Assembly (NCBI GenBank): GCA_938083135.1
Contig: CALLKY010000047.1
Span: 1-64,000, forward strand
Direction of reading: 5' to 3'
Source of the DNA: an uncultured Alphaproteobacteria bacterium
GTDB lineage: Bacteria > Pseudomonadota > Alphaproteobacteria > Bin95
Length of the DNA: 64,000 bases
Shown: positions 1-64,000 of the stretch, in pieces
Layout of the letters: each line of letters opens with the position of its first letter
Position numbering within the stretch: position 1 is the stretch's first letter
The notes under the pieces: model-generated
The model's input: only the letters and a program-made list of their open reading frames with translations
What the model was told of the DNA's origin: nothing
The model's database searches: none
Made by a program: the position numbers and the translations under genes

Positions 1-43
1 CTACGACGCGACGGCGAAGATCGACAGAGAGGGCTTTGGCCAT
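1..43 (-). CDS. IS630-family transposase, N-terminal fragment (cut by window edge)
   Basis: Reading leftward from an ATG at 43 the frame gives MAKALSVDLRRRVV before the window ends. From memory this is the characteristic opening of IS630-family transposase first ORFs (a helix-turn-helix segment). A good ribosome binding site, AAGGAGG, lies 9 nt upstream on the minus strand. Only 14 codons are visible, so whether the gene is intact, frameshifted or a remnant cannot be judged. The element's end probably lies between this ATG and the small ORF ending at 105, but no terminal repeat could be paired because the other end is outside the window. Confidence 0.6.
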   Translation of the reverse strand, partial: MAKALSVDLRRRVV

Positions 44-104
44 GCAGGCTGGCCTCCTTCACCAGCCCTCATGATGAATCACAAAATAACGCCAAACGGA
101 ATCC

Positions 105-347
105 CTAATGATTCAATTGCCGCTCAATCCGCTCTAGCTTCTCGGTGTGGCAGCTCGAACACACTCCGTTTTCGCGCTTGAAATCCGATGTTGTGGCAAG
201 AGCTGCCGCTATTTGATTCGGGTGCGCAGTGTCATTCGACCACCCTAACCCTCGAGCAATGCATCTATTGCAAAGCGCCGCCGGTCGCCTACTCGTGACA
301 TAATCATTAAGCTCTTGAGATCGAGACATTTCTGCCACTCCCAACAA
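105..347 (-). CDS. small hypothetical protein with two CxxC pairs
   Basis: An 80-residue ORF with Cys pairs CNRC (residues 26-29) and CSSC (63-66). Their spacing suggests a single zinc-binding site formed by two knuckles. Between them is an alanine-rich helical stretch that could be a small helix-turn-helix. A second in-frame Met at residue 7 is an alternative start. It sits between the IS630 fragment and the flavin reductase gene on the same strand. The stop of this ORF is about 60 bp from the transposase start, so it may be passenger or target DNA of the insertion. I do not recognise a named family. The call rests on the Cys pattern and on being open next to real genes. Confidence 0.5.
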   Translation of the reverse strand: MLGVAEMSRSQELNDYVTSRRPAALCNRCIARGLGWSNDTAHPNQIAAALATTSDFKRENGVCSSCHTEKLERIERQLNH

Positions 348-355
348 AAGTCTCT

Positions 356-1003
356 CTACTTCCTGCCCGACTTATCGTAATCCGCCAGATCATGGTCTGG
401 GCGGTCGATGGCGAAGACGTTTTCTACGATCGTGTAGTCCATGTAGCCGAGGCGGGCGAGGGGGCGGTATTTGTCCATTTGGACCATGCCGTCGTCGATG
501 ATCGAATCGTCGATATAGACGCCGACGACCTTGCCGAAGACGACGTTGTTTTCGACCTTGGGGTGGCTGGAAGGCAGGCGCGTGCGGAACATGAATTCGC
601 ACTCGAGTGCTGCCAAGGCTTCTTTGATGCGCGGTGGCTTCACGTTGGTTGAGGGGGCTGGGGTTAGGCCTGCCAACTCAAACTCATCCACGTTTGGGTC
701 TACGTGAGCAGATGATGTGTTCATCTGGTGCATGAGGTCCGCCTGACAGAGGTTCACGACGAACTGGTTGGTGGCTTCAATGTTCGTGAGCGTATCTTTC
801 CTGCCGCCGCCCATGCGGGGGTTATTCGGCGCGAACATGATCATTGGCGGCGAATCAGCAACGGCATTGAAGAAGCTGTAGGGGGCCAAGTTCAGGTTGC
901 CATCGGGGTCCTGGCTGGAGACCCAGGCGATGGGGCGCGGGGCGACAAGCGCCTTGAAGGGGCTGAATTTGAGGCCGTGATTGCGAGGGTCATCATAAAA
1001 CAT
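356..1003 (-). CDS. flavin reductase-like (FMN-binding) protein
   Basis: A 215-residue protein of the flavin reductase-like / DIM6-NTAB split-barrel family, which binds FMN and typically supplies reduced flavin to a monooxygenase or acts as an NAD(P)H:flavin oxidoreductase in the cytoplasm. Family features are the N-terminal segment ending APRPIAWVSS, the following NLAPYSFFNAV stretch, and a later FGKVVGVYIDD strand. Length fits the longer branch of the family. The start at 1003 has AGGA about 8 nt upstream. It is divergent from the alpha/beta hydrolase at 1070, and the 66 bp between them must hold both promoters. The partner enzyme is not evident here. The LLM monooxygenase at 26860 needs reduced FMN but is far away. 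Confidence 0.85.
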   Translation of the reverse strand: MFYDDPRNHGLKFSPFKALVAPRPIAWVSSQDPDGNLNLAPYSFFNAVADSPPMIMFAPNNPRMGGGRKDTLTNIEATNQFVVNLCQADLMHQMNTSSAHVDPNVDEFELAGLTPAPSTNVKPPRIKEALAALECEFMFRTRLPSSHPKVENNVVFGKVVGVYIDDSIIDDGMVQMDKYRPLARLGYMDYTIVENVFAIDRPDHDLADYDKSGRK

Positions 1004-1069
1004 AGGCTAAATCCTGGTGGCGTTAATCGCATTTCAGGTTCAATATTACCGGATTACCGCCCGAATGGA

Positions 1070-1984
1070 ATGAGACGTTTACAGCCCATGCCCGCCGTAG
1101 AAGAACGCTTCATCGTAAGAGACGCCCTGACCGCAGAAGCCGAAGCCGCAATTCAGCGCGTCGCCGACAAAAGTGAGGCGCTAACCACGCCCTTGCCAGA
1201 AGGCGTTATGGCATGGCGACGCTGGGGCGGCGATGGGCGGAATGGGTCTGGAAAGCCTTCATTATTCATGCTCCATGGCGGCTATGGCTCCTGGGTGCAT
1301 TGGATCCGTAATGTCGAGGCGCTGTCTGAGAAGTTCACTGTATATGCAGGTGATATCCCCGGCCTTGGAGATAGTGACCCGCCGCCGGACCGGCGCGATC
1401 CCGATGATATTGGCAAGCATGTCGCCGCAGGCATTCTCAGCCTTCTGCCAGATGGCGAACAGGCCCGGTTGATGGGTTTCTCATTTGGTTCTGTCATCGG
1501 AGGCTATACGGCACCGCACTTGGGCGACAGGCTGCACAGCTTCACGCTGGTGGGGGCAGGCGGTATGGGGCTTCGCCGGTCTGAATTCCTGCCGCTGGCT
1601 GCGTTCCGCCGGGATATGGATGGGCTGGCGATCCGTCGCCTTGCCCGCCGTAACCTTGAACTGCTGATGGTCCGTGACCCAGAAACCATCGACGCTGTGG
1701 CCCTGCATATGCAGGTAATGAACACCACCCGCGCGGTCACCAAAAGCCGCTGGATCAGCCGCCTGCCGTCATTGGTGGAGAAACTGCCAGCCCTGAACTG
1801 CGCCATTTCCGGCATATGGGGTGAGTTTGATTCAACGGCCTATCCATACCTGGCTGATAGGCACGAATTCCTAAGTGGTATCAAAGGCTTTTCTGGCTTT
1901 GAGGTTGTGGCGGATGCTGGGCACTGGGCCATGTATGAGCGCGCAGATGGGTTTAACCAGGCAGCGTTGAAGCTGATTGATTGA
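1070..1984 (+). CDS. alpha/beta-fold hydrolase
   Basis: A 304-residue alpha/beta hydrolase. Seen in order: the oxyanion segment MLHGGYGSW, the strand ending AGDIPGLGDSD, the nucleophile elbow GFSFGS (Ser in GxSxG), an Asp in the WGEFDS region as candidate acid, and the catalytic His in DAGHWAMYE near the C-terminus. The substrate cannot be inferred from sequence. The open frame extends upstream to 728, but that part lies antisense to the flavin reductase gene, so the start is placed at ATG 1070, with ATG 1088 as alternative. Neither has a strong ribosome binding site. The gene is convergent with the glycine cleavage operon, the repeat at 2007-2110 lying between them. Confidence 0.85.
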   Translation: MRRLQPMPAVEERFIVRDALTAEAEAAIQRVADKSEALTTPLPEGVMAWRRWGGDGRNGSGKPSLFMLHGGYGSWVHWIRNVEALSEKFTVYAGDIPGLGDSDPPPDRRDPDDIGKHVAAGILSLLPDGEQARLMGFSFGSVIGGYTAPHLGDRLHSFTLVGAGGMGLRRSEFLPLAAFRRDMDGLAIRRLARRNLELLMVRDPETIDAVALHMQVMNTTRAVTKSRWISRLPSLVEKLPALNCAISGIWGEFDSTAYPYLADRHEFLSGIKGFSGFEVVADAGHWAMYERADGFNQAALKLID

Positions 1985-2006
1985 TGGGTTTAGTTTTGGT
2001 GGCGGG

Positions 2007-2110
2007 CTTCCCCCTCACCCTTATCCCTCTCCCCCCGTTGGGAGGAGAGGGGACCCTCACAGAGGCCACGTTACTTTCTTTTAGAACCTTCGCCCTTCAA
2101 CGGGGGGAAG
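2007..2110. repeat. palindromic intergenic repeat, copy 1
   Basis: C-rich arm beginning CTTCCCCCTCACCC and a G-rich arm ending CGGGGGGAAG enclose a core with GAGGGGACCCTCA and TCTTTTAGAACC. The same core occurs in reverse complement in the copy at 5103-5221, so the two belong to one family in opposite orientation. It is REP-like: C-rich CTCACCCT...CCCTCTCC repeats of this kind are scattered between genes in many proteobacteria. This copy lies between the converging hydrolase and gcvPB genes. The right arm is less complete than in copy 2. Confidence 0.75.
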
Positions 2111-2134
2111 TTTGCGGGAATCCCAGTCGCAGTC

Positions 2135-3715
2135 CTATTCTGCAGCCTCCGCCGTTGCCGCTTCTGGCTTCCAGCGCAGGATCGGCTTCCTTGCTGCCTG
2201 TGTTTCGTCCAACCGGCGGCGCGGCGCGTAGCGCGGGGCTTGGATGAAGCGTTCCGTATCGCCTGCTTTGGCCTGTTCAGCCAGGAAGCGTAGCGTGTCG
2301 GCAAACCGGTCGAGCGCTTCTTTGCTTTCGCTTTCCGTTGGTTCAATCAGCATCGCACCATGGACGACCAGCGGGAAATACATCGTCATCGGATGATAGC
2401 CCTCGTCGATCATCGCTTTCGCAAAGTCCAGGGTGGTGACGCCTGTGCCATTCAAGAACGTGTCATCGAACAATGCTTCATGCATGCATGGGCCATCGCC
2501 ATAGGGTGCGGACATAACATCCTCTAGCCGCGCTTTCAGGTAGTTGGCGGACAGCACGGCGTCGCCTGAAGCCTGCATCAGCCCGTCTGATCCATGGCTC
2601 ATCATGTAAGCGAGTGCGCGGACGAACATGCCCATCTGGCCGTGGAAGCCTTTCATGCGGCCAAAGCTTTCAGCCGCATCGCCGGATGCTTCTTCCTTCA
2701 AGTCATAGCCTGAATCCCCATCACCCGTGACCCAAGGCAACGGTGCGAAAGGTGCCAGGGCTTCTGAAAACACGACCGGCCCGGAGCCCGGACCACCGCC
2801 GCCATGGGGGGTGGAGAAGGTTTTGTGCAGGTTGATGTGCATGGCGTCGACGCCAAGATCGCCCGGGCGAACGCGCCCGACGATGGCGTTGAAATTGGCA
2901 CCGTCACAGTAGAAATAACCACCGGCGGCGTGGATGGCGTCCGCGATGGCTTTGATGTCTGTTTCAAACACGCCGCAGGTGTTTGGGTTGGTTAGCATGA
3001 TCCCGGCGACATCTGGCCCAAGTTTTTCCTCAAACGCCTTCAGGTCGACGCGGCCGCGTTCGTTTTCGGGGATTTCATCAACGGTGAAGCCAAGCATTGC
3101 TGCTGTTGCCGGGTTGGTACCGTGCGCGGAGGCGGGTGCTAGAACACGGCGGCGTCGATCGCCCTCGCCGCGTGCTTCAATAGCGGATTTGATTGCCATC
3201 ATGCCGCAAAGCTCGCCATGGGCACCCGCACCGGGAGGGAGGGCAACGGCAGGCATGCCTGTCAGGACCGAAAGCCAATGCTTGACCTGTTGCATCACTT
3301 CCAACGCCCCTTGCACGGTAGAGACGGGCTGCATTGGATGTAGGTCTGCAAATCCGGGTAGGCGTGCCATGCGCTCATTCAGGCGCGGATTGTGCTTCAT
3401 GGTGCAGGAGCCGAGCGGGAAGAGGCCCGTATCGATGCCATAATTCATACGGCTGAGGCGCGTGTAGTGACGCACCACCTGCGGCTCTGAAAGCTCCGGT
3501 AGGCCAAGCGCGCCTTTGCGGGCGAGTGTGCCTAGGCGGCTTGGTGCGTCTGGCGCATCAGGCAGATCAACGCCAACGGTGCCTGGATTGCTGCGCTCAA
3601 AGATCAGCGGCTCGTGCTGTTCCAGGGCGCGAGCGCCAGAGAACGTATCTGGCGCGCTGCTGGCATCATTAGCGGCGGCGGGGCGGGTTGGGCGGCCTTC
3701 ATTATTCATCATCAC
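2135..3715 (-). CDS. gcvPB: glycine dehydrogenase (decarboxylating) subunit 2
   Basis: C-terminal half of the split P-protein of the glycine cleavage system (526 aa). With GcvPA it decarboxylates glycine using pyridoxal phosphate and passes the aminomethyl group to the lipoyl arm of GcvH. The PLP lysine is K298 in NLHKTF, followed by the glycine-rich [10 protein letters not shown] loop. Upstream are GSCTMKHNP and [10 protein letters not shown], both typical of this subunit. The GTG start at 3715 overlaps the gcvPA stop by 4 nt, with two further ATG codons directly after it as alternatives, so the two subunits are translationally coupled. It is the last gene of gcvT-gcvH-gcvPA-gcvPB. The roughly 35 N-terminal residues before the conserved region are low-complexity and may vary. 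Confidence 0.97.
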
Positions 3716-5061
3716 GCAATCTCCCCAAGTACGCTTATGAGGGCGTCTAGGTCTTCGTCGGTATTTGTTTCAGTAACGGCGACGAGCAGGACATTTTCCA
3801 GCCCATCAACACCCGGCCAAAGCCTTGAGGCTGGAACGCCCGCCAACACATCCTTGGCGGCAGCGGCTTCAACAACCGTCGCTGCGGGTTTGGGCAGGCG
3901 CACGGCGAACTCGTTGAAGAAAGCGGGTGTGAGGACATCAACGCCATCCATCGCGTTTAATCGTTCTGCCGCTTGGCTGGCACGGGCATGGTTCAATGCT
4001 GCAAGGCCAGTCACGCCTGCTTCGCCGAGCAAGGACATATGGATCGAGAACGCAAGCGCGCAGAGGCCTGAATTGGTGCAGATATTGCTGGTCGCTTTGG
4101 CGCGGCGAATGTGCTGTTCCCGCGTTGACAGCGTCAGCACAAAGCCCCGCACGCCTTCCGCATCAACCGTTTCGCCACAGAGACGCCCCGGCATCTGCCG
4201 TGTCAGTTTTTCCCGGCATGCGAATAGGCCGACATGGGGACCGCCGAAGTTCAGCGGATTACCGAAGGATTGGCCTTCCGCGACAGCGATATCGGCGCCC
4301 ATTTCGCCCGGTGGCGTCAGTGCGCCCATGGAGGCGATTTCTGTTGTCGCGACAATCATCAGTGCGCCTGCAGCATGGGCGGCATCAGCAAGTGGTGTCA
4401 GGTCCGTAATGTGGCCGAACGCATCCGGGTATTGGACAATCACGGCACTGGTGGTCTTGTCGATCTTGGCGATCAATGCGTCGATATCTGGCCCGGTGGG
4501 GGAGGGCGCGCCGGTATCAAAGCCGAAGCCTGTCTGCTCGGCCAAGGTGCCAATCGAATCCCGGTAGTGGGGGTGCAGGTTGCCGGATGCGATGATGCTT
4601 TCACGGCGTGTAACCCGGTTCGCCATTAGTGCCGCTTCTGCTGCAGACGTTGCGCCGTCATACATAGAGGCGTTCGCGACATCCATGCCGAGCAGCAACG
4701 CCACCTGGGTTTGGAATTCAAACAATACCTGCAACGTGCCTTGGGCGATTTCTGGCTGATATGGCGTGTAGGCCGTTAGGAATTCACCGCGCTGGATCAA
4801 GTAGTCCACGGTCGCCGGAACATGATGGCGATAGGCCCCTGCACCAATGAAGCTTGGAACGGAACCGGCGGACACGTTCTTTGCCGCTATACGACCCAGT
4901 GCCCGCTCCACCGCCATTTCCCCCTGGGCCTTGGGGAGATCAACGGGCGTATCCAGCAACGCCGCATTCGGCACATCGACAAACAGGTCTTCGATGGCCT
5001 TGGCACCTATGGTCGCCAGCATGTCGCTGCGGTCATGGTCAGTCAGGGGGAGATAGCGCAT
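3712..5061 (-). CDS. gcvPA: glycine dehydrogenase (decarboxylating) subunit 1
   Basis: N-terminal half of the split glycine decarboxylase (449 aa), which forms the active P-protein with GcvPB. Recognised from the N-terminus [11 protein letters not shown], the [14 protein letters not shown] segment, the [13 protein letters not shown] motif and [10 protein letters not shown], all characteristic of this subunit. The open frame continues upstream to 5115, but that extension reads into the palindromic repeat, so the start is placed at ATG 5061, preceded by GAGAGA. The gene is separated from gcvH by about 180 bp holding repeat copy 2, unusual inside an operon. The stop overlaps gcvPB. Confidence 0.97.
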
Positions 5062-5102
5062 GGGATAGGTCTCTCGTTGCGTCGGTTTTTCTTGGCCGCT
5101 AG

Positions 5103-5221
5103 CTTCCCCCCTCACCCTGCCCTCTCCCCCCTGTGGAGGGAGAGGGTTCTAAAAGAGGAAGCTTTAATGAGGGTCCCCTCGCCCTCCACAGGGGGGAGAG
5201 GGATCAGGGTGAGGGGGGAAG
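5103..5221. repeat. palindromic intergenic repeat, copy 2 (inside the gcv operon)
   Basis: A 119-bp near-palindrome. The left arm runs CTTCCCCCCTCACCCT then CCCTCTCCCCCCTGTGGA, and the right arm mirrors it, TCCACAGGGGGGAGAGGG then AGGGTGAGGGGGGAAG. The core TTCTAAAAGA...TGAGGGTCCCCTC matches copy 1 (2007-2110) in reverse complement. It sits between gcvH and gcvPA, so the mRNA would fold here into a long hairpin that could affect RNA stability or relative expression of gcvTH and gcvPAB. Confidence 0.85.
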
Positions 5222-5239
5222 CCTGCGGGGAGGTTCCGG

Positions 5240-5611
5240 TCAGCCTTTGCAGAACACGGTGTATTCGTCCGTATCCATCAGGTTTTCTAGCTCGCTTGGG
5301 TCGGACAGTTTGATTTTGAAGAACCAGCCGTCATCCATGGCGTTGCTGTTCACAAGGCCTGGATCGCCTTCCAAGGTGTCATTAGCGGCAACGATTTCGC
5401 CGGACACGGGCGCGTAGATGTCGCTTGCCGCTTTCACGGATTCGACGACAGCGCATTCATCATTTTGCGCGACCTCACGGCCCGCTTCCGGGAGCTCGAC
5501 AAAAACCACATCACCCAATTGCTCCTGCGCGAAATTGCTGATGCCGCATTCAGCGATATCGCCCTCTACGCGGACCCATTCGTGTTCTTCGGTGTAATAT
5601 AGATCGGCCAT
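5240..5611 (-). CDS. gcvH: glycine cleavage system H protein
   Basis: The lipoyl carrier of the glycine cleavage system (123 aa, normal length). It shuttles the aminomethyl group from GcvP to GcvT and electrons to the L-protein. The lipoylated lysine is K60 in [10 protein letters not shown]. Other family features are [13 protein letters not shown] at the N-terminus, [12 protein letters not shown], and [12 protein letters not shown] after the lipoyl loop. It lies 29 bp downstream of gcvT with GGAGAG before its start, so the two are co-transcribed. Confidence 0.98.
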
Positions 5612-5640
5612 GGCTTGGCTCTCCTTCGCTGGAAACGGTT

Positions 5641-6738
5641 TTAGCCCCGGTAATACCGGTGTGGATGGAATGGCATTTTGACGATCTGGGCGGGCCTGGC
5701 CTGGCCACGCACCATAAGGTCTACAGCGTCGCCGGTTTTGCCTTTTGCGACGTAACCCATGACAACGGGATGGTCGCAGCTTGGCCCAAACCCACCGCTG
5801 GTGACGGTGCCGACAACCGCGCCATCAATGGCGATTTCAACGCCTTCGCGCGCCAGTACCCGGCCCTCTGGCTTAATGCCGACACGGCGGCGCGATGGGC
5901 CTTCTGCCAGCTCTCGTTGAATGCGCTCAGCGCCCAGGAATCCGCCGCTTTCGCGCCGATGCTTGGGAATTGTCCAACGGAGACCTGCTTCGACAGGGGA
6001 GGTGGTCTCATCCAAATCGTGACCATAGAGGCAGAGCCCAGCTTCGAGCCTAAGCGAATCGCGCGCGCCCAAGCCGATTGGCCGGACCGCGTCATCAGCT
6101 AGCAGCAAGTTTGCAACGTCCTCTGCAGCGTCACTGGCCATGGCGATTTCAAAGCCATCCTCGCCGGTATAGCCGGACCGGGTGGCGAGGCACTGCGCGC
6201 CCGCAAGCGTGATGTCGATCGCGGACATGAATGGGATGTTCGCCACTTCCGGTGCATGCTTTGTCAGCACAGCGGCGGCTTCCGGACCCTGCAAAGCCAG
6301 GAGTGCACGATCTGGGAAATACTCTACCTCAACGCCGTCCAAACTGGCTTCCAGGTGGGCGATATCTTGGTGTTTGCAGGCTGCATTGACGACCAGCATC
6401 AGATGGTCGCCGCGGTTCAACACCATCAGATCATCCAGCACGCCGCCGCCGGCATTGGTGAACATGGTGTAGCGCTGCTGATTGATGCCAAGGCCTTGAA
6501 TGTCGCCCGGAACAAGCGTTTCAAGTGCTGCCGCTGGGTCGGCCCCGGATAACTTGACTTGTCCCATGTGGGATACGTCAAAGAGGCCCGCATGTTCGCG
6601 GCACCATTTGTGTTCCGCCATGATGCCATCGGCATATTGCACAGGCATGTTGTAGCCCGTGAAACCAACCATTTTGCCGCCATGGCGGACATGGAGGTCG
6701 TAAAGCGGCGTTTTCAGAAGGTCTTCGCTGTCGCTCAT
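5641..6738 (-). CDS. gcvT: glycine cleavage system T protein (aminomethyltransferase)
   Basis: Releases ammonia from the H-protein-bound intermediate and transfers the one-carbon unit to tetrahydrofolate (365 aa). Seen: [18 protein letters not shown] at the N-terminus, the HMGQVKLSG region, the folate-site stretch [10 protein letters not shown], and the C-terminal beta-barrel with [17 protein letters not shown]. The open frame extends to 6879, but that part reads through the second riboswitch aptamer, so the start is ATG 6738 ([11 protein letters not shown]). It is the first gene of the operon and is presumably controlled by the tandem glycine riboswitch 60 nt upstream. Confidence 0.97.
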
Positions 6739-6800
6739 CGTCCGGTTCCCTATGCGCAAGAGTGCGACGGACCTGCGGCGAATACCGGCAAGCCTGCCAC

Positions 6801-7005
6801 CCCCTCTGTCATTGGAACCTGAAAGATTCTCCGCAAGCCAAGGTGGCGGCGCACAGATTGCATCTTCGGTGGGGCGCATCGTGCGCGCCCGCTTTCCAGA
6901 GTAGCCTCACCCCGCGGTCCGTTTGCCTGAGAGTTTCCGGGGCGGTTGCTCCTTCGGCGACGCTTCCAGGCTTGCAGCCCATCCGCGTTCTCTCCCGGCG
7001 GGGAT
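6801..7005 (-). promoter_or_regulatory. tandem glycine riboswitch upstream of gcvT
   Basis: Read on the minus strand there are two consecutive glycine aptamers. The first shows CGGGAGAG, then GCCGAAGGAGCAA, then CTCTCAGGCAAA followed by GGACCGCGGGG. The second begins at ACTCTGGAAAGCG, then CACCGAAGATGCAATC, then CTTTCAGGTTCCAATGACAGAGG. These blocks are the conserved aptamer elements, and the gene downstream is gcvT, the standard target. Such tandem switches usually raise expression when glycine is abundant. About 60 nt separate the second aptamer from the start codon and no U-tract terminator is visible there, so control may be at translation (inference). Confidence 0.95.
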
Positions 7006-7021
7006 CGACAGCTATGAAGTC

Positions 7022-7049
7022 ACCGTAATGCTGTGCCTGAAGGAGTCAA
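7022..7049 (-). promoter_or_regulatory. possible promoter of the gcv operon
   Basis: On the minus strand TTGACT (7049-7044) is followed after 16 nt by TACGGT (7027-7022), placing a start of transcription just before the first glycine aptamer. The -35 box is close to consensus and the -10 box is weak. Position relative to the riboswitch is the main support. Confidence 0.35.
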
Positions 7050-7102
7050 CGGTGCCGCCAATTCATGCCTGGGGATGAATCGTTAACCGGACCGGCGTTT
7101 AA

Positions 7103-7819
7103 TCAGCGGGATGTCGGTTCCGCCAGAACCAGCAGGCTGTATCCGCCCATAAGCAGAGCCGTCGTTTCAGGTGCTATGGGGAACATCATCCGTCGAGGCA
7201 GGTTTGCAATGCGGGTCCGAAGCGGCCTGGATGACCGGCCGGCGTGTTGTGAGCTGCCGGTAAACTGCCATGCCTTAATCTCATATCCAGTGTCACGGAG
7301 GGTCGCCAGGGCTGTATCTTTGCTAAAATAGTGCAGATGGCCGACATGCGCCCTGCTTTTCAGCATGCTGCCGCGCATCAGGCCTTGCGCGTTCAGATCA
7401 AGCGGAATGTGAAACACGAACGCTTTACCAAGGCCGGACAGGCGTCGCAGAAACCCAATATAGTCGTCCACGTGCTCAAACACATCGATCAGCAGGACCA
7501 GATCATTGGCTTCGCTCGTGCTTAGATAGTCTTCCCGCTGATACGTGACGGGGCCATCTGCCCAGCGTTGCCAGAACTGCTCTGCATCGGGCGAAATGTC
7601 GAACCCGGCCCATTGTTTTTCAGGGAAATCGCCCGCCAGTTCCTGCAAGATAAGCCCGGCACCACACCCAACTTCCACTGCCGTCTCAAAGGACACAGAT
7701 TCGCGTTTCAGCATCTCGCTGATATTGGCTGCCTTCCAGGCGGAATCCTCCATATGCCAATCAGGATTGGCATCCAGGTATTCGCCGCTCTCATAGACGG
7801 AGGGTTTTGTGTCCGGCAT
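7103..7819 (-). CDS. class I SAM-dependent methyltransferase
   Basis: A 238-residue methyltransferase with motif I VEVGCGAGL near residue 45, an acidic post-I strand GFDISPDAEQF, and motif II/III in LVLLIDVFEHVDDYIGFL, where the EHVDD stretch is typical of methyltransferase domain 11/23 proteins acting on small molecules or sugars. The C-terminal part has FHIPLDLNAQG and a hydrophobic tail. The substrate is not identifiable. The start is placed at ATG 7819 (MPDTKPSVYES) with GAGAGA upstream; the longer open frame to 7894 has a non-conserved extension. It is transcribed away from nuoA and ends about 100 bp before the gcv riboswitch. It may be an independent gene. Confidence 0.85.
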   Translation of the reverse strand: MPDTKPSVYESGEYLDANPDWHMEDSAWKAANISEMLKRESVSFETAVEVGCGAGLILQELAGDFPEKQWAGFDISPDAEQFWQRWADGPVTYQREDYLSTSEANDLVLLIDVFEHVDDYIGFLRRLSGLGKAFVFHIPLDLNAQGLMRGSMLKSRAHVGHLHYFSKDTALATLRDTGYEIKAWQFTGSSQHAGRSSRPLRTRIANLPRRMMFPIAPETTALLMGGYSLLVLAEPTSR

Positions 7820-8073
7820 ATCTCTCAAGAATCCTTGGGGCTTACGCTGCTTTCTACAATGACAGATTGGCGCGCGCTGCATAAGGGCGCGCATGGCTTA
7901 GGCTGGGTTTGTGCTCCGGCTAACAGCCTCTTCAGCCGTTTTCTAAGGCGCTGAACAAAGATTGTTTTAATCTGTGGCAAAGCGTCGATTGCACATGGCG
8001 CGTTCGCTGACTAAAGTGCGGCGCAGTTTAGAGGCGGGCTCTTGGGTGAGTCGCCAGTGCCAGGGGGGCCAGC

Positions 8074-8448
8074 ATGGCCGGGTTGGAAAACCTGCTGATC
8101 GAATATTTGCCGATCCTGATTTTCTTCGGGATCGCAGGCGGCATTGCGTTGGCTGCTGTGACAGCCTCATTCATTATCGCGCGCCAGAAGCCGGATCCTG
8201 AAAAGGTTTCCGCCTATGAGTGCGGGTTCGAAGCGTTTTCTGACAGCCGCGGCAAGTTTGACGTGCGGTTCTATCTGGTCGCTATCCTGTTCATCATTTT
8301 CGACCTCGAAGTCGCATTCTTATTTCCCTGGGCGGTCGCGCTTGGTGATATTGGCGTATTCGGTTTCTGGTCGATGATGGCGTTTCTCGGCATTCTGACC
8401 ATCGGCTTTATCTACGAATGGAAAAAGGGCGCGCTCGAATGGGAGTGA
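8074..8448 (+). CDS. nuoA: NADH-quinone oxidoreductase subunit A
   Basis: Small membrane subunit of complex I (124 aa) with three transmembrane helices: residues about 10-30, 65-85 and 95-115. The conserved loop between helices 1 and 2 carries [12 protein letters not shown], the Cys-containing segment that senses active/deactive states in complex I. The third helix region follows [12 protein letters not shown]. First gene of the 14-gene nuo operon, with GGGGGG shortly before its ATG. The roughly 250 bp upstream, shared with the divergent methyltransferase, must hold the promoter, but no convincing boxes were found. Confidence 0.98.
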
Positions 8449-8984
8449 TGGACACGCAATCGGGACCCGTCGTTGGCCCAGGCGCTGAACAAGACGCCAT
8501 TATCAGGGGCGTCACCGGGGAGCTTGATGACAAAGGCTTTGTCGTCGCCAACCTTGATGGCCTGGTGAACTGGGCGCGGTCCGGCTCGCTATGGCCGATG
8601 ACATTCGGCCTTGCCTGCTGCGCCGTTGAAATGATGCACACGGCCTGCTCACGTTATGACTTGGACCGGTTTGGCGTTGTATTCCGCCCAAGCCCGCGCC
8701 AGTCAGATGTGATGATCGTTGCTGGTACACTGACCAATAAAATGGCTCCCGCACTTCGCAAGGTCTATGACCAGATGGCGGAACCGCGCTGGGTGATCTC
8801 CATGGGTTCCTGCGCCAATGGTGGTGGCTATTACCATTATAGCTATTCCGTCGTCCGCGGCTGTGACCGGATCGTTCCGGTCGACATTTATGTGCCCGGC
8901 TGCCCGCCGACGGCAGAGGCGCTGTTGTACGGCATTCTGCAATTGCAGAAAAAAATCAAACGCACCGGCACGATTTTGCGCTGA
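8439..8984 (+). CDS. nuoB: NADH-quinone oxidoreductase subunit B
   Basis: Peripheral-arm subunit (181 aa) holding the terminal iron-sulfur cluster N2 that passes electrons to quinone. Cluster ligands are visible as the adjacent cysteines in [10 protein letters not shown], the Cys of [12 protein letters not shown], and the Cys of [12 protein letters not shown]. The start at ATG 8439 overlaps the nuoA stop by 10 nt. ATG 8448 (MDTQSG) is an alternative overlapping the stop by one base. The longer frame from 8418 lies inside nuoA and is not credible. Confidence 0.98.
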
Positions 8985-9031
8985 TGACCTATCTGATCAC
9001 AGGCTCGAAGCGGGTCAGGGAGGCTTAAGCG

Positions 9032-9643
9032 GTGCAAGAACTGGCGGAACATATCGCTGAACAGCTGGGCGACGTTATACAGGCGCAGAATATTCGCTTG
9101 GGCGAACTGATGCTGACTGTGCGGCGCGAGGACATTGTCAAAGTTCTGACATTCCTGCGCGACGATAGTGCGTGTGACTTCAAGATATTGCTGGATGTCT
9201 GCGGCGTCGATTTCCCGGATCGTCCGGAGCGTTTTGAGGTTGTTTATAATCTGTTGAGCGTGCGCCAAAATCATCGCGTTCGCGTCAAGATCAACACCGA
9301 TGAAGATACGACTGTCCCAACTGTCTCCGACGTGTTCGCCACTGCCAATTGGTTTGAGCGCGAAGTCTGGGATATGTACGGCGTCTTCTTCTCCGACCAT
9401 CCCGACCTTCGCCGCTTGCTGACGGACTATGGCTTTGAGGGCCATCCGCTCCGTAAAGATTTCCCGATGACGGGATATGTTGAAGTCCGGTATGACGAAG
9501 AGCAGAAACGGGTGATTTATGAACCTGTTAAGCTGACCCAAGAATTTCGCAGCTTCGATTTCTTGAGCCCATGGGAAGGCGCAGAGCGCCATCTGCCGGG
9601 TGATGAGAAAGCCGAAGACGCCCCCGCAGATCAAGCGGACTAA
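9032..9643 (+). CDS. nuoC: NADH-quinone oxidoreductase subunit C
   Basis: The 30-kDa-type subunit of the hydrophilic arm (203 aa), separate from NuoD here rather than fused as in enterobacteria. Family signature [16 protein letters not shown] is followed by [23 protein letters not shown]. It begins with GTG at 9032, supported by AGGGAGG 8 nt upstream. The 47-nt gap after nuoB shows no other feature. Confidence 0.98.
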
Positions 9644-9652
9644 GGCAGGACC

Positions 9653-10831
9653 ATGGCCGAAGCCCACATCAAGAATTACACCATCAACTTTGGGCCGCAG
9701 CATCCTGCTGCCCACGGCGTGCTGCGCATGGTGATGGAGCTCGACGGCGAGATCGTCGAGCGGATCGACAGCCATATCGGCCTGCTGCATCGCGGCACCG
9801 AAAAGCTGATCGAATACAAAACTTATCTTCAGGCGCTGCCATATTTCGACCGCCTGGATTACGTGGCACCGATGAGCCAAGAGCATGCCTATGCCCTTGG
9901 CGTCGAAAAGCTGATGGGCATTGCGCCGCCGCCACGGGGCCAATATCTGCGTGTGCTGTTCGCTGAAATTAGCCGCATTCTGAACCACCTGCTGAACATT
10001 ACGGCGTTCGCGATGGACGTTGGCGCGATGACGCCGATGCTCTGGGGCTTTGAGCAGCGCGAAAAGCTGATGGAATTCTACGAAGGTGTTTCAGGCGCGC
10101 GCTTGCATGCAGCCTATTTCCGTCCTGGTGGCGTCCATCAGGATGTGCCGGCGGGTATGTTGGAAGATATCCTCGCCTGGTGCGATCAGTTTCCAGCGTT
10201 TGTGGATGACATGCGGTCTTTGCTGGATGGCAACCGCATCTTTAAGCAGCGCACCGTTGGCATCGGCGTCGTGACTGAGAAAGAAGCGCTGGATTGGGGC
10301 TTCACGGGCCCGATGCTGCGTGGCTCTGGCGTCGCTTTCGATCTCCGTCGTGCCCAACCTTACGACGCCTATGACAAGGTTGAGTTTGACGTTCCCATCG
10401 GCAAAAACGGTGATTGCTATGATCGCTATGTCTGCCGGGTGGAGGAAATGGCTGAAAGCCTAAAAATTATCCGCCAATGCATCGAGCAGATGCCGGATGG
10501 CCCCGTCATGACCGAGGACGGCAAGATTGCGCCGCCGGATCGTGGGCAGATGAAGCGGTCCATGGAAGCGCTGATTCATCACTTTAAGCTTTATACTGAA
10601 GGCTTCCACGTGCCTGAAGGTGAGACCTACACCGCTGTTGAAGCGCCCAAAGGTGAGTTCGCTGTGTATTTGGTCTCCGATGGTACCAATAAGCCATATC
10701 GCTGCAAAATTCGCGCACCGGGCTTTGCGCATTTGCAGGCGATGGAATTTTGCTCCAAAGGCCACATGCTTGCGGATAGCGTCGCGATCCTCGGATCTAT
10801 GGATATCGTCTTCGGGGAGGTCGATCGATGA
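9653..10831 (+). CDS. nuoD: NADH-quinone oxidoreductase subunit D
   Basis: The 49-kDa-type subunit (392 aa), which forms the quinone-binding cavity with NuoB. Recognised from [16 protein letters not shown] near the N-terminus, [21 protein letters not shown], and the C-terminal segment [17 protein letters not shown]. It follows nuoC after 9 nt and its stop overlaps the nuoE start by 4 nt, indicating coupled translation. Full length for the family. Confidence 0.99.
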
Positions 10832-11412
10832 GCGGCCTGGATATTGCGCCAGATAAAATGCAGCCGAAAGCGTTTGCTTTCGATGCAGAACATGATGCGC
10901 GCGCCAACGTCATTATCGCCAAATACCCAGACGCGAAGAAGCAATCTGCAGTGATGCCACTGCTTGATTTGGCGCAGCGCCAGCATGGCGGCTGGATTCC
11001 CCGTGCAGCGATTGAAATGATCGCTGACCGGCTGGAAATGCCGTCCATCCGCGTATGGGAAGTTGCGACCTTCTATACGATGTACTTCCTGGCCCCTAAG
11101 GGGCAGCACAAGGTGCAGGTCTGCACGACGACGCCTTGCTGGCTGCGCGGCTCTGATGATGTCGTGAAGGCCTGCAAAGATCATCTCGGCATCGGCTTTG
11201 GCCAAGTGACCGAGGACGGCAAGTTTTCCCTGCATGAGGTCGAGTGCCTCGGCGCATGTGTGAACGCGCCGATGATCCAAATCGACGATGATTATTATGA
11301 GGACCTGGATGCCGCATCGACGACGCGCATCCTGGAAGCCTTCGCTAAAGGCGAGACGCCGGAACACGGGCCGCAAAACGGCCGCCGTGGTTCCGAGCCC
11401 GCCAAAGCGTGA
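10828..11412 (+). CDS. nuoE: NADH-quinone oxidoreductase subunit E
   Basis: The 24-kDa-type subunit (194 aa), carrying the [2Fe-2S] cluster N1a beside the NADH/FMN site in NuoF. Ligand cysteines lie in [11 protein letters not shown] and in [10 protein letters not shown]. The thioredoxin-like core is complete. The C-terminal 25 residues are polar, charged and not conserved. ATGA overlap with nuoD. Confidence 0.98.
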
Positions 11413-11433
11413 ACCGGAAGCAGAGGCCAGTCC

Positions 11434-12711
11434 ATGCTCAAAGCTGAAGACCGCATCTTCACGAACCTCTACGGCGAGCAGCCGTGGAACCTCAGTGCCG
11501 CCAAAAAGCGCGGTGATTGGGATGGCACGAAGGATATTATCCTGAAGGGCCGTGATTGGATCGTGGATGAAATGAAAGCGTCTGGCCTGCGTGGCCGTGG
11601 TGGTGCTGGTTTTCCGACCGGCCTTAAATGGTCATTCATGCCGAAGAATGACGATGGCCTGCCGCGTTACCTCGTCGTCAATGCGGATGAGGGCGAGCCC
11701 GGCACCTGCAAAGACCGCGACATGATGCGGAATGATCCCCATAAGCTCGTCGAAGGCTGCTTGATCGCAGGCGTCGCCATGGGGGCTACCGCTGGATATA
11801 TCTACATCCGCGGCGAATTCCACAACGAAGCGGAAGTCGTCGATGCGGCCATCGCGGAAGCCTATGACGCTGGACTGATCGGCAAGAATGCCTGCGGCAC
11901 CGGATATGACTTCGACCTGTATCTCCATCGGGGCGCTGGTGCCTATATTTGTGGTGAAGAAACGGCGCTGATCGAAAGCCTGGAAGGTAAGAAGGGCCAA
12001 CCACGCTTGAAACCGCCATTCCCTGCTATGGCTGGCCTGTATGGCCGCCCGACCACCGTGAACAACGTTGAGACGATTGCAGCCGCGCCGACGATTTTGC
12101 GCCGGGGTGCGACATGGTTCTCCAGCTTTGGCCGTGAGAATAACGCGGGCACCAAGGTGTTCTGCATCTCCGGCCACGTGAACACCCCATGCAATGTCGA
12201 AGAAGCGATGAGCATTCCGTTGCGGGAGCTGATCGAGAAGCATGCAGGCGGCGTGCGCGGTGGATGGGATAATCTGCTGGCAGTCATTCCTGGCGGGTCA
12301 TCCACACCAATTCTGCCTAAAGACATTTGCGACGACGTTTTGATGGACTTTGATGCCCTGAAAGACGTCCAGAGTGGGCTTGGCACTGCGGCCGTCATCG
12401 TTATGGATAAGTCCACGGATGTGGTGAAAGCCATCGCGCGCCTTTCATATTTCTACATGCATGAGAGCTGCGGCCAGTGTACGCCGTGCCGTGAAGGCTT
12501 CGGCTGGGTCAATCGCGTAATGAACCGCATGGTGACGGGCGATGCCCGGATGGAGGAGATTGATATGCTCCATCAGGTCACCAAAGAAATCGAAGGCCAC
12601 ACAATCTGCGCCCATGGCGATGGTGGTTCCTGGCCGATCCAGGGCCTATTGCGCCATTTTCGGCCGGAGCTTGAGAAACGTATTCTCGCGCGCCAGCAGG
12701 CGGCGGCGTAG
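11434..12711 (+). CDS. nuoF: NADH-quinone oxidoreductase subunit F
   Basis: The NADH-binding 51-kDa-type subunit (425 aa), with FMN and cluster N3. Seen: the nucleotide site [13 protein letters not shown], the FMN-site region [14 protein letters not shown], the glycine-rich [19 protein letters not shown], and the cluster N3 ligands in [11 protein letters not shown] with a further Cys in HTICAHGDG. It follows nuoE after 21 nt and leads to nuoG after 12 nt. Confidence 0.99.
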
Positions 12712-12723
12712 GGGGAACGGGCG

Positions 12724-14751
12724 ATGCCAAAGCTTAAAGTTGACGGCGTAGAAGTCGAGGTTCCTGCTGGCGCCACAGTGCTGCAGGCCTGTGAGGAAGC
12801 GGGCAAAGAAATCCCACGTTTCTGTTATCACGACCGCCTGTCCATCGCTGGCAATTGCCGGATGTGCCTGGTCGAAATTAAGCCCGGCCCGCCGAAGCCG
12901 GCGGCGTCTTGCGCGATGCCGGCAGGCGAAAACATGGAAGTCTTCACAGACTCGCCCATGGTCCAGCATGCCCGCAAAGGCGTGATGGAAATGCTGCTGA
13001 TCAACCACCCGCTGGATTGCCCGATCTGCGATCAGGGCGGTGAGTGTGATCTGCAAGACCAAGCCATGGGTTACGGCGTATCTGGCAGCCGCTTTGAAGA
13101 AAATAAGCGCGCCGTTGTCGACAAATATATGGGCCCCTTGGTCCAAACAATCATGACCCGGTGCATCCATTGCACCCGCTGTGTCCGCTTTATGGACGAG
13201 ATTGCAGGTGTGCCGGCCATTGGCGCACTTGGCCGTGGCGAACATATGGAAATCTCTACGCTGGAAGCGGGCATTGCGTCTGAACTCTCCGGCAATATCA
13301 TTGACTTGTGCCCCGTTGGCGCATTGACCTCAAAGCCATATGCCTTTGTCGCGCGCCCTTGGGAGCTGCAGAAGACCGAAGGCATTGATGTGATGGATGC
13401 CGTTGGTACCAACATCCGCATTGATGCGCGCGGGCCGGAAGTGCTCCGCGTGTTGCCGCGCCTACATGAGGACGTCAACGAAGAATGGCTGTCCGATAAG
13501 TCCCGTTTTGCGATTGATGGCCTAAAACGCCAGCGCCTCGACAAACCCTATGTACGCGGCGCTGATGGCAAGCTGAAGGCAAGCAATTGGGATGCAGCCC
13601 TGCGTGTTGTCGCCGATAAGATCAAAGCAACAGAGCCAGGCAAATTGGCCGTCATCGCTGGTGATCAGACGGACTGCGAAACCATGTTTGCAGCCAAATC
13701 CTTGTTCGAAGGCGCGCATCTTGATTGCCGGCAGGACGGCATGAAGATTGCAGGCTCAGCCCCGCGCGGTGCATACATCCTGAATGCTGGCCTCGCTGGT
13801 GTTGAAGAAGCTGACCGACTGCTGCTGATCGGTGCTGACCCGCGCGTTGAAGCTGCGGTCTTTAACGCGCGTATTCGCAAACGTTGGCTGCAGGGCGGCT
13901 TCAAGGTTGGCGTGATCGGGCAGGTTGGTGAACAAACCTACAAGACTGAACATCTAGGCGATGGTCCGGATGGTTTGGATAAAGCAGCAGATTTCATTGA
14001 AGGTGCTGAGCGCCCGATGGTGCTGGTGGGCGTAGGTGCTTTGGCGCGAGCCGATGGTGCCGCAGTCCTGGCGAAAGCCCGCGCGCTGAGCACAGTCAAC
14101 GATGATTGGAACGGTTTTGGCGTTCTGCACACGGCTGCAAGCCGGGTTGGCGGCCTGGATCTTGGCTTCGTGCCGGGCGAGGACGGCAAGGACGTTGAGG
14201 CCATTTTGGCTGATGCCGAATCGGGTGACATCGAAACGGTCTACCTTCTCGGCGCTGATGAATTTGACGCCAGCCGGCTCCAGAACGCATTCGTAATTTA
14301 TCAGGGTGCCCTTGGTGATGCCGGCGCTCATGCGGCGGATGTCATTCTGCCAGGTGCGGCATATCCTGAAAAAAGCGGTACCTATGTGAATATGGAAGGC
14401 CGGGCGCAACGCAGCCAACGCGCCGTGTTCCCGCCGGGTGATGGCCGTGAAGACTGGTCGATCCTCCGCGCACTTTCCGGCGCTATGGATGCAACGCTGC
14501 CATATAATGATCTCCGCGGTCTTCGGGAAGCAATGGAAGCCGCATGTCCTGTCCTTGGTGATTTGGACGCCCAGGCCCCTGGCGAATGGGGCGCGTTTGG
14601 CGTAGAAGGCGCACTAGAGTCCGCTCCCTTCGTTAGCTCCGTGCAGAACTTCTACATGACTGACCCAATCTCCCGCGCAAGCCCGACTATGGCGAAATGT
14701 ACCGCCGAATTCGGGGCTGCCGCTGAAAAGCAGGCCGAAGCCCATGGATAG
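12724..14751 (+). CDS. nuoG: NADH-quinone oxidoreductase subunit G
   Basis: The 75-kDa-type subunit (675 aa), which relays electrons from NuoF to NuoI. The N-terminal ferredoxin domain has cysteines in [16 protein letters not shown] for cluster N1b. Next is the HxxxC..C region [18 protein letters not shown] for N5, then [10 protein letters not shown] with a distal Cys in [12 protein letters not shown] for N4. The C-terminal two thirds is a molybdopterin-oxidoreductase-like fold without cofactor, at normal alphaproteobacterial length. The stop overlaps nuoH by 8 nt. Confidence 0.98.
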
Positions 14752-15757
14752 CTTCTGGAGCGTATACGCTTGGCCGACGATCATCATCGTCGCGCATATT
14801 CTGGCGACAGTTTTGCCGCTGATGGGCGCTGTCGCCTATCTCACGCTGGCGGAACGTAAAGTTATTGCGTCCATGCAATTGCGGCGCGGCCCAAATGTGG
14901 TCGGACCGTTTGGGTTGCTGCAGCCGATTGCTGACGGCCTGAAGCTGCTGACCAAAGAAACCATTATTCCGGCTGGGGCTAACGCAGCGCTGTTCATCAT
15001 GGCGCCGATCCTAACGTTCATCCTGGCGTTCGTCGCTTGGGCGGTGATTCCGGTTGATGAAGGCTGGGCGGTCGCGAACATTAATGTCGGTGTGTTGTAT
15101 CTCTTTGCGATCTCATCCCTTGGCGTTTACGGCATCATTATCGCAGGCTGGGCCTCCAACTCGCGCTATCCGTTTTTGGGCGCACTGCGCTCTGCCGCGC
15201 AGATGGTGTCTTATGAAGTATCCATCGGTTTTGTGATCATCACGGTGCTGCTGTGCGTTGGGTCACTGAACCTGACGGACATTGTGCTGGCACAAAAAGG
15301 CCTTTGGTACTGCATCCCACTATTCCCGATGTTTGTGATCTTCTTCGTATCGGCGCTGGCGGAAACCAACCGCGCGCCGTTCGATTTGCCAGAAGCGGAA
15401 GCGGAGCTTGTTTCCGGCTATAACGTTGAATATTCAGCGATGACATTCGCGCTGTTCTTCCTTGGCGAATATGCCAACATGATCCTGATGAGCGGCATGA
15501 CTGTGACGCTCTTCCTGGGCGGTTGGTTGCCGATCATTGACATCGCGCCGTTCAACTGGATCCCGGGCGTCTTCTGGTTTGCGGCTAAAACGGCATTCAT
15601 CCTGTTCTGCTTCTTGTGGGTGCGTGCAACGTTCCCGCGTTATCGTTACGACCAATTGATGCGGCTTGGCTGGAAAGTATTCTTGCCATTCTCGCTGCTT
15701 TGGGTCGCTCTCACCGCTGGTGCGCTGGTCATGTTTGACTGGCTGCCGAAACATTAG
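14744..15757 (+). CDS. nuoH: NADH-quinone oxidoreductase subunit H
   Basis: Membrane subunit (337 aa, about eight transmembrane helices) joining the peripheral and membrane arms and lining the quinone channel. Recognised by [29 protein letters not shown] and by [27 protein letters not shown], the two most conserved stretches of the family. The start lies inside the end of nuoG. Confidence 0.99.
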
Positions 15758-15781
15758 ATCGTAGGGAGAGGACCAAAGACC

Positions 15782-16270
15782 ATGGCGTTTATTGATCGCG
15801 CGGCCCGAAGCTTTCTCCTGGCGGAACTGGTTTCCGGCATGGCGCTTACGTTCAAATATATGTTCAAGCGCAAAGTCACGCTGAACTACCCGTACCAAAA
15901 AGGCCCGTTAAGCCCGCGCTTCCGTGGCGAACACGCGCTGCGCCGCTATCCGAACGGCGAAGAACGCTGCATCGCCTGTAAGCTGTGTGAAGCGATCTGC
16001 CCGGCCCAGGCCATTACGATTGAGGCCGAGCCAAGGGAAGACGGCAGCCGCCGCACGACCCGCTACGATATCGACATGACGAAATGCATCTATTGCGGTT
16101 TCTGCCAAGAAGCCTGCCCGGTGGATGCCATCGTCGAAGGCCCGAATTTCGAATTCGCGACCGAAACCCGCGAAGAGCTGATGTACAATAAGCAGAAGCT
16201 TCTGGATAACGGCGATCGGTGGGAAACCGCCATTGCCAAGAACCTGGCGCAAGACGCGCCGTACCGCTGA
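15782..16270 (+). CDS. nuoI: NADH-quinone oxidoreductase subunit I
   Basis: The 23-kDa-type ferredoxin subunit (162 aa) with two [4Fe-4S] clusters, N6a and N6b. Both binding motifs are intact: [12 protein letters not shown] and [12 protein letters not shown]. The N-terminal amphipathic helix that anchors it to the membrane arm is present. AGGGAGAGGA precedes the ATG by about 10 nt. Confidence 0.99.
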
Positions 16271-16316
16271 TAAGCCTGAAGGACGCGCTTGCTGTGCGCC
16301 CAAAGGGGGGATCTGG

Positions 16317-16934
16317 ATGACTGTCGCCGCATTATGTTTCTACCTGTTTGCCACGGTCGCCGTGGTGGCTGGCGCTATGGTAGTGACCGCGCGCAACCCC
16401 GTTCATGCGGTGTTGTTCCTGATCCTGGCATTCTTCAACGCTGCCGGGCTTTTCGTGCTGCTAGGCGCTGAATTTCTGGCAATGGCGCTGGTCGTTGTTT
16501 ATGTGGGCGCGGTCGCGGTGCTGTTCCTGTTTGTCGTGATGATGTTGGATGTGAATTTCCAGGAACTTCGCGCAGGTGCGGCACGCTATCTTGTTGTTGG
16601 TGGATTGGTGGGCGCTGCTCTACTCGCTGAGCTGTTCGTTGTTGTTGGCGGGATGACGCTTGGCGAAGGTGCGGTTATCGGCGGCGCGTTGCCAACACCA
16701 CCGCATGAGGTGGTCGAGAATACGCGTGCGCTCGGGCAGATCATGTACACGAACTATTTCATCCTCTTCCAAATCGCCGGTCTCGTTCTGCTGGTCGCCA
16801 TGATTGGCGCGATTGTACTGACCCTCCGCAGCCGACCAGGCGTGCGTAAGCAGACGATTGCAGACCAATTGGCGCGTACGCCGGACGATGCAGTCGAGGT
16901 CGTGAAAGTACCGCTGGGCGGGGGCGCACAATGA
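16317..16934 (+). CDS. nuoJ: NADH-quinone oxidoreductase subunit J
   Basis: Membrane subunit (205 aa, five transmembrane helices) of the proton-pumping arm. The conserved third helix with [20 protein letters not shown] contains the pi-bulge region characteristic of NuoJ. The start is ATG 16317, directly after the strong ribosome binding site AAAGGGGGG; the longer frame from 16233 overlaps nuoI and is not conserved. The stop overlaps nuoK by 4 nt. Confidence 0.97.
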
Positions 16935-17239
16935 TTATCGGGCTCGGACATTACCTGGGCGTTGCGGCGATCCTGTTCACGCTCGGCATTTTCGGGATTT
17001 TCCTGAACCGCCGGAATGTGATTGTCATCTTAATGTCGATTGAATTGATGCTGCTGGCGGTGAACATCAATCTCGTGGCGTTTTCGTCATTCAATGGCGA
17101 TCTGGCGGGGCAGGCCTTCGCTATGTTCATCTTGACCGTTGCCGCGGCGGAAGCCGCCATCGGCCTCGCGATCTTAGTCGTCTACTTCCGTAACCGCGGC
17201 TCCATCGCGGTCGAAGACGTCAGCATGATGAAGGGCTAA
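16931..17239 (+). CDS. nuoK: NADH-quinone oxidoreductase subunit K
   Basis: Small antiporter-like membrane subunit (102 aa, three helices). The proton-path glutamates lie in [12 protein letters not shown] (helix 2) and [11 protein letters not shown] (helix 3), as in MrpC-type proteins. Normal length; ATGA overlap with nuoJ. Confidence 0.98.
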
Positions 17240-17247
17240 TTGATCCG

Positions 17248-19212
17248 ATGAAAGCCCTTTACTCGCTCGCTGTATTCCTGCCGCTGATTGGCGCGCTTGC
17301 CGCCGGATTTGGTAATCGTCGCCTGGGGGACCGAGGCGCACAGATTGTCACCAGTGGCGGGTTGATCCTGGCGGCCATCATTTCCATCGTCGCATTCATT
17401 GATGTGGCGCTTGGCCATAACCCGGATAGAGCCGTTCTGTTCCGCTGGATTGAAAGTGGCAATTTCGACGCTGCGTGGATCCTGCGCTTTGATACGCTCT
17501 CGGTCGTTATGATGTGCGTTGTCACAATCGTTTCGGCCTGTGTGCATGTGTATTCCATCGGCTATATGAGCCACGACCATTCGAAGCCGCGCTTCATGGC
17601 GTATCTCTCGCTGTTCACATTCTCCATGTTGATGTTGGTCACAGCTGACAATCTGGTGCAGATGTTCTTTGGCTGGGAAGGTGTTGGTGTCTGTTCTTAC
17701 CTGTTGATCGGTTTCTGGTTTGACCGCCCGGCAGCGAACGCAGCAGCGATGAAAGCGTTTATCGTCAACCGTGTCGGGGACTTTGGTTTTGCGCTCGGTA
17801 TTTTCGGTATCTTCTTGCTGTTTGAAACGGTTTCTTTCGGTTCAATATTCAGCGCAGTACCGCAGTACACTGAAGCCCGGCTGCAGTTCCTGGGAATGGA
17901 CCTACCCGCACTTGAAATTCTCTGTTTGCTGCTGTTCATCGGTGCTATGGGGAAATCGGCCCAGCTAGGTCTACACACCTGGCTGCCGGACGCGATGGAA
18001 GGTCCAACGCCGGTCTCAGCGTTGATCCATGCAGCGACGATGGTCACGGCAGGCGTCTTCATGGTGTGCCGCCTTTCACCGATTTTTGAGTACGCGCCCA
18101 ACGTGATGGCGTTTGTTACGATGATCGGTGCCTTCACGGCGTTCTTCGCGGCAACGGTCGGTCTGACACAGTTCGATATCAAGCGCGTTATCGCGTATTC
18201 CACCTGTTCGCAGCTTGGTTACATGTTCTTCGCGGTTGGCCTTTCCGCCTATCCCGCCGCCATGTTCCATCTAACAACACACGCGTTCTTCAAAGCACTC
18301 CTGTTCCTTGGCGCTGGTTCTGTGATCCACGCCATGTCTGATGAGCAGGACATGCGGAACATGGGCGGCATTCGCGGCCACATCAAACAGACCTATATTT
18401 TGATGTGGATTGGCAGTTTGGCGCTCGCGGGCGTTGGTATCCCTGCCGTGGTCGGTTTCGCGGGTTTCTACTCCAAGGATATGATCTTGGAGGTCGCATA
18501 TGCCGCTGGATCTGTGCCTGGAATGCTCGCGTTCATCTTCGGGATCGCGGCCGCTTGTATGACCGCCTTCTATTCATGGCGCCTGCTGTTCATGACATTC
18601 CACGGCCAACCGCGCGCCGATGAGAAAGTCATGGCGCATGTGCATGAATCGCCTCCTGTCATGCTTTGGCCGCTCTATGTATTGGCGTTTGGTGCCGTGG
18701 TTTCCGGCATTGCGCTTTATGGACCGTTCGTTGGCCATCATTTCCAGGAATTCTGGGGCGACTCAATCTTCATCCTGGCGGATAGTGAAGGCCATAACAT
18801 CATAGATAAGGCGCATCATGTGCCGTTCTGGGTAAAGGCCCTGCCGGTTGTCGTCACGGCGCTTGGCATCTTCCTGGCTTGGAAGTTCTACATCAAGGAT
18901 ACAAGCCTGCCGAAGAAAACGGCGGAGGCATTCGAAGGCCTGCACAAGTTCTTCTTCAACAAGTGGTACTTTGATGAGGCCTATGATTGGCTGTTTGTGC
19001 GGCCCGCTAAACGCGTAGCGCGGGTGCTTTGGCAGCGTGGCGATATCGGCATCATTGACCGCTTTGGGCCAGATGGGATTTCGTCCCTGGCTAAGCGTGC
19101 GGCAGATAAAGCCAGCAAGCTGCAATCAGGCTATGTCTATCATTATGCATTCGCTATGTTGATCGGGGTTGTTGCCCTGGTTGCCTGGCGCATCTTCCAA
19201 CAGGGAGCTTGA
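17248..19212 (+). CDS. nuoL: NADH-quinone oxidoreductase subunit L
   Basis: Largest antiporter-like subunit (654 aa), with the long lateral C-terminal helix that spans the membrane arm. Seen: the proton-channel segment [18 protein letters not shown] with its conserved Glu, [32 protein letters not shown] with key Lys and His residues, and the C-terminal extension after about residue 520. Its stop overlaps or abuts the nuoM start. The GGGAG at its very end serves nuoM. Confidence 0.99.
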
Positions 19213-19217
19213 GCCCA

Positions 19218-20753
19218 GTGTCCGGCGCGCCCCTTCTAACGCTCATCACCTTCGGCCCGCTTGTCGGCGCGCTGATGATCATGCTCTTCGCCCGTGGGGA
19301 CGAGAAAGCATCGAACGCTCGCTGGGTTGCCCTGTGGGCCTCCAGTTTTGTGTTCCTGGTCTCGCTTCTGGTGTGGGCGCAGTTTGACCCGACGAACCCA
19401 GGTTTCCAGATGAAGGAAACCTATGAGTGGTTCCCGGAATTCAACATCGCCTTCCGCTTGGGAGTTGATGGGATTTCGATCTACTTCATCCTGCTATCAA
19501 CCTTCCTGACGCCGATTTGCATTCTGGCCTCTTGGACGTCTGTCGATAAGCGCGTGAGCGAATATATGGCGGCGTTCCTGGCGCTAGAGACCTTTATGGT
19601 CGGTATGTTCTGCGCGCTGGATATGATCGCCTTCTACGTCTTCTTCGAAGGCGTGCTGATCCCGATGTTCTTGATCATCGGCGTATGGGGCGGTGCCAGG
19701 CGCATCTATGCATCGTTCAAGTTCTTCCTCTACACACTGCTCGGCTCGGTGCTGATGCTGGTCGCGATTATCGCGATGATCGTGCAAGTTGGTGGCTCTT
19801 CCATCGAAGAAGCGATGCTGTTCGACTTTGACCCAGAGCTGCAAATTTGGCTCTGGCTGGCGTTCTTTGCCTCATTCTCAGTCAAAATGCCGATGTGGCC
19901 TGTCCATACATGGCTACCGGATGCGCACGTTGAAGCGCCAACGGCAGGGTCCGTTATTCTGGCTGGCGTGCTCTTGAAGATGGGCGGATACGGCTTCCTC
20001 CGCTTCTCACTGCCGATGTTCCCAGATGCATCCGCCTATTTCTCAGATATGGTCTACGCGCTCAGCATTGTCGCTATCGTCTACACATCTCTCGTGGCGC
20101 TTGCCCAGGAGGATATGAAGAAGCTGATTGCGTATTCATCTGTCGCCCATATGGGGTACGTGACGCTGGGCATCTTTACCGGCAACGCTCAGGGTGTTGA
20201 AGGCGCAGTCTTCCAGATGTTGAGCCACGGCATTGTGTCCGCAGCGCTCTTCCTCTGCGTTGGCGTCGTCTACGACCGGATGCACACCCGTGAAATCTCC
20301 CGCTATGGCGGGTTGGTGCACCGGATGCCGAAATATGCAGCCGTTATGATGATCTTCACCATGGCTTCCGTTGGTCTGCCCGGCACATCTGGCTTTATCG
20401 GTGAATTCCTGGTCTTGGCTGGTGCCTTCCTGGCGAATACCTGGGTTGCAGCGCTGGCGGCTACCGGCTTGATCCTGGGCGCCGCTTACATGCTGATGCT
20501 CTATCGCCGCGTTATCTTCGGCAAGCTGGAGCATGATGATCTCAAATCCATCAGCGACCTGACGTGGCGGGAAGCGGCTATTTTCACGCCTCTGGTGATC
20601 CTGGTGCTTTGGATGGGCATATACCCGGCCTCGTTCCTGGATGGCATTCAGCCTGCTGTGGCGGAGGTGCTCTCAAGAGCGCCAGTCTCCACAGCATCCA
20701 GCCTGCAAGACATTGGCGATCAGGCTCGTTCCCTGCTCGCTTCCCTGCGTTGA
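19218..20753 (+). CDS. nuoM: NADH-quinone oxidoreductase subunit M
   Basis: Antiporter-like membrane subunit (511 aa from this start). Conserved features are [20 protein letters not shown] with the proton-path Glu and [29 protein letters not shown] with Lys and His residues. The frame is open from a TTG at 19209 that overlaps the nuoL stop. GTG 19218 is preferred because it lies 10 nt after GGGAG and yields the family-like beginning [12 protein letters not shown]. Twelve to fourteen transmembrane helices are expected. Confidence 0.97.
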
Positions 20754-20771
20754 TTGGAGGACGCTAGAATT

Positions 20772-22208
20772 ATGGCGGCTATGCCTCTCCTCCCGGAAAT
20801 CCTGCTAGCATGTGCTGGTCTGATATTTCTCATGATCGGCGTGTTTATGGGGGATCGCTCGGCGAAACCTCTGGCTTATGCGGTCGCGGCGACGCTTGTC
20901 GCGGTGTTTCTCATCGGCTTGATGATGCCCGCTGGCCCTGCCTTCGGTGGCCTGTTCATCTCCGACAAACTGGCCACCTTCGCTAAGGCGCTAATTGTGG
21001 TTGGTGCAGCTGCTACCGCCGTGATGGCCGCTGCGCGCGCGACCCCTGGCGATGGCTCAGGTGCTGTACGATTTGAGCAACCGGTTCTGATGCTATTTGC
21101 AGCGCTTGGCATGATGCTCATGGTATCCGCCAATGACCTGATCTCACTCTATATGGGCTTGGAGCTCCAAAGCCTCTCGCTCTATGTGCTTGCCGCTATC
21201 CGCAGAGATTCCTTGCGCGCGACGGAAGCTGGCCTCAAGTATTTCGTGTTGGGCGCATTGTCGTCCGGCATGCTGCTGTATGGCTGCTCGTTGATCTATG
21301 GCTATACCGGTTACACCGGCTTCGACATGATTGCCGAGCAAGTTCTTGCCGCACCGGATACTAACATCGGTCTCATCGTCGGGCTCGTATTCTTGATCGC
21401 CGGCCTCGCTTTCAAAGTATCCGCGGCACCGTTCCACATGTGGACACCTGATGTCTACGAAGGCGCTGATACGCCTATCACCGCCTTCTTTGCTGCCGCG
21501 CCGAAAGCGGCGGCGCTGGCGCTCTTTGCCCGTGTTATGGCCGATCCACTGTTAGGTGCCGCTGAATCCTGGAGCCAGGTTGTGGCCATGTTGGCGGGCA
21601 TATCTGTCGTGGTTGGTGCATTTGGTGCGCTAGCCCAGCGGAATATCAAACGGCTGCTGGCCTACAGCTCCATCGGCCATGTCGGCTTCGCGCTGATCGG
21701 GCTGGCTGCGGCGTCTGAAATTGGCGTGCGCGGGTTGTTGATCTATACGGCCATCTACCTGTTCATGAACCTTGCGGCCTTCGCGTGTGTGCTCGCGATG
21801 CGTCGGGACGGTGACGCTGTTGAGAACATTGATGACCTTGCTGGCGCGTCCCGCACCCATCCAGCCATGGCATTGGCACTGGCTGCGATCTTGTTCTCGA
21901 TGGCGGGTATTCCGCCGCTCGCTGGGTTCTTCGGCAAGCTCTATGTGCTGCAAGCCGCCGTTGAGGCGCACCTGTACATTCTGGCCGTCGTTGGTGTTCT
22001 TGCCAGTGTGGTTAGCTGCTTCTATTATATCCGCCTGATTAAGGTTATGTATTTCGACGAAGCCAGTGATCCGCTTGACGGCCCAATGCCCCGTGATCTC
22101 GGCATGGTGCTGGGCGTGGCAACGATTGTGATTCTGCTGTTTATCGTGCTGCCAGGGCCCATTGTTTCTGAAGCGACGGCCGCGGCTCAGCAACTGTTCC
22201 AGAATTGA
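20772..22208 (+). CDS. nuoN: NADH-quinone oxidoreductase subunit N
   Basis: Third antiporter-like subunit (478 aa), last of the complex I genes. Recognised by LYMGLELQSLSLYVLAA with its conserved Glu, FKVSAAPFHMWTPDVYEGADTPITAF with Lys/His residues, and the later SSIGHVGFALIGLA. The open frame begins with TTG at 20754, directly after the nuoM stop, but ATG 20772 lies after GGAGG (spacing about 11) and is preferred. The stop overlaps the birA start. Confidence 0.97.
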   Translation: MAAMPLLPEILLACAGLIFLMIGVFMGDRSAKPLAYAVAATLVAVFLIGLMMPAGPAFGGLFISDKLATFAKALIVVGAAATAVMAAARATPGDGSGAVRFEQPVLMLFAALGMMLMVSANDLISLYMGLELQSLSLYVLAAIRRDSLRATEAGLKYFVLGALSSGMLLYGCSLIYGYTGYTGFDMIAEQVLAAPDTNIGLIVGLVFLIAGLAFKVSAAPFHMWTPDVYEGADTPITAFFAAAPKAAALALFARVMADPLLGAAESWSQVVAMLAGISVVVGAFGALAQRNIKRLLAYSSIGHVGFALIGLAAASEIGVRGLLIYTAIYLFMNLAAFACVLAMRRDGDAVENIDDLAGASRTHPAMALALAAILFSMAGIPPLAGFFGKLYVLQAAVEAHLYILAVVGVLASVVSCFYYIRLIKVMYFDEASDPLDGPMPRDLGMVLGVATIVILLFIVLPGPIVSEATAAAQQLFQN

Positions 22209-22987
22209 GCCTCCAGACCATAGCCGGCGACCAATTCCTCCCAAATAGCTGGCGCCTGGATACGCGGGACAGCGTTGATAGCACGAACGCGGAAGCCGCA
22301 AAACGCGCCCGTGCGGGTGAACCTGCCGGATATGCCATCACGGCCCGCGAACAAACGGCAGGCCGGGGGCGAAGCGGACGCGCCTGGTCAACCGGCGGAA
22401 ATGATCTGGCGCTCTCTATTCTACTGCGCCCGCAATTGAAGCCTGCCGCCGCGGCTGCCGCTGGGTTTGTCGCAGCCCTCGCGGTGCATGACCTTGCAAA
22501 AGATGTACTGCCAGCCACTGCACCGCTCACGATCAAGTGGCCGAACGATGTCCTGATTGGGGATCGCAAGCTTTCCGGCATTTTGGCAGAGGCCGCGTCT
22601 GGCACCGATGGGCTTGTAGACTGGTTGGTGCTCGGCATGGGCGTTAATCTGGCACCACAACAGCACGACGTCGCCCCGCATGCGATTGATCTGGAGACTG
22701 CAGGCGGTCCACGCTTACAGCCGGATGATGCAGCAGCGCGGCTCTTGGCGCATCTGGATCATTGGATCAGCCAATGGCTTGGCCAGGGCTTCGAGCCTAT
22801 TCGCCATGCATGGCGTGAGCGCGCCCGTGATCTTGGCAAGCCAGTTGTTGCCCGTCTGCCGAATGAAACGGTTGAGGGCGTGGCCCTTGATTTAGCGGCA
22901 GATGGGGCGCTTGTTCTCCAACTCGCTGACGGCGTTGAACGACGCATTTCAGCGGGTGATGTCTTCCCCTTGGCGAAAGGGTCCTGA
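22205..22987 (+). CDS. birA: biotin--[acetyl-CoA-carboxylase] ligase
   Basis: Biotin protein ligase (260 aa), which activates biotin as biotinyl-AMP and attaches it to the biotin carrier of acetyl-CoA carboxylase. The biotin/ATP loop GRGRSGRAW, the strand KWPNDVLIGDRKLSGIL and GMGVNL are intact. There is no N-terminal helix-turn-helix, so it is the non-repressor type. It begins with TTG (MSLQTIAG) overlapping the nuoN stop, suggesting coupling. A nuoN-birA-coaX-rnj order is common in alphaproteobacteria. Confidence 0.95.
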   Translation: MSLQTIAGDQFLPNSWRLDTRDSVDSTNAEAAKRARAGEPAGYAITAREQTAGRGRSGRAWSTGGNDLALSILLRPQLKPAAAAAAGFVAALAVHDLAKDVLPATAPLTIKWPNDVLIGDRKLSGILAEAASGTDGLVDWLVLGMGVNLAPQQHDVAPHAIDLETAGGPRLQPDDAAARLLAHLDHWISQWLGQGFEPIRHAWRERARDLGKPVVARLPNETVEGVALDLAADGALVLQLADGVERRISAGDVFPLAKGS

Positions 22988-22990
22988 CCC

Positions 22991-23764
22991 ATGCTGCTCG
23001 CAATTGACGCTGGCAATACGAACACTGTCTTTGCTGTCTATGACGGCGAGGAGCGCAGAGGCCTTTGGCGCGCCGCGACAGATACGCGCCGCACTGCTGA
23101 TGAGCATTTTGTCTGGCTGTCCCAGGTTATGGCTGTCGAGGGTGTTGAGCGCGGCGATATTGATTCTGCGATCATTTCGACCGTTGTTCCTGCCTCACTC
23201 TTCAATTTGACGCGCTTATGCACCCGCTATTTTGACGTCGAGGCCCTGGTGGTCGGGGAGCCAAGCGTTGATCTTGGCATCACTGTCCTGCTTGATAATC
23301 CGAATGAAGTCGGCGCGGATAGGCTTGTGAATGCCGTCGCCGCGAAATCTGAATATGGCGGTCCGCTGATTCTGATCGACTTTGGCACAGCCACGACGTT
23401 CGACGTTATCGACGGCGATGGGAATTATGTGGGTGGCATTATCGCGCCTGGCGCTAACCTTTCTATGGAAGCACTGCACATGGCCGCGGCGAAGCTGCCC
23501 CTTGTCGCCGTCCGTCAACCGGCCCATGTTGTTGGCGGCGGTACGGTGGAAGCCATGCAGTCTGGAATTTTTTACGGATATCTCTCCTTAATCGAAGGCC
23601 TGGTGGCGCGCATCCGTGAGGAACGCGGCGAGCCTGACCTTCGCGCGATTGCGACTGGTGGTCTTGCACCACTTTTTCATAGCGCCACTGATGTTATCTA
23701 CGCCATTGACCGCGATCTCACATTGCGCGGCCTCCTTGAATTATACAGACGGAACGCCAAGTGA
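22991..23764 (+). CDS. coaX: type III pantothenate kinase
   Basis: Phosphorylates pantothenate in the first step of coenzyme A synthesis (257 aa). The ASKHA-fold phosphate motifs are clear: [18 protein letters not shown] at the N-terminus and [14 protein letters not shown] near residue 125, plus [15 protein letters not shown]. Type III enzymes are insensitive to CoA feedback and need a monovalent cation. The gene is 3 nt after birA, and its stop overlaps the start of the RNase J gene. Confidence 0.97.
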
Positions 23765-25455
23765 CCGATCCCAACCAGCCAACTGCCGATCTTCCTGTCC
23801 CTGCCAAGGATGAGGTGCTGTTCGCCGCCTTGGGTGGGCTGGGCGAAATCGGGATGAATCTCGCGCTCTATGGCCATGCCGGCAAATGGCTGGCGGTTGA
23901 TATGGGCGTGACTTTCGGTGACGAAGACACGCCGGGCGTTGATGTGATCGTGCCAGATATCAGTGCCATCGAAGCGCTGGGCGATGACCTAGTCGGCATT
24001 CTGATCACCCATGCCCACGAAGACCATATAGGAGCTGTGCCTTATCTCGCAGGCCGCTTCAAATGCCCGGTCTATGCTTCGCCCTTCGCTGCGGCCTTCT
24101 TGCGCAAGAAGCTGGAAGATGATGGCGGTGCGGGTGCTAAGCGCAAGGTAAAGATCATTGAGGTCAAATCACCGGGCACCAAGAAAATTGCCCCGTTCAA
24201 TATCCAAATGGTGCCAATGCCGCACTCAATCCCGGAATCCAACCTTGTCGCGATCCGCACCAAAGCTGGCATGGTCGTCCATTCCGGTGACTGGAAGATG
24301 GATGACGGCCCGGTTATTGGCCCCAAGCCAGATGCTGAAGCACTGGCCAAGCTTGGGGAAGAGGGCGTTGCAGCGCTTGTGTGCGATTCAACGAATGTCC
24401 TTCGCGAAGGCTGGACGGGCAGTGAAAGCAGCCTGACGCAGCCGATTGAAGAGCTGATCAAGTCCCGCAAGAACCGCGTGATATTCGCCTGCTTCTCCTC
24501 CAACGTTGCCCGGCTCTATACGGTCGCGAAAGCAGCACAGGCGGCAGGGCGCGACATCGGTCTTGTGGGTCGCTCGCTTTGGCGGATGCATGGCGTTGCG
24601 GGCGGGCTAGGCTATTTGGATGGCTTGCCTGACTTCCTGCAGGAAAACGATATCGGCTATCTACCACGCGGCAAAATGGTTGCCATTTGCACTGGCAGCC
24701 AGGGGGAGCCGCGCGCGGCTCTACACCGGATCGCAGATGGTCAACATAGGCATCTGACATTAGAGCGGGGCGATACTGTCTGCTTCTCCAGCCGGGATAT
24801 CCCGGGCAACGAAAAAGCCATTGGCCGCTTGCAGAACCGGCTGATTGAATCTGGGATTGAGGTGATTACGGCCAGCATGGAAGATATCCATGTGTCCGGG
24901 CACCCTGCACAGGATGAGATCAAGCGTCTCTATGAATTGCTGCAGCCTGAACGGGTGTTGCCGGCTCACGGTGAGGGCCGGCATCTCATCGCCCATGCTG
25001 CTTTTGCGAAGGATTGCGGTATCCCTGAAAGCATGGTCGCGTTCAATGGCCATGTGGTCCGCCTCGCAGGTGGCGACTTCAAGAAAGTTGGGGATGTTAA
25101 GGTCGGCCGGGTTGGTCTTGATGGCAAAACACCTGTTGCACTGAATGGCGATGCGTTGCGCGAGCGACGGCGTATGAAAATTGAAGGCATGGCGCATATC
25201 ACCGTCGTGCTGGATGACCGTGGCCGCCTTGCCGCCGATAGCATGGTTACACTCTCTGGCCTCGACGCTGCTGACGATGATGATGTGCTTGATGTGATTG
25301 AAGAAAGCATCGACGACGCCATTACTGCGATGAAGCCGGGTGATCGTAAGAAGGACGATCCCGTGCATGAAGCTGCGCGTACGGCACTCCGTCGGGTGCT
25401 TCGGCGCGAAACCGGTAAGCGTCCGCAAGTGTCTGTTCATGTCGTGCGTCTATAA
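23761..25455 (+). CDS. rnj: ribonuclease J
   Basis: Metallo-beta-lactamase/beta-CASP ribonuclease (564 aa) with 5'-to-3' exonuclease and endonuclease activity in RNA decay and rRNA maturation. The zinc motif [13 protein letters not shown] (near residue 83), the later [11 protein letters not shown] with metal ligands, the beta-CASP segment [13 protein letters not shown], and the [11 protein letters not shown] and [10 protein letters not shown] motifs are all present. GTG start overlapping the coaX stop by 4 nt. Alphaproteobacteria often carry RNase J in addition to RNase E. Last gene of the nuo transcription unit as far as spacing shows. Confidence 0.96.
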
Positions 25456-25612
25456 ATTTGTGTGTCTGACGCTTGTAACCTCTTGAATTCAGGCGACGGA
25501 ACGCCGATATTTTAGGGACGAGCGCGGACAATGGCGGCGTCAGCGTGCTTTAGGGTGCGCATGGGCTAGCCAAAATTTCGCAAAACTCAATCAATTCCAA
25601 GGGGAACAGGGA

Positions 25613-26341
25613 ATGGCTCTCCAAGATCGTGGCTACATCCGAAGCGGCGCAGGTGCCGTTGATACAGAATACGACGTCGGCCTCCGCTCACACATGCTGC
25701 GCGTGTATAATTACATGTGCGCTGGGTTGGTGCTGACAGGCGTCGTCGCATACGGCTTCGCGTCATATATCACCACGTCACCTGAATTGGCTCAGATGAT
25801 CTATGGCACGCCGCTGCGCTGGGTGCTGGCCTTCGCGCCATTCGCGTTCATCCTGGCGATGAATTTCGGCATCAATAAAATGAGCTTCGGCACGCTACAG
25901 ATCGTGTTCTGGGCATTTGCTGCTGTGATGGGGCTTTCGCTCTCATCCGTATTCCTGGTTTATACCAGCGGATCGATTGCGAAGGTCTTCTTCATCACGG
26001 CAAGCATGTTCGCTGCAACCAGCCTCTATGGTTACACGACCAAGCGTGACCTGGCGAAAATGGGCTCGTTCCTCTTCATGGGCATGATCGGCTTGTTCAT
26101 CGCGATGATCGTGAACATCTTCATGCAGAGCCCGGTGATGCATTACGCGATCTCAGCTCTTGGTGTATTGATCTTCACAGGCCTAACGGCTTGGGATACA
26201 CAGCGCATTAAGGAAGAATACCACGTCAACCATGGCTACGAGCTTGCAGGCAAGCTTGCGGTGATGGGCGCGGTTGGGCTCTACATCAACTTCGTCAACA
26301 TCTTCATGTTCCTGTTGTCGTTCTTCGGCAATCGCGAATAG
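25613..26341 (+). CDS. Bax inhibitor-1/YccA family membrane protein
   Basis: A 242-residue protein with seven predicted transmembrane helices and the family pattern of hydrophobic segments. The conserved TGLTAWDTQRIKEEY stretch lies near the C-terminus, followed by YINFVNIFMFLLSFFG. Bacterial relatives are thought to influence ion leak and membrane-protein turnover, but the function is not settled. It is preceded by 157 bp without genes and by GGGGAACAGGGA before the ATG. A strong hairpin terminator follows at 26367, so it is probably a single-gene unit. Confidence 0.92.
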   Translation: MALQDRGYIRSGAGAVDTEYDVGLRSHMLRVYNYMCAGLVLTGVVAYGFASYITTSPELAQMIYGTPLRWVLAFAPFAFILAMNFGINKMSFGTLQIVFWAFAAVMGLSLSSVFLVYTSGSIAKVFFITASMFAATSLYGYTTKRDLAKMGSFLFMGMIGLFIAMIVNIFMQSPVMHYAISALGVLIFTGLTAWDTQRIKEEYHVNHGYELAGKLAVMGAVGLYINFVNIFMFLLSFFGNRE

Positions 26342-26366
26342 ACATCGCGGACATGTGATTGAGATT

Positions 26367-26398
26367 ACGGCCCGGAGCTCACGTTCCGGGCCGTTTTC
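26367..26398 (+). terminator. intrinsic terminator after the Bax-inhibitor-like gene
   Basis: A 10-bp perfect stem ACGGCCCGGA / TCCGGGCCGT with an 8-nt loop, followed by a short T run (TTTTC). It starts 25 bp after the stop codon. Confidence 0.88.
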
Positions 26399-26450
26399 GT
26401 ATTGGCGGGCGGTGGGGCCGCACCTATGTCTTGCTGTAGGAGGAAGTCCC

Positions 26451-26771
26451 ATGGTTATGAAGCCCATCCTGCTTGCCGCTGCAGTCTCCCTGGTGCCGCT
26501 GGCTGCATCTGCTAGCGTATTCAATATTGACCAAGCGCGGATGTTCTGTGTCGCTGGTGCTGCTGAAAAGGCCGACAGTTGTCTTTCTGATCAACAGCGG
26601 GCGGGCGCATGGATTGATGCCTGGGCTGATCGGGGCGAATTCCCGCGCTTCGTTGCAAAACGTGTGGTCACCCGTTGTGATGCGCGGTATCGCCCCGATC
26701 TTCGCCAGGTCAAGCTCTGTTTTGAAGACGTTCGGGATAACCGCGGCAAGTCTGACCGCAGGTTCCAATAG
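26451..26771 (+). CDS. small secreted protein of unknown function
   Basis: A 106-residue protein starting MVMKPILLAAAVSLVPLAASA, a clear Sec signal peptide with likely cleavage after ASA, so the mature part (about 85 residues) is periplasmic or secreted. Four cysteines in the mature part (FCVAG, DSCLS, TRCDA, LCFED) could form two disulfides. The C-terminus is basic and polar. AGGAGG lies 6 nt before the ATG. The open frame upstream of 26451 runs back into the preceding gene and terminator and is not part of it. I do not recognise the family. Confidence 0.7.
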   Translation: MVMKPILLAAAVSLVPLAASASVFNIDQARMFCVAGAAEKADSCLSDQQRAGAWIDAWADRGEFPRFVAKRVVTRCDARYRPDLRQVKLCFEDVRDNRGKSDRRFQ

Positions 26772-26823
26772 CGGCAGAGGACCATAATCGGCAGTTGACC
26801 GGCCCTGCAGTGCAGCCGACACT

Positions 26824-26837
26824 TAGTGAAATCACTA
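26824..26837. promoter_or_regulatory. palindromic operator candidate before the LLM monooxygenase gene
   Basis: TAGTGAAATCACTA is a perfect 6-bp inverted repeat with a 2-nt spacer, ending 22 bp before the start codon at 26860. The position near the expected promoter suggests a regulator site. No regulator gene lies alongside. Confidence 0.4.
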
Positions 26838-26859
26838 TAATTTCGCTGAGGGCTAAGCT

Positions 26860-28197
26860 ATGCGTCAAATCCATTTGGTCGCGTTCCTGCAAGCGCAGAA
26901 CTGTACGACGATCCCTGCCGCGTGGCGCCATCCGGAGGCGCGGGCTGATTTCACTTCGCCCGAATATTATCAGCACATTGGACGTGTGCTGGAGCATGGT
27001 AAATTTGATATCGGCTTCTTTGATGATCGCCTCGCCATGCCGGATATGTATACCGGGGACCATGCCCACACGATCGAACACGGCATCCGTGCCGTAAAAA
27101 TGGACCCCGTTGCCGTGCTGATGGCAATGGCCATGGCGACGGAACGGCTCGGTCTCGGTGCCACGTTCTCCACCACATATCATGAGCCCTTCTACGTAGC
27201 CCGCTTGTTCCAGACGTTGGATCTGATGACCAAGGGCCGGGCCGCCTGGAATGTCGTAACGTCTGTGAATGACAATGAGGCTCGCAATATGGGGCGCGAC
27301 AAAGTCATCGCCCATGACGACCGGTATGATCGTGCCGATGATTTTATGGAAGCGGCACTTGGCCTGTGGGACAGCTGGGATGACGACGCGATTATCCTGG
27401 ATAAAGCGAACAGCGTTTTCGCAAAGCCGGGTAGCGTTCGCAGGCTTGATCATGAGGGCGCGTTCTATAAGGCGCGGGGGCCGTTCACCGTCCCGCGATC
27501 CGTGCAGGGCCGCCCAGTGGTTATTCAAGCGGGGGCGAGCGGACGCGGGCAAAAATTTGCGGCGCGTTGGGGTGAATTGCTGTTCACGGCCTTCCCAACA
27601 TTCGATATCGCTAAGCGCAATTATGACGGCCTGAAAGCCGCCTGCGCCGCCAATGGCCGCAATCCAGATAACTTCAAGATCGCGGCGCTAGGGTTCCCCG
27701 TCGCCGCTGCGACCAAGATGGAAGCTGAAGACAAGCGCGCCTTCTACGACACATTGCCGAACGAAACCGATCAGCTCTCTCTGCTGTCTGAGGGATTGAA
27801 CTATGACTTCGGCCAGAAGGGCATGGATGAGCCGTTCACGGACGCGGATATGGAAGGCCTGTCTGGCATTCAGGCGCTTCGGGACCGGGTTGTGCAACAG
27901 GGGGTCGCGAACCCGACACCGCGGGACTTTATGAACCTGACGCAGCGCGGCCGCTTGAATCACGCGTGGGTTGGTGGCCCGAAGGAAATTGCCGACATCA
28001 TGGAAGAATGGTTCACGTCACCAGCCTGCGACGGCTTCGTTATCGGACCATCGGTGCTGCCAGGATCGTTCGAGGACTTTGTCGAGCATGTGGTGCCAGA
28101 GCTACAGCGGCGGGGCTTGTATCGCAAAGAATACACCGGCTCTACGCTCCGCGATCATCTGGGTCTGCCGAAGGCGACGCACGGCGATTGGCAATAG
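26860..28197 (+). CDS. LLM-class FMN-dependent monooxygenase (NtaA/SnaA/DszA type)
   Basis: A 445-residue bacterial luciferase-like monooxygenase of the nitrilotriacetate/EDTA/dibenzothiophene-sulfone group, which uses reduced FMN from a separate reductase and oxygen. Seen: FTSPEYYQHIGRVLEHGKFDIGFFDD, ATTFSTTYHEPFYVARLFQTLD, RAAWNVVTSVND, and the FMN-site segment PVVIQAGASGRGQKFAARWGELLFTA. It heads a tight group of four genes (SDR, M24 peptidase, VOC) that looks catabolic. The substrate is unknown. The stop codon lies in the first unit of a 15-bp tandem duplication (28184-28213). Confidence 0.92.
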   Translation: MRQIHLVAFLQAQNCTTIPAAWRHPEARADFTSPEYYQHIGRVLEHGKFDIGFFDDRLAMPDMYTGDHAHTIEHGIRAVKMDPVAVLMAMAMATERLGLGATFSTTYHEPFYVARLFQTLDLMTKGRAAWNVVTSVNDNEARNMGRDKVIAHDDRYDRADDFMEAALGLWDSWDDDAIILDKANSVFAKPGSVRRLDHEGAFYKARGPFTVPRSVQGRPVVIQAGASGRGQKFAARWGELLFTAFPTFDIAKRNYDGLKAACAANGRNPDNFKIAALGFPVAAATKMEAEDKRAFYDTLPNETDQLSLLSEGLNYDFGQKGMDEPFTDADMEGLSGIQALRDRVVQQGVANPTPRDFMNLTQRGRLNHAWVGGPKEIADIMEEWFTSPACDGFVIGPSVLPGSFEDFVEHVVPELQRRGLYRKEYTGSTLRDHLGLPKATHGDWQ

Positions 28198-28213
28198 GGC
28201 GATTGGCAATAGG
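28184..28213. repeat. 15-bp tandem duplication across the monooxygenase stop codon
   Basis: GCGATTGGCAATAGG occurs twice in direct succession. The first unit holds the stop of the monooxygenase gene (TAG 28195-28197). The second supplies most of the gap to the SDR gene and would add only five codons if the first stop were read through. Confidence 0.9.
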
Positions 28214-28223
28214 GGGAACCATC

Positions 28224-28991
28224 ATGGGTAAACTTTCGGGCAAATCAGTGATTATCACAGGTGCCAGCGCTCCTGCTGGTATCGGGGCGACCGCAGCGCG
28301 GCTGTTCCATGCAGAAGGTGCCAACTTAATGTTGGTGGACGTTGATGAGGCACCCCTTGCTGCACTCGCAAACGAGCTTGGTGCAGCATATATGGCGGCT
28401 GATGTGTCCCAGGATGACGCTAACCGCGATATCGTTGCGGCGACGCTCGACCGCTTCGGTAGCTTGGATGCGGCGCTGCTGAACGCGGGCATCGTCGGCA
28501 AGATCTTGCCGACGGTCGAGTATGATCTGGATCTCTTTGATAAAGTGCTGGCCGTGAATGTGCGCGGTGTTTTCCTTGGCCTGAAGCATATGATGCCGGC
28601 CATGGAAACATCTGGCGGCAGCATCGTGATTACGTCTTCCACGGCTGGCATTCGCGCATTGCCGGGATTGGCGGCCTATACAGCATCCAAGCATGCCGTC
28701 ATTGGTTTGATGCGGACGGCGGCACTGGAAGGCGCAGCGCACAATATTCGCGTGAACACGGTCAACCCATCTCCCATCGCCACGCCAATGATGGATAAGA
28801 TGGAAGATATGAACGGGGTCACAGATGCTGACCGCCAGAATTTCCCACTCGCCCAAGGCACGCCGTTGAAACGCTACGGCAAGCCAGAAGAAGTCGCGCG
28901 GATGATGCTGTTCCTAGCCAGCGATGACGCAAGTTTCTCCACAGGCGGCGTCTACATGGTAGATGGCGGCGTATCCGCAGGCCGCGTGTGA
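28224..28991 (+). CDS. short-chain dehydrogenase/reductase
   Basis: A classical SDR (255 aa), NAD(P)-dependent. The dinucleotide motif reads TGASAPAGIG, two residues longer than the usual TGxxxGxG. The acidic residue after the second strand (LMLVDVDEA) suggests NAD preference. The catalytic Ser lies in VITSSTAG and Tyr/Lys in YTASK. The C-terminal motif FSTGGVYMVDGG is typical. The start is ATG 28224 after AGGGGGAA; the longer frame to 27966 lies inside the monooxygenase gene. The stop overlaps the next gene, so translation is coupled. Confidence 0.93.
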   Translation: MGKLSGKSVIITGASAPAGIGATAARLFHAEGANLMLVDVDEAPLAALANELGAAYMAADVSQDDANRDIVAATLDRFGSLDAALLNAGIVGKILPTVEYDLDLFDKVLAVNVRGVFLGLKHMMPAMETSGGSIVITSSTAGIRALPGLAAYTASKHAVIGLMRTAALEGAAHNIRVNTVNPSPIATPMMDKMEDMNGVTDADRQNFPLAQGTPLKRYGKPEEVARMMLFLASDDASFSTGGVYMVDGGVSAGRV

Positions 28992-30121
28992 CGACGGACT
29001 TCCCGCCAGCAGAGTTTGAAGCAAGGGTTACAAATGCCCATAAGGCCATGCACGCAGCAGGTATCGACGCGCTGCTGCTGACGACCGAAGCGGAGGTCCG
29101 CTACTTCACCGGCTTCCGCACGGCGTTCTGGCAAAGCCCAACGCGCCCCTGGTTTGTGGTGTTGCCGATGGGTGCCAAGCCAATCGCCATCATTCCCGAA
29201 ATCGGTGCTGCGTTGATGCGTGAGACCTGGGTAGAGGATATCCGCACCTGGGCTGCCCCCCACGCAACAGACGATGGCCTCTCTTTGTTGAGCGATGCGC
29301 TTAGGGCCGCCCGCGTGATCGGCATGCCCATGGGCCGCGAAAGCAGCCTCCGTATGCCGTTAGCCAATTTTGAGGCGCTTCGGGCCAGGCTCGCAGGGGC
29401 GATGTTCTTGGATGCGAGCCCGTTATTACGGAACCTCCGCTTGGTGAAATCCGCAGCAGAGATCGCCCTGATCGCGGACATTTGCCAGATCACGTCAGCG
29501 GCGTTTGCCCAGGCGCCGAGCTTGTTCCACGAAGGCCAACCGCTCAACGAAACCTTCCGCGCTTTCAAGATCGCCCTGCTCAAAGCTGGGGCGGAGGATG
29601 TACCCTACCTCGTTGGCGGCGCTGGTCAGGGTGGGTATGGCGACGTGATCTCTCCGCCAGATGACACACCATTGCGATCTGGCGACGTGCTGATGCTGGA
29701 CACAGGTGCCAGCCTCAAAGGCTATTTCGCGGATTTCGACCGGAATTTCGCCATTGGCCAAGCCAGCGATGCCGCCCGAACAGCCTACGATACCTTGTGG
29801 AGTGCAACCGAAGCGGGCCTACAAGCCGCCCGGCCAGGTGTGCCGGTGGCAGATGTGTTTCAGGCCATGGCCGCGATCATTGGCCAAGGTGCCAGCGATG
29901 TTGGGCGCTACGGGCACGGCCTTGGCATGCAGCTCACGGAGCCACCGTCGCTGATCGACTTCGACGAAACGATCCTGGCACCCGGTATGGTCATCACGTT
30001 GGAGCCAAGCTTGACCATCAGCCCTGGCAAAATCATGGTCCACGAAGAAAACATCGTGATCACAGACGGCGCGCCGCAATTGCTGTCAGAGCGAGCAGCG
30101 CGTGAATTGCCCGTGCTTTGA
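28988..30121 (+). CDS. M24-family metallopeptidase (Xaa-Pro aminopeptidase-like)
   Basis: A 377-residue pita-bread-fold protein with an N-terminal creatinase-type domain (about residues 1-140) and a C-terminal M24 domain. Metal-ligand candidates are visible: Asp in MLDTGASLKG and in YFADFDRNF, His in YGHGLGMQL, Glu in ITLEPSL and Glu in HEENIVI. Members hydrolyse X-Pro peptides or small amidines and ring compounds. In this catabolic-looking cassette an amide- or ring-opening role is possible but unproven. GTG start overlapping the SDR stop by 4 nt. Confidence 0.9.
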   Translation: MTTDFPPAEFEARVTNAHKAMHAAGIDALLLTTEAEVRYFTGFRTAFWQSPTRPWFVVLPMGAKPIAIIPEIGAALMRETWVEDIRTWAAPHATDDGLSLLSDALRAARVIGMPMGRESSLRMPLANFEALRARLAGAMFLDASPLLRNLRLVKSAAEIALIADICQITSAAFAQAPSLFHEGQPLNETFRAFKIALLKAGAEDVPYLVGGAGQGGYGDVISPPDDTPLRSGDVLMLDTGASLKGYFADFDRNFAIGQASDAARTAYDTLWSATEAGLQAARPGVPVADVFQAMAAIIGQGASDVGRYGHGLGMQLTEPPSLIDFDETILAPGMVITLEPSLTISPGKIMVHEENIVITDGAPQLLSERAARELPVL

Positions 30122-30160
30122 AGGCGCAGCTGTTCATTCCCGATATCAGGAGAAATCCCT

Positions 30161-30508
30161 ATGACTGAGCAACAGAAAATCGGCATCAACTACGTTGAGT
30201 TCGCCTCTCCTGAGCTAAAGAAAACCCAGGCCTTCTTCGCAAAAGCGTTCGGGTGGGAGTTTATCAACTATGGTGACCAGTACCGGGACGTCCAAGGCGC
30301 TGGCATCGGTGCCGGGATTGAGCGGGCAGACCTCAGAGCGCCCCTGGTTGTGCTGGAAGCCGATGATCTTGAGGCAATGCTTGGGGTCGTGAAAGATGCG
30401 GGCGCCGAAATCACACAAGAGATTTTCGAATTTCCCGGTGGCCGCCGGTTCCAATTCAAAGAACCCGGCGGCAACGAAATCGCCGTGTGGTCGCAGCAGA
30501 AAAGCTAG
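30161..30508 (+). CDS. VOC-family (glyoxalase/bleomycin resistance fold) protein
   Basis: A single VOC module of 115 residues. NYVEFASPELKKTQAFFAKAFGWEF at the N-terminus and RRFQFKEPGGNEIAVW at the C-terminus are the standard paired-repeat features of metal-dependent lyases and dioxygenases. It resembles small stand-alone members rather than glyoxalase I itself. CAGGAGAAA precedes the ATG. It is last in the LLM-SDR-M24-VOC group, 39 bp after the peptidase gene. The stop codon is the first part of a hairpin stem. Confidence 0.88.
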   Translation: MTEQQKIGINYVEFASPELKKTQAFFAKAFGWEFINYGDQYRDVQGAGIGAGIERADLRAPLVVLEADDLEAMLGVVKDAGAEITQEIFEFPGGRRFQFKEPGGNEIAVWSQQKS

Positions 30509-30547
30509 AGCGCCGTGCGTCGCTTGGCCACGCAGTCCGGCGCTCTA
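30506..30547. terminator. stem-loop at the VOC stop codon
   Basis: TAGAGCGCCG (30506-30515) pairs perfectly with CGGCGCTCTA (30538-30547), with an inner GCGT/ACGC pairing. No long T run follows, so it may be a processing or stabilising hairpin rather than a classical terminator. Confidence 0.55.
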
Positions 30548-30560
30548 TCTCATTGATTGC

Positions 30561-30608
30561 GGGCAATTTATCCCAACTAATCTGATTCAGATTGGTGGGG
30601 AATTGCCC
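30561..30608. repeat. 48-bp imperfect palindrome between converging genes
   Basis: GGGCAATT (30561-30568) pairs with AATTGCCC (30601-30608). Inside, CCCAACTAATCTGA pairs with TCAGATTGGTGGGG with few mismatches. It lies between the converging VOC and outer-membrane protein genes and could serve as a bidirectional transcription stop or a protein-binding site. No T tract. Confidence 0.6.
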
Positions 30609-30623
30609 TAGCGGTTAGGCTTG

Positions 30624-31400
30624 TTACTTCCAGGGCAGCTCGTCGCCGAGACCGAAGCGATGGCGCACACCGAAGGTGAAGTAGGTGGAGCCGCCTGAAA
30701 CGCCATCTATCAAACCAAAAATGCCGCTGCGATGGTGTAGGCGAAAGAAGCCGGACCAGTCGGTATCCGGTACGCCAAACTCAATTTCGGGCGAGAACAT
30801 GTTCAGGAACTTAGAGCCTTGATTGTCATCGTCTTTGCGTTTTTCGGTCGGTGTGATCTCTGAGATAAAAGATGGGCCGACAGAAATTGCGAGCTTCGTT
30901 GGCAGCCTTTCCCGCCAGGGGAAACCGTCGAATGTCACGGTCATTGGCATACCAAGCTCAAACCCGCCTTCGTCAATCCGGTGGGCACCGAGCACACCCA
31001 GACCAAAACTGAAGCCATAGCCCAGATCGAACAGCTTCCGCCCGACGGTGAAGCCAACGATCTGCTCATCTTCAATTGTCGTACTGGCCGGGTCGATAAT
31101 GGACTCAGTGAAGTCGCCGGGGTTCAGTGCGCCGTACCAAATATCCGCATGCCAAGGCTTTTCCATTGGCGCTGTATTAAAGCGGACGGGAGCTTGGGCA
31201 ATCTGTGCCGTGGGAGTTGAGGCCGGCGATCGATAGGTGAGCGGCGGCGCTTTGGCTATGTGTGTTGGCGTTGCATGCCAAGTCGGCTCCACCGTCCGTG
31301 CCTGGCTGAGGCTACCGGATTGTTGCGCCAGTGCCGGCGCGGCCATGAGAGCAAGCGTCAGCAAGGCCGCAGTGCGGGTCGTAATCAGGCGAAGGCGCAT
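30624..31400 (-). CDS. outer-membrane beta-barrel protein, PagL-like
   Basis: A 258-residue exported protein. The signal peptide is MRLRLITTRTAALLTLALMA ending APALA. After a linker of about 60 residues come alternating strand patterns such as FDLGYGFSFGLGVLG and KLAISVGPSFISE. The C-terminal FFRLHHRSGIFGLIDG with a later TFGVRHRFG recalls lipid A 3-O-deacylase (PagL)/acyloxyacyl hydrolase proteins, where a His-Ser pair in HxSG is catalytic. That assignment is tentative. The start is ATG 31400; the frame upstream to 31448 lacks a signal peptide at its start. On the same strand as, and 99 bp after, the cupin gene. Confidence 0.7.
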   Translation of the reverse strand: MRLRLITTRTAALLTLALMAAPALAQQSGSLSQARTVEPTWHATPTHIAKAPPLTYRSPASTPTAQIAQAPVRFNTAPMEKPWHADIWYGALNPGDFTESIIDPASTTIEDEQIVGFTVGRKLFDLGYGFSFGLGVLGAHRIDEGGFELGMPMTVTFDGFPWRERLPTKLAISVGPSFISEITPTEKRKDDDNQGSKFLNMFSPEIEFGVPDTDWSGFFRLHHRSGIFGLIDGVSGGSTYFTFGVRHRFGLGDELPWK

Positions 31401-31499
31401 AGAATAGCTGTCCACAAATACCAAGGACGGCCCCCGAAACGCGTCCACCAGTGCTCCCTATAGCAGGGTAGAACGGGGCTGTCGAAGGCTTGAATACGT

Positions 31500-32066
31500 T
31501 CAGGCTGCCGGGCGCTTCTTGCGGATCGGGCAGGGGCGGACAACGCGCGCATCTGGATCAAACTCAGATCGGCTCACATGGGCCAGGCTCTTGCCATAAA
31601 TGTGGAGGGAGAGTGTGGGCGTATCGCCGTGGTTCTGCACGCTGTGAATATCATCGGGCATGAACACAATTGTTTGCCCGGCACCGACATCGGCTTCGTG
31701 ATGAACGGTCAGGTCTGCGTGGCCGGGCGCGCCGCCATCATCATTCCGCTTCCAGATCGTATTGCGCTCAACGCCATCAAGGCCAACAACGCAACCCCAT
31801 GTCTGGTGATCATGCGGCAGCACGCCTTTGCCGGGTGCCCATACAATGGTTTCGACCAGCAGCGTGTGGTCCGCTTCTTCGTGCAGCACAGTGATGCCAA
31901 TGCCTTGTTCAGGATCGACGTCATAGAAATCAGGTTTAATCCAACCTGGCGTCTCCGCCAGCTTCGCGGCAAGCGGTGCCACTTCTGGGAGGATATCCTT
32001 GGGGCCGCCGCCTTCTGCAGTCAGGCGGCGAAGGTCATTGACGAAAGCTTCTACGGAATAGGTCAT
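31500..32066 (-). CDS. cysteine dioxygenase-like cupin protein
   Basis: A 188-residue cupin-fold protein resembling the cysteine dioxygenase / thiol dioxygenase superfamily. The metal-binding motif is seen in LPHDHQTWGCV (HxH) with a third His in DDIHSVQNHG, and the strand LSLHIYGKSL follows. Members oxidise small thiols such as cysteine or 3-mercaptopropionate to sulfinates using Fe(II) and oxygen, but the specific substrate cannot be assigned. A short basic tail ends the protein. It lies 93 bp downstream of the pseudo-receiver gene on the same strand. Confidence 0.8.
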   Translation of the reverse strand: MTYSVEAFVNDLRRLTAEGGGPKDILPEVAPLAAKLAETPGWIKPDFYDVDPEQGIGITVLHEEADHTLLVETIVWAPGKGVLPHDHQTWGCVVGLDGVERNTIWKRNDDGGAPGHADLTVHHEADVGAGQTIVFMPDDIHSVQNHGDTPTLSLHIYGKSLAHVSRSEFDPDARVVRPCPIRKKRPAA

Positions 32067-32159
32067 TGCACAGGCTCCAAAGCGCGGGATCGATATTTAT
32101 ACTGATCATCGGCAGCGCTATAATCCACGTCGGCAACCGCGTTGTGAAGGCCTAACGGG

Positions 32160-32588
32160 TCAGGCGGATTGTAATGGGGATTGCCTTTGCGATGGTGCCC
32201 GCGCCGTCAGGCTCCGCAGAACAAATCGCAGGCCTTCGGCTGAGATCGGATATTCAGCGAGTTCAATCCTGCCCAGATCAGCTGACGCTTCATTATCCTG
32301 GGCATTGATCCGGTTTACCAGCAATAACACCGGCGTGGCGTTATTGGGCGAAGTCGGCGCTGCTTTCTCCCGGGCCTCCGCGACGCAATTGATCATTTCG
32401 CAATCGGTCGAATTGCTGCGAATGACGATAGCGTCGTAGGGCTCAATTCTGGCATGGGTTATAGCGGCGTCACCATCATTAACCATAATGGTGGACCAGT
32501 TTTGGCTGCTGACCAGATCAGCGATTGTGACCCGCTCTACAGGGTCAGCAGCGACAATCAGAACATGAAGATCAGATGTGTAGGTCAT
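32160..32588 (-). CDS. receiver-like protein lacking the phosphoacceptor (pseudo-receiver)
   Basis: A 142-residue single-domain protein with a response-regulator receiver pattern. DLHVLIVAADPVERVTIADLV is strand 1 and helix 1. The WSTIMVNDGDAAI and YDAIVIRSNS segments follow. VLLLVN is the fourth strand. At the strand-3 end, where an Asp normally accepts phosphate, the sequence reads IVIRSN, and the strand-5 Lys is also not evident, so phosphorylation is unlikely. It is divergent from the winged-helix/TPR regulator at 32873, a hint that the two may work together (inference). The polar C-terminal tail is not conserved-looking. Confidence 0.65.
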   Translation of the reverse strand: MTYTSDLHVLIVAADPVERVTIADLVSSQNWSTIMVNDGDAAITHARIEPYDAIVIRSNSTDCEMINCVAEAREKAAPTSPNNATPVLLLVNRINAQDNEASADLGRIELAEYPISAEGLRFVLRSLTARAPSQRQSPLQSA

Positions 32589-32872
32589 TACAGACGCTCT
32601 AGCGGCAGGCAGGCATGGATCAACCTGCTCGTGGCCTGTTGCACTGTGGCGACGTCAGTCTTGATGTAATGCGAATGGTATATGGTCGCCATAATAGGCG
32701 GGAGCGTCGTCATCATGGCGCCAACTCTCGTTCTGGGTGCATTGTTGTGCTAGACTTGGACCACCCAAAGTCGCTGCAACAGTACAGAGACAAATGTAAC
32801 AGGTTAAATTCTTTTACTTTCAGCCTGTTGCAGGATGGCGATAGCACACGCCAACAATCGCAGAGCTGCCAA

Positions 32873-34549
32873 ATGGACCAATCGGCAACACCGAATCGGC
32901 CATCCGCCGCAGATATGGCCCTCGCGCTCGACTGCGTTTTGGTTAGCGACGTACTTGGCGCGAAGTCCCGGTTGCGCGGATTGCTAAGTTATCTGGTCCA
33001 GCAGGAAATCAATGGGCGCGGCGACCGTTTGAAAGCCTATACAATCGGCGTTGACGCGTTTGGCCGTCCAGATGACTTCGATCCGAATTCAGATAGCATT
33101 GTACGCGTAGAGATCAACCGCCTGCGAAGCGCTCTGGCGCGTTACTATGCAGGCCCCGGCGTGGATGATCCCTTTAGGATTGATTTGCCGCGCGGTCAGT
33201 ATCGGCCCGTCCTGAAGCCAGCGAACGTCCACACAGAAGGCCCTAAACGCCCGGCAGAGTGGTCCGTCAGACGTATCCTCATTGCTAGTGCCGTCTTGCT
33301 CTTCGCATTTGGGTTTGTTGCCTGGATGGCCTTTGATTCCCGTAAAGCTGGGGTGCCGTCACAAGACCAGCCGCCACTGCTGGAGGTCGGTAAAGTCGAA
33401 GCGCTGGTCGCGGATGGTGAAGTGCAAGCGGCAGCCGTTACGGTTCGGAAACTCCTGGTCGGAGAACTGGCCCAATTTCAGACATTGCGCGTGCTGCAGT
33501 TGGATGACAGAGCAGACTCGCGCAGTCATAGCAATCGGCCAGCTGTGGAATTTCGTGTTGTCGGATTTATTGCAAAGCCGGGCGCTGTACTGATCCTCCA
33601 TCTAACAATGATCCGTGTGAGTACGTCGGAGGTGGTTTGGAGTGAGCGGCGGGTCATATCGGACGCCGGTGGCAAGCTTGACCCAGGCTATCTGGCGGAA
33701 GTGCGATCTCTAATCGGCAATTTGGCCGGTCCGAACGGTGTGATGGTTGCGTCCGCGCTCCGGGATATGAAGGGACAGCACTCCCATGTGCTGACCCAAT
33801 CAGATTCAGCTTATGAATGCCTGCTGCGCTGGTACGCCTTTGATACAGCTAAAGACCCCAAGGAAGGTTCCATCGCACGGGCCTGCCTTTCACGCCTTAC
33901 GGAGGCGCAGACACAATCTGGCGCGATCTGGTCTGCCTATGGCTTCATGCTTTTTCTGGATTGGAGCAGGGCAGGACAGCCGTCAGATTCCGCAGATTTT
34001 AGTGCGGCCCTCAGCGCGATTGAGCGCGGTACGCAGTTGGAGCCGGGCAATGCAATTGGGCATGAGTATCTTGCTTCGGTGCTCATGGCTGCGGGGCAAT
34101 TTGAAGGCGCGCGGCGGCATTATTTGCGCGCCATTCAGCTCAGCCCAAGCAAGCCAGATTTGGAAGTGCTTTTGGGGTGGAGTTCTGTACTGCAAGGTGA
34201 TTGGGACGTTGGAATTGAAGCCATTAAACGCGGGATACGGCGCAGTCCAGCGCCACCCGGTTGGTTCCGAATACCGGTCAGCATGGATGCCTTTCGGCGC
34301 GGCGTATATCGTGAAGCGCTTATCGAGGCTGAGGCTATTATACGTGCCGGAGACGATCGCGGCTTGCCCCTCGCCCTGGCTGCAGCGGTTGCGCTTGGCG
34401 ACCTGACCCGTATCGTGCGCTATGACAAGACCTTAAGCGACCAAGGCAAAACAGCAATTGAAGCTTTGAGCGCTATCCGCAGTGTCGTCAATGTCCCAGA
34501 GCTTCTGGATCGGTATCAGGAAACCCTGGCTTGGGCAGACGCCCGTTAG
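32873..34549 (+). CDS. membrane-anchored winged-helix-like / TPR regulator
   Basis: A 558-residue protein in three parts. Residues 30-115 hold a domain with AYTIGVDAFGRPDDFDPNSD, IVRVEINRLRSALARYY and DLPRGQYRPV, a pattern I know from alphaproteobacterial proteins fused to TolB-like or TPR regions and thought to bind DNA in a winged-helix manner. Residues about 134-154 form one transmembrane helix. The C-terminal 350 residues contain TPR-like helices (for example GNAIGHEYLASVLMAAGQFE, then YLRAIQLSPSKPD). The topology recalls CadC-type membrane regulators. The start is ATG 32873; the open frame to 32615 is not supported. The 284 bp upstream, shared with the pseudo-receiver gene, holds no clear promoter boxes. 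Confidence 0.8.
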   Translation: MDQSATPNRPSAADMALALDCVLVSDVLGAKSRLRGLLSYLVQQEINGRGDRLKAYTIGVDAFGRPDDFDPNSDSIVRVEINRLRSALARYYAGPGVDDPFRIDLPRGQYRPVLKPANVHTEGPKRPAEWSVRRILIASAVLLFAFGFVAWMAFDSRKAGVPSQDQPPLLEVGKVEALVADGEVQAAAVTVRKLLVGELAQFQTLRVLQLDDRADSRSHSNRPAVEFRVVGFIAKPGAVLILHLTMIRVSTSEVVWSERRVISDAGGKLDPGYLAEVRSLIGNLAGPNGVMVASALRDMKGQHSHVLTQSDSAYECLLRWYAFDTAKDPKEGSIARACLSRLTEAQTQSGAIWSAYGFMLFLDWSRAGQPSDSADFSAALSAIERGTQLEPGNAIGHEYLASVLMAAGQFEGARRHYLRAIQLSPSKPDLEVLLGWSSVLQGDWDVGIEAIKRGIRRSPAPPGWFRIPVSMDAFRRGVYREALIEAEAIIRAGDDRGLPLALAAAVALGDLTRIVRYDKTLSDQGKTAIEALSAIRSVVNVPELLDRYQETLAWADAR

Positions 34550-35442
34550 CAATCGCCTGCTTCCTTCATACACCAGCGCGCGATATCAGCGTGGGTTGCG
34601 TACCAGATATTGCCTGTGGCGTTCATGTGGTCAATCAATTGGGCTAACATCGCCATGCGGGAGCGGTGGCCGATAATGTGTGGGTGCATGGTTAGCTGGA
34701 ACACGCCGCCATCGGCATGGGCACCATCAAATTCAGCCTTGAAAATTTCTAGCACTGAACTTGGCGGCGTATGCGGGCGCGACTGGCGGCGGAAGTCGAA
34801 GCCGAAATAGGGCATGTCATCCCGAATCCATTCGACCGGTAGCTCGACAATGCCTGTCGGCGCACCTTCTTCCAGCAGTTCGTAAGGGTCGTCATCGGCC
34901 ATTAAAGATGAGTCGTAGAGCAAGCCCATCTCTCGGGTGATGGCGAGGGTGACGGGGCTGAAGTCCCAGCTTGGTGTGCGGATGCCGACAGGGCGTACAC
35001 CGCAGATTTCCTCCAGCTTATCCGCTGCGCGCATTTGAATGTCGCGCTCATCCTCCGGCGGCAGGGATGCATTCATTTCATGGATCCATGAGTGAATGCC
35101 GATTTCATGGCCTTCGGCGATGATCCGGCGTTGCTCATCTGGGTGGATCATGGCGGTGACGGCTGGCACAAAAAAGCTGGCCTTGATGTCATGCTTCGCC
35201 AGGAGCGCCAGGATGCGGGGGATGGCGACGCGGGCACCATATTGGTTGGCTGAAAGGGTGCCGGGCGAATTATCGCCCCATCGCAGCGTCGTGGTCTCAT
35301 GATCACTATCGAACGAGAGGGCGACTGCGCACGTGGCACCACCGGGCCATTTTGCGGGTTTCAGGCTGCGCCCAGCACGAACTTTCTCAACGATGGGGCG
35401 CCACGTGGATTCCGGCCATTGCCAGGGAAGCTGTTCACTCAT
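34546..35442 (-). CDS. polysaccharide deacetylase (NodB-fold) family protein
   Basis: A 298-residue cytoplasmic NodB-homology protein without a signal peptide. Metal and catalytic motifs: Asp pair in LSFDSDHET, HSWIHEMN for the His ligands, RTPSWDFSP with the Arg/Asp motif, and a late His in LTMHPHIIGHRSR. The latter resembles the PuuE/allantoinase-like and peptidoglycan-deacetylase-like branch more than chitin deacetylases. The substrate is uncertain. Its 3' end overlaps that of the TPR regulator gene (convergent) by 4 nt. Upstream lies the roughly 250-bp gap before ffh. Confidence 0.88.
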   Translation of the reverse strand: MSEQLPWQWPESTWRPIVEKVRAGRSLKPAKWPGGATCAVALSFDSDHETTTLRWGDNSPGTLSANQYGARVAIPRILALLAKHDIKASFFVPAVTAMIHPDEQRRIIAEGHEIGIHSWIHEMNASLPPEDERDIQMRAADKLEEICGVRPVGIRTPSWDFSPVTLAITREMGLLYDSSLMADDDPYELLEEGAPTGIVELPVEWIRDDMPYFGFDFRRQSRPHTPPSSVLEIFKAEFDGAHADGGVFQLTMHPHIIGHRSRMAMLAQLIDHMNATGNIWYATHADIARWCMKEAGDC

Positions 35443-35689
35443 GGTCCTGCTCGCTCAAGTTTGATAGGATCGGGAGATAAAGCGGACCACCAAATGCTGC
35501 GAAAATCCAGTCCTCTGCTGTTGCTGGATGTGCTTGCGTTCCGGGTGGAATTGGTGCATATCCCCGCTATCAATTGGCAGCACTGCATCGCCAACGGCGC
35601 ACATCGCGTCGCCCGTCAGTCCGCGAGGGTTCGCGCACTGACGCGTTTTGCGTTATGGTTTTGGGCTTAGAGAGGACGGAGGGTCAGCG

Positions 35690-37162
35690 ATGTTTGAAAG
35701 CTTGAGTGACAAGCTCTCCGGAGCCTTTAAGAAGCTCACTGGCAAGGGTGCGCTATCAGAAGCCGATGTCCGCACAGCCATGCGCGAAGTCCGCTTGGCG
35801 TTGCTGGAAGCGGATGTGGCGCTACCGGTCGTCAAGAAATTCATTGATGCCGCCACTGCCAAAGCCATTGGCCAGGATGTGCTGCGCAGCATCTCCCCCG
35901 GCCAACAGGTCATCAAGATCGTCCATGACGAGCTGGTTGCCATGCTCGGCGGCGGCCCAGCTGAGACTGTTGAAGCGGCCAGCCTTTCCGCTGAACTCTC
36001 GCTTGGTCAGAACCCGCCTGCCGTCATTATGATGTGCGGCCTGCAAGGTTCCGGTAAGACCACAACGACAGGCAAGCTCGCGCTGCGCCTGAAAGATCGT
36101 GAGCGCAAAAAAATCCTGATGGCGTCCGTGGACGTGCATCGCCCTGCGGCACAGAAGCAATTGGCGACGCTCGGCCAGCAGATCAGCGTCGATACGCTGC
36201 CGGTCGTGTTCGGTGAATTGGCCCCGGCCATTGCCCGACGTGCGCTCGATACAGCGAAGCGCCAGGGCTACGATATTCTCTTTATTGATACCGCTGGCCG
36301 GACTGTCATTGACGAGCAGATGATGAAGGAGGCCGAAGAGGTCCGCCGCATCATCAACCCGCAGGAAACGCTGCTGGTGGCCGATGCAATGACAGGCCAG
36401 GACGCTGTCGGCGTTGCTGAGGCCTTTAATAACCGTCTCGGCGTGTCTGGCATTGTGTTGACCCGTGTTGATGGTGATGCCCGCGGCGGTGCCGCACTTT
36501 CCATGCGCTCCGTTACCGGTAAGCCGCTGAAATTCCTTGGCACCGGCGAACAACTAGATGCGATTGAGCCATTCCACGCGGACCGCATCGCCGGTCGTAT
36601 CCTGGGCATGGGTGACGTCGTCAGCCTAGTCGAGCGTGCTGCCGAAACGATTGAGCAGGAAGACGCTGAAGCGCTCGCCAAGAAGCTTCAATCCGGGCAG
36701 ATGGACCTTACGGTTCTGCTGCAACAGCTGCGCCAGATGAAGAAGATGGGCGGGCTCGGTGGTTTGATGAGCATGCTGCCACAAGTAGGCAACCTCAAAA
36801 AGCAGATGGCGGACGCGAATATTGACGAGAAAATGATCGCGCGCCAGGAAGCCATCATCCTCTCCATGACGCCGCATGAGCGCGCCAAGCCAGATCTCCT
36901 GAAGGCGTCTCGTAAACGCCGGATTGCCGCAGGTGCAGGCGTTGAAGTGCAGGATGTGAACCGGCTTTTGAAGCAGTTCGATCAGATGCGCGGCATGATG
37001 AAAAAAATGAACAAGCTTGGCCGCAAAAAAGGCAAGAAGGGCATGCCTGCCCTGCCACCCGGTATGGAAATGCCCGGTGGTGGCGGACTTGGCGGCGGCG
37101 GGGGCCTTGGCGGTCTCGGCGGCATGTTGCCCAAAGGCGGTTTCAATCCATTTGGCCGGTAA
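35690..37162 (+). CDS. ffh: signal recognition particle protein Ffh
   Basis: SRP GTPase (490 aa), which binds signal sequences of inner-membrane proteins co-translationally and docks with FtsY. The N domain covers residues 1-100. G1 is GLQGSGKT (117-124), followed by VDVHRPAAQKQL, the DTAGR G3 motif and TRVDGDARGG. The M domain carries methionine-rich segments and ends in a long glycine-rich tail (GGGGLGGGGGLGG). The start is ATG 35690 after GAGGACGGAGGG; the frame upstream to 35648 is not conserved. It starts the run ffh-rpsP-rimM-trmD-rplS. Confidence 0.98.
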   Translation: MFESLSDKLSGAFKKLTGKGALSEADVRTAMREVRLALLEADVALPVVKKFIDAATAKAIGQDVLRSISPGQQVIKIVHDELVAMLGGGPAETVEAASLSAELSLGQNPPAVIMMCGLQGSGKTTTTGKLALRLKDRERKKILMASVDVHRPAAQKQLATLGQQISVDTLPVVFGELAPAIARRALDTAKRQGYDILFIDTAGRTVIDEQMMKEAEEVRRIINPQETLLVADAMTGQDAVGVAEAFNNRLGVSGIVLTRVDGDARGGAALSMRSVTGKPLKFLGTGEQLDAIEPFHADRIAGRILGMGDVVSLVERAAETIEQEDAEALAKKLQSGQMDLTVLLQQLRQMKKMGGLGGLMSMLPQVGNLKKQMADANIDEKMIARQEAIILSMTPHERAKPDLLKASRKRRIAAGAGVEVQDVNRLLKQFDQMRGMMKKMNKLGRKKGKKGMPALPPGMEMPGGGGLGGGGGLGGLGGMLPKGGFNPFGR

Positions 37163-37211
37163 CGGTCATCTTCCAACACACTGTTTTGCTTAAATAAGGA
37201 AGTCTCGAACT

Positions 37212-37637
37212 ATGGCTGTAAAGATTAGGCTCACCCGCGGCGGCGCTAAGAAGCGCCCATATTATCGCATCGTCGTTGCCAATTCCCGCGATCCACGGGA
37301 TGGTCGTTTCATCGAGCAGATCGGCACGTATAATCCGATGCTGCCCCGTGACAACGAAAACCGCATCACGCTGAAAACCGAGCGCGCGCAGCATTGGCTG
37401 TCTGTTGGCGCTCAGCCAAGTGATCGCGTTGGCCGTTTCTTGGCGGATGCTGGCCTGATGGAGCGGAAAGCTATTCCGACCCAGACCAAGAAAGATCAGC
37501 CTAAAGCCAAAGCCCAGGAGCGTATGCGCGAAGCCGCTGCCGCTGCTGAAGCTGCCGCCGAAGCTGCTGCGGAAGCCTCTGCAGCCCCGGCTGAAGAAGC
37601 ACCAGCCGAAGACGCTGCAGCTGAAGAGAACGCGTGA
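37212..37637 (+). CDS. rpsP: 30S ribosomal protein S16
   Basis: The S16 core (residues 1-80, [22 protein letters not shown] and the [13 protein letters not shown] segment) is followed by a C-terminal extension of about 55 residues made almost entirely of Ala and Glu. Such acidic/alanine tails are common in alphaproteobacterial S16. Overlaps rimM by 4 nt. AAGGAAG precedes the ATG. Confidence 0.98.
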
Positions 37638-38239
37638 GCCAATCGGGACCAGGCCTAACCCCTGCCGGCATTATTGTCGGCGCACAGGGGGTGCGCGGCC
37701 TGGTCCGGGTGAAGACGTTCACGCAAACGTCCGGCGTCATCGCGGATTACGGCCCGTTGTTCAATGAGAGCGGCGAGCGGCAATTCAACGTGACACTGGT
37801 CGAAGCCCGGCCAACGGTCGCTGTCTTAAAGATTGACGGCGTCACCAGTCGGGAAGCGGCAGAAGCGCTTAAAGGTCTGATGCTCCACATTCCCCGATCG
37901 GCTTTGCCAGAGGTGGATGAGGATGAGTTCTACCACGCAGACCTGGTAGGGCTCATCGCGGAGACAGAGGCCGAAGGGCGGATTGGCGTTGTGTCCAGTT
38001 TGGATGATTTCGGTGCCGGTGAGCTGATTGAAATCGCGTTGGATGCTGGCGGTGCGCCGTTGGTGTGCCCTTTCACGATGGCGGTGGTTCCAATTGTCGA
38101 TATTGCAGGCGGCAAGGTTGTACTCAACCCGCCAGCAGGCCTATGGCCACGAGAGACGAAGGCGAAACATACCGGCCCGGCCAAGAGCGGTAAACGCAAA
38201 CGGCCAAAACCGGTAGAAGGTGAAGGCGGTCCCGCGTGA
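37634..38239 (+). CDS. rimM: ribosome maturation factor RimM
   Basis: Assists 30S assembly, binding S19 near the 16S 3' domain (201 aa). The N-terminal beta-barrel has [18 protein letters not shown] and the C-terminal PRC-barrel has [17 protein letters not shown] basic tail ([10 protein letters not shown]) extends past the usual end. GTG start overlapping the rpsP stop. Confidence 0.96.
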
Positions 38240-38982
38240 GCGATGACGCTGAAAATGACCAGAAACCCTGGCGGGCGACAGCATTGACGCTGTTCCCGGA
38301 GATGTTTCCAGGACCGCTTGGCCATTCCCTTGCGGGCAAGGCACTGGAAGCGGGGCTGTGGTCGTTGGAAGCACTGGACATTCGGGGGTTTGCGCGCGAT
38401 AAACACCGCACGGTCGACGATGCGCCTTTTGGCGGCGGGGCCGGAATGGTTATGCGGGCTGATGTGGTTGACGCGGCGATAGAAGCTGCGTCGGCCAAGA
38501 AGCATGAGAGTGCTGGCCCATTAGTCTATCTAACGCCCAGGGGCGTTCCGTTGACCCAAGCGCGCGCGAAAGCGCTAGCTGCTGGGCCAGGGGTGACGCT
38601 GCTGTGCGGTCGCTATGAAGGCGTCGATCAACGGGTGCTGGACGCTCGCGACGTTGAGGAGATCAGCATTGGTGATTTTGTCCTGTCTGGGGGCGAGGCG
38701 GCGGCGCTGATTATATTGGACGTATGTGTACGGCTTCTGCCCGGCGTAATGGGCGGTGCGGAGTCGTTAGACGAGGAGAGTTTCGAGAACGGGTTGCTCG
38801 AATATCCGCACTATACCCGACCAAGGGTATGGGCGGGGATGGAGCCCCCCGATGTTTTGCTTTCTGGCGATCATGGCCGCGTAGCGGCTTGGCGGCGGGA
38901 ACAATCGGAAGCTGCGACCCGGCAGCGGCGGCCTGATCTTTGGGCAACCTACGCCAGGAAAACAGCGCGGCGCGAGCCGTAA
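38236..38982 (+). CDS. trmD: tRNA (guanine-N1)-methyltransferase
   Basis: Methylates G37 of tRNAs next to the anticodon to prevent frameshifting (248 aa). The SPOUT trefoil-knot features are clear: [43 protein letters not shown], and [12 protein letters not shown] start overlapping rimM; about 115 bp separate it from rplS. Confidence 0.98.
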
Positions 38983-39099
38983 AGCTAACGCAGCGCAAGC
39001 TGCAAAACAGAACTGAGCGATCAAAAATGAATATGGCGTCGTCCCCCTTCTAAGGCGGGCACGTTCATGTAAAGGCGAAAAGAAAAAGGAACCGGCCTC

Positions 39100-39480
39100 A
39101 TGAACATCCTTGATATTATCGGGCAAGAAGAAATCGCCCGCGTCACGGAATCTAAAGAAATCCCTGACTTTCGCTCCGGCGATACCGTTCGGGTAAACTA
39201 CCGCGTCGTCGAAGGCGAGCGTGAGCGTATTCAGGCGTTTGAAGGCGTGTGCATCGCCCGTAAGAACGCTGGCGTCTCATCCGCGTTCACCGTGCGCAAG
39301 ATTGCATCTGGCGAAGGCGTGGAACGTGTATTCCCGCTGTATTCCCCGAATGTCGAAAGCATCGTCGTGGTTCGCCACGGTCGTGTCCGTCGGGCGAAGC
39401 TGTACTATCTGCGTGGCCGTCGTGGTCGCTCCGCGCGCATCGCTGAGCGTCGCCGTGGCGTTCCGCCGAAGGCGCAGTAA
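39100..39480 (+). CDS. rplS: 50S ribosomal protein L19
   Basis: L19 (126 aa, normal length). [30 protein letters not shown] is the family signature and the C-terminus is basic ([17 protein letters not shown]). AAAAGGAA precedes the ATG. A perfect hairpin at 39508 follows the stop. Confidence 0.99.
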
Positions 39481-39507
39481 CAGAAACGCTGCTGAATTTA
39501 TAATGAC

Positions 39508-39531
39508 CGGCGGTGCCTCTGGGCACCGCCG
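39508..39531 (+). terminator. stem-loop between rplS and leuC
   Basis: CGGCGGTGCC pairs perfectly with GGCACCGCCG around the tetraloop TCTG. No T run follows, so it may attenuate or stabilise rather than fully end transcription. Confidence 0.6.
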
Positions 39532-39555
39532 CAATATGACGACCGGGAGGGGCGA

Positions 39556-40965
39556 ATGGCTACGCCACGCACATTGTTCGATAAAATCTGGGCAGATCAC
39601 GTTGTCCGCACCGAAGAAGATGGTACGGCGCTGATTTATATCGATCTGCATCTGGCGCATGAAGTGACCAGCCCACAGGCTTTCGCTGGCCTGCGTGAGA
39701 CGGGTCGTAAGCTACGGCGCCCCGACCGGACGATCGCTGTCGCGGATCACAATATCCCGACAACGGACCGCTCTAAAGGCATCGAAGATCCGGAAAGCCG
39801 TCTCCAGGTCGAGACGCTTGAGAAGAACGTCAAGGAATTTGGCGTTCCCTACTATGCGGTTGATGATATTCGCCAAGGTATTGTGCACATTATTGGCCCA
39901 GAGCAGGGGCTTACCCAGCCCGGCATGACCGTGGTGTGCGGCGATAGCCACACCTCCACTCACGGCGCGTTCGGCGCGCTCGCATTCGGCATCGGCACGT
40001 CTGAAGTTGAGCATGTGTTCGCGACCCAAACGATCGTTCAGAAGCCAGCAAAGAACATGCGGGTGACTGTTAACGGCGTGCCGCCAAAGGGGACCACCGG
40101 TAAGGACTTGGTCTTGGCCATTATTGGTCAGATCGGTACCGCTGGCGGTACGGGCCACGTTATCGAATTCGCTGGTGACGCGATCAAGAACCTTTCGATG
40201 GAAGGCCGGATGACGGTCTGCAACATGTCGATTGAAGCAGGCGCTCGCGCCGGCATGATCGCGCCAGACGAGAGAACCTTCGAATATCTGAAGGGCCGGC
40301 CGCATTCACCAAAGGGCGGTGCATGGGAACAGGCTGTCGCTTATTGGAAGACACTGCCGTCTGACGAAGGTGCGGTCTACGATACCGAAGTAACGTTGGA
40401 TGCAGCTGAAATCGTCCCCTACGTAACTTGGGGCACGAGCCCGCAGGATGCATTGCCGATCACGGCGACAGTGCCACGGCCTGAAGATTTCGAGGATGAG
40501 GGCCGCCAGAATGGCGTCGCCCGCAGCCTGGAATATATGGGCCTTGAAGGCGGCATGGATATCCAAGATATCAAAGTGGATACAGTCTTCATTGGCTCTT
40601 GCACCAATGGCCGTCTGGAAGACATCCGGGCTGCCGCAGAAGTCGCTAAAGGCCGCAAGGTTGCTGACGGCATTCGTGCTCTGGTCGTACCGGGCTCCGG
40701 TCTGGTGAAGGAAGCGGCTGAAGCCGAAGGTCTTGATGTGATTTTGAGAGAAGCCGGGTTCGAATGGCGGGAGCCAGGATGCTCCATGTGCCTTGCGATG
40801 AATGCTGACAAGCTGGCCCCAGGCGAGCGGTCTGCGTCCACCTCTAACCGGAACTTCGAAGGCCGTCAGGGCCCTGGTGGGCGGACTCATCTGGTCTCCC
40901 CTGCCATGGCGGCTGCGGCTGCAATCAAGGGCCATCTGGCTGACGTACGGGAGTTCCTATCATGA
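39556..40965 (+). CDS. leuC: 3-isopropylmalate dehydratase large subunit
   Basis: With LeuD it isomerises 2-isopropylmalate to 3-isopropylmalate in leucine synthesis (469 aa). The [4Fe-4S] ligands lie in [13 protein letters not shown] and GCSMCLAMN, and the active-site region is [30 protein letters not shown] precedes the ATG. The stop overlaps the 74-aa ORF. Confidence 0.98.
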
Positions 40966-41186
40966 GGAGCAACCGTTTCGGCGCGGCAGCGGTCGCATTT
41001 GATCTGGACGAGTTAGATCAGGTGCAGCCAGTGCGCCGTTCCGCCGTACGGGCCATGGTGCGCGGTCGCGATGGGGCCTTGCGTGCTGTCGATACAGCGC
41101 GACTTGCATGGCCAAGCTCGGCTGAAGAAGTCGGTGTTGATGAGATGGCCGACATTCTGCGCTATGCTCCGCGCGGTAATTGCTAA
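40962..41186 (+). CDS. 74-residue protein of unknown function between leuC and leuD
   Basis: Starts with ATGA overlapping the leuC stop and ends 24 bp before leuD, so it is probably translated as part of the leu operon. The product is rich in Arg, Ala and Asp with no signal peptide and no membrane segment. [21 protein letters not shown] looks helical. A single Cys is the last residue. I recall small unnamed ORFs at this position in other alphaproteobacteria but cannot name a family. It could be a small accessory factor, or simply a coupling ORF. Confidence 0.6.
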
Positions 41187-41210
41187 TTCAGGTTCGGGAG
41201 TCTTAGACCC

Positions 41211-41834
41211 ATGGAAAAATTCGAAACCTTCACCGGCGTTGCAGCGCCGATGCCAGCCCAGAATATCGACACGGATAAAGTCATCCCGGCTCGGTTTCTG
41301 AAAACGATTCAGCGTAAGGGCCTCGGCAAAAATCTTTTCAATGATATGCGCTACAACACGGACGGCACGGAGAAGGAAGACTTTATCCTGAACCAGCCTG
41401 CCTATCGTAATTCTGAAGTGTTGGTTGTCGGCGACAATTTTGGGTGCGGCTCCAGCCGTGAGCATGCCCCTTGGGCGCTCTCTGATTTCGGCGTCAAATG
41501 CCTGATCGGCACCGATTTTGCGGATATTTTCTTCAACAATTCATCCAAGAACGGCATGTTGTTGATCAAGTTGCCGCAGGACATTGTTGACGAGCTAATG
41601 GATGACGCCAAGCTGGGCGCAAACGCTCGGTTGACGGTGGACTTGGAAAACCAAACCATCACGCGCCCGAACGGCGAAGTCGTCAAGTTTGACGTCGATC
41701 CGTTTAAGAAGCACTGCTTGCTCAACGGTCTGGATGATATTGGTCTGACAATGACCAATAAGAAGGACATTGATGGTTTTGAAGGCAAGGACGATATGGC
41801 CCGGCCTTGGATGCCAAGCACAGCGAACAAATAG
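41211..41834 (+). CDS. leuD: 3-isopropylmalate dehydratase small subunit
   Basis: Swivel-domain subunit of isopropylmalate isomerase (207 aa). The substrate loop [17 protein letters not shown] and [15 protein letters not shown] are intact. GGGAG lies about 12 nt before the ATG. A terminator at 41893 ends the unit. No leuB follows. Confidence 0.98.
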
Positions 41835-42204
41835 TGGCCTGTCGTTTTCGGCTCGCTCAAAGCGGACGGGAAGCGATGTCTACGTGCGATTTAAAGCCGC
41901 CAAGTATCCGTTGGGGATAGTTGGCGGCTTTTGCTTGAAAAAAGACACCAAAATGCTGCGAATCGCTGGCGCCTTAGCGTCCGTCGGAGTATCCTTCGCT
42001 ACTGCGCTTTTAGGCGACAGGGGGAAGATGTAGGGTTTGCGGCGTCGGTCGCTACAAATCCTAGCGCCACGATAGGCGTTGCAGCAGAATTTCCCAGTCT
42101 GAATAGCGGGGCAAGTATTTGGGTCGCGTTTATTGCGGCTGCTACAAGCCGGACTGGGGGGTCGTCTTCCCTGTCGGCGGCGTGAACAAAAGGGCTAGTT
42201 TGCG
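41835..42204. other. intergenic region between leuD and dnaN
   Basis: Holds the leu terminator (41893-41933) and then about 270 bp presumed to contain the dnaN promoter. No conserved ORF, tRNA or clear -35/-10 pair was recognised. It shows no cluster of DnaA-box-like 9-mers that I could pick out by eye. Confidence 0.6.
41893..41933 (+). terminator. intrinsic terminator of the leu operon
   Basis: AAAGCCGCCAA (41893-41903) pairs perfectly with TTGGCGGCTTT (41921-41931) across a 17-nt loop. The T run after the stem is short (TTTT). Confidence 0.8.
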
Positions 42205-43329
42205 ATGAAGTTGATGATTGACCGTGGCGTGCTGCTGAAAACGCTGGCGCATGCCCAGAGTGTTGTGGAACGCCGCAACACGATTCCAATCCTGAGCAAT
42301 CTGAAGCTCGAAGTCGCGAACGGCAAAGTCTCCGTCGCGGCGACGGACATGGAAATCGGTCTCACAGAAAGTGCGATGGCTGACCCGGCATCTGAAGATG
42401 GCTCTGCCACCGCACCAGCACATACGCTGTATGACATTGTCCGAAAGCTGCCAGACGGGGCTCAGGTCGAACTTGCGCTGGACGCGATGGCGGAACGGCT
42501 GACGGTTCGGGCTGGTCGATCAAACTTCCAGCTTTCCGTGCTGCCGACAGAGGATTTCCCGTCTTTGGCGGACGGTGATCTGCCCGTTAACTTCCGGATG
42601 GCCGCCAGGGACCTGCGCGCGCTCATCGACCGGACGCGCTTTGCAATTTCGACTGAAGAGACCCGTTACTATTTGAATGGCATCTTCATTCACAAAGCTG
42701 AGCACGAAGGCGTTCAAGTCCTCCGTGCTGTGGCGACAGATGGGCACCGCTTGGCGCGCGCTGAAGCGCCGCTGCCCGATGGTGCTGCCGAAATGCCCGG
42801 CGTTATTGTTCCCCGCAAGACTGTTGGCGAATTGCGCAAGCTTCTGGATGAGGCTGGTGACGATGATGTTGAGATCAGCCTCTCTGAAACCAAGATCCGC
42901 TTTGTCCTCGGTGACATCGTGCTTGGCTCAAAGTTGATTGACGGCGCTTTCCCGGACTACGAGCGCGTCATTCCAGCAGGCAATGACAAGTTCATGCAGC
43001 TCGATCGTCAAGCCTTCAAGGACGCTGTTGATCGCGTTTCCACAATCTCCACCGAGAAGTCTCGCGGCGTGAAGCTAGCGATGCAGCCGGGCGCATTGGT
43101 GGTGTCTGCCTCCAACGCAGAATCGGGCGCAGCAAGCGAAGAGATTGAAGCGGACTATGACGACGCTGAACTCGAGATCGGCTTCAACTCCCGCTATCTC
43201 CTTGATATTGCCAACCAGATTGAAGGTGACGTGGCGGAGCTTTCGTTCTCCGACCCTGCATCTCCTACGATCCTTCGCGATAAGGCCGACGCCAGCGCGC
43301 TCTACGTGCTGATGCCGATGCGGGTCTAG
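42205..43329 (+). CDS. dnaN: DNA polymerase III subunit beta (sliding clamp)
   Basis: Processivity clamp (374 aa) with the three-domain clamp architecture. The N-terminus MKLMIDRGVLLKTLAHAQSVVERRNTIPIL, the TRYYLNGIFIH stretch and the C-terminal end ALYVLMPMRV are standard. dnaA is not adjacent. It is followed by recF after about 15 bp. Confidence 0.98.
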   Translation: MKLMIDRGVLLKTLAHAQSVVERRNTIPILSNLKLEVANGKVSVAATDMEIGLTESAMADPASEDGSATAPAHTLYDIVRKLPDGAQVELALDAMAERLTVRAGRSNFQLSVLPTEDFPSLADGDLPVNFRMAARDLRALIDRTRFAISTEETRYYLNGIFIHKAEHEGVQVLRAVATDGHRLARAEAPLPDGAAEMPGVIVPRKTVGELRKLLDEAGDDDVEISLSETKIRFVLGDIVLGSKLIDGAFPDYERVIPAGNDKFMQLDRQAFKDAVDRVSTISTEKSRGVKLAMQPGALVVSASNAESGAASEEIEADYDDAELEIGFNSRYLLDIANQIEGDVAELSFSDPASPTILRDKADASALYVLMPMRV

Positions 43330-43344
43330 AGCCAAGGTCAGCTT

Positions 43345-44541
43345 TTGCAGGCCAATCCTGTCATACATGCGTTTCCAACGGCGGCGTCTGCCGTGACGCC
43401 GCCTGCTGGCGCATGCTTGTCCAGGCTGACGCTTACGGATTTTCGGTGTTATGAGGCTTTGCGCCTGGAGACAGATGCCAAGGCGATTGTGCTAACCGGC
43501 CCTAATGGCGCTGGTAAAACCAATGTGCTGGAAGCCATTTCCCTGCTGACGCCTGGCCGCGGCCTGCGCAATGCCAAGACGACAGAAATTGGCCGCAAGT
43601 CCGCAGACGGCCAGCCAAGACGCTGGGGCGCTGCGGCTGTTGTTGACGGTCCAGGTGGTGAGAGCACGCTTGGGGTGGGCTGTGACCCTGAAACCCAGGG
43701 CGAACGCCGGAAGGTGCAGGTCGATGGCGCACCCGCCCGAGGGCAAGCGGCACTTGCCGAACGGTTCTCTGCGCTGTGGCTGACGCCGCAGATGGACCGG
43801 CTGTTCATCGATGGTGCGGAAGAACGCCGCCGCTATCTGGATCGTTTGGCCGCCACATTTGATCCCGCACATATCGGACGGGTCTCAAATTACCGGAATG
43901 CCATGCGTCAACGTTTATCATTGTTGAAGGAAGGCCGTGCGGACCCAACTTGGCTGGACGCGTTGGAGGCTGAAATGGCCGCCCGTGCTGTCGCTGTTGC
44001 TGCCGCCAGGAATGAAACGGCTTTGTTGTTGGACACGGCTGCTGCAGAAGGCGTCGGCGCGTTCCCGCGCGCATCAGTGATTGTTGACGGAACGGCGGAG
44101 CGGCTGCTCGAAAGTGGTCCCGCACTCGCCGCTGAAGATGTTCTCCGGGCAAAGCTTGCTGCTGACAGAAGCCGCGACGCACAGCTTGGGGCGACCGCAA
44201 CAGGTCCTCATCGTAGTGACATGGTCGTGGCTGACCGGGCGCGCGGCCTCAGAGCTGCCGACGGCTCCACCGGTGAGCAAAAGGCGCTGCTGGTCTCACT
44301 CACCTTCGCATCCGCGCGCATGTTGGCAACCGCGAAAGGTGCGGCCCCCGTTCTATTGCTGGATGAGGTCGCTGCGCATTTTGACCCCGCCCGCCGGGCG
44401 GCTCTGTTCGATGAAGCGCTGGCGCTTGGCGGGCAGGTCTGGGTTACAGGTGCTGATGAAGATCAATTGCGACCGCTCAAAGGCCGTGCCGACTGGCGTC
44501 ACGTAGAGGCGGCAACGGTCAGTGACGGGGCCGAACAATGA
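43345..44541 (+). CDS. recF: DNA replication and repair protein RecF
   Basis: SMC-like ATPase that loads RecA at gaps (398 aa). The Walker A motif is GPNGAGKTN near residue 53 and the signature/Walker B region is LLLDEVAAHFDP near the C-terminus. LTLTDFRCYEALRL precedes Walker A. The start is uncertain: TTG 43345 has AAGGT 6 nt upstream, whereas GTG 43393 (MTPPAGACLSRL) gives a more family-like length. It lies between dnaN and gyrB, the usual place. Confidence 0.95.
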   Translation: MQANPVIHAFPTAASAVTPPAGACLSRLTLTDFRCYEALRLETDAKAIVLTGPNGAGKTNVLEAISLLTPGRGLRNAKTTEIGRKSADGQPRRWGAAAVVDGPGGESTLGVGCDPETQGERRKVQVDGAPARGQAALAERFSALWLTPQMDRLFIDGAEERRRYLDRLAATFDPAHIGRVSNYRNAMRQRLSLLKEGRADPTWLDALEAEMAARAVAVAAARNETALLLDTAAAEGVGAFPRASVIVDGTAERLLESGPALAAEDVLRAKLAADRSRDAQLGATATGPHRSDMVVADRARGLRAADGSTGEQKALLVSLTFASARMLATAKGAAPVLLLDEVAAHFDPARRAALFDEALALGGQVWVTGADEDQLRPLKGRADWRHVEAATVSDGAEQ

Positions 44542-44615
44542 CACACCTCAAAGGGCGCTCGCCCTGCATGTTTTAACGACTTAGCCCGGCCATCGCGCCA
44601 GGCCTTATTCGATAA

Positions 44616-47069
<2,454 letters not shown>

Positions 47070-47123
47070 GGGCTGCCGCGCATCCAAGCGGTAACGGTGC
47101 GTAAACCATAGCCTTTTAGTATC

Positions 47124-47945
47124 GTGGCTATGAATGAGCATTCTCCCGCTGCTGCGACAGTGCGTCTTCGGCCCACCGATGGGCCGTTGATTGGAACCAC
47201 CGCGTTCTTCCGAAACCGGGCTTTTCTCGGCGCATTTTGTCGCCAAATTCGCCCGGCGGAAGATGGGCCGACGCAGATCATGGCGCACGCCTGCTCCATT
47301 GGTGCGGAAGCGTATTCGCTTGCGATACGGATGATGATTGAGCGACCTGAACTTGACTTTCAGATCGACGCGACAGACCTCTCCCAAGGCTTCGTGAACT
47401 ATGCAGCCCGGGGCGTTTATCCAGCTGCCGTGATGCAAGGTGCCGTTGCTGAGGAACAGCGCTTCTTCCAACAAATCGATGACGAGACCGTGGCCATTGC
47501 TTCAGAAGTTCGGGCGCGGGTGAATTTCCTGCCAGCCCGCTCTTTCGCGGAATTCGAGGCCGAGAAGGTCTATGACGCCGTGATCCTTTGCAATGCCTTG
47601 GTCTATGTGGATGGCCCAACACAGGGGGCGACCATTGACCGGATCGCTGGATATAATTCAGACCTGTTGGCAGTAACCGCTGCGCATCAGGACCGGATCG
47701 CGGCAGACCTTGAGCGCAATGCCTATGCGCCGATCATGGATGATTTCGCCGCCATCCATGCCGGATGGATCGACCGCCAACGCCCGCCAGGATTTCCGAA
47801 AGGCTCACCTCCGCCAACAGGCGCGCAAGCCGACCCGTATATTGATCCAATAGATGATGATGCAGGATGGCGCTATCGCCATGGCGCATTCTTCAGGAAG
47901 CAGGCAATTGCAGACGTGCAGCCCGGCGACGCTTTAGCCTCTTAG
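47124..47945 (+). CDS. orphan CheR-like SAM-dependent methyltransferase
   Basis: A 273-residue protein resembling the catalytic domain of CheR. HACSIGAEAYSLAIRMMI corresponds to CheR motif I (usually CSTGEEPYS). IDATDLSQGFVNYAARGVY matches the acidic post-I strand and the GxY element. YDAVILCNALVYV corresponds to the CheR 'CRNVLIYF' strand. It lacks the N-terminal CheR helical domain and no chemotaxis genes lie nearby, so a chemoreceptor substrate is doubtful. The GTG start at 47124 (ATG 47130 is an alternative) has no good ribosome binding site. 54 bp after gyrB. Its 3' end overlaps the converging aminotransferase gene by 12 nt. Confidence 0.75.
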   Translation: MAMNEHSPAAATVRLRPTDGPLIGTTAFFRNRAFLGAFCRQIRPAEDGPTQIMAHACSIGAEAYSLAIRMMIERPELDFQIDATDLSQGFVNYAARGVYPAAVMQGAVAEEQRFFQQIDDETVAIASEVRARVNFLPARSFAEFEAEKVYDAVILCNALVYVDGPTQGATIDRIAGYNSDLLAVTAAHQDRIAADLERNAYAPIMDDFAAIHAGWIDRQRPPGFPKGSPPPTGAQADPYIDPIDDDAGWRYRHGAFFRKQAIADVQPGDALAS

Positions 47946-49103
47946 CGCTGCCATCAACCGATCAATTTCGGCTTCATCATTATAGTAGTGCACAGATGCG
48001 CGGCAGATTGGCGGCAAGTTCCGGCGCGTTGAATCTATCAGCGTGCTGCTTGGCCCTGAAACGCTGATATTGATTCCTTGGCTGGCCAGACGCTGCTTGA
48101 TATCCGCGCTGTCTTCATGGTCGCTGGAGAATGTGACGATCCCGCCCTGCTCCTGGCCAATGTCCCGCACGGTAATGCCGTTGGTCTCCCGCAGGCGGCG
48201 GCGGAGATCATCCGCTAGCAGGCGCACCCGTTCCCAGATAGCGTCCATACCGATATCGAGGGCGTAATCTACAGCGGCACCAAGACCAAGCTTTGCCGCA
48301 TAGTTGTTTTCCCAATTCTCAAATCGCCGGGCATCGGGGCGGAGTTCATAGCTGCCCAGACCGGTCCAATTGGCCGCAAAATGATCGATGATTGGCGGCT
48401 CCATTGTGGGTATCACGCTTTCACGGACATAGAGGAAGCCAACGCCGCGCGGGCCGCGCAAGTATTTCCGCCCAGTCGCTGAAAGCATGTCGCACTGGAT
48501 TTCGGCAACATCAACGGGCATTTGACCGACAGACTGGCAGGCATCGAGCAGGTAGAGTGCACCGTGGCGTTTCGCGATCCGACCAATTTCTGCAGCTGGG
48601 TTCACCAGCCCGCCATTGGTGGGTACATGGGTAATGGAAACGAGCTTCACCCGGTCATCCATCATTGCCGCCAGTGCATCCGGCGATGTTTCCCCGGTTG
48701 GGGCCGACGGGATGACTTCAACGACAGCACCAGTGCGCTTTGCGACCTGCAGATATGCGACATAGTTGGCTGCGTATTCAGCCTCTGCCGTTAGGATACG
48801 GTCACCGGGTTCGAACTTCAGCGCGTAGAAGGCCATGTCCCAGGCCACGGTTGCATTCTCTACAACTGCGATCTCCTGGGGCTTTGCATTGATCAGCCGT
48901 GCTACCGAATCATACACCGCTGCCACACGAGCGCTTTCCTGGTTCGCTGCCTCATATCCACCAATGGCGGCTTCAAGCTGCAGGTGATTGATTTGCGCTT
49001 CGACAACGGCATTTGGCGGCAGAGCCGACCCCGCATTATTGAAATGAGCAACGTTTTGAACGCCTGGTGTTTCCGCACGAAGGCGGGCGAGATCAATGGT
49101 CAT
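47934..49103 (-). CDS. aminotransferase class V-fold PLP enzyme
   Basis: A 389-residue class-V aminotransferase / cysteine-desulfurase-like enzyme. The pyridoxal-phosphate lysine lies in SATGRKYLRGPRGVGFLYV, preceded by LYLLDACQSVGQMPVDV with the Asp that contacts the PLP ring nitrogen and the His/Gln site. HFNNAGSALPPNAV is the N-terminal signature. There is no obvious loop Cys typical of NifS/IscS, so desulfurase function is uncertain. Its start overlaps the lnt stop, making it the last gene of the miaB-phoH-ybeY-ybeX-lnt series. Confidence 0.88.
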   Translation of the reverse strand: MTIDLARLRAETPGVQNVAHFNNAGSALPPNAVVEAQINHLQLEAAIGGYEAANQESARVAAVYDSVARLINAKPQEIAVVENATVAWDMAFYALKFEPGDRILTAEAEYAANYVAYLQVAKRTGAVVEVIPSAPTGETSPDALAAMMDDRVKLVSITHVPTNGGLVNPAAEIGRIAKRHGALYLLDACQSVGQMPVDVAEIQCDMLSATGRKYLRGPRGVGFLYVRESVIPTMEPPIIDHFAANWTGLGSYELRPDARRFENWENNYAAKLGLGAAVDYALDIGMDAIWERVRLLADDLRRRLRETNGITVRDIGQEQGGIVTFSSDHEDSADIKQRLASQGINISVSGPSSTLIDSTRRNLPPICRASVHYYNDEAEIDRLMAALRG

Positions 49104-50650
49104 GCAGGTTGCTCCCGGCGGCGAAAAAAGAATGCTAACGCTAATGCAAGCGCTAACAATAGGCCGTACAGAATATCGCCATACTGCGCATAGAGTGTTG
49201 GCGGATTAGGGGATGGTAGTTTGACGTCAATTGCGGCTGCCTGCTCCAGCGGAATGCGCGCGATTTCAACACCGTTGGCATCAAATGCGGCGCTGATGCC
49301 AGTGTTCGCAACCCGGATCAGCGGCAGGCCTTCTTCAATCGCCCGCATGCGCGAGATGGCGAGATGCTGGTGCGGGCCTGCACTTCGGCCATACCAGGCG
49401 TCATTGGTGATGTTCAGCAAGAATGCCGGACGGTCAGACGCCGTGACAGAGCTCGGAAATATCACCTCGTAGCAAATCAGGGGACTGAAGCTCGGCAGGC
49501 TGCCCAGCTGCATCGTTGCTGGACCGGGGCCAGCTAAGAATGACCCGCGCCCTGGCACCAGTTTGTCAAACGGCAAATAAGCTTCGAGCGGCATGAACTC
49601 GCCAAACGGCACAAGGTGAGTCTTGTCATAACGGGCGGTGATCTGGCCTTTGCTGTCTATAGCGAGCAGGCCATTCGCATAGTCATACCCCCCATCAGCT
49701 TTGGGCGTGCGGATCGGCGTTCCGATGACTGCGAAGCCATTCTCCGCTGGTAGCCCGCCGATTACCTCAAGCGCTTTTTCACTCTCGGCGACGTTAAATG
49801 GCGTTGCGGTTTCCGGCCAAACGATCAGGTCCGGCTTCGGCACGCTGTCTTTGGTAGAGAGTGCAACATGCCGATTGAAGATAATGCCCCGGTTCTCTGG
49901 CCGCCATTTTATCCGCTGGGGCGTATTCCCCTGAACCATGCGGACCGTAATGGCGTCCGCTTCAGGCAGAGCAGCCTTCGATGGCGACTGCGCATAGAGA
50001 AATCCGGCGGCTAGTAAGGCAACACAGCCAATAGCAAGCGCAGCCTCACGCCTTGGCAGGCTCCGCTGAACGGTCCATTGGCGTAAGGCACCGGAAGCAG
50101 TGATGGCACCAGCCAAGGCCAGCAAGCCAACCCCGTAGGCACCGAAAATAGACCCCGTATTGATCAGGCTGGTCTCAACAAAGGCGAGTGCGGTTAAGTC
50201 CCAGGCAAACCCGGTGAACAGGTGGCCATAGGCATATTCCGAAATGCTAAGAATACCTGCGAGCCCAAGCCGTGCTGCGACAGATGATGTGTTCGCCCCC
50301 GGCCAGAAGCGACGCCAGAGATAAAATGCCAGTGCGATGTAAAGGGCGAATGCGCCTGCGAGTGCCAGAACGGGCAGCAGTGAAGCCGCGCCCATCCCCG
50401 GCATTGGCACAAGAAAAGCCTGAGATATCCAGTGAAGCGCGCCAAAATGCCAGGAAATGCCGAAAAGCCAGCCTATCCCGAACACCCGTGCTGGGGAGCG
50501 AGCATCTAGGTAGAACGTAATTGCTGCAAGGCCCAGAAGCATCCCATAAGGATTTGGCGATGGCGGAAATGATAAAGCTGCTGCTTGGCCTGCGATCAGA
50601 GCAAACAGACTATCCCGCAACCAAGCCGGCACCTTCAGTATCGCCTGCAT
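49100..50650 (-). CDS. lnt: apolipoprotein N-acyltransferase
   Basis: Adds the third acyl chain to lipoproteins in the inner membrane (516 aa). Six to eight transmembrane helices precede a nitrilase-fold periplasmic domain, whose Glu-Lys-Cys triad can be seen as VWPETATPF, YDKTHLVPFGE and PLICYEVIFP. The C-terminal helix ends in a basic tail. It is 3 bp from the ybeX/corC gene and overlaps the aminotransferase start. Confidence 0.97.
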   Translation of the reverse strand: MQAILKVPAWLRDSLFALIAGQAAALSFPPSPNPYGMLLGLAAITFYLDARSPARVFGIGWLFGISWHFGALHWISQAFLVPMPGMGAASLLPVLALAGAFALYIALAFYLWRRFWPGANTSSVAARLGLAGILSISEYAYGHLFTGFAWDLTALAFVETSLINTGSIFGAYGVGLLALAGAITASGALRQWTVQRSLPRREAALAIGCVALLAAGFLYAQSPSKAALPEADAITVRMVQGNTPQRIKWRPENRGIIFNRHVALSTKDSVPKPDLIVWPETATPFNVAESEKALEVIGGLPAENGFAVIGTPIRTPKADGGYDYANGLLAIDSKGQITARYDKTHLVPFGEFMPLEAYLPFDKLVPGRGSFLAGPGPATMQLGSLPSFSPLICYEVIFPSSVTASDRPAFLLNITNDAWYGRSAGPHQHLAISRMRAIEEGLPLIRVANTGISAAFDANGVEIARIPLEQAAAIDVKLPSPNPPTLYAQYGDILYGLLLALALALAFFFRRREQPA

Positions 50651-50653
50651 CGG

Positions 50654-51562
50654 CTAGGCCTTGTTCGCTTCGTCGATATATTCAACGGCTTCTTGAGCGT
50701 CATCGCCATCGTTTTCTGGGAGATTGCGGATCCGTAGGCTGCGCACACGGCGCGGATCACCTTCAAGCACCTCGAATTCAACGCCCGACGGGTGTCCAAT
50801 GATTTCGCCACGGGTCGGCACGCGTCCGATCAGTGTCACGGCAAGGCCGCCGACGGTATCAATTTCTTCGCGCTCATCCTCAGTCAGGACAAAGCCAACG
50901 CGTTCTTCAAAATCTTCAAGGCTGGCGCGGGCGTCTGCGATGATGGTGCCGCCAGATTCATCGACAAGTTCGGGCGTGGCTTCATCATCATGCTCATCCC
51001 GCATTTCGCCAATGATCTCTTCGACGATATCTTCGACCGTGACAACACCGTCCACGCCGCCATATTCATCTACAACAATGGCCATATGGGTGCGGCTGAC
51101 CTGCATTTGCAGCAATAGATCAATCACCCGCATGGATGGCACGACGAATAGTACATCGCGCAGTAGTGGTTCAATTTCTGTAGCAGGTGGATCGCTCGTC
51201 ATTGCGACCATCAGGTCTTTCACATGGATCATGCCAATGGTGTCATCCAACTCACCCCGGAACACGGGCAGGCGGGAATGGTAGGTCTGACGGGCCTTCT
51301 CGACGGCACCCTTAACGCCATCTGCAACGTCAACGCCGTCAATGTCCGCGCGAGGTGCCATAACATCGGCGACCGTCAGCTCATTTAAGCTAATGGCGTT
51401 TTCGATGATTTGACGCTCGGCATCAGATATCGTCGGCGTATCTGTATTCTCACGTTCAACCAGCTCAGCAAGCGTGGTGCGCAGGTCGGTTTCGCCGCTG
51501 CGACGGACAAGGCGGCTCCACAAACTTGGGCGATTGCCGCCGTTATCGGAATCGCTACTCAT
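50654..51562 (-). CDS. CBS-domain protein of the CorC/YbeX family
   Basis: A 302-residue soluble protein with two CBS domains (VADVMAPRADIDGVDV and VRTHMAIVVDEYGGVDGVVTVEDIVEEIIGE) and a C-terminal transporter-associated domain (GGLAVTLIGRVPTRGEIIGHPSG). It has no DUF21 membrane part. YbeX/CorC proteins are implicated in magnesium/cobalt resistance and in ribosome-related functions alongside YbeY, its usual neighbour as here. The start overlaps the ybeY stop by 4 nt. Confidence 0.93.
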   Translation of the reverse strand: MSSDSDNGGNRPSLWSRLVRRSGETDLRTTLAELVERENTDTPTISDAERQIIENAISLNELTVADVMAPRADIDGVDVADGVKGAVEKARQTYHSRLPVFRGELDDTIGMIHVKDLMVAMTSDPPATEIEPLLRDVLFVVPSMRVIDLLLQMQVSRTHMAIVVDEYGGVDGVVTVEDIVEEIIGEMRDEHDDEATPELVDESGGTIIADARASLEDFEERVGFVLTEDEREEIDTVGGLAVTLIGRVPTRGEIIGHPSGVEFEVLEGDPRRVRSLRIRNLPENDGDDAQEAVEYIDEANKA

Positions 51563-52080
51563 GTTGCCAACTCACTATCCGCATAAGGATCCTGAATTCC
51601 GATCCGCTTCAGCGCGCGCACTTCCATAGCTTCCATAATCTCTGCTTCGTCATCCTGGACATGGTCATATCCCGCCAAGTGTAACACGCCATGAACAACC
51701 ATATGCGCCAAGTGGCTGGCAGGCGATATCTCAGCCTCGCGGGCTTCTGCCAGGACCGTTTCGAGCGCAATTGCGATATCACCATAATGTCCGTCAATCG
51801 GCATCTCGCCAGGCTCTGCCGCCGGGAATGAGATGACGTTGGTTGGTTTGTCTTGGCCCCGATGGTCTGCATTGAGGCGCTGTAAGGCCTCATCATCAGC
51901 CAATAATACAGTCAGCCCTGCATTTTCAGGAAGCCCAGATTCGGCCAATGCGACTTTCAATGCTTCGCTAACTGCAGCCTCGGCTTCGTCCTGTAGGAAA
52001 GGAGCAATCCGCCAGGCGTCATTTTCCAGGATAATGTCCTGCGGACAATCCGGCTCTTCAGTTGGGGCTTCGTCAGTCAT
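51559..52080 (-). CDS. ybeY: rRNA maturation factor YbeY
   Basis: Zinc-dependent endoribonuclease involved in 16S rRNA 3' end maturation and late 70S quality control (173 aa). The metal motif HGVLHLAGYDH (HGxLHLxGYDH) is intact. The start is ATG 52080 ([10 protein letters not shown]), overlapping the phoH stop; the longer frame to 52158 lies inside phoH and is not conserved. Confidence 0.97.
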   Translation of the reverse strand: MTDEAPTEEPDCPQDIILENDAWRIAPFLQDEAEAAVSEALKVALAESGLPENAGLTVLLADDEALQRLNADHRGQDKPTNVISFPAAEPGEMPIDGHYGDIAIALETVLAEAREAEISPASHLAHMVVHGVLHLAGYDHVQDDEAEIMEAMEVRALKRIGIQDPYADSELAT

Positions 52081-53041
52081 GGCTGGATGTTTTCGAATGT
52101 GCGTCATAGGCAGCGACGATCTTGGCGACGAGTTCTTCGCGGACCACGTCGCCGGCATAAAAGCGCGTAACGGCTACGTCAGGAACGTCCTTCAGAACTT
52201 CCAGCGCATCATTCAGGCCGGATTTCTGGCCGCGTGGTAGGTCCGTCTGGCTGGGATCACCATTCACGACCATATGGCTGCCTTCGCCGATACGGGTCAG
52301 CGCCATTTTCATTTGCATTGGCGTGGTGTTCTGCGCTTCATCCAGAATTATGAAGGCGTTCGACAGCGTGCGTCCGCGCATAAATGCTAGTGGTGCTGCC
52401 TCAATTTCCTCATTCGCCAGCTTCCGCTGCACCATGTCGCCCGGCATCATCACGCCAAGCGCGTCTTTGAGAGGGCGGAGGTAGGGATCAACCTTCTCAT
52501 TCAGATCACCGGGCAGGAAACCAAGACGTTCGCCGGCTTCAACGGCTGGGCGGGACAGGATGATGCGTTCAACCTGCCGCCGCTTCATCATTTCCACGGC
52601 AACAGCGACCGCAAGGAAGGTTTTGCCTGTGCCGGCGGGGCCGATAGAGAATGTTAGCTTCGATTTACGCAGCGTTTCGACATAGCGGCTTTGCGCGCCT
52701 GCGCGAGGGCGGATTGGGCGCTTATAGGTGTCGATTGGTTGGCCTTCTGCATCATTTGGACCAAGCCTGGAGGCGCGCGCGACGGCTGCGACGCGGTTAT
52801 CATCAAGCGCGCCGCCTGATTTGGCTTCGGCGTATAGCTGATTAATCGCTGTCTCAGCAGCGGCGACGGCGTCCGAAGGGCCAGTGATCGCGACCTGCCC
52901 GCCGCGTGAGGCCAGATTCACACCAAGTTCCCGTTCCAGCCGGGCGAGATGGCGGTCATAAGCGCCGAAGAGTGTTGGCAGCGGCGCTTCATCCTGAAAT
53001 GAGACTTCCGCGCGGGCGTCGTCGCTATCATCAGCGGTCAA
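52073..53041 (-). CDS. phoH: PhoH-family ATPase
   Basis: PhoH-like P-loop ATPase (322 aa) with Walker A GPAGTGKT (134-141) and Walker B-type segment [13 protein letters not shown]. An N-terminal KH-like nucleic-acid-binding region spans about residues 30-75. It is linked with RNA metabolism together with YbeY. TTG start overlapping the miaB stop by 4 nt, with normal family length from this start. Confidence 0.95.
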
Positions 53042-54411
53042 GCCGCACTCTCCTGTTTTGGGTCGGCCAATGAGCCTACCAATCCGTTAGGGGCACCACG
53101 CGCGACGCGGACATCGGATACTGCACCAAATAGAGCATCCGCGCGGACGGGGTCCAGATCAATATGGGTTGCTTGCAGCCAAGGTGATCGGCCCACAAGC
53201 TGGCCGGGCTTTTTACCGCGCCGGTCAAATAGCACCGGGACAATACGGTCTGCCATGGCCTCATTGAAGGCGAGTTGCTGTTCATTCAGAAGGGCTTGCA
53301 GGCGCTGCAAACGCTCACTCTTCACCGCTTCCGGCACCTGGTCCTTGTGTTCAGCAGCAGGCGTGCCCGGGCGTTCACTGTATTTGAAGGAATAGGCTTG
53401 GGCAAAGTTGACTTGCCGGATGAGATCAAGCGTGTCTTCGAAGTCCTGATCTGTTTCGCCTGGGAAACCGACAATAAAATCTGACGAGAGTGCCAAGTCG
53501 GGCCGCACAGCGCGAAGGCGCTCAACAATGCGGAAATAAGCCTCACGGCCATGGCCACGGTTCATCCGCTTCAAAATTCGGTCTGAGCCTGACTGCACTG
53601 GAAGATGCAGGTAGGGCATCAGCTTCGGCGTATCGCCATGGGCGGCGATTAAGTCATCATCCATGTCGCGGGGGTGGGAGGTCGTGAAGCGGATGCGCTC
53701 TAGGCCATCAATCTTCGCAAGCTCCCGGATGAGTTGGGCCAAAGTCCAAGTTTCGCCGTCCTCGCCCGCGCCGTGATAGGCGTTGACGTTCTGGCCAAGC
53801 AGCGTGATTTCCTGCGTGCCTTGGCCGACCAACCTGATCGCCTCATTGCGGATATCGCCGGCGGGCCGCGAATATTCAGCACCCCGCGTGTAGGGCACGA
53901 CACAGAATGTGCAGAACTTATCGCAGCCTTCCTGGATCGTCAGAAACGCAGCCGCACCCTGGGGCGCTGATTGTTCGGGTAGAGAATCAAACTTAGTTTC
54001 CGTTGGGAAATCCGTATCGACGATATGCTCGCCCCTGTCCGCTAGGATCCGACGAACCATGCCGCCAAGGCGGTGATAGGCTTGCGGGCCAACAACGATG
54101 TCCACAGACGGTGCCCGGCGGCGAACTTCGTCGCCTTCAGCCTGCGCGACGCATCCGGCGACCGCGATGAGCATGTCGTCTTCGCCAGCTTCCCGCCTGG
54201 CTTCCCGCATCAGGCGGAGGCGTCCGATTTCGGAATAGACCTTCTCCGCCGCTCGTTCGCGGATATGGCATGTGTTCAGCACGACCAGATCAGCGTCCTC
54301 TGCTGTGTCCGTGCGTTCAAAGCCGATGGGGGCGAGTACGTCTGCCATGCGGGCGGAATCGTAAACGTTCATCTGGCAGCCGTAGGTCTTGATGAAGAGC
54401 TTGCGCGCCAA
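53038..54411 (-). CDS. miaB: tRNA-2-methylthio-N6-dimethylallyladenosine synthase
   Basis: Radical-SAM methylthiotransferase modifying A37 of tRNAs (457 aa). The N-terminal MTTase domain has cysteines in [16 protein letters not shown] and AVAGCVAQ for the auxiliary cluster. The radical-SAM cluster motif is [10 protein letters not shown], and a C-terminal TRAM domain follows. TTG start ([12 protein letters not shown]). 54 bp after the acyltransferase gene. Confidence 0.98.
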
Positions 54412-54465
54412 GGGATCTGTTACCTTTGAAAGTTCAGGCGGACAGTAGAATTCGCCAGCGTTCTG

Positions 54466-55311
54466 TCAAGTTCCAGCAGCCTCATTTGGGGCTGCTGGCA
54501 GCGCAATTTGCGCGTCTGGCGCTGGAAGTGCGGGTGTTGGGGCGGTCCGGCCTGTAACCATTGCGGTAACGCCAGCGGAAACCGTCTGCTGACAGGCGCT
54601 GGCCATGGCCCGGCGATTTGCATAATCATCCATGCTGACAGGCTCATGGAACTGGATTTCAACCTTAGTCCGCTGGGCTTTCAGGAAGGACCAAATGTGC
54701 GGGAGCAGCGCCATGTCACCATACCACGCGACCAGTGGGCGCTGAGCGCGCGTGAGCGGTAGTCCATCCATTTCAGTATAGGCGATGGAAACCGGCTGAA
54801 CGGTAACGGCGTGTCCATTCACCTGATTTTGAGCAACGGAAAACAACGCGCTTTTGAAGGTCAGGACCCGTGCGCCGTCATAGCTGGTGCCTTCAGGAAA
54901 CAGAATGACATTGCCGCCGCTTTCAAAGCGTTCCTGCACGCGGGTGCGTTGGGCGCCAATCTTCGTACGCTGCTCGCGTTCGACGAATATCGTCCGCTGC
55001 ATCTTGGCCAGCCACCCGGCGATGGGCCAGTTAGCGATATCAGACTTCGCAACAAATGATCCTTCGATCACGGCCCCAAACACAAAAATATCTAAGTAAG
55101 ATACGTGGTTAGATACAAAGAGCGTTGGGTGGATTTGGCTCATCTGGCCAGTTGTTTCGATCTGAATGCCGAAGATGCGCGTGACGCCGCGATGGAAACG
55201 GCGCGGTATTCGGTCGGCAGCCTTAAGCTTCAGCAGCAGGGCCCCGGCTTGCACAGGCGCCAACAACAACATCCAGCCAATCAGGGCCAACATGCGAAGA
55301 AGCGGCATCAT
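54466..55311 (-). CDS. 1-acyl-sn-glycerol-3-phosphate acyltransferase family (PlsC/OlsA-like)
   Basis: Membrane-associated acyltransferase (281 aa). The N-terminal helix is MMPLLRMLALIGWMLLLAP. The acyltransferase block I is FVSNHVSYLDIFV (NHxxxxD) and block III is ILFPEGTSYDG. It follows the OlsB-like gene with an ATGA overlap. In ornithine-lipid synthesis OlsA adds the second acyl chain to lyso-ornithine lipid, and the pairing supports that role. A PlsC function in phosphatidic acid synthesis is the alternative. The frame upstream to 55419 lies within the OlsB-like gene. Confidence 0.9.
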   Translation of the reverse strand: MMPLLRMLALIGWMLLLAPVQAGALLLKLKAADRIPRRFHRGVTRIFGIQIETTGQMSQIHPTLFVSNHVSYLDIFVFGAVIEGSFVAKSDIANWPIAGWLAKMQRTIFVEREQRTKIGAQRTRVQERFESGGNVILFPEGTSYDGARVLTFKSALFSVAQNQVNGHAVTVQPVSIAYTEMDGLPLTRAQRPLVAWYGDMALLPHIWSFLKAQRTKVEIQFHEPVSMDDYANRRAMASACQQTVSAGVTAMVTGRTAPTPALPAPDAQIALPAAPNEAAGT

Positions 55312-56264
55312 GCGCCCAGGTCGGCTCCAACCGCATCTCCGGCACCGGTGCGCTCCCGCACACTTTGGTAGCGCTTCGCGTAATCGGCGGCCAGTTGGTC
55401 CGTGCGGACGACGACGCAAACATCGACCGTATCGAACTGTTCATCAATCACTGCACCATCGCCAATCATGGCACCGAGGCGGAGATATCCCCGAAGCAGG
55501 GGTGGTAGGGCGTTCTGCGCTTCCTTCTCGTCAATTTCGCTATCAGGCAATAAATCCATACGCACGTAGCGCTTGCGGATCGCTTTGGGACGCAATTGCG
55601 GTGGTGCCAGATGCATCTTATGCAGATAACTCAGCGCCAAGGCGTGCTTTTTTGGGTCTGCGCCAAGGAATGAGGCACAGCCGAACATGATTTTAACATC
55701 ATGCATGGCGATATAATGCGCCAATGCCCGCCACATCAGATTCATTACGCCAGCACTGCGGAAATCTTTGTGGACGCAGGACCGACCAAGCTCAAGCACC
55801 TGGCGTCCACCCCGTAACAGCTTGCGAATGCGGAATTCGTCCTGGGTGTAGAATTGGCCCGCTTTGGCAGCGACATCACGGCGAAGCAAGCGGTAGACGC
55901 CAACAACGCGGTTGGCGACAGGGCCGCCATGATCAAGCACAATTAAGTGATCGCAGAACTGATCATACCGGTCAAAATCCAGCCGAGCGGCCTCGACTTC
56001 TGGGGATGGTTTAGCGGATAGCTCCTCGTAGAAGACCTCATAGCGCAGGCGTTGCGCTGCCCTAATTTCAGCATCAGTTTTGGCAAGGCGCACTTCAAGC
56101 GTTCTGGCAACGAGGTGAAGTTCGCCAAGACGAGCAGGCGCTGGTCCGCGCCGCAGCGCCCGGACAAACGGAAACGGCTTGCGGGCACCAAGACGTCTGC
56201 GTGGCGGGCGCACCCGTTTCCAGGGCCGTCTCTTCGCTAAGGCGCGCTTGAGCGCAATCCGCAT
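55308..56264 (-). CDS. GNAT acyltransferase, OlsB-like (ornithine lipid synthesis)
   Basis: A 318-residue GNAT-fold protein of the OlsB / hemolysin-like group (COG3176 type). LEVRLAKTDAEIRAAQRLRYEVFYEE, VVGVYRLLRRDVAAKAG and ELGRSCVHKDFRSAGVMNLMWRAL are typical. OlsB attaches 3-hydroxyacyl chains from acyl-ACP to ornithine. The start is placed at ATG 56264 with AGAGGT upstream, preceding a very basic leader (MRIALKRALAKRRPWKRVR); the open frame to a GTG at 56357 is less likely. The overlap with the PlsC/OlsA-like gene suggests they work together. Confidence 0.85.
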   Translation of the reverse strand: MRIALKRALAKRRPWKRVRPPRRRLGARKPFPFVRALRRGPAPARLGELHLVARTLEVRLAKTDAEIRAAQRLRYEVFYEELSAKPSPEVEAARLDFDRYDQFCDHLIVLDHGGPVANRVVGVYRLLRRDVAAKAGQFYTQDEFRIRKLLRGGRQVLELGRSCVHKDFRSAGVMNLMWRALAHYIAMHDVKIMFGCASFLGADPKKHALALSYLHKMHLAPPQLRPKAIRKRYVRMDLLPDSEIDEKEAQNALPPLLRGYLRLGAMIGDGAVIDEQFDTVDVCVVVRTDQLAADYAKRYQSVRERTGAGDAVGADLGA

Positions 56265-56477
56265 GGGCTGTTCTACCTCTGTCGCTGCTTCGGACGACCA
56301 GGCTTCGGTCGGCCTTATCGACGGTCGAATTGCGCTACGTTGATGAGACCTTATCACGTGTCAGTTCCTCGCACGATAGGGCTGGATGCGACGCATTGAA
56401 CGAACAAGTGGGGGCGATATCGACCTGACCCAAGAAATTTAATGTACCTGCTTGGGGATATCTGGAGGGGGAGGCAC

Positions 56478-56505
56478 AAAAAAACCCCGCACAATGGCGG
56501 GGTTT
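56478..56505 (-). terminator. intrinsic terminator of mucR
   Basis: Read on the minus strand, AAACCCCGC and GCGGGGTTT form a perfect stem around a 6-nt loop, followed by a run of seven T. Located about 50 bp after the mucR stop. Confidence 0.92.
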
Positions 56506-56552
56506 AGATGTCTTTGCGGGCCAGAAATCATCTGGCCTGGCAGCCCGGTGTA

Positions 56553-56969
56553 TCAGCGCCGGCGTGCGCGGGTCCCGAGACCAATTTTTTTCGCGAGCGA
56601 GCTACGCTGTGCAGCATAGTTCGGGGCGACCATTGGATAATCGTGGGGTAGGGACCACTTTTCACGATAATCTTCTGGAGACATGTCGTATGCAGTCTTC
56701 AAGTGACGCTTCAACATCTTCAGCTTCTTGCCGTCTTCCAAGCAAATCAAGTAATCTGGGGTAATAGACTTCTTGATTGGTACAGCAGGTTGCGGTTTTT
56801 CTGCTCGGGGTGCGCTATCAGCGCCAACAGATGCCAATGTTGTATAGACTTGGCGAATTAATTCTGGGAGATCGCTTACTGGCACCGGGTTGTTGGCGAC
56901 GTGGGATGAGACAATCTCAGTCGTGTGCTCTAGTAGTTCGCGGGACATGGTGACTTCTGCTTCGGTCAT
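56553..56969 (-). CDS. MucR/Ros-family transcriptional regulator
   Basis: A 138-residue regulator of the MucR/Ros family, zinc-finger proteins that bind AT-rich DNA and control exopolysaccharide, motility and other surface functions in alphaproteobacteria. The finger region reads PDYLICLEDGKKLKMLKRHL with the Cys, Asp and His pattern seen in MucR (Asp replaces the second Cys of Ros), followed by YDMSPEDYREKWSLPHDYPMVAPNYA. The start is ATG 56969 with GGAGAAAG upstream; the frame to 57032 is not conserved. Own terminator downstream; divergent from the tusA-like gene. Confidence 0.95.
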   Translation of the reverse strand: MTEAEVTMSRELLEHTTEIVSSHVANNPVPVSDLPELIRQVYTTLASVGADSAPRAEKPQPAVPIKKSITPDYLICLEDGKKLKMLKRHLKTAYDMSPEDYREKWSLPHDYPMVAPNYAAQRSSLAKKIGLGTRARRR

Positions 56970-57025
56970 GCCGATCTTTCTCCAGAATTGCTTTAGCGAT
57001 AAAAACCTGTGCGGGCTGAATAGAC

Positions 57026-57053
57026 TTGGCAAAGCATTCGCGCAACATATATT
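57026..57053 (+). promoter_or_regulatory. probable promoter of the tusA-like gene
   Basis: TTGGCA (57026-57031) and TATATT (57048-57053) are spaced by 16 nt, placing transcription start near 57060 and a short leader before the ATG at 57076. Confidence 0.55.
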
Positions 57054-57075
57054 TTAACTCCGTAGAGGAAGGTTT

Positions 57076-57324
57076 ATGGCTGAAGCTGAAAATAGACAGG
57101 CTGACTACTTGCTCGATATAACGAAGGACCGTTGCCCGATGACTTTCGTTAAGACGCGATTAATGCTGGATAAGATGCAATCAGGGGATACGCTGCATGT
57201 GCGCCTGAAAGGCGAAGAACCGTTGAAAAACGTGCCCCGCTCAGCCAAGGAATTGGGGCATGTGGTCGCAGATCCTACACTTGATGCAAATGGCACTGCG
57301 AGCATTGTTATAGAAAAGGTCTAA
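57076..57324 (+). CDS. TusA-family sulfurtransferase-like protein
   Basis: An 82-residue TusA/SirA-like protein. TKDRCPMTFVKTRLML carries the conserved Cys of the CPxP-type motif, but the second Pro is Thr, a variant I have seen in alphaproteobacterial members. GDTLHVRLKGEEPLKNVPRSAKELGH is the second half of the fold. TusA proteins relay persulfide sulfur for tRNA thiolation or cofactor synthesis; some members serve selenium metabolism, which is of interest given the selenoprotein 3 kb downstream, but nothing here proves a link. GAGGAAGG precedes the ATG. Its 3' end overlaps that of the rimI-like gene by 4 nt. Confidence 0.85.
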   Translation: MAEAENRQADYLLDITKDRCPMTFVKTRLMLDKMQSGDTLHVRLKGEEPLKNVPRSAKELGHVVADPTLDANGTASIVIEKV

Positions 57325-57821
57325 AGTAGAGTGTTCAGTGTTCTCGCCATGATTTTGGCATCCACGCGATATCCATCTCGCGGATAGTAAGCAGGGCGTG
57401 TGCCAACTGTAGTGAACGCCATTGCTTCATAGAAAGCTTTTGCAATGATGTTATCATCTGCGACCTCTAGCAGAATGCGTTCGTAATTGCCGCTTTCGGC
57501 TTGGGCGGCGAGCAGTTTCAATAAATGTCGGCCAAGACTGCGTCGGCGAAATGCATCCCCGACCGCGATATTAATGATGTCCATGTCCGCGCCTGCGCGC
57601 ATCGCCAGCACCGCACCTGCTGGCCCCGTAACACCTGGTGCAAATGCGATGACGCCAGCGCCACCTTCATCCAATACGCGCGTGATATCTCGGATTTTCC
57701 AGCCGCCCGCCCCGCCATCGGCATGGGCAGATTTAAACAATGCTGCGACTGCGTCGGCATCATCAATTGTCATTGCTCTGAGGTCGAGCGTGACGTCAAC
57801 GTTTTTTGGGGGCAGCAGCAC
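57321..57821 (-). CDS. GNAT N-acetyltransferase, RimI-like
   Basis: A 166-residue single-domain GNAT protein. VGDAFRRRSLGRHLLKLLAAQAE carries the acetyl-CoA pyrophosphate loop (usual Q/RxxGxG/A) and LLEVADDNIIAKAFYEAMAFTTVGTRPAYY the C-terminal fold element typical of RimI-type enzymes. RimI acetylates the N-terminal Ala of ribosomal protein S18; whether this is the genuine RimI is likely but not certain. GTG start with AAGGA upstream. It lies close to the miaB/ybeY block, where rimI is often found in alphaproteobacteria. Confidence 0.82.
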   Translation of the reverse strand: MLLPPKNVDVTLDLRAMTIDDADAVAALFKSAHADGGAGGWKIRDITRVLDEGGAGVIAFAPGVTGPAGAVLAMRAGADMDIINIAVGDAFRRRSLGRHLLKLLAAQAESGNYERILLEVADDNIIAKAFYEAMAFTTVGTRPAYYPRDGYRVDAKIMARTLNTLL

Positions 57822-57852
57822 GCGTCTAAATCCTTGTCATTAGGGTGAACTT

Positions 57853-58905
57853 ATGCGCATTTCTGCCACTATGATCAAACATCTATTCCTTGTTGCCGCG
57901 GCTTTTGCTGCTTGGGCCGTCGGCGCTGCCCCGCGGGCGTTAGCGGCGGACCACGCTGTAATCGTGATGTATCACCGGTTTGGCGAGAGCCGGTATCCCT
58001 CGACCAACGTAACGATGAAACAGCTGGAAGCGCACATTGCCCATTTGAAGCGTGGCAAGTTTACAGTCTGGCCGCTGAAAAAAATCGTTGCGGCGATCAA
58101 AGCGGGCGAGCCTTTGCCCGATAAAACCGTCGCCATCACAATTGATGACGCCTATGCATCTGTCATGAAGCGGGGGTTGCCGAAGCTGAAAGCAGCAGGC
58201 TTCACAGCGACATTATTTGTATCGACCGAGCCGGTGGATGCCGCCTTGCGCGGTTATATGAGCTGGGATGATATCCGCAAAGCCCTGGATGATGGGTTTG
58301 ATATCGGCGCACACACCATCAGCCATGCCCATCTGGCAGATCTACCATTAGCGGATGCTGAACGTGAGATCGCATTCAGTAATCAGCGCTTCAAGGCCGA
58401 ATTGGGCTTTGTCCCTGAGCTTTTCGCTTACCCTTACGGTGAGACAACCATAGCCGTCCGCGATGCAGTCAAAGCCGCGGGACATGCCGCGGCATTTGGC
58501 CAGCATTCGGGCGTCGCCCATGCGTCCGAAGATATGTTCTATCTGCCGCGTTTCTCGTTGAACGAAAAATACGGCGCGCTTGATCGGTTTCGCACGTTGA
58601 TTTCAGCGCTGCCAATGGATGCGCGGGATGTAACGCCCAGTAACATCACACTCGATAAATCGACAAACCCGCCAGCATTTGGCTTCACAGCGGGTGAGGT
58701 CGCAGGGAATTTGAATGGCTTGGCCTGCTATGCAAGCGGCCTTGGCAAGCTGAAGCTGCAAAAGCTGGGCGCGCGGCGGGTAGAGGCGCGCCTGCCGCGC
58801 CGTCTGAAACCAGGCAGGCATCGCGTCAACTGCACCCTATCCGCCGGCGGTGGCCGCTGGCGCTGGTATGGGCGCCAGTTCTATGTGCAGAAGCCAGCCA
58901 AGTAG
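57853..58905 (+). CDS. secreted polysaccharide deacetylase (NodB-fold) protein
   Basis: A 350-residue exported NodB-homology protein. The signal peptide ends near APRALAADH. The NodB motifs are VAITIDDAYASVM (Asp-Asp), IGAHTISHAHLAD (His-x3-His), and FAYPYGETT. The last roughly 90 residues form a separate beta-rich region (NCTLSAGGGRWRWYGRQFYV) that may bind carbohydrate. Periplasmic or surface action on N-acetylated glycans is expected. The start, ATG 57853, has AGGGTGA upstream and is 31 bp from the divergent rimI-like gene. Confidence 0.9.
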   Translation: MRISATMIKHLFLVAAAFAAWAVGAAPRALAADHAVIVMYHRFGESRYPSTNVTMKQLEAHIAHLKRGKFTVWPLKKIVAAIKAGEPLPDKTVAITIDDAYASVMKRGLPKLKAAGFTATLFVSTEPVDAALRGYMSWDDIRKALDDGFDIGAHTISHAHLADLPLADAEREIAFSNQRFKAELGFVPELFAYPYGETTIAVRDAVKAAGHAAAFGQHSGVAHASEDMFYLPRFSLNEKYGALDRFRTLISALPMDARDVTPSNITLDKSTNPPAFGFTAGEVAGNLNGLACYASGLGKLKLQKLGARRVEARLPRRLKPGRHRVNCTLSAGGGRWRWYGRQFYVQKPAK

Positions 58906-58908
58906 ACG

Positions 58909-60000
58909 TTAGATCACGCGGCAATCTCTGACGATTTCCGGTTTGACCTTCAGGCCGTGGCCCGGTGTCTCTGGTGCTGTCATGATGCCATTGACCGGTT
59001 TCGCCCAGTCGATCCACAAATCGCCCAGCAGGCCCATATCTTCAATGATTTCGCCGTTTGTGATCGACGCCATCAAGTGAATCATGAGTTCAGGATAGAG
59101 ATGCGGCGCGATTTTCAGGCCGAAGGTTTCTGCGATGGCGGCTGTCTTGCGCAGGTCCGTCAATCCGCCCCGGATAACGTCCGGCTGTAGGATCGGGCAG
59201 ACCGGGTTCTGGAAAAAAGGCTTCAGGTCATAGCGCGTGAAGTGGCTCTCGCCGCCGACAACCCGTGTGTCCAACGCATTAGCGACGCGGAAATAGCCTT
59301 CATAGTCATCTGGCACGACAGGCTCTTCCAGCCAGTAGATGCCGTAGTCTTGAATTTTCTTACCCATTAGGATGGCATGGTCGGCAGTGTAGGCCATGTT
59401 TGCATCAACCATGATGTCAACATTATCGCCCACGGCTTCGCGAACGAGGCGGACGTTTTCAACATCATCCTTATCGCCCCAGACGAAGCCGATCTGCATC
59501 TTGATCGCTGAGAAACCTTCGCTCTTGAAGCGCAGCGCTTTCTCAATCATGCCTTCGCGCGTCATGCCGCGCCACACGCCCGAGCCGTAAGCTTTGACTT
59601 CTTTCTGCGCATGTCCCCATAGCCGATGGAGCGGCATGTTCGCTGCTTGGCCAACGATATCCCAAAGTGCCACATCAATGGCGGAAAGCCCAAGCACGGG
59701 CGCGCCGCCGCGACCGTCAGCCAAGGTGGAGGTCCAGAGGTCCTTCCAGATGCCTTCAACTTCAGTGGCGTCCCGGCCAATGATGCCAGGTGCTAGCTGT
59801 TCTTCAATCGCTGCTTTGGTGGTGCGCATGCCTTCACGGAGATACAGCTGGTAGCCAAGCCCGACATGTCCTGCCGCTGTTTCGATCTCACACAGCAATA
59901 TATCGCGGTCCCGGCTGTATCCGGCCTGCAATGAGGGTTGCTCCACATAGGGCACGCTTAGCAGTATGACGCGGACATCCTTGATGGTGAGATCACCCAT
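58909..60000 (-). CDS. enolase-superfamily enzyme (mandelate racemase / muconate lactonizing type)
   Basis: A 363-residue enolase-superfamily member. Ordered features: the N-terminal capping domain, FSAIKMQIGFVW with the KxK-like base position, the metal-ligand Asp in IMVDANMAY, Glu in YWLEEPVVPDD, Glu in VVGGESHFTRYD, then the His in KIAPHLYPELM. The metal site looks complete (Asp, Glu, Glu). The substrate, probably a sugar acid or a related carboxylate, cannot be assigned. It ends only 3 bp from the converging deacetylase gene; the DUF1330 gene lies just upstream, 3 bp away, in one transcription unit. Confidence 0.9.
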   Translation of the reverse strand: MGDLTIKDVRVILLSVPYVEQPSLQAGYSRDRDILLCEIETAAGHVGLGYQLYLREGMRTTKAAIEEQLAPGIIGRDATEVEGIWKDLWTSTLADGRGGAPVLGLSAIDVALWDIVGQAANMPLHRLWGHAQKEVKAYGSGVWRGMTREGMIEKALRFKSEGFSAIKMQIGFVWGDKDDVENVRLVREAVGDNVDIMVDANMAYTADHAILMGKKIQDYGIYWLEEPVVPDDYEGYFRVANALDTRVVGGESHFTRYDLKPFFQNPVCPILQPDVIRGGLTDLRKTAAIAETFGLKIAPHLYPELMIHLMASITNGEIIEDMGLLGDLWIDWAKPVNGIMTAPETPGHGLKVKPEIVRDCRVI

Positions 60001-60003
60001 GGT

Positions 60004-60291
60004 TTAGACGCCCTCTACAATGATCATTTGGAAATCAGCCGCATTTTCGCGGGCCGCACGGGCTTGGCGATATTCCGGAGAATCATAAAAGGCCTTCGCA
60101 GCCGCAACGTCATCAAACTCCAGCACGACGACGCGGCGCGATTCGTCATCGCCTTCCATGGTGACGATCGGGCCACCGCGCACCAGGAATTTGCCGCCAT
60201 TCTTGGCGATCGCATTGGGGGTCAGGGCTTGGTAGCCCTTGTACTTCTCAGGGTTGGTCACGTTCACGTGGGCGATCACATAGGCTGTCAT
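60004..60291 (-). CDS. DUF1330 family protein
   Basis: A 95-residue ferredoxin-like-fold protein. MTAYVIAHVNVTNPEKYKGYQ and VVVLEFDDVAAAKAFYDSPEYRQA are the DUF1330 signatures. Function is unknown. The start is ATG 60291 with AGGAGC upstream; the open frame to 60492 is not conserved and runs under the divergent selenoprotein. Co-transcribed with the enolase-superfamily gene. The 78 bp up to 60370 holds both divergent promoters. Confidence 0.9.
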   Translation of the reverse strand: MTAYVIAHVNVTNPEKYKGYQALTPNAIAKNGGKFLVRGGPIVTMEGDDESRRVVVLEFDDVAAAKAFYDSPEYRQARAARENAADFQMIIVEGV

Positions 60292-60369
60292 TGGAATAGC
60301 TCCTGGCTCGAATGATGTGTTGGAGACATGATAGGGTGAAGTTTGAACGACAGGGAAGGGACCTTGGGC

Positions 60370-61029
60370 ATGGCTGAAATTAGCTATCCGGCAGACTGGC
60401 GGGATATCCCGGCTGAACGCTGGGCGAAAATGATGATGACGCCTGAAGACTATACGCAGATGCGTGCCAGTCGCCTTGCCCGCGAAGCCCATGCGCCTGA
60501 AGTTGGCGACATCGCGCCGGATTTCACAGCCGAACGGTTGACCCCCAGCGGCAAGCCCACGGGCGCGACGCTGACATTATCTTCGTTGCGCGGTAAACCA
60601 GTCGGCCTCGTCTTCGGCTCCTACACCTGACCGCCATTTCGCAAACAGGCCGTGCGCCTGAACGAAATCGCAGCGACGTTCCAAGATAAAGTCCAATTCC
60701 TCTGCGTTTATATCCAGGAGGCACATCCATCAGACGGTTGGCAGGTCGAAGCCAATCTGGATGATGACGTGATCTATGATACGCCGACGACCAAGGATGA
60801 GCGCGACGCGCTGGCTGAAGTCTGCATGCTGAAACTAGCGCTCAACATGCCCATGGTCGTCGATGACATGGAAGACACGATTGACGCCGCCTATAACGCC
60901 TTGCCAGAGCGGCTATATCTGCTGGATGCTGATGGTGCTGTGCAATTCAAAACCGTCGCAGGTTCCCATGGCTTCGACCCAGAAGCCTGGCACGCTGCGA
61001 TCAACGATCATGTGAGTATGAAAGGATAA
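60370..61029 (+). CDS. iodothyronine-deiodinase-like selenoprotein (in-frame TGA read as selenocysteine)
   Basis: The frame from ATG 60370 is open to a single TGA at 60628-60630 and continues in the same frame to a TAA at 61027-61029, giving 219 residues with Sec87. The TGA lies in VFGSYT-Sec-PPFR, the active-site motif of iodothyronine deiodinases (SCT-Sec-PPF). After it come VYIQEAHPSDGW (residues 113-124, His119 matching the conserved EAHxSDGW His), then PMVVDDMEDT and NALPERLYLLDADGAV, all aligning in order with the vertebrate family as I recall it. A thioredoxin-fold beginning, GDIAPDFTAERL, precedes the site. The ribosome binding site AGGGAAGGG sits about 9 nt before the ATG. A stem-loop consistent with a bacterial SECIS starts 5 nt after the TGA. 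The homology on both sides of the stop argues against a pseudogene. The substrate is unknown; reductive dehalogenation or thiol-peroxidase chemistry are candidates. The enoyl-CoA hydratase gene follows after 5 bp. Confidence 0.93.
60636..60668 (+). promoter_or_regulatory. candidate bacterial SECIS element
   Basis: A lower stem ATTTCG/CGAAAT (60636-60641 with 60663-60668) and an upper stem CAGGC/GCCTG (60646-60650 with 60656-60660) close a 5-nt loop CGTGC. The upper loop begins 20 nt after the TGA and has a G at its second position followed by T, matching what is known of SelB-recognised hairpins. It lies inside the coding region, as bacterial SECIS elements must. Confidence 0.75.
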
Positions 61030-61034
61030 GCCTG

Positions 61035-61823
61035 ATGGCTGTATTAGAGACGGAAACCCACGGGCAGATCTTTGTTATGCGGATGAACAGGCCTGAGAGC
61101 CTGAATGCGCTGAACTATGAAATGCGCTGCGCCATGGCGGAAGCCTGGACGGAATTTGAAGCCAGCAAAGACCTGGAGGTCGCTATTTTCACCGGTTCCG
61201 GGCGCGGGTTCTGTGCGGGTGAAGATATGAAAGAGGCGCTGAAAGACAACACGCCCGGTGGCCGCAAGTTGCCGATGGAAGACCCGTTCCGCACCGGCAA
61301 AATCAGCAAGCCGATTATTGGCGCGATCAACGGTTTTGCCATGGGCGGTGGGTTCATGCTGGTCGAAGGCACGGACCTTCGCGTCGCTGCAGATACGGCC
61401 ATTTTTGAGGTGTCTGAAGCGAAGCGTTGGCTACTTGGCGGCTATAATCATGGCCATATCGCTAATGTGGCCTATCCCGTGGCACTTGAAATGGCGATGG
61501 GGTATCGGTTCACTGCGAAGCGCTTCCATGAAATTGGTTTCCTGAACCGGGTCGTTCCAGCGGCGGACTTGATGGATGAGGCCATGAAAATGGCTGAACA
61601 CCTAATGACCCTGCCGCCAGCAGCGCGGGTCAACACGCTACACATCATGCGCCAGATGCGCCCCAGCATCACGCCCGCTTTTGATGATCTCGCGACCCGC
61701 CTGCATGCCCACGGCGACCTGAGCGATCTTATTGAATCCCGTGCAGCATTCGCAGAAAAGCGCAAGCCGAATTTCAAAGGCTGGCTCAAGCCTGAGGATC
61801 GGTATCGCTTGCCGCAACTGTAG
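61035..61823 (+). CDS. enoyl-CoA hydratase/isomerase family protein
   Basis: A 262-residue crotonase-fold protein. The oxyanion-hole segments FCAGEDMKEAL and GAINGFAMGGGFMLVEGTDLRVA are present. A Glu in FEVSEAKRWLLGG lies in the region of a crotonase catalytic residue, so lyase/hydratase activity on a CoA thioester is plausible. It starts 5 bp after the selenoprotein gene, so both are probably on one mRNA. The last 38 bp overlap the converging EamA transporter gene. Confidence 0.9.
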   Translation: MAVLETETHGQIFVMRMNRPESLNALNYEMRCAMAEAWTEFEASKDLEVAIFTGSGRGFCAGEDMKEALKDNTPGGRKLPMEDPFRTGKISKPIIGAINGFAMGGGFMLVEGTDLRVAADTAIFEVSEAKRWLLGGYNHGHIANVAYPVALEMAMGYRFTAKRFHEIGFLNRVVPAADLMDEAMKMAEHLMTLPPAARVNTLHIMRQMRPSITPAFDDLATRLHAHGDLSDLIESRAAFAEKRKPNFKGWLKPEDRYRLPQL

Positions 61824-62748
61824 GAATAGGCTTGCCTCGCCGCTCTGCAATGCGTTCGCGGTAGAGCGCATAGAGGCCACTGGCGATGATGACGGCACCG
61901 CCAATCATCGTCCATTGGTCTGGCAAGTGGTTGAACACCAGCCAGCCCATAACGGCGGCCCAAAGCGGCATCATGTAAGCGAAGGGTTGCAGCGTGGATG
62001 CGGGTGCCAGCCTATAGGCGACGGGCAATAGAAAATGTCCGATTGAGCCCAAAATGCCGATCGTGATCAGCCCAATCCATGTCTCCAGATCGGGCGGTCG
62101 CCATACTAACGGCGAAATTAGGTTGAAGCCAATGATGCCGACACCGGCCGTATAGAGCGTTGTTGTTTGCGGTGAGTCGCCAGCCGCCACCATCCGCAGC
62201 ATTGCTTGATACACAGCCCAGCCGAAGGCGGCGCCCAGGGGGATCAGCGATATCGGGTCAAACACGCTGCCGCCCGGCCGGATAATTATCAGAACGCCGA
62301 CAAAGCCGACGCCAACCGCAATCCACCGGCGGGGACCAATGCGCTCACCAAGGAAGATTGCAGCGATGGCCATCACCATTAAAGGCGATACAGCGGCGAT
62401 AGCGTGGACGTCCGCGAGCGGCATTAAGCTGAAGGCATAGATGAAGCAGGACATCTCTGTAATCAGGATGAGCCCGCGCAAGATCTGTAGCTTGGGCCGC
62501 TCTGACCGCGCCGTTGCACCAATACCGCGCGGGGCGGCTAGCATTAAGGCAAAACAGAAGAAGATTGCGAAGCGTACACCCAGGATTTGCGGGATCGCCA
62601 AGCTCTCTGTCAGATGCTTCGCGATAGCGTCCATCGTTGCCAAAAGGAACATCGCCAGCAGCACCAGCAGAATCGCCAGGCCGGGCCGGTCACCCGGGCG
62701 GGAAGAGTCTGCTTTAGGGGATGGCATGTGCGTTTCGGCGCGATCCAT
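61786..62748 (-). CDS. EamA/DMT-family transporter
   Basis: A 320-residue inner-membrane protein with about ten transmembrane helices in two EamA repeats: LLVLLAMFLLATMDAIAKHL opens the first, and the second follows GAAFGWAVYQAMLRMVAA. Drug/metabolite-type exporters of this group move amino acids, nucleosides or other small molecules. The start is placed at ATG 62748; ATG 62727 is an alternative, and neither has a clear ribosome binding site. The open frame to 62964 lacks support. The C-terminus overlaps the hydratase gene on the opposite strand. Confidence 0.85.
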   Translation of the reverse strand: MDRAETHMPSPKADSSRPGDRPGLAILLVLLAMFLLATMDAIAKHLTESLAIPQILGVRFAIFFCFALMLAAPRGIGATARSERPKLQILRGLILITEMSCFIYAFSLMPLADVHAIAAVSPLMVMAIAAIFLGERIGPRRWIAVGVGFVGVLIIIRPGGSVFDPISLIPLGAAFGWAVYQAMLRMVAAGDSPQTTTLYTAGVGIIGFNLISPLVWRPPDLETWIGLITIGILGSIGHFLLPVAYRLAPASTLQPFAYMMPLWAAVMGWLVFNHLPDQWTMIGGAVIIASGLYALYRERIAERRGKPIPTVAASDTDPQA

Positions 62749-62926
62749 AAATACGTAAGCGGCGACACTACTTGGCGGACGATACAGTCTGCAATGGTGG
62801 TTTTTACGATGCGGCCATGCGATTTTGGTTATTCCAGTGGCCATGGCCCTAGCGTCCGCCCCTATTTCTGGCAATACTAGTATTCGGCTTAATATCAGAC
62901 TCGGAATCGGAAGGACGCGCGGCGCC

Positions 62927-63274
62927 ATGGACTTGACTGAAAATCGGAACGGCTCGGTCGTCACGCTTGGTGCATCTGGTCGGATTGATCACCAGACCGC
63001 CGATGCATTTCAGCAAGCCCTTGATCCCTATCTTGGGGATTGCAAGGAAGGCGGCGACAAACTTGTGCTGGACTTTTCCGGTGTAAATTATGTGTCCAGT
63101 GTCGGGCTTCGGGTGTTGTTGATGGCGTCCAAGAAAACGAAGGCGCAGAAGGGGCAGATTTGTGATGCAGGCATGCAGCCAACTGTCGGCGAGGTCTTTC
63201 GGATCAGCCGGTTTGATACCATTCTGCCAGCCTATGACACAGTTGATGACGCGGTCGCCGCGTTCTCGGGCTAG
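62927..63274 (+). CDS. STAS-domain protein (anti-sigma-factor-antagonist type)
   Basis: A 115-residue single STAS domain. GASGRIDHQTADAFQQAL and LVLDFSGVNYVSSVGLRVLL are the family core; Ser58 sits at the phosphorylated position of SpoIIAA/RsbV-type proteins. Such proteins switch a partner (sigma-factor antagonist, phosphatase or cyclase) by phosphorylation, with the partner kinase elsewhere. The start is ATG 62927 after AAGGA; the frame to 62825 is not conserved. The next gene begins 17 bp downstream. Confidence 0.9.
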   Translation: MDLTENRNGSVVTLGASGRIDHQTADAFQQALDPYLGDCKEGGDKLVLDFSGVNYVSSVGLRVLLMASKKTKAQKGQICDAGMQPTVGEVFRISRFDTILPAYDTVDDAVAAFSG

Positions 63275-63291
63275 CGACAAGGAGCAGCGCA

Positions 63292-64000
63292 ATGCTGGTA
63301 CGGTTTTGGGGAACCAGGGGATCTTTGCCGACCCCGATGTGGAATGACCAGATCCGCATAAAAGCGCGCGCGATTGCTAAGGCGGCATCTGGCCAAACCT
63401 TTGCGGACGATGCTGCGGTCGAAACATTCCTGGACGCACAGCCCTATTGGATGGCGAATACCTATGGCGGCGATACGTCCTGCTTAGAGGTGGAACTGGC
63501 TGGCGAAGAGCATTTGCTTTGTGATTTTGGGTCCGGTGCCCGGCGGCTCGGTGGCGCTATGATCGGCAAGCATGGTCCAGGCAACGGCCAGACCTATCAT
63601 GTGCTGATGTCTCATCTCCATTGGGATCACCTGATGGGCTTTCCGTTCTTTGTGCCAGCTTTCATTCCCGGCAACCGGATTGTGATCTATAGCTGCCATG
63701 ATGATGCAGAAGCCTCTTTCCGGCGGCAAAACCAGGCACCGAACTTCCCGGTCGATTTCTCAGTCCTGGCGGCCAAGATTGAGTTCCGCAAGCTGAAAGC
63801 GGGTGAGACCACAGAAATCGCAGGCGCCAAAGTCACGCCTAAACTGCAGCTTCATGCAGGCGATTCCTACGGATACCGGATTGAGGCCGAAGGGTCCGTC
63901 TTCGTGTATTCCAGCGATTCCGAACACCGGATTGAGGATGAACACGCGGCCGACGGCTTCGTCGAATTTTTCCGTGAAGCTGACCTTGTTGTGTTTGACG
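63292..64000 (+). CDS. MBL-fold metallo-hydrolase, cut by the window's right edge
   Basis: The ORF starts with ATG 63292 (AAGGAG about 8 nt upstream) and is open to the end of the window (236 codons seen). MLVRFWGTRGSLPTP, then NTYGGDTSCLEV, LLCDFGSGARRL, the metal motif SHLHWDHLMG (His108, His110, Asp112, His113) and FVYSSDSEH identify a metallo-beta-lactamase-fold phosphodiesterase-like enzyme of the RNase Z/cyclic-nucleotide group. It is probably co-transcribed with the STAS gene 17 bp upstream, suggesting a signalling role (inference). The C-terminal part is missing here, so a fused domain cannot be excluded. Confidence 0.88.
   Translation, partial: MLVRFWGTRGSLPTPMWNDQIRIKARAIAKAASGQTFADDAAVETFLDAQPYWMANTYGGDTSCLEVELAGEEHLLCDFGSGARRLGGAMIGKHGPGNGQTYHVLMSHLHWDHLMGFPFFVPAFIPGNRIVIYSCHDDAEASFRRQNQAPNFPVDFSVLAAKIEFRKLKAGETTEIAGAKVTPKLQLHAGDSYGYRIEAEGSVFVYSSDSEHRIEDEHAADGFVEFFREADLVVFD

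Follow-up and report, generated by a model that had tools for sequence, protein, structure and literature searches.

The window analysed in this study, a stretch of 64,000 nucleotides from an uncultured Alphaproteobacteria bacterium, carries on its forward strand, at 60370-61029, a gene that very likely encodes a selenocysteine-containing member of the bacterial deiodinase-like family. The gene runs in a single frame from ATG 60370 to TAA 61027-61029, and its sole internal stop is the TGA at 60628-60630; the joined protein has 219 amino acids and reads MAEISYPADW...FGSYT, the TGA codon, and PPFRKQA...SMKG. The original prediction had described two same-frame ORFs split by exactly one TGA at 60628, with deiodinase similarity on both sides that would be very unlikely by chance, and both points were borne out. 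The Pfam model PF00837 (T4_deiodinase) matched the joined protein over residues 16-205 with 87.9 bits (E 8.6e-25; cut-off, 27 bits), with the TGA inside the match, and Dio3 was matched by profile at E 1.3e-33. Moreover, an independent profile, built from Cys homologues and mouse Dio2 and Dio3 alone with the window sequence left out, was applied to the window's complete set of stop-to-stop ORFs with a minimum length of 60 aa, 534 in number. It was significant only for the two ORFs that flank the TGA (E 7.9e-35 downstream and 1.6e-6 upstream), and the next best ORF reached E 0.81. The pairing is thus far beyond chance, because the profile selects exactly this pair of 534, and membership of the product in the deiodinase-like family is virtually certain. 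The choice of ATG 60370 as start is backed by relatives that have the same N-terminus, MAEISYPADWR, and by a Shine-Dalgarno-like purine-rich stretch just upstream. The region is very probably one intact gene for a small selenoprotein of the thioredoxin fold, probably a cytoplasmic one. Automatic annotation would make two hypothetical proteins of it, and the selenocysteine reading restores one family member.

Homologues were gathered from whole genomes and GTDB contigs, and their comparison shows that the UGA at 60628-60630 is under selection as the predicted selenocysteine codon. The same TGA was present in all 17 UPPF-type sequences, namely the window gene and 16 further copies (42-91% identity) from 10 other genomes and one further MAG contig. 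Relatives of 31-35% identity (L020, L021, L054-L056) carried a cysteine codon, TGC or TGT, at this site, and the nucleophile position was exclusively Sec or Cys in the 28 homologues aligned, none of which had another residue. Against the same-genus gene L049, dN/dS was 0.104/0.51 before the TGA and 0.033/0.53 after it, which argues that the downstream part is under purifying selection at least as strong as that on the upstream part. The genome itself (4.15 Mb, 99.99% complete) harbored the complete machinery for selenocysteine, including a tRNA-Sec with anticodon TCA, SelB (452 bits) with SelA directly upstream, and SelD. Among the relatives, SelB was found in 11/11 genomes with UPPF Sec forms versus 0/8 with only UPPF-like Cys forms, and in 13/13 when two genomes of the UxxC type (G194, G287) were added, counts that take no account of kinship; SelB was also present in four genomes carrying a more distant Cys group. 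From these comparisons, incorporation of selenocysteine at position 87 is predicted with high confidence. Of the conditions that the original prediction had named as refuting (absence of the sel genes, homologues with a residue other than Cys or Sec, a TGA due to sequencing error), none held.

Two other readings of the TGA were considered. A true stop, arising from gene decay or from a sequencing error, has some precedent in truncated copies in two relatives (G281:C112, L042; G306:C36:23307, L043), in which similarity starts just after the Sec codon and which are probably decayed or misassembled paralogues. A sequencing error does not fit the recurrence of the TGA in 16 further copies, and purifying selection downstream of the codon together with a conserved hairpin speaks against a pseudogene, so the probability left to this reading is negligible. 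The context UGAC is known as leaky and occurs in all copies, which would suit decoding as some other amino acid by readthrough or under an altered genetic code. However, selA of the same genome itself stops at a TGA overlapping the selB start (ATGA, L008 1501-1504), cysteine is the sole alternative residue among homologues, and the Sec machinery is complete; decoding as another amino acid is therefore very improbable.

The selenocysteine reading is further supported by a SECIS-type apical hairpin at 60646-60660 (+), CAGGC-CGUGC-GCCUG, which begins 15 nt past the TGA and has a G at loop position 2, the arrangement of bacterial selenoprotein genes, in which a hairpin with an apical-loop G follows shortly after the UGA. 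The 5-bp stem around the loop CGUGC paired in 16/16 distinct sequences, and compensatory changes were seen at two of the five stem pairs (C-G, G-C and A-U at one; G-C and U-A at the other). Paired cells amounted to 100% versus 83.9% in shuffles, the covariation score was reached by 0/500 shuffles, and sliding the stem partner abolished the pairing signal. Furthermore, the third bases of the Q/K/E93, A/S94 and V95 codons were invariant in 17/17 sequences, and the V95 codon, which lies in the loop, stood alone among the conserved four-fold codons in having its third base fully invariant (1.00, against 0.35-0.94 for the rest). The stem was absent from the Cys homologues when these were compared with the Sec forms. 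Judged solely on folding energy, the hairpin of the gene at 60370-61029 shows no unusual stability (z -0.81), and the case for the hairpin therefore rests on comparison, which shows a putative SelB-type element directly downstream of the UGA. A covariance model of the hairpin gave one strong match in the genome, the gene at 60370-61029 itself (77 bits); the next two matches (E 0.13 and 0.28, both on contig 19 near phenylacetate-pathway-like genes) were judged from their ORFs to be chance. An Rfam scan of the window found no SECIS family, its sole matches being glycine riboswitches far away, which form a tandem at 6800-7008 (-) with 64.4 and 44.1 bits.

The AlphaFold2 model of the product (pLDDT 93.8) was nearest among solved structures to mouse Dio2 (TM 0.69/0.82) and then Dio3 (0.65/0.74) (9h48, 4tr3), with ResA and peroxiredoxins ranking behind the deiodinases in the PDB fold search. 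The EAHxxDGW edge of the omega loop is characteristic of Dio proteins and is present exactly, as EAHPSDGW. The active-site motif S84-Y85-T86-U87-P88-P89-F90-R91 (60619-60642, +) aligned with SCT-U-PPF of Dio3, and the stretch from Y114 through E117-A118-H119-PSDG to W124 (60709-60741, +) contained the proton-relay residues and the loop edge. Sec87, Y114, E117, A118 and H119 aligned with Sec170, Tyr197, Glu200, Ala201 and His202 of Dio3, and all five positions (the first as Sec or Cys) were invariant in 28/28 homologues from three subgroups. In Dio enzymes the Tyr, Glu, Ala and His positions serve in the proton relay and in anchoring of the omega loop (PMC11592359; PMC7506546). Ser84, Thr86, Trp124 and an Arg at the position of Arg225 were also present. 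The original prediction had pointed to EAHPSDGW and PERLYLLD as vertebrate features, and this agrees with the alignments, in which EAHPSDGW is identical in Dio2 and Dio3 and PERLYLLD aligns with FERLYVIQ of Dio3.

The active site of the Dio enzymes is not wholly kept, however, because five of its positions are without a counterpart. The positions of Dio3 His219, Tyr257 and Arg275 were occupied by non-equivalent residues in the alignment; Arg275 and Tyr257 are contacts of the T4 carboxylate and His219 is a binding residue (PMC7506546). The recycling cysteines were likewise absent, with a tyrosine, Y85, where Dio3 has Cys168 and Dio2 has Ala, and no Cys at the position of Cys239; Cys168 is needed for glutathione recycling in Dio1 and Dio3 (PMC9141512). 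Cys152 was present in 17/17 Sec forms and is, by its conservation in the alignments, a candidate resolving residue. The window protein thus resembles vertebrate Dio1-3 in fold, in the S-x-T-U-PPF motif, the Tyr/Glu/His relay, the EAHPSDGW edge, the Arg225-like Arg and the ERLY segment, and differs from them, besides the missing residues, in having no membrane anchor and in carrying a bacterial hairpin within the coding region, whereas Dio1-3 have a SECIS in the 3' UTR. In the tree, mouse Dio2 and Dio3 joined the UPPF side, apart from the UxxC/Cys side with REAHPGE (99/98), although, with long branches, their precise position is uncertain.

A scheme for the reaction can be proposed. The ribosome, with SelB on the hairpin, would insert Sec87, whose selenolate may then attack an electrophilic atom of a small substrate, which could be a peroxide oxygen or a halogen bound to an activated carbon, probably an aromatic one. 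The proton would be supplied by the Ser84/Thr86/Tyr114/Glu117/His119 network, which is retained from the active site of Dio enzymes. As the protein has no equivalents of the Dio recycling cysteines, Sec oxidised to Se-X or Se-OH might be reset by a low-molecular thiol or glutaredoxin, perhaps through the invariant Cys152. As the main reaction, reductive dehalogenation of the Dio type and peroxide or thiol-redox chemistry would each have a substantial chance somewhat short of even, and some other reaction would be rather unlikely.

The possibility that the protein acts as a selenium-dependent peroxidase, or as a thiol oxidoreductase, with a redox role like that of peroxiredoxins or ResA, without dehalogenation, is a serious one that falls a little below an even chance. 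The thioredoxin fold is common to these proteins, an AhpC-TSA match of 40.1 bits and a weak Redoxin match were obtained, ResA and peroxiredoxins come next after the deiodinases in the fold search, and two paralogues have a glutaredoxin-domain gene nearby; a redox role was also proposed by Zhang et al. 2005 (PMC1088965). On the other hand, peroxiredoxins and ResA have another active-site motif, and the full-length fit and relay residues of the window protein are of the deiodinase type. The invariant positions coincide with the Dio relay (Y114, E117, A118, H119), the EAHxxDGW edge is the one characteristic of Dio proteins, and UPPF leaves no second Cys at the UxxC position. An iodothyronine deiodinase proper, by contrast, is highly improbable. 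The active-site motif and loop edge are the same as in Dio1-3, but the residues at the positions of Arg275, Tyr257 and His219 are not equivalent and thyroid hormone is not expected in a free-living bacterium; with deiodinase-like chemistry, thyroid hormone would hardly be the substrate. The caution of the original prediction about the natural substrate was right, and the absent thyroxine-binding residues strengthen it. With the vertebrate motif and proton relay kept in the absence of these residues, the UPPF group offers a soluble enzyme for the study of deiodinase chemistry before thyroid hormone.

Members of the family were described as early as 2005, and the gene at 60370-61029 is a well-supported new member of it. 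Zhang et al. reported bacterial deiodinase-like proteins with 4 Sec and 6 Cys sequences (PMC1088965), a 2008 GOS study reported 22 Sec and 21 Cys forms (PMC2398784), and a 2026 review counts the function of these proteins among those still largely unknown; the original prediction was thus correct in placing such selenoproteins in marine data. The window protein shares with this family PF00837, an in-frame UGA with a bacterial hairpin, and the occurrence of Sec and Cys forms. It differs from the UxxC motif given for the family in reviews (PMC9312934, PMC13188914) in having U-P-P-F with no second Cys, like the vertebrate enzymes. NCBIfam NF038285 ('deiodinase family protein') was matched with 176.7 bits over residues 40-207, a score under the cut-off of 250; the model has 347 positions, and its N-terminal part is missing from the window protein. 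In the available text of the literature on the family, no description was found of the alphaproteobacterial UPPF subgroup, of the hairpin covariation or of linkage to selA-selB, and no enzymological study of a bacterial protein of the family was found in the literature searched, which consisted mostly of open-access papers. Among the viral contigs searched there was no relative, and among the plasmids searched the sole match was a distant one (28%) in Mycolicibacterium. Two further groups were observed: a separate UxxC selenoprotein group with SFTUPYC and REAHPGE (L035, L036), which in either genome (G194, G287) lies at a distance of about 13-14 kb from selB, and Cys deiodinase-like proteins of a gammaproteobacterial-type family (L054-L058, f188), with a hydrophobic N-terminal part, Pfam scores of 98-115 bits, above those of the Sec forms, and genomes without SelB.

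A new arrangement is seen in three genomes belonging to a single related genus (G378, G210, G300; L070, L071, L072), in which the deiodinase-like gene heads a selA-selB string. There, about 15-35 nt separate the Sec-deiodinase-like gene from the selA ORF downstream of it, and selB follows; in G113, the gene is downstream of selA-selB. In the former three genomes, a strong hairpin surrounds the selA start with the AUG in its loop and with arms that differ in sequence and covary. SelB-dependent autoregulation has been reported in Escherichia coli, and these hairpins recall it. Formate dehydrogenase is the usual Sec client of alphaproteobacteria; TIGR01553 had no match in the window's own genome at E 1e-40 and was also not found in the genomes with the gene beside selA-selB. 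The position of the gene ahead of selA-selB in some relatives suggests that it ranks among the main clients of their Sec system. Same-genus genomes without the deiodinase-like gene retained SelB, and with no TIGR01553 formate dehydrogenase found, other Sec proteins must exist. A broader proposal is that the UPPF selenoproteins truly catalyse the reductive dehalogenation of halo-aromatics from the environment, a chemistry ancestral to vertebrate deiodination, and that in some alphaproteobacteria the selA-selB linkage ties the Sec machinery to selenium supply via the selA-start hairpin; taken as a whole, this is unlikely. In the window's own genome, a strong hairpin was also observed just before the selA start (C138, L100 about 1208-1250; z about -2).

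A crotonase/enoyl-CoA hydratase-like gene (61035-61823, +; PF00378) begins 5 nt beyond the stop codon of the deiodinase-like gene, and the two are probably co-transcribed. Divergent from the deiodinase-like gene lie a DUF1330 gene (60004-60291, -; start assigned to ATG 60291 in an ORF that at its longest reaches 60492) and, by domain match, an enolase-superfamily (MR_MLE) dehydratase-like gene (58909-60000, -). This order was kept in the same-genus genome G393, whereas in G080, G391 and G392, which are without the deiodinase-like gene, MR_MLE and crotonase genes lie apart; because the order varies in this way, the deiodinase-like gene is regarded as accessory and its neighbours as no firm guide to the substrate. 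The neighbourhood was set aside for that purpose, as conservation stops at the genus and none of the conserved neighbours points to a particular substrate. In two family members, homologues of the MR_MLE neighbour adjoin selB (G388:C112, G195:C229). Among the paralogues, G390 carries two Sec-deiodinase-like genes in tandem (L062 143-1542), with a separate TGA and hairpin in each of them, and in G210 and G378 a PhyH gene and the glutaredoxin-domain gene follow. In G378:C15 (L024), a Sec-deiodinase-like protein is fused to Alkyl_sulf_C, the C-terminal, sterol-carrier-like domain of alkyl sulfatases, a fusion hinting at a lipophilic ligand.
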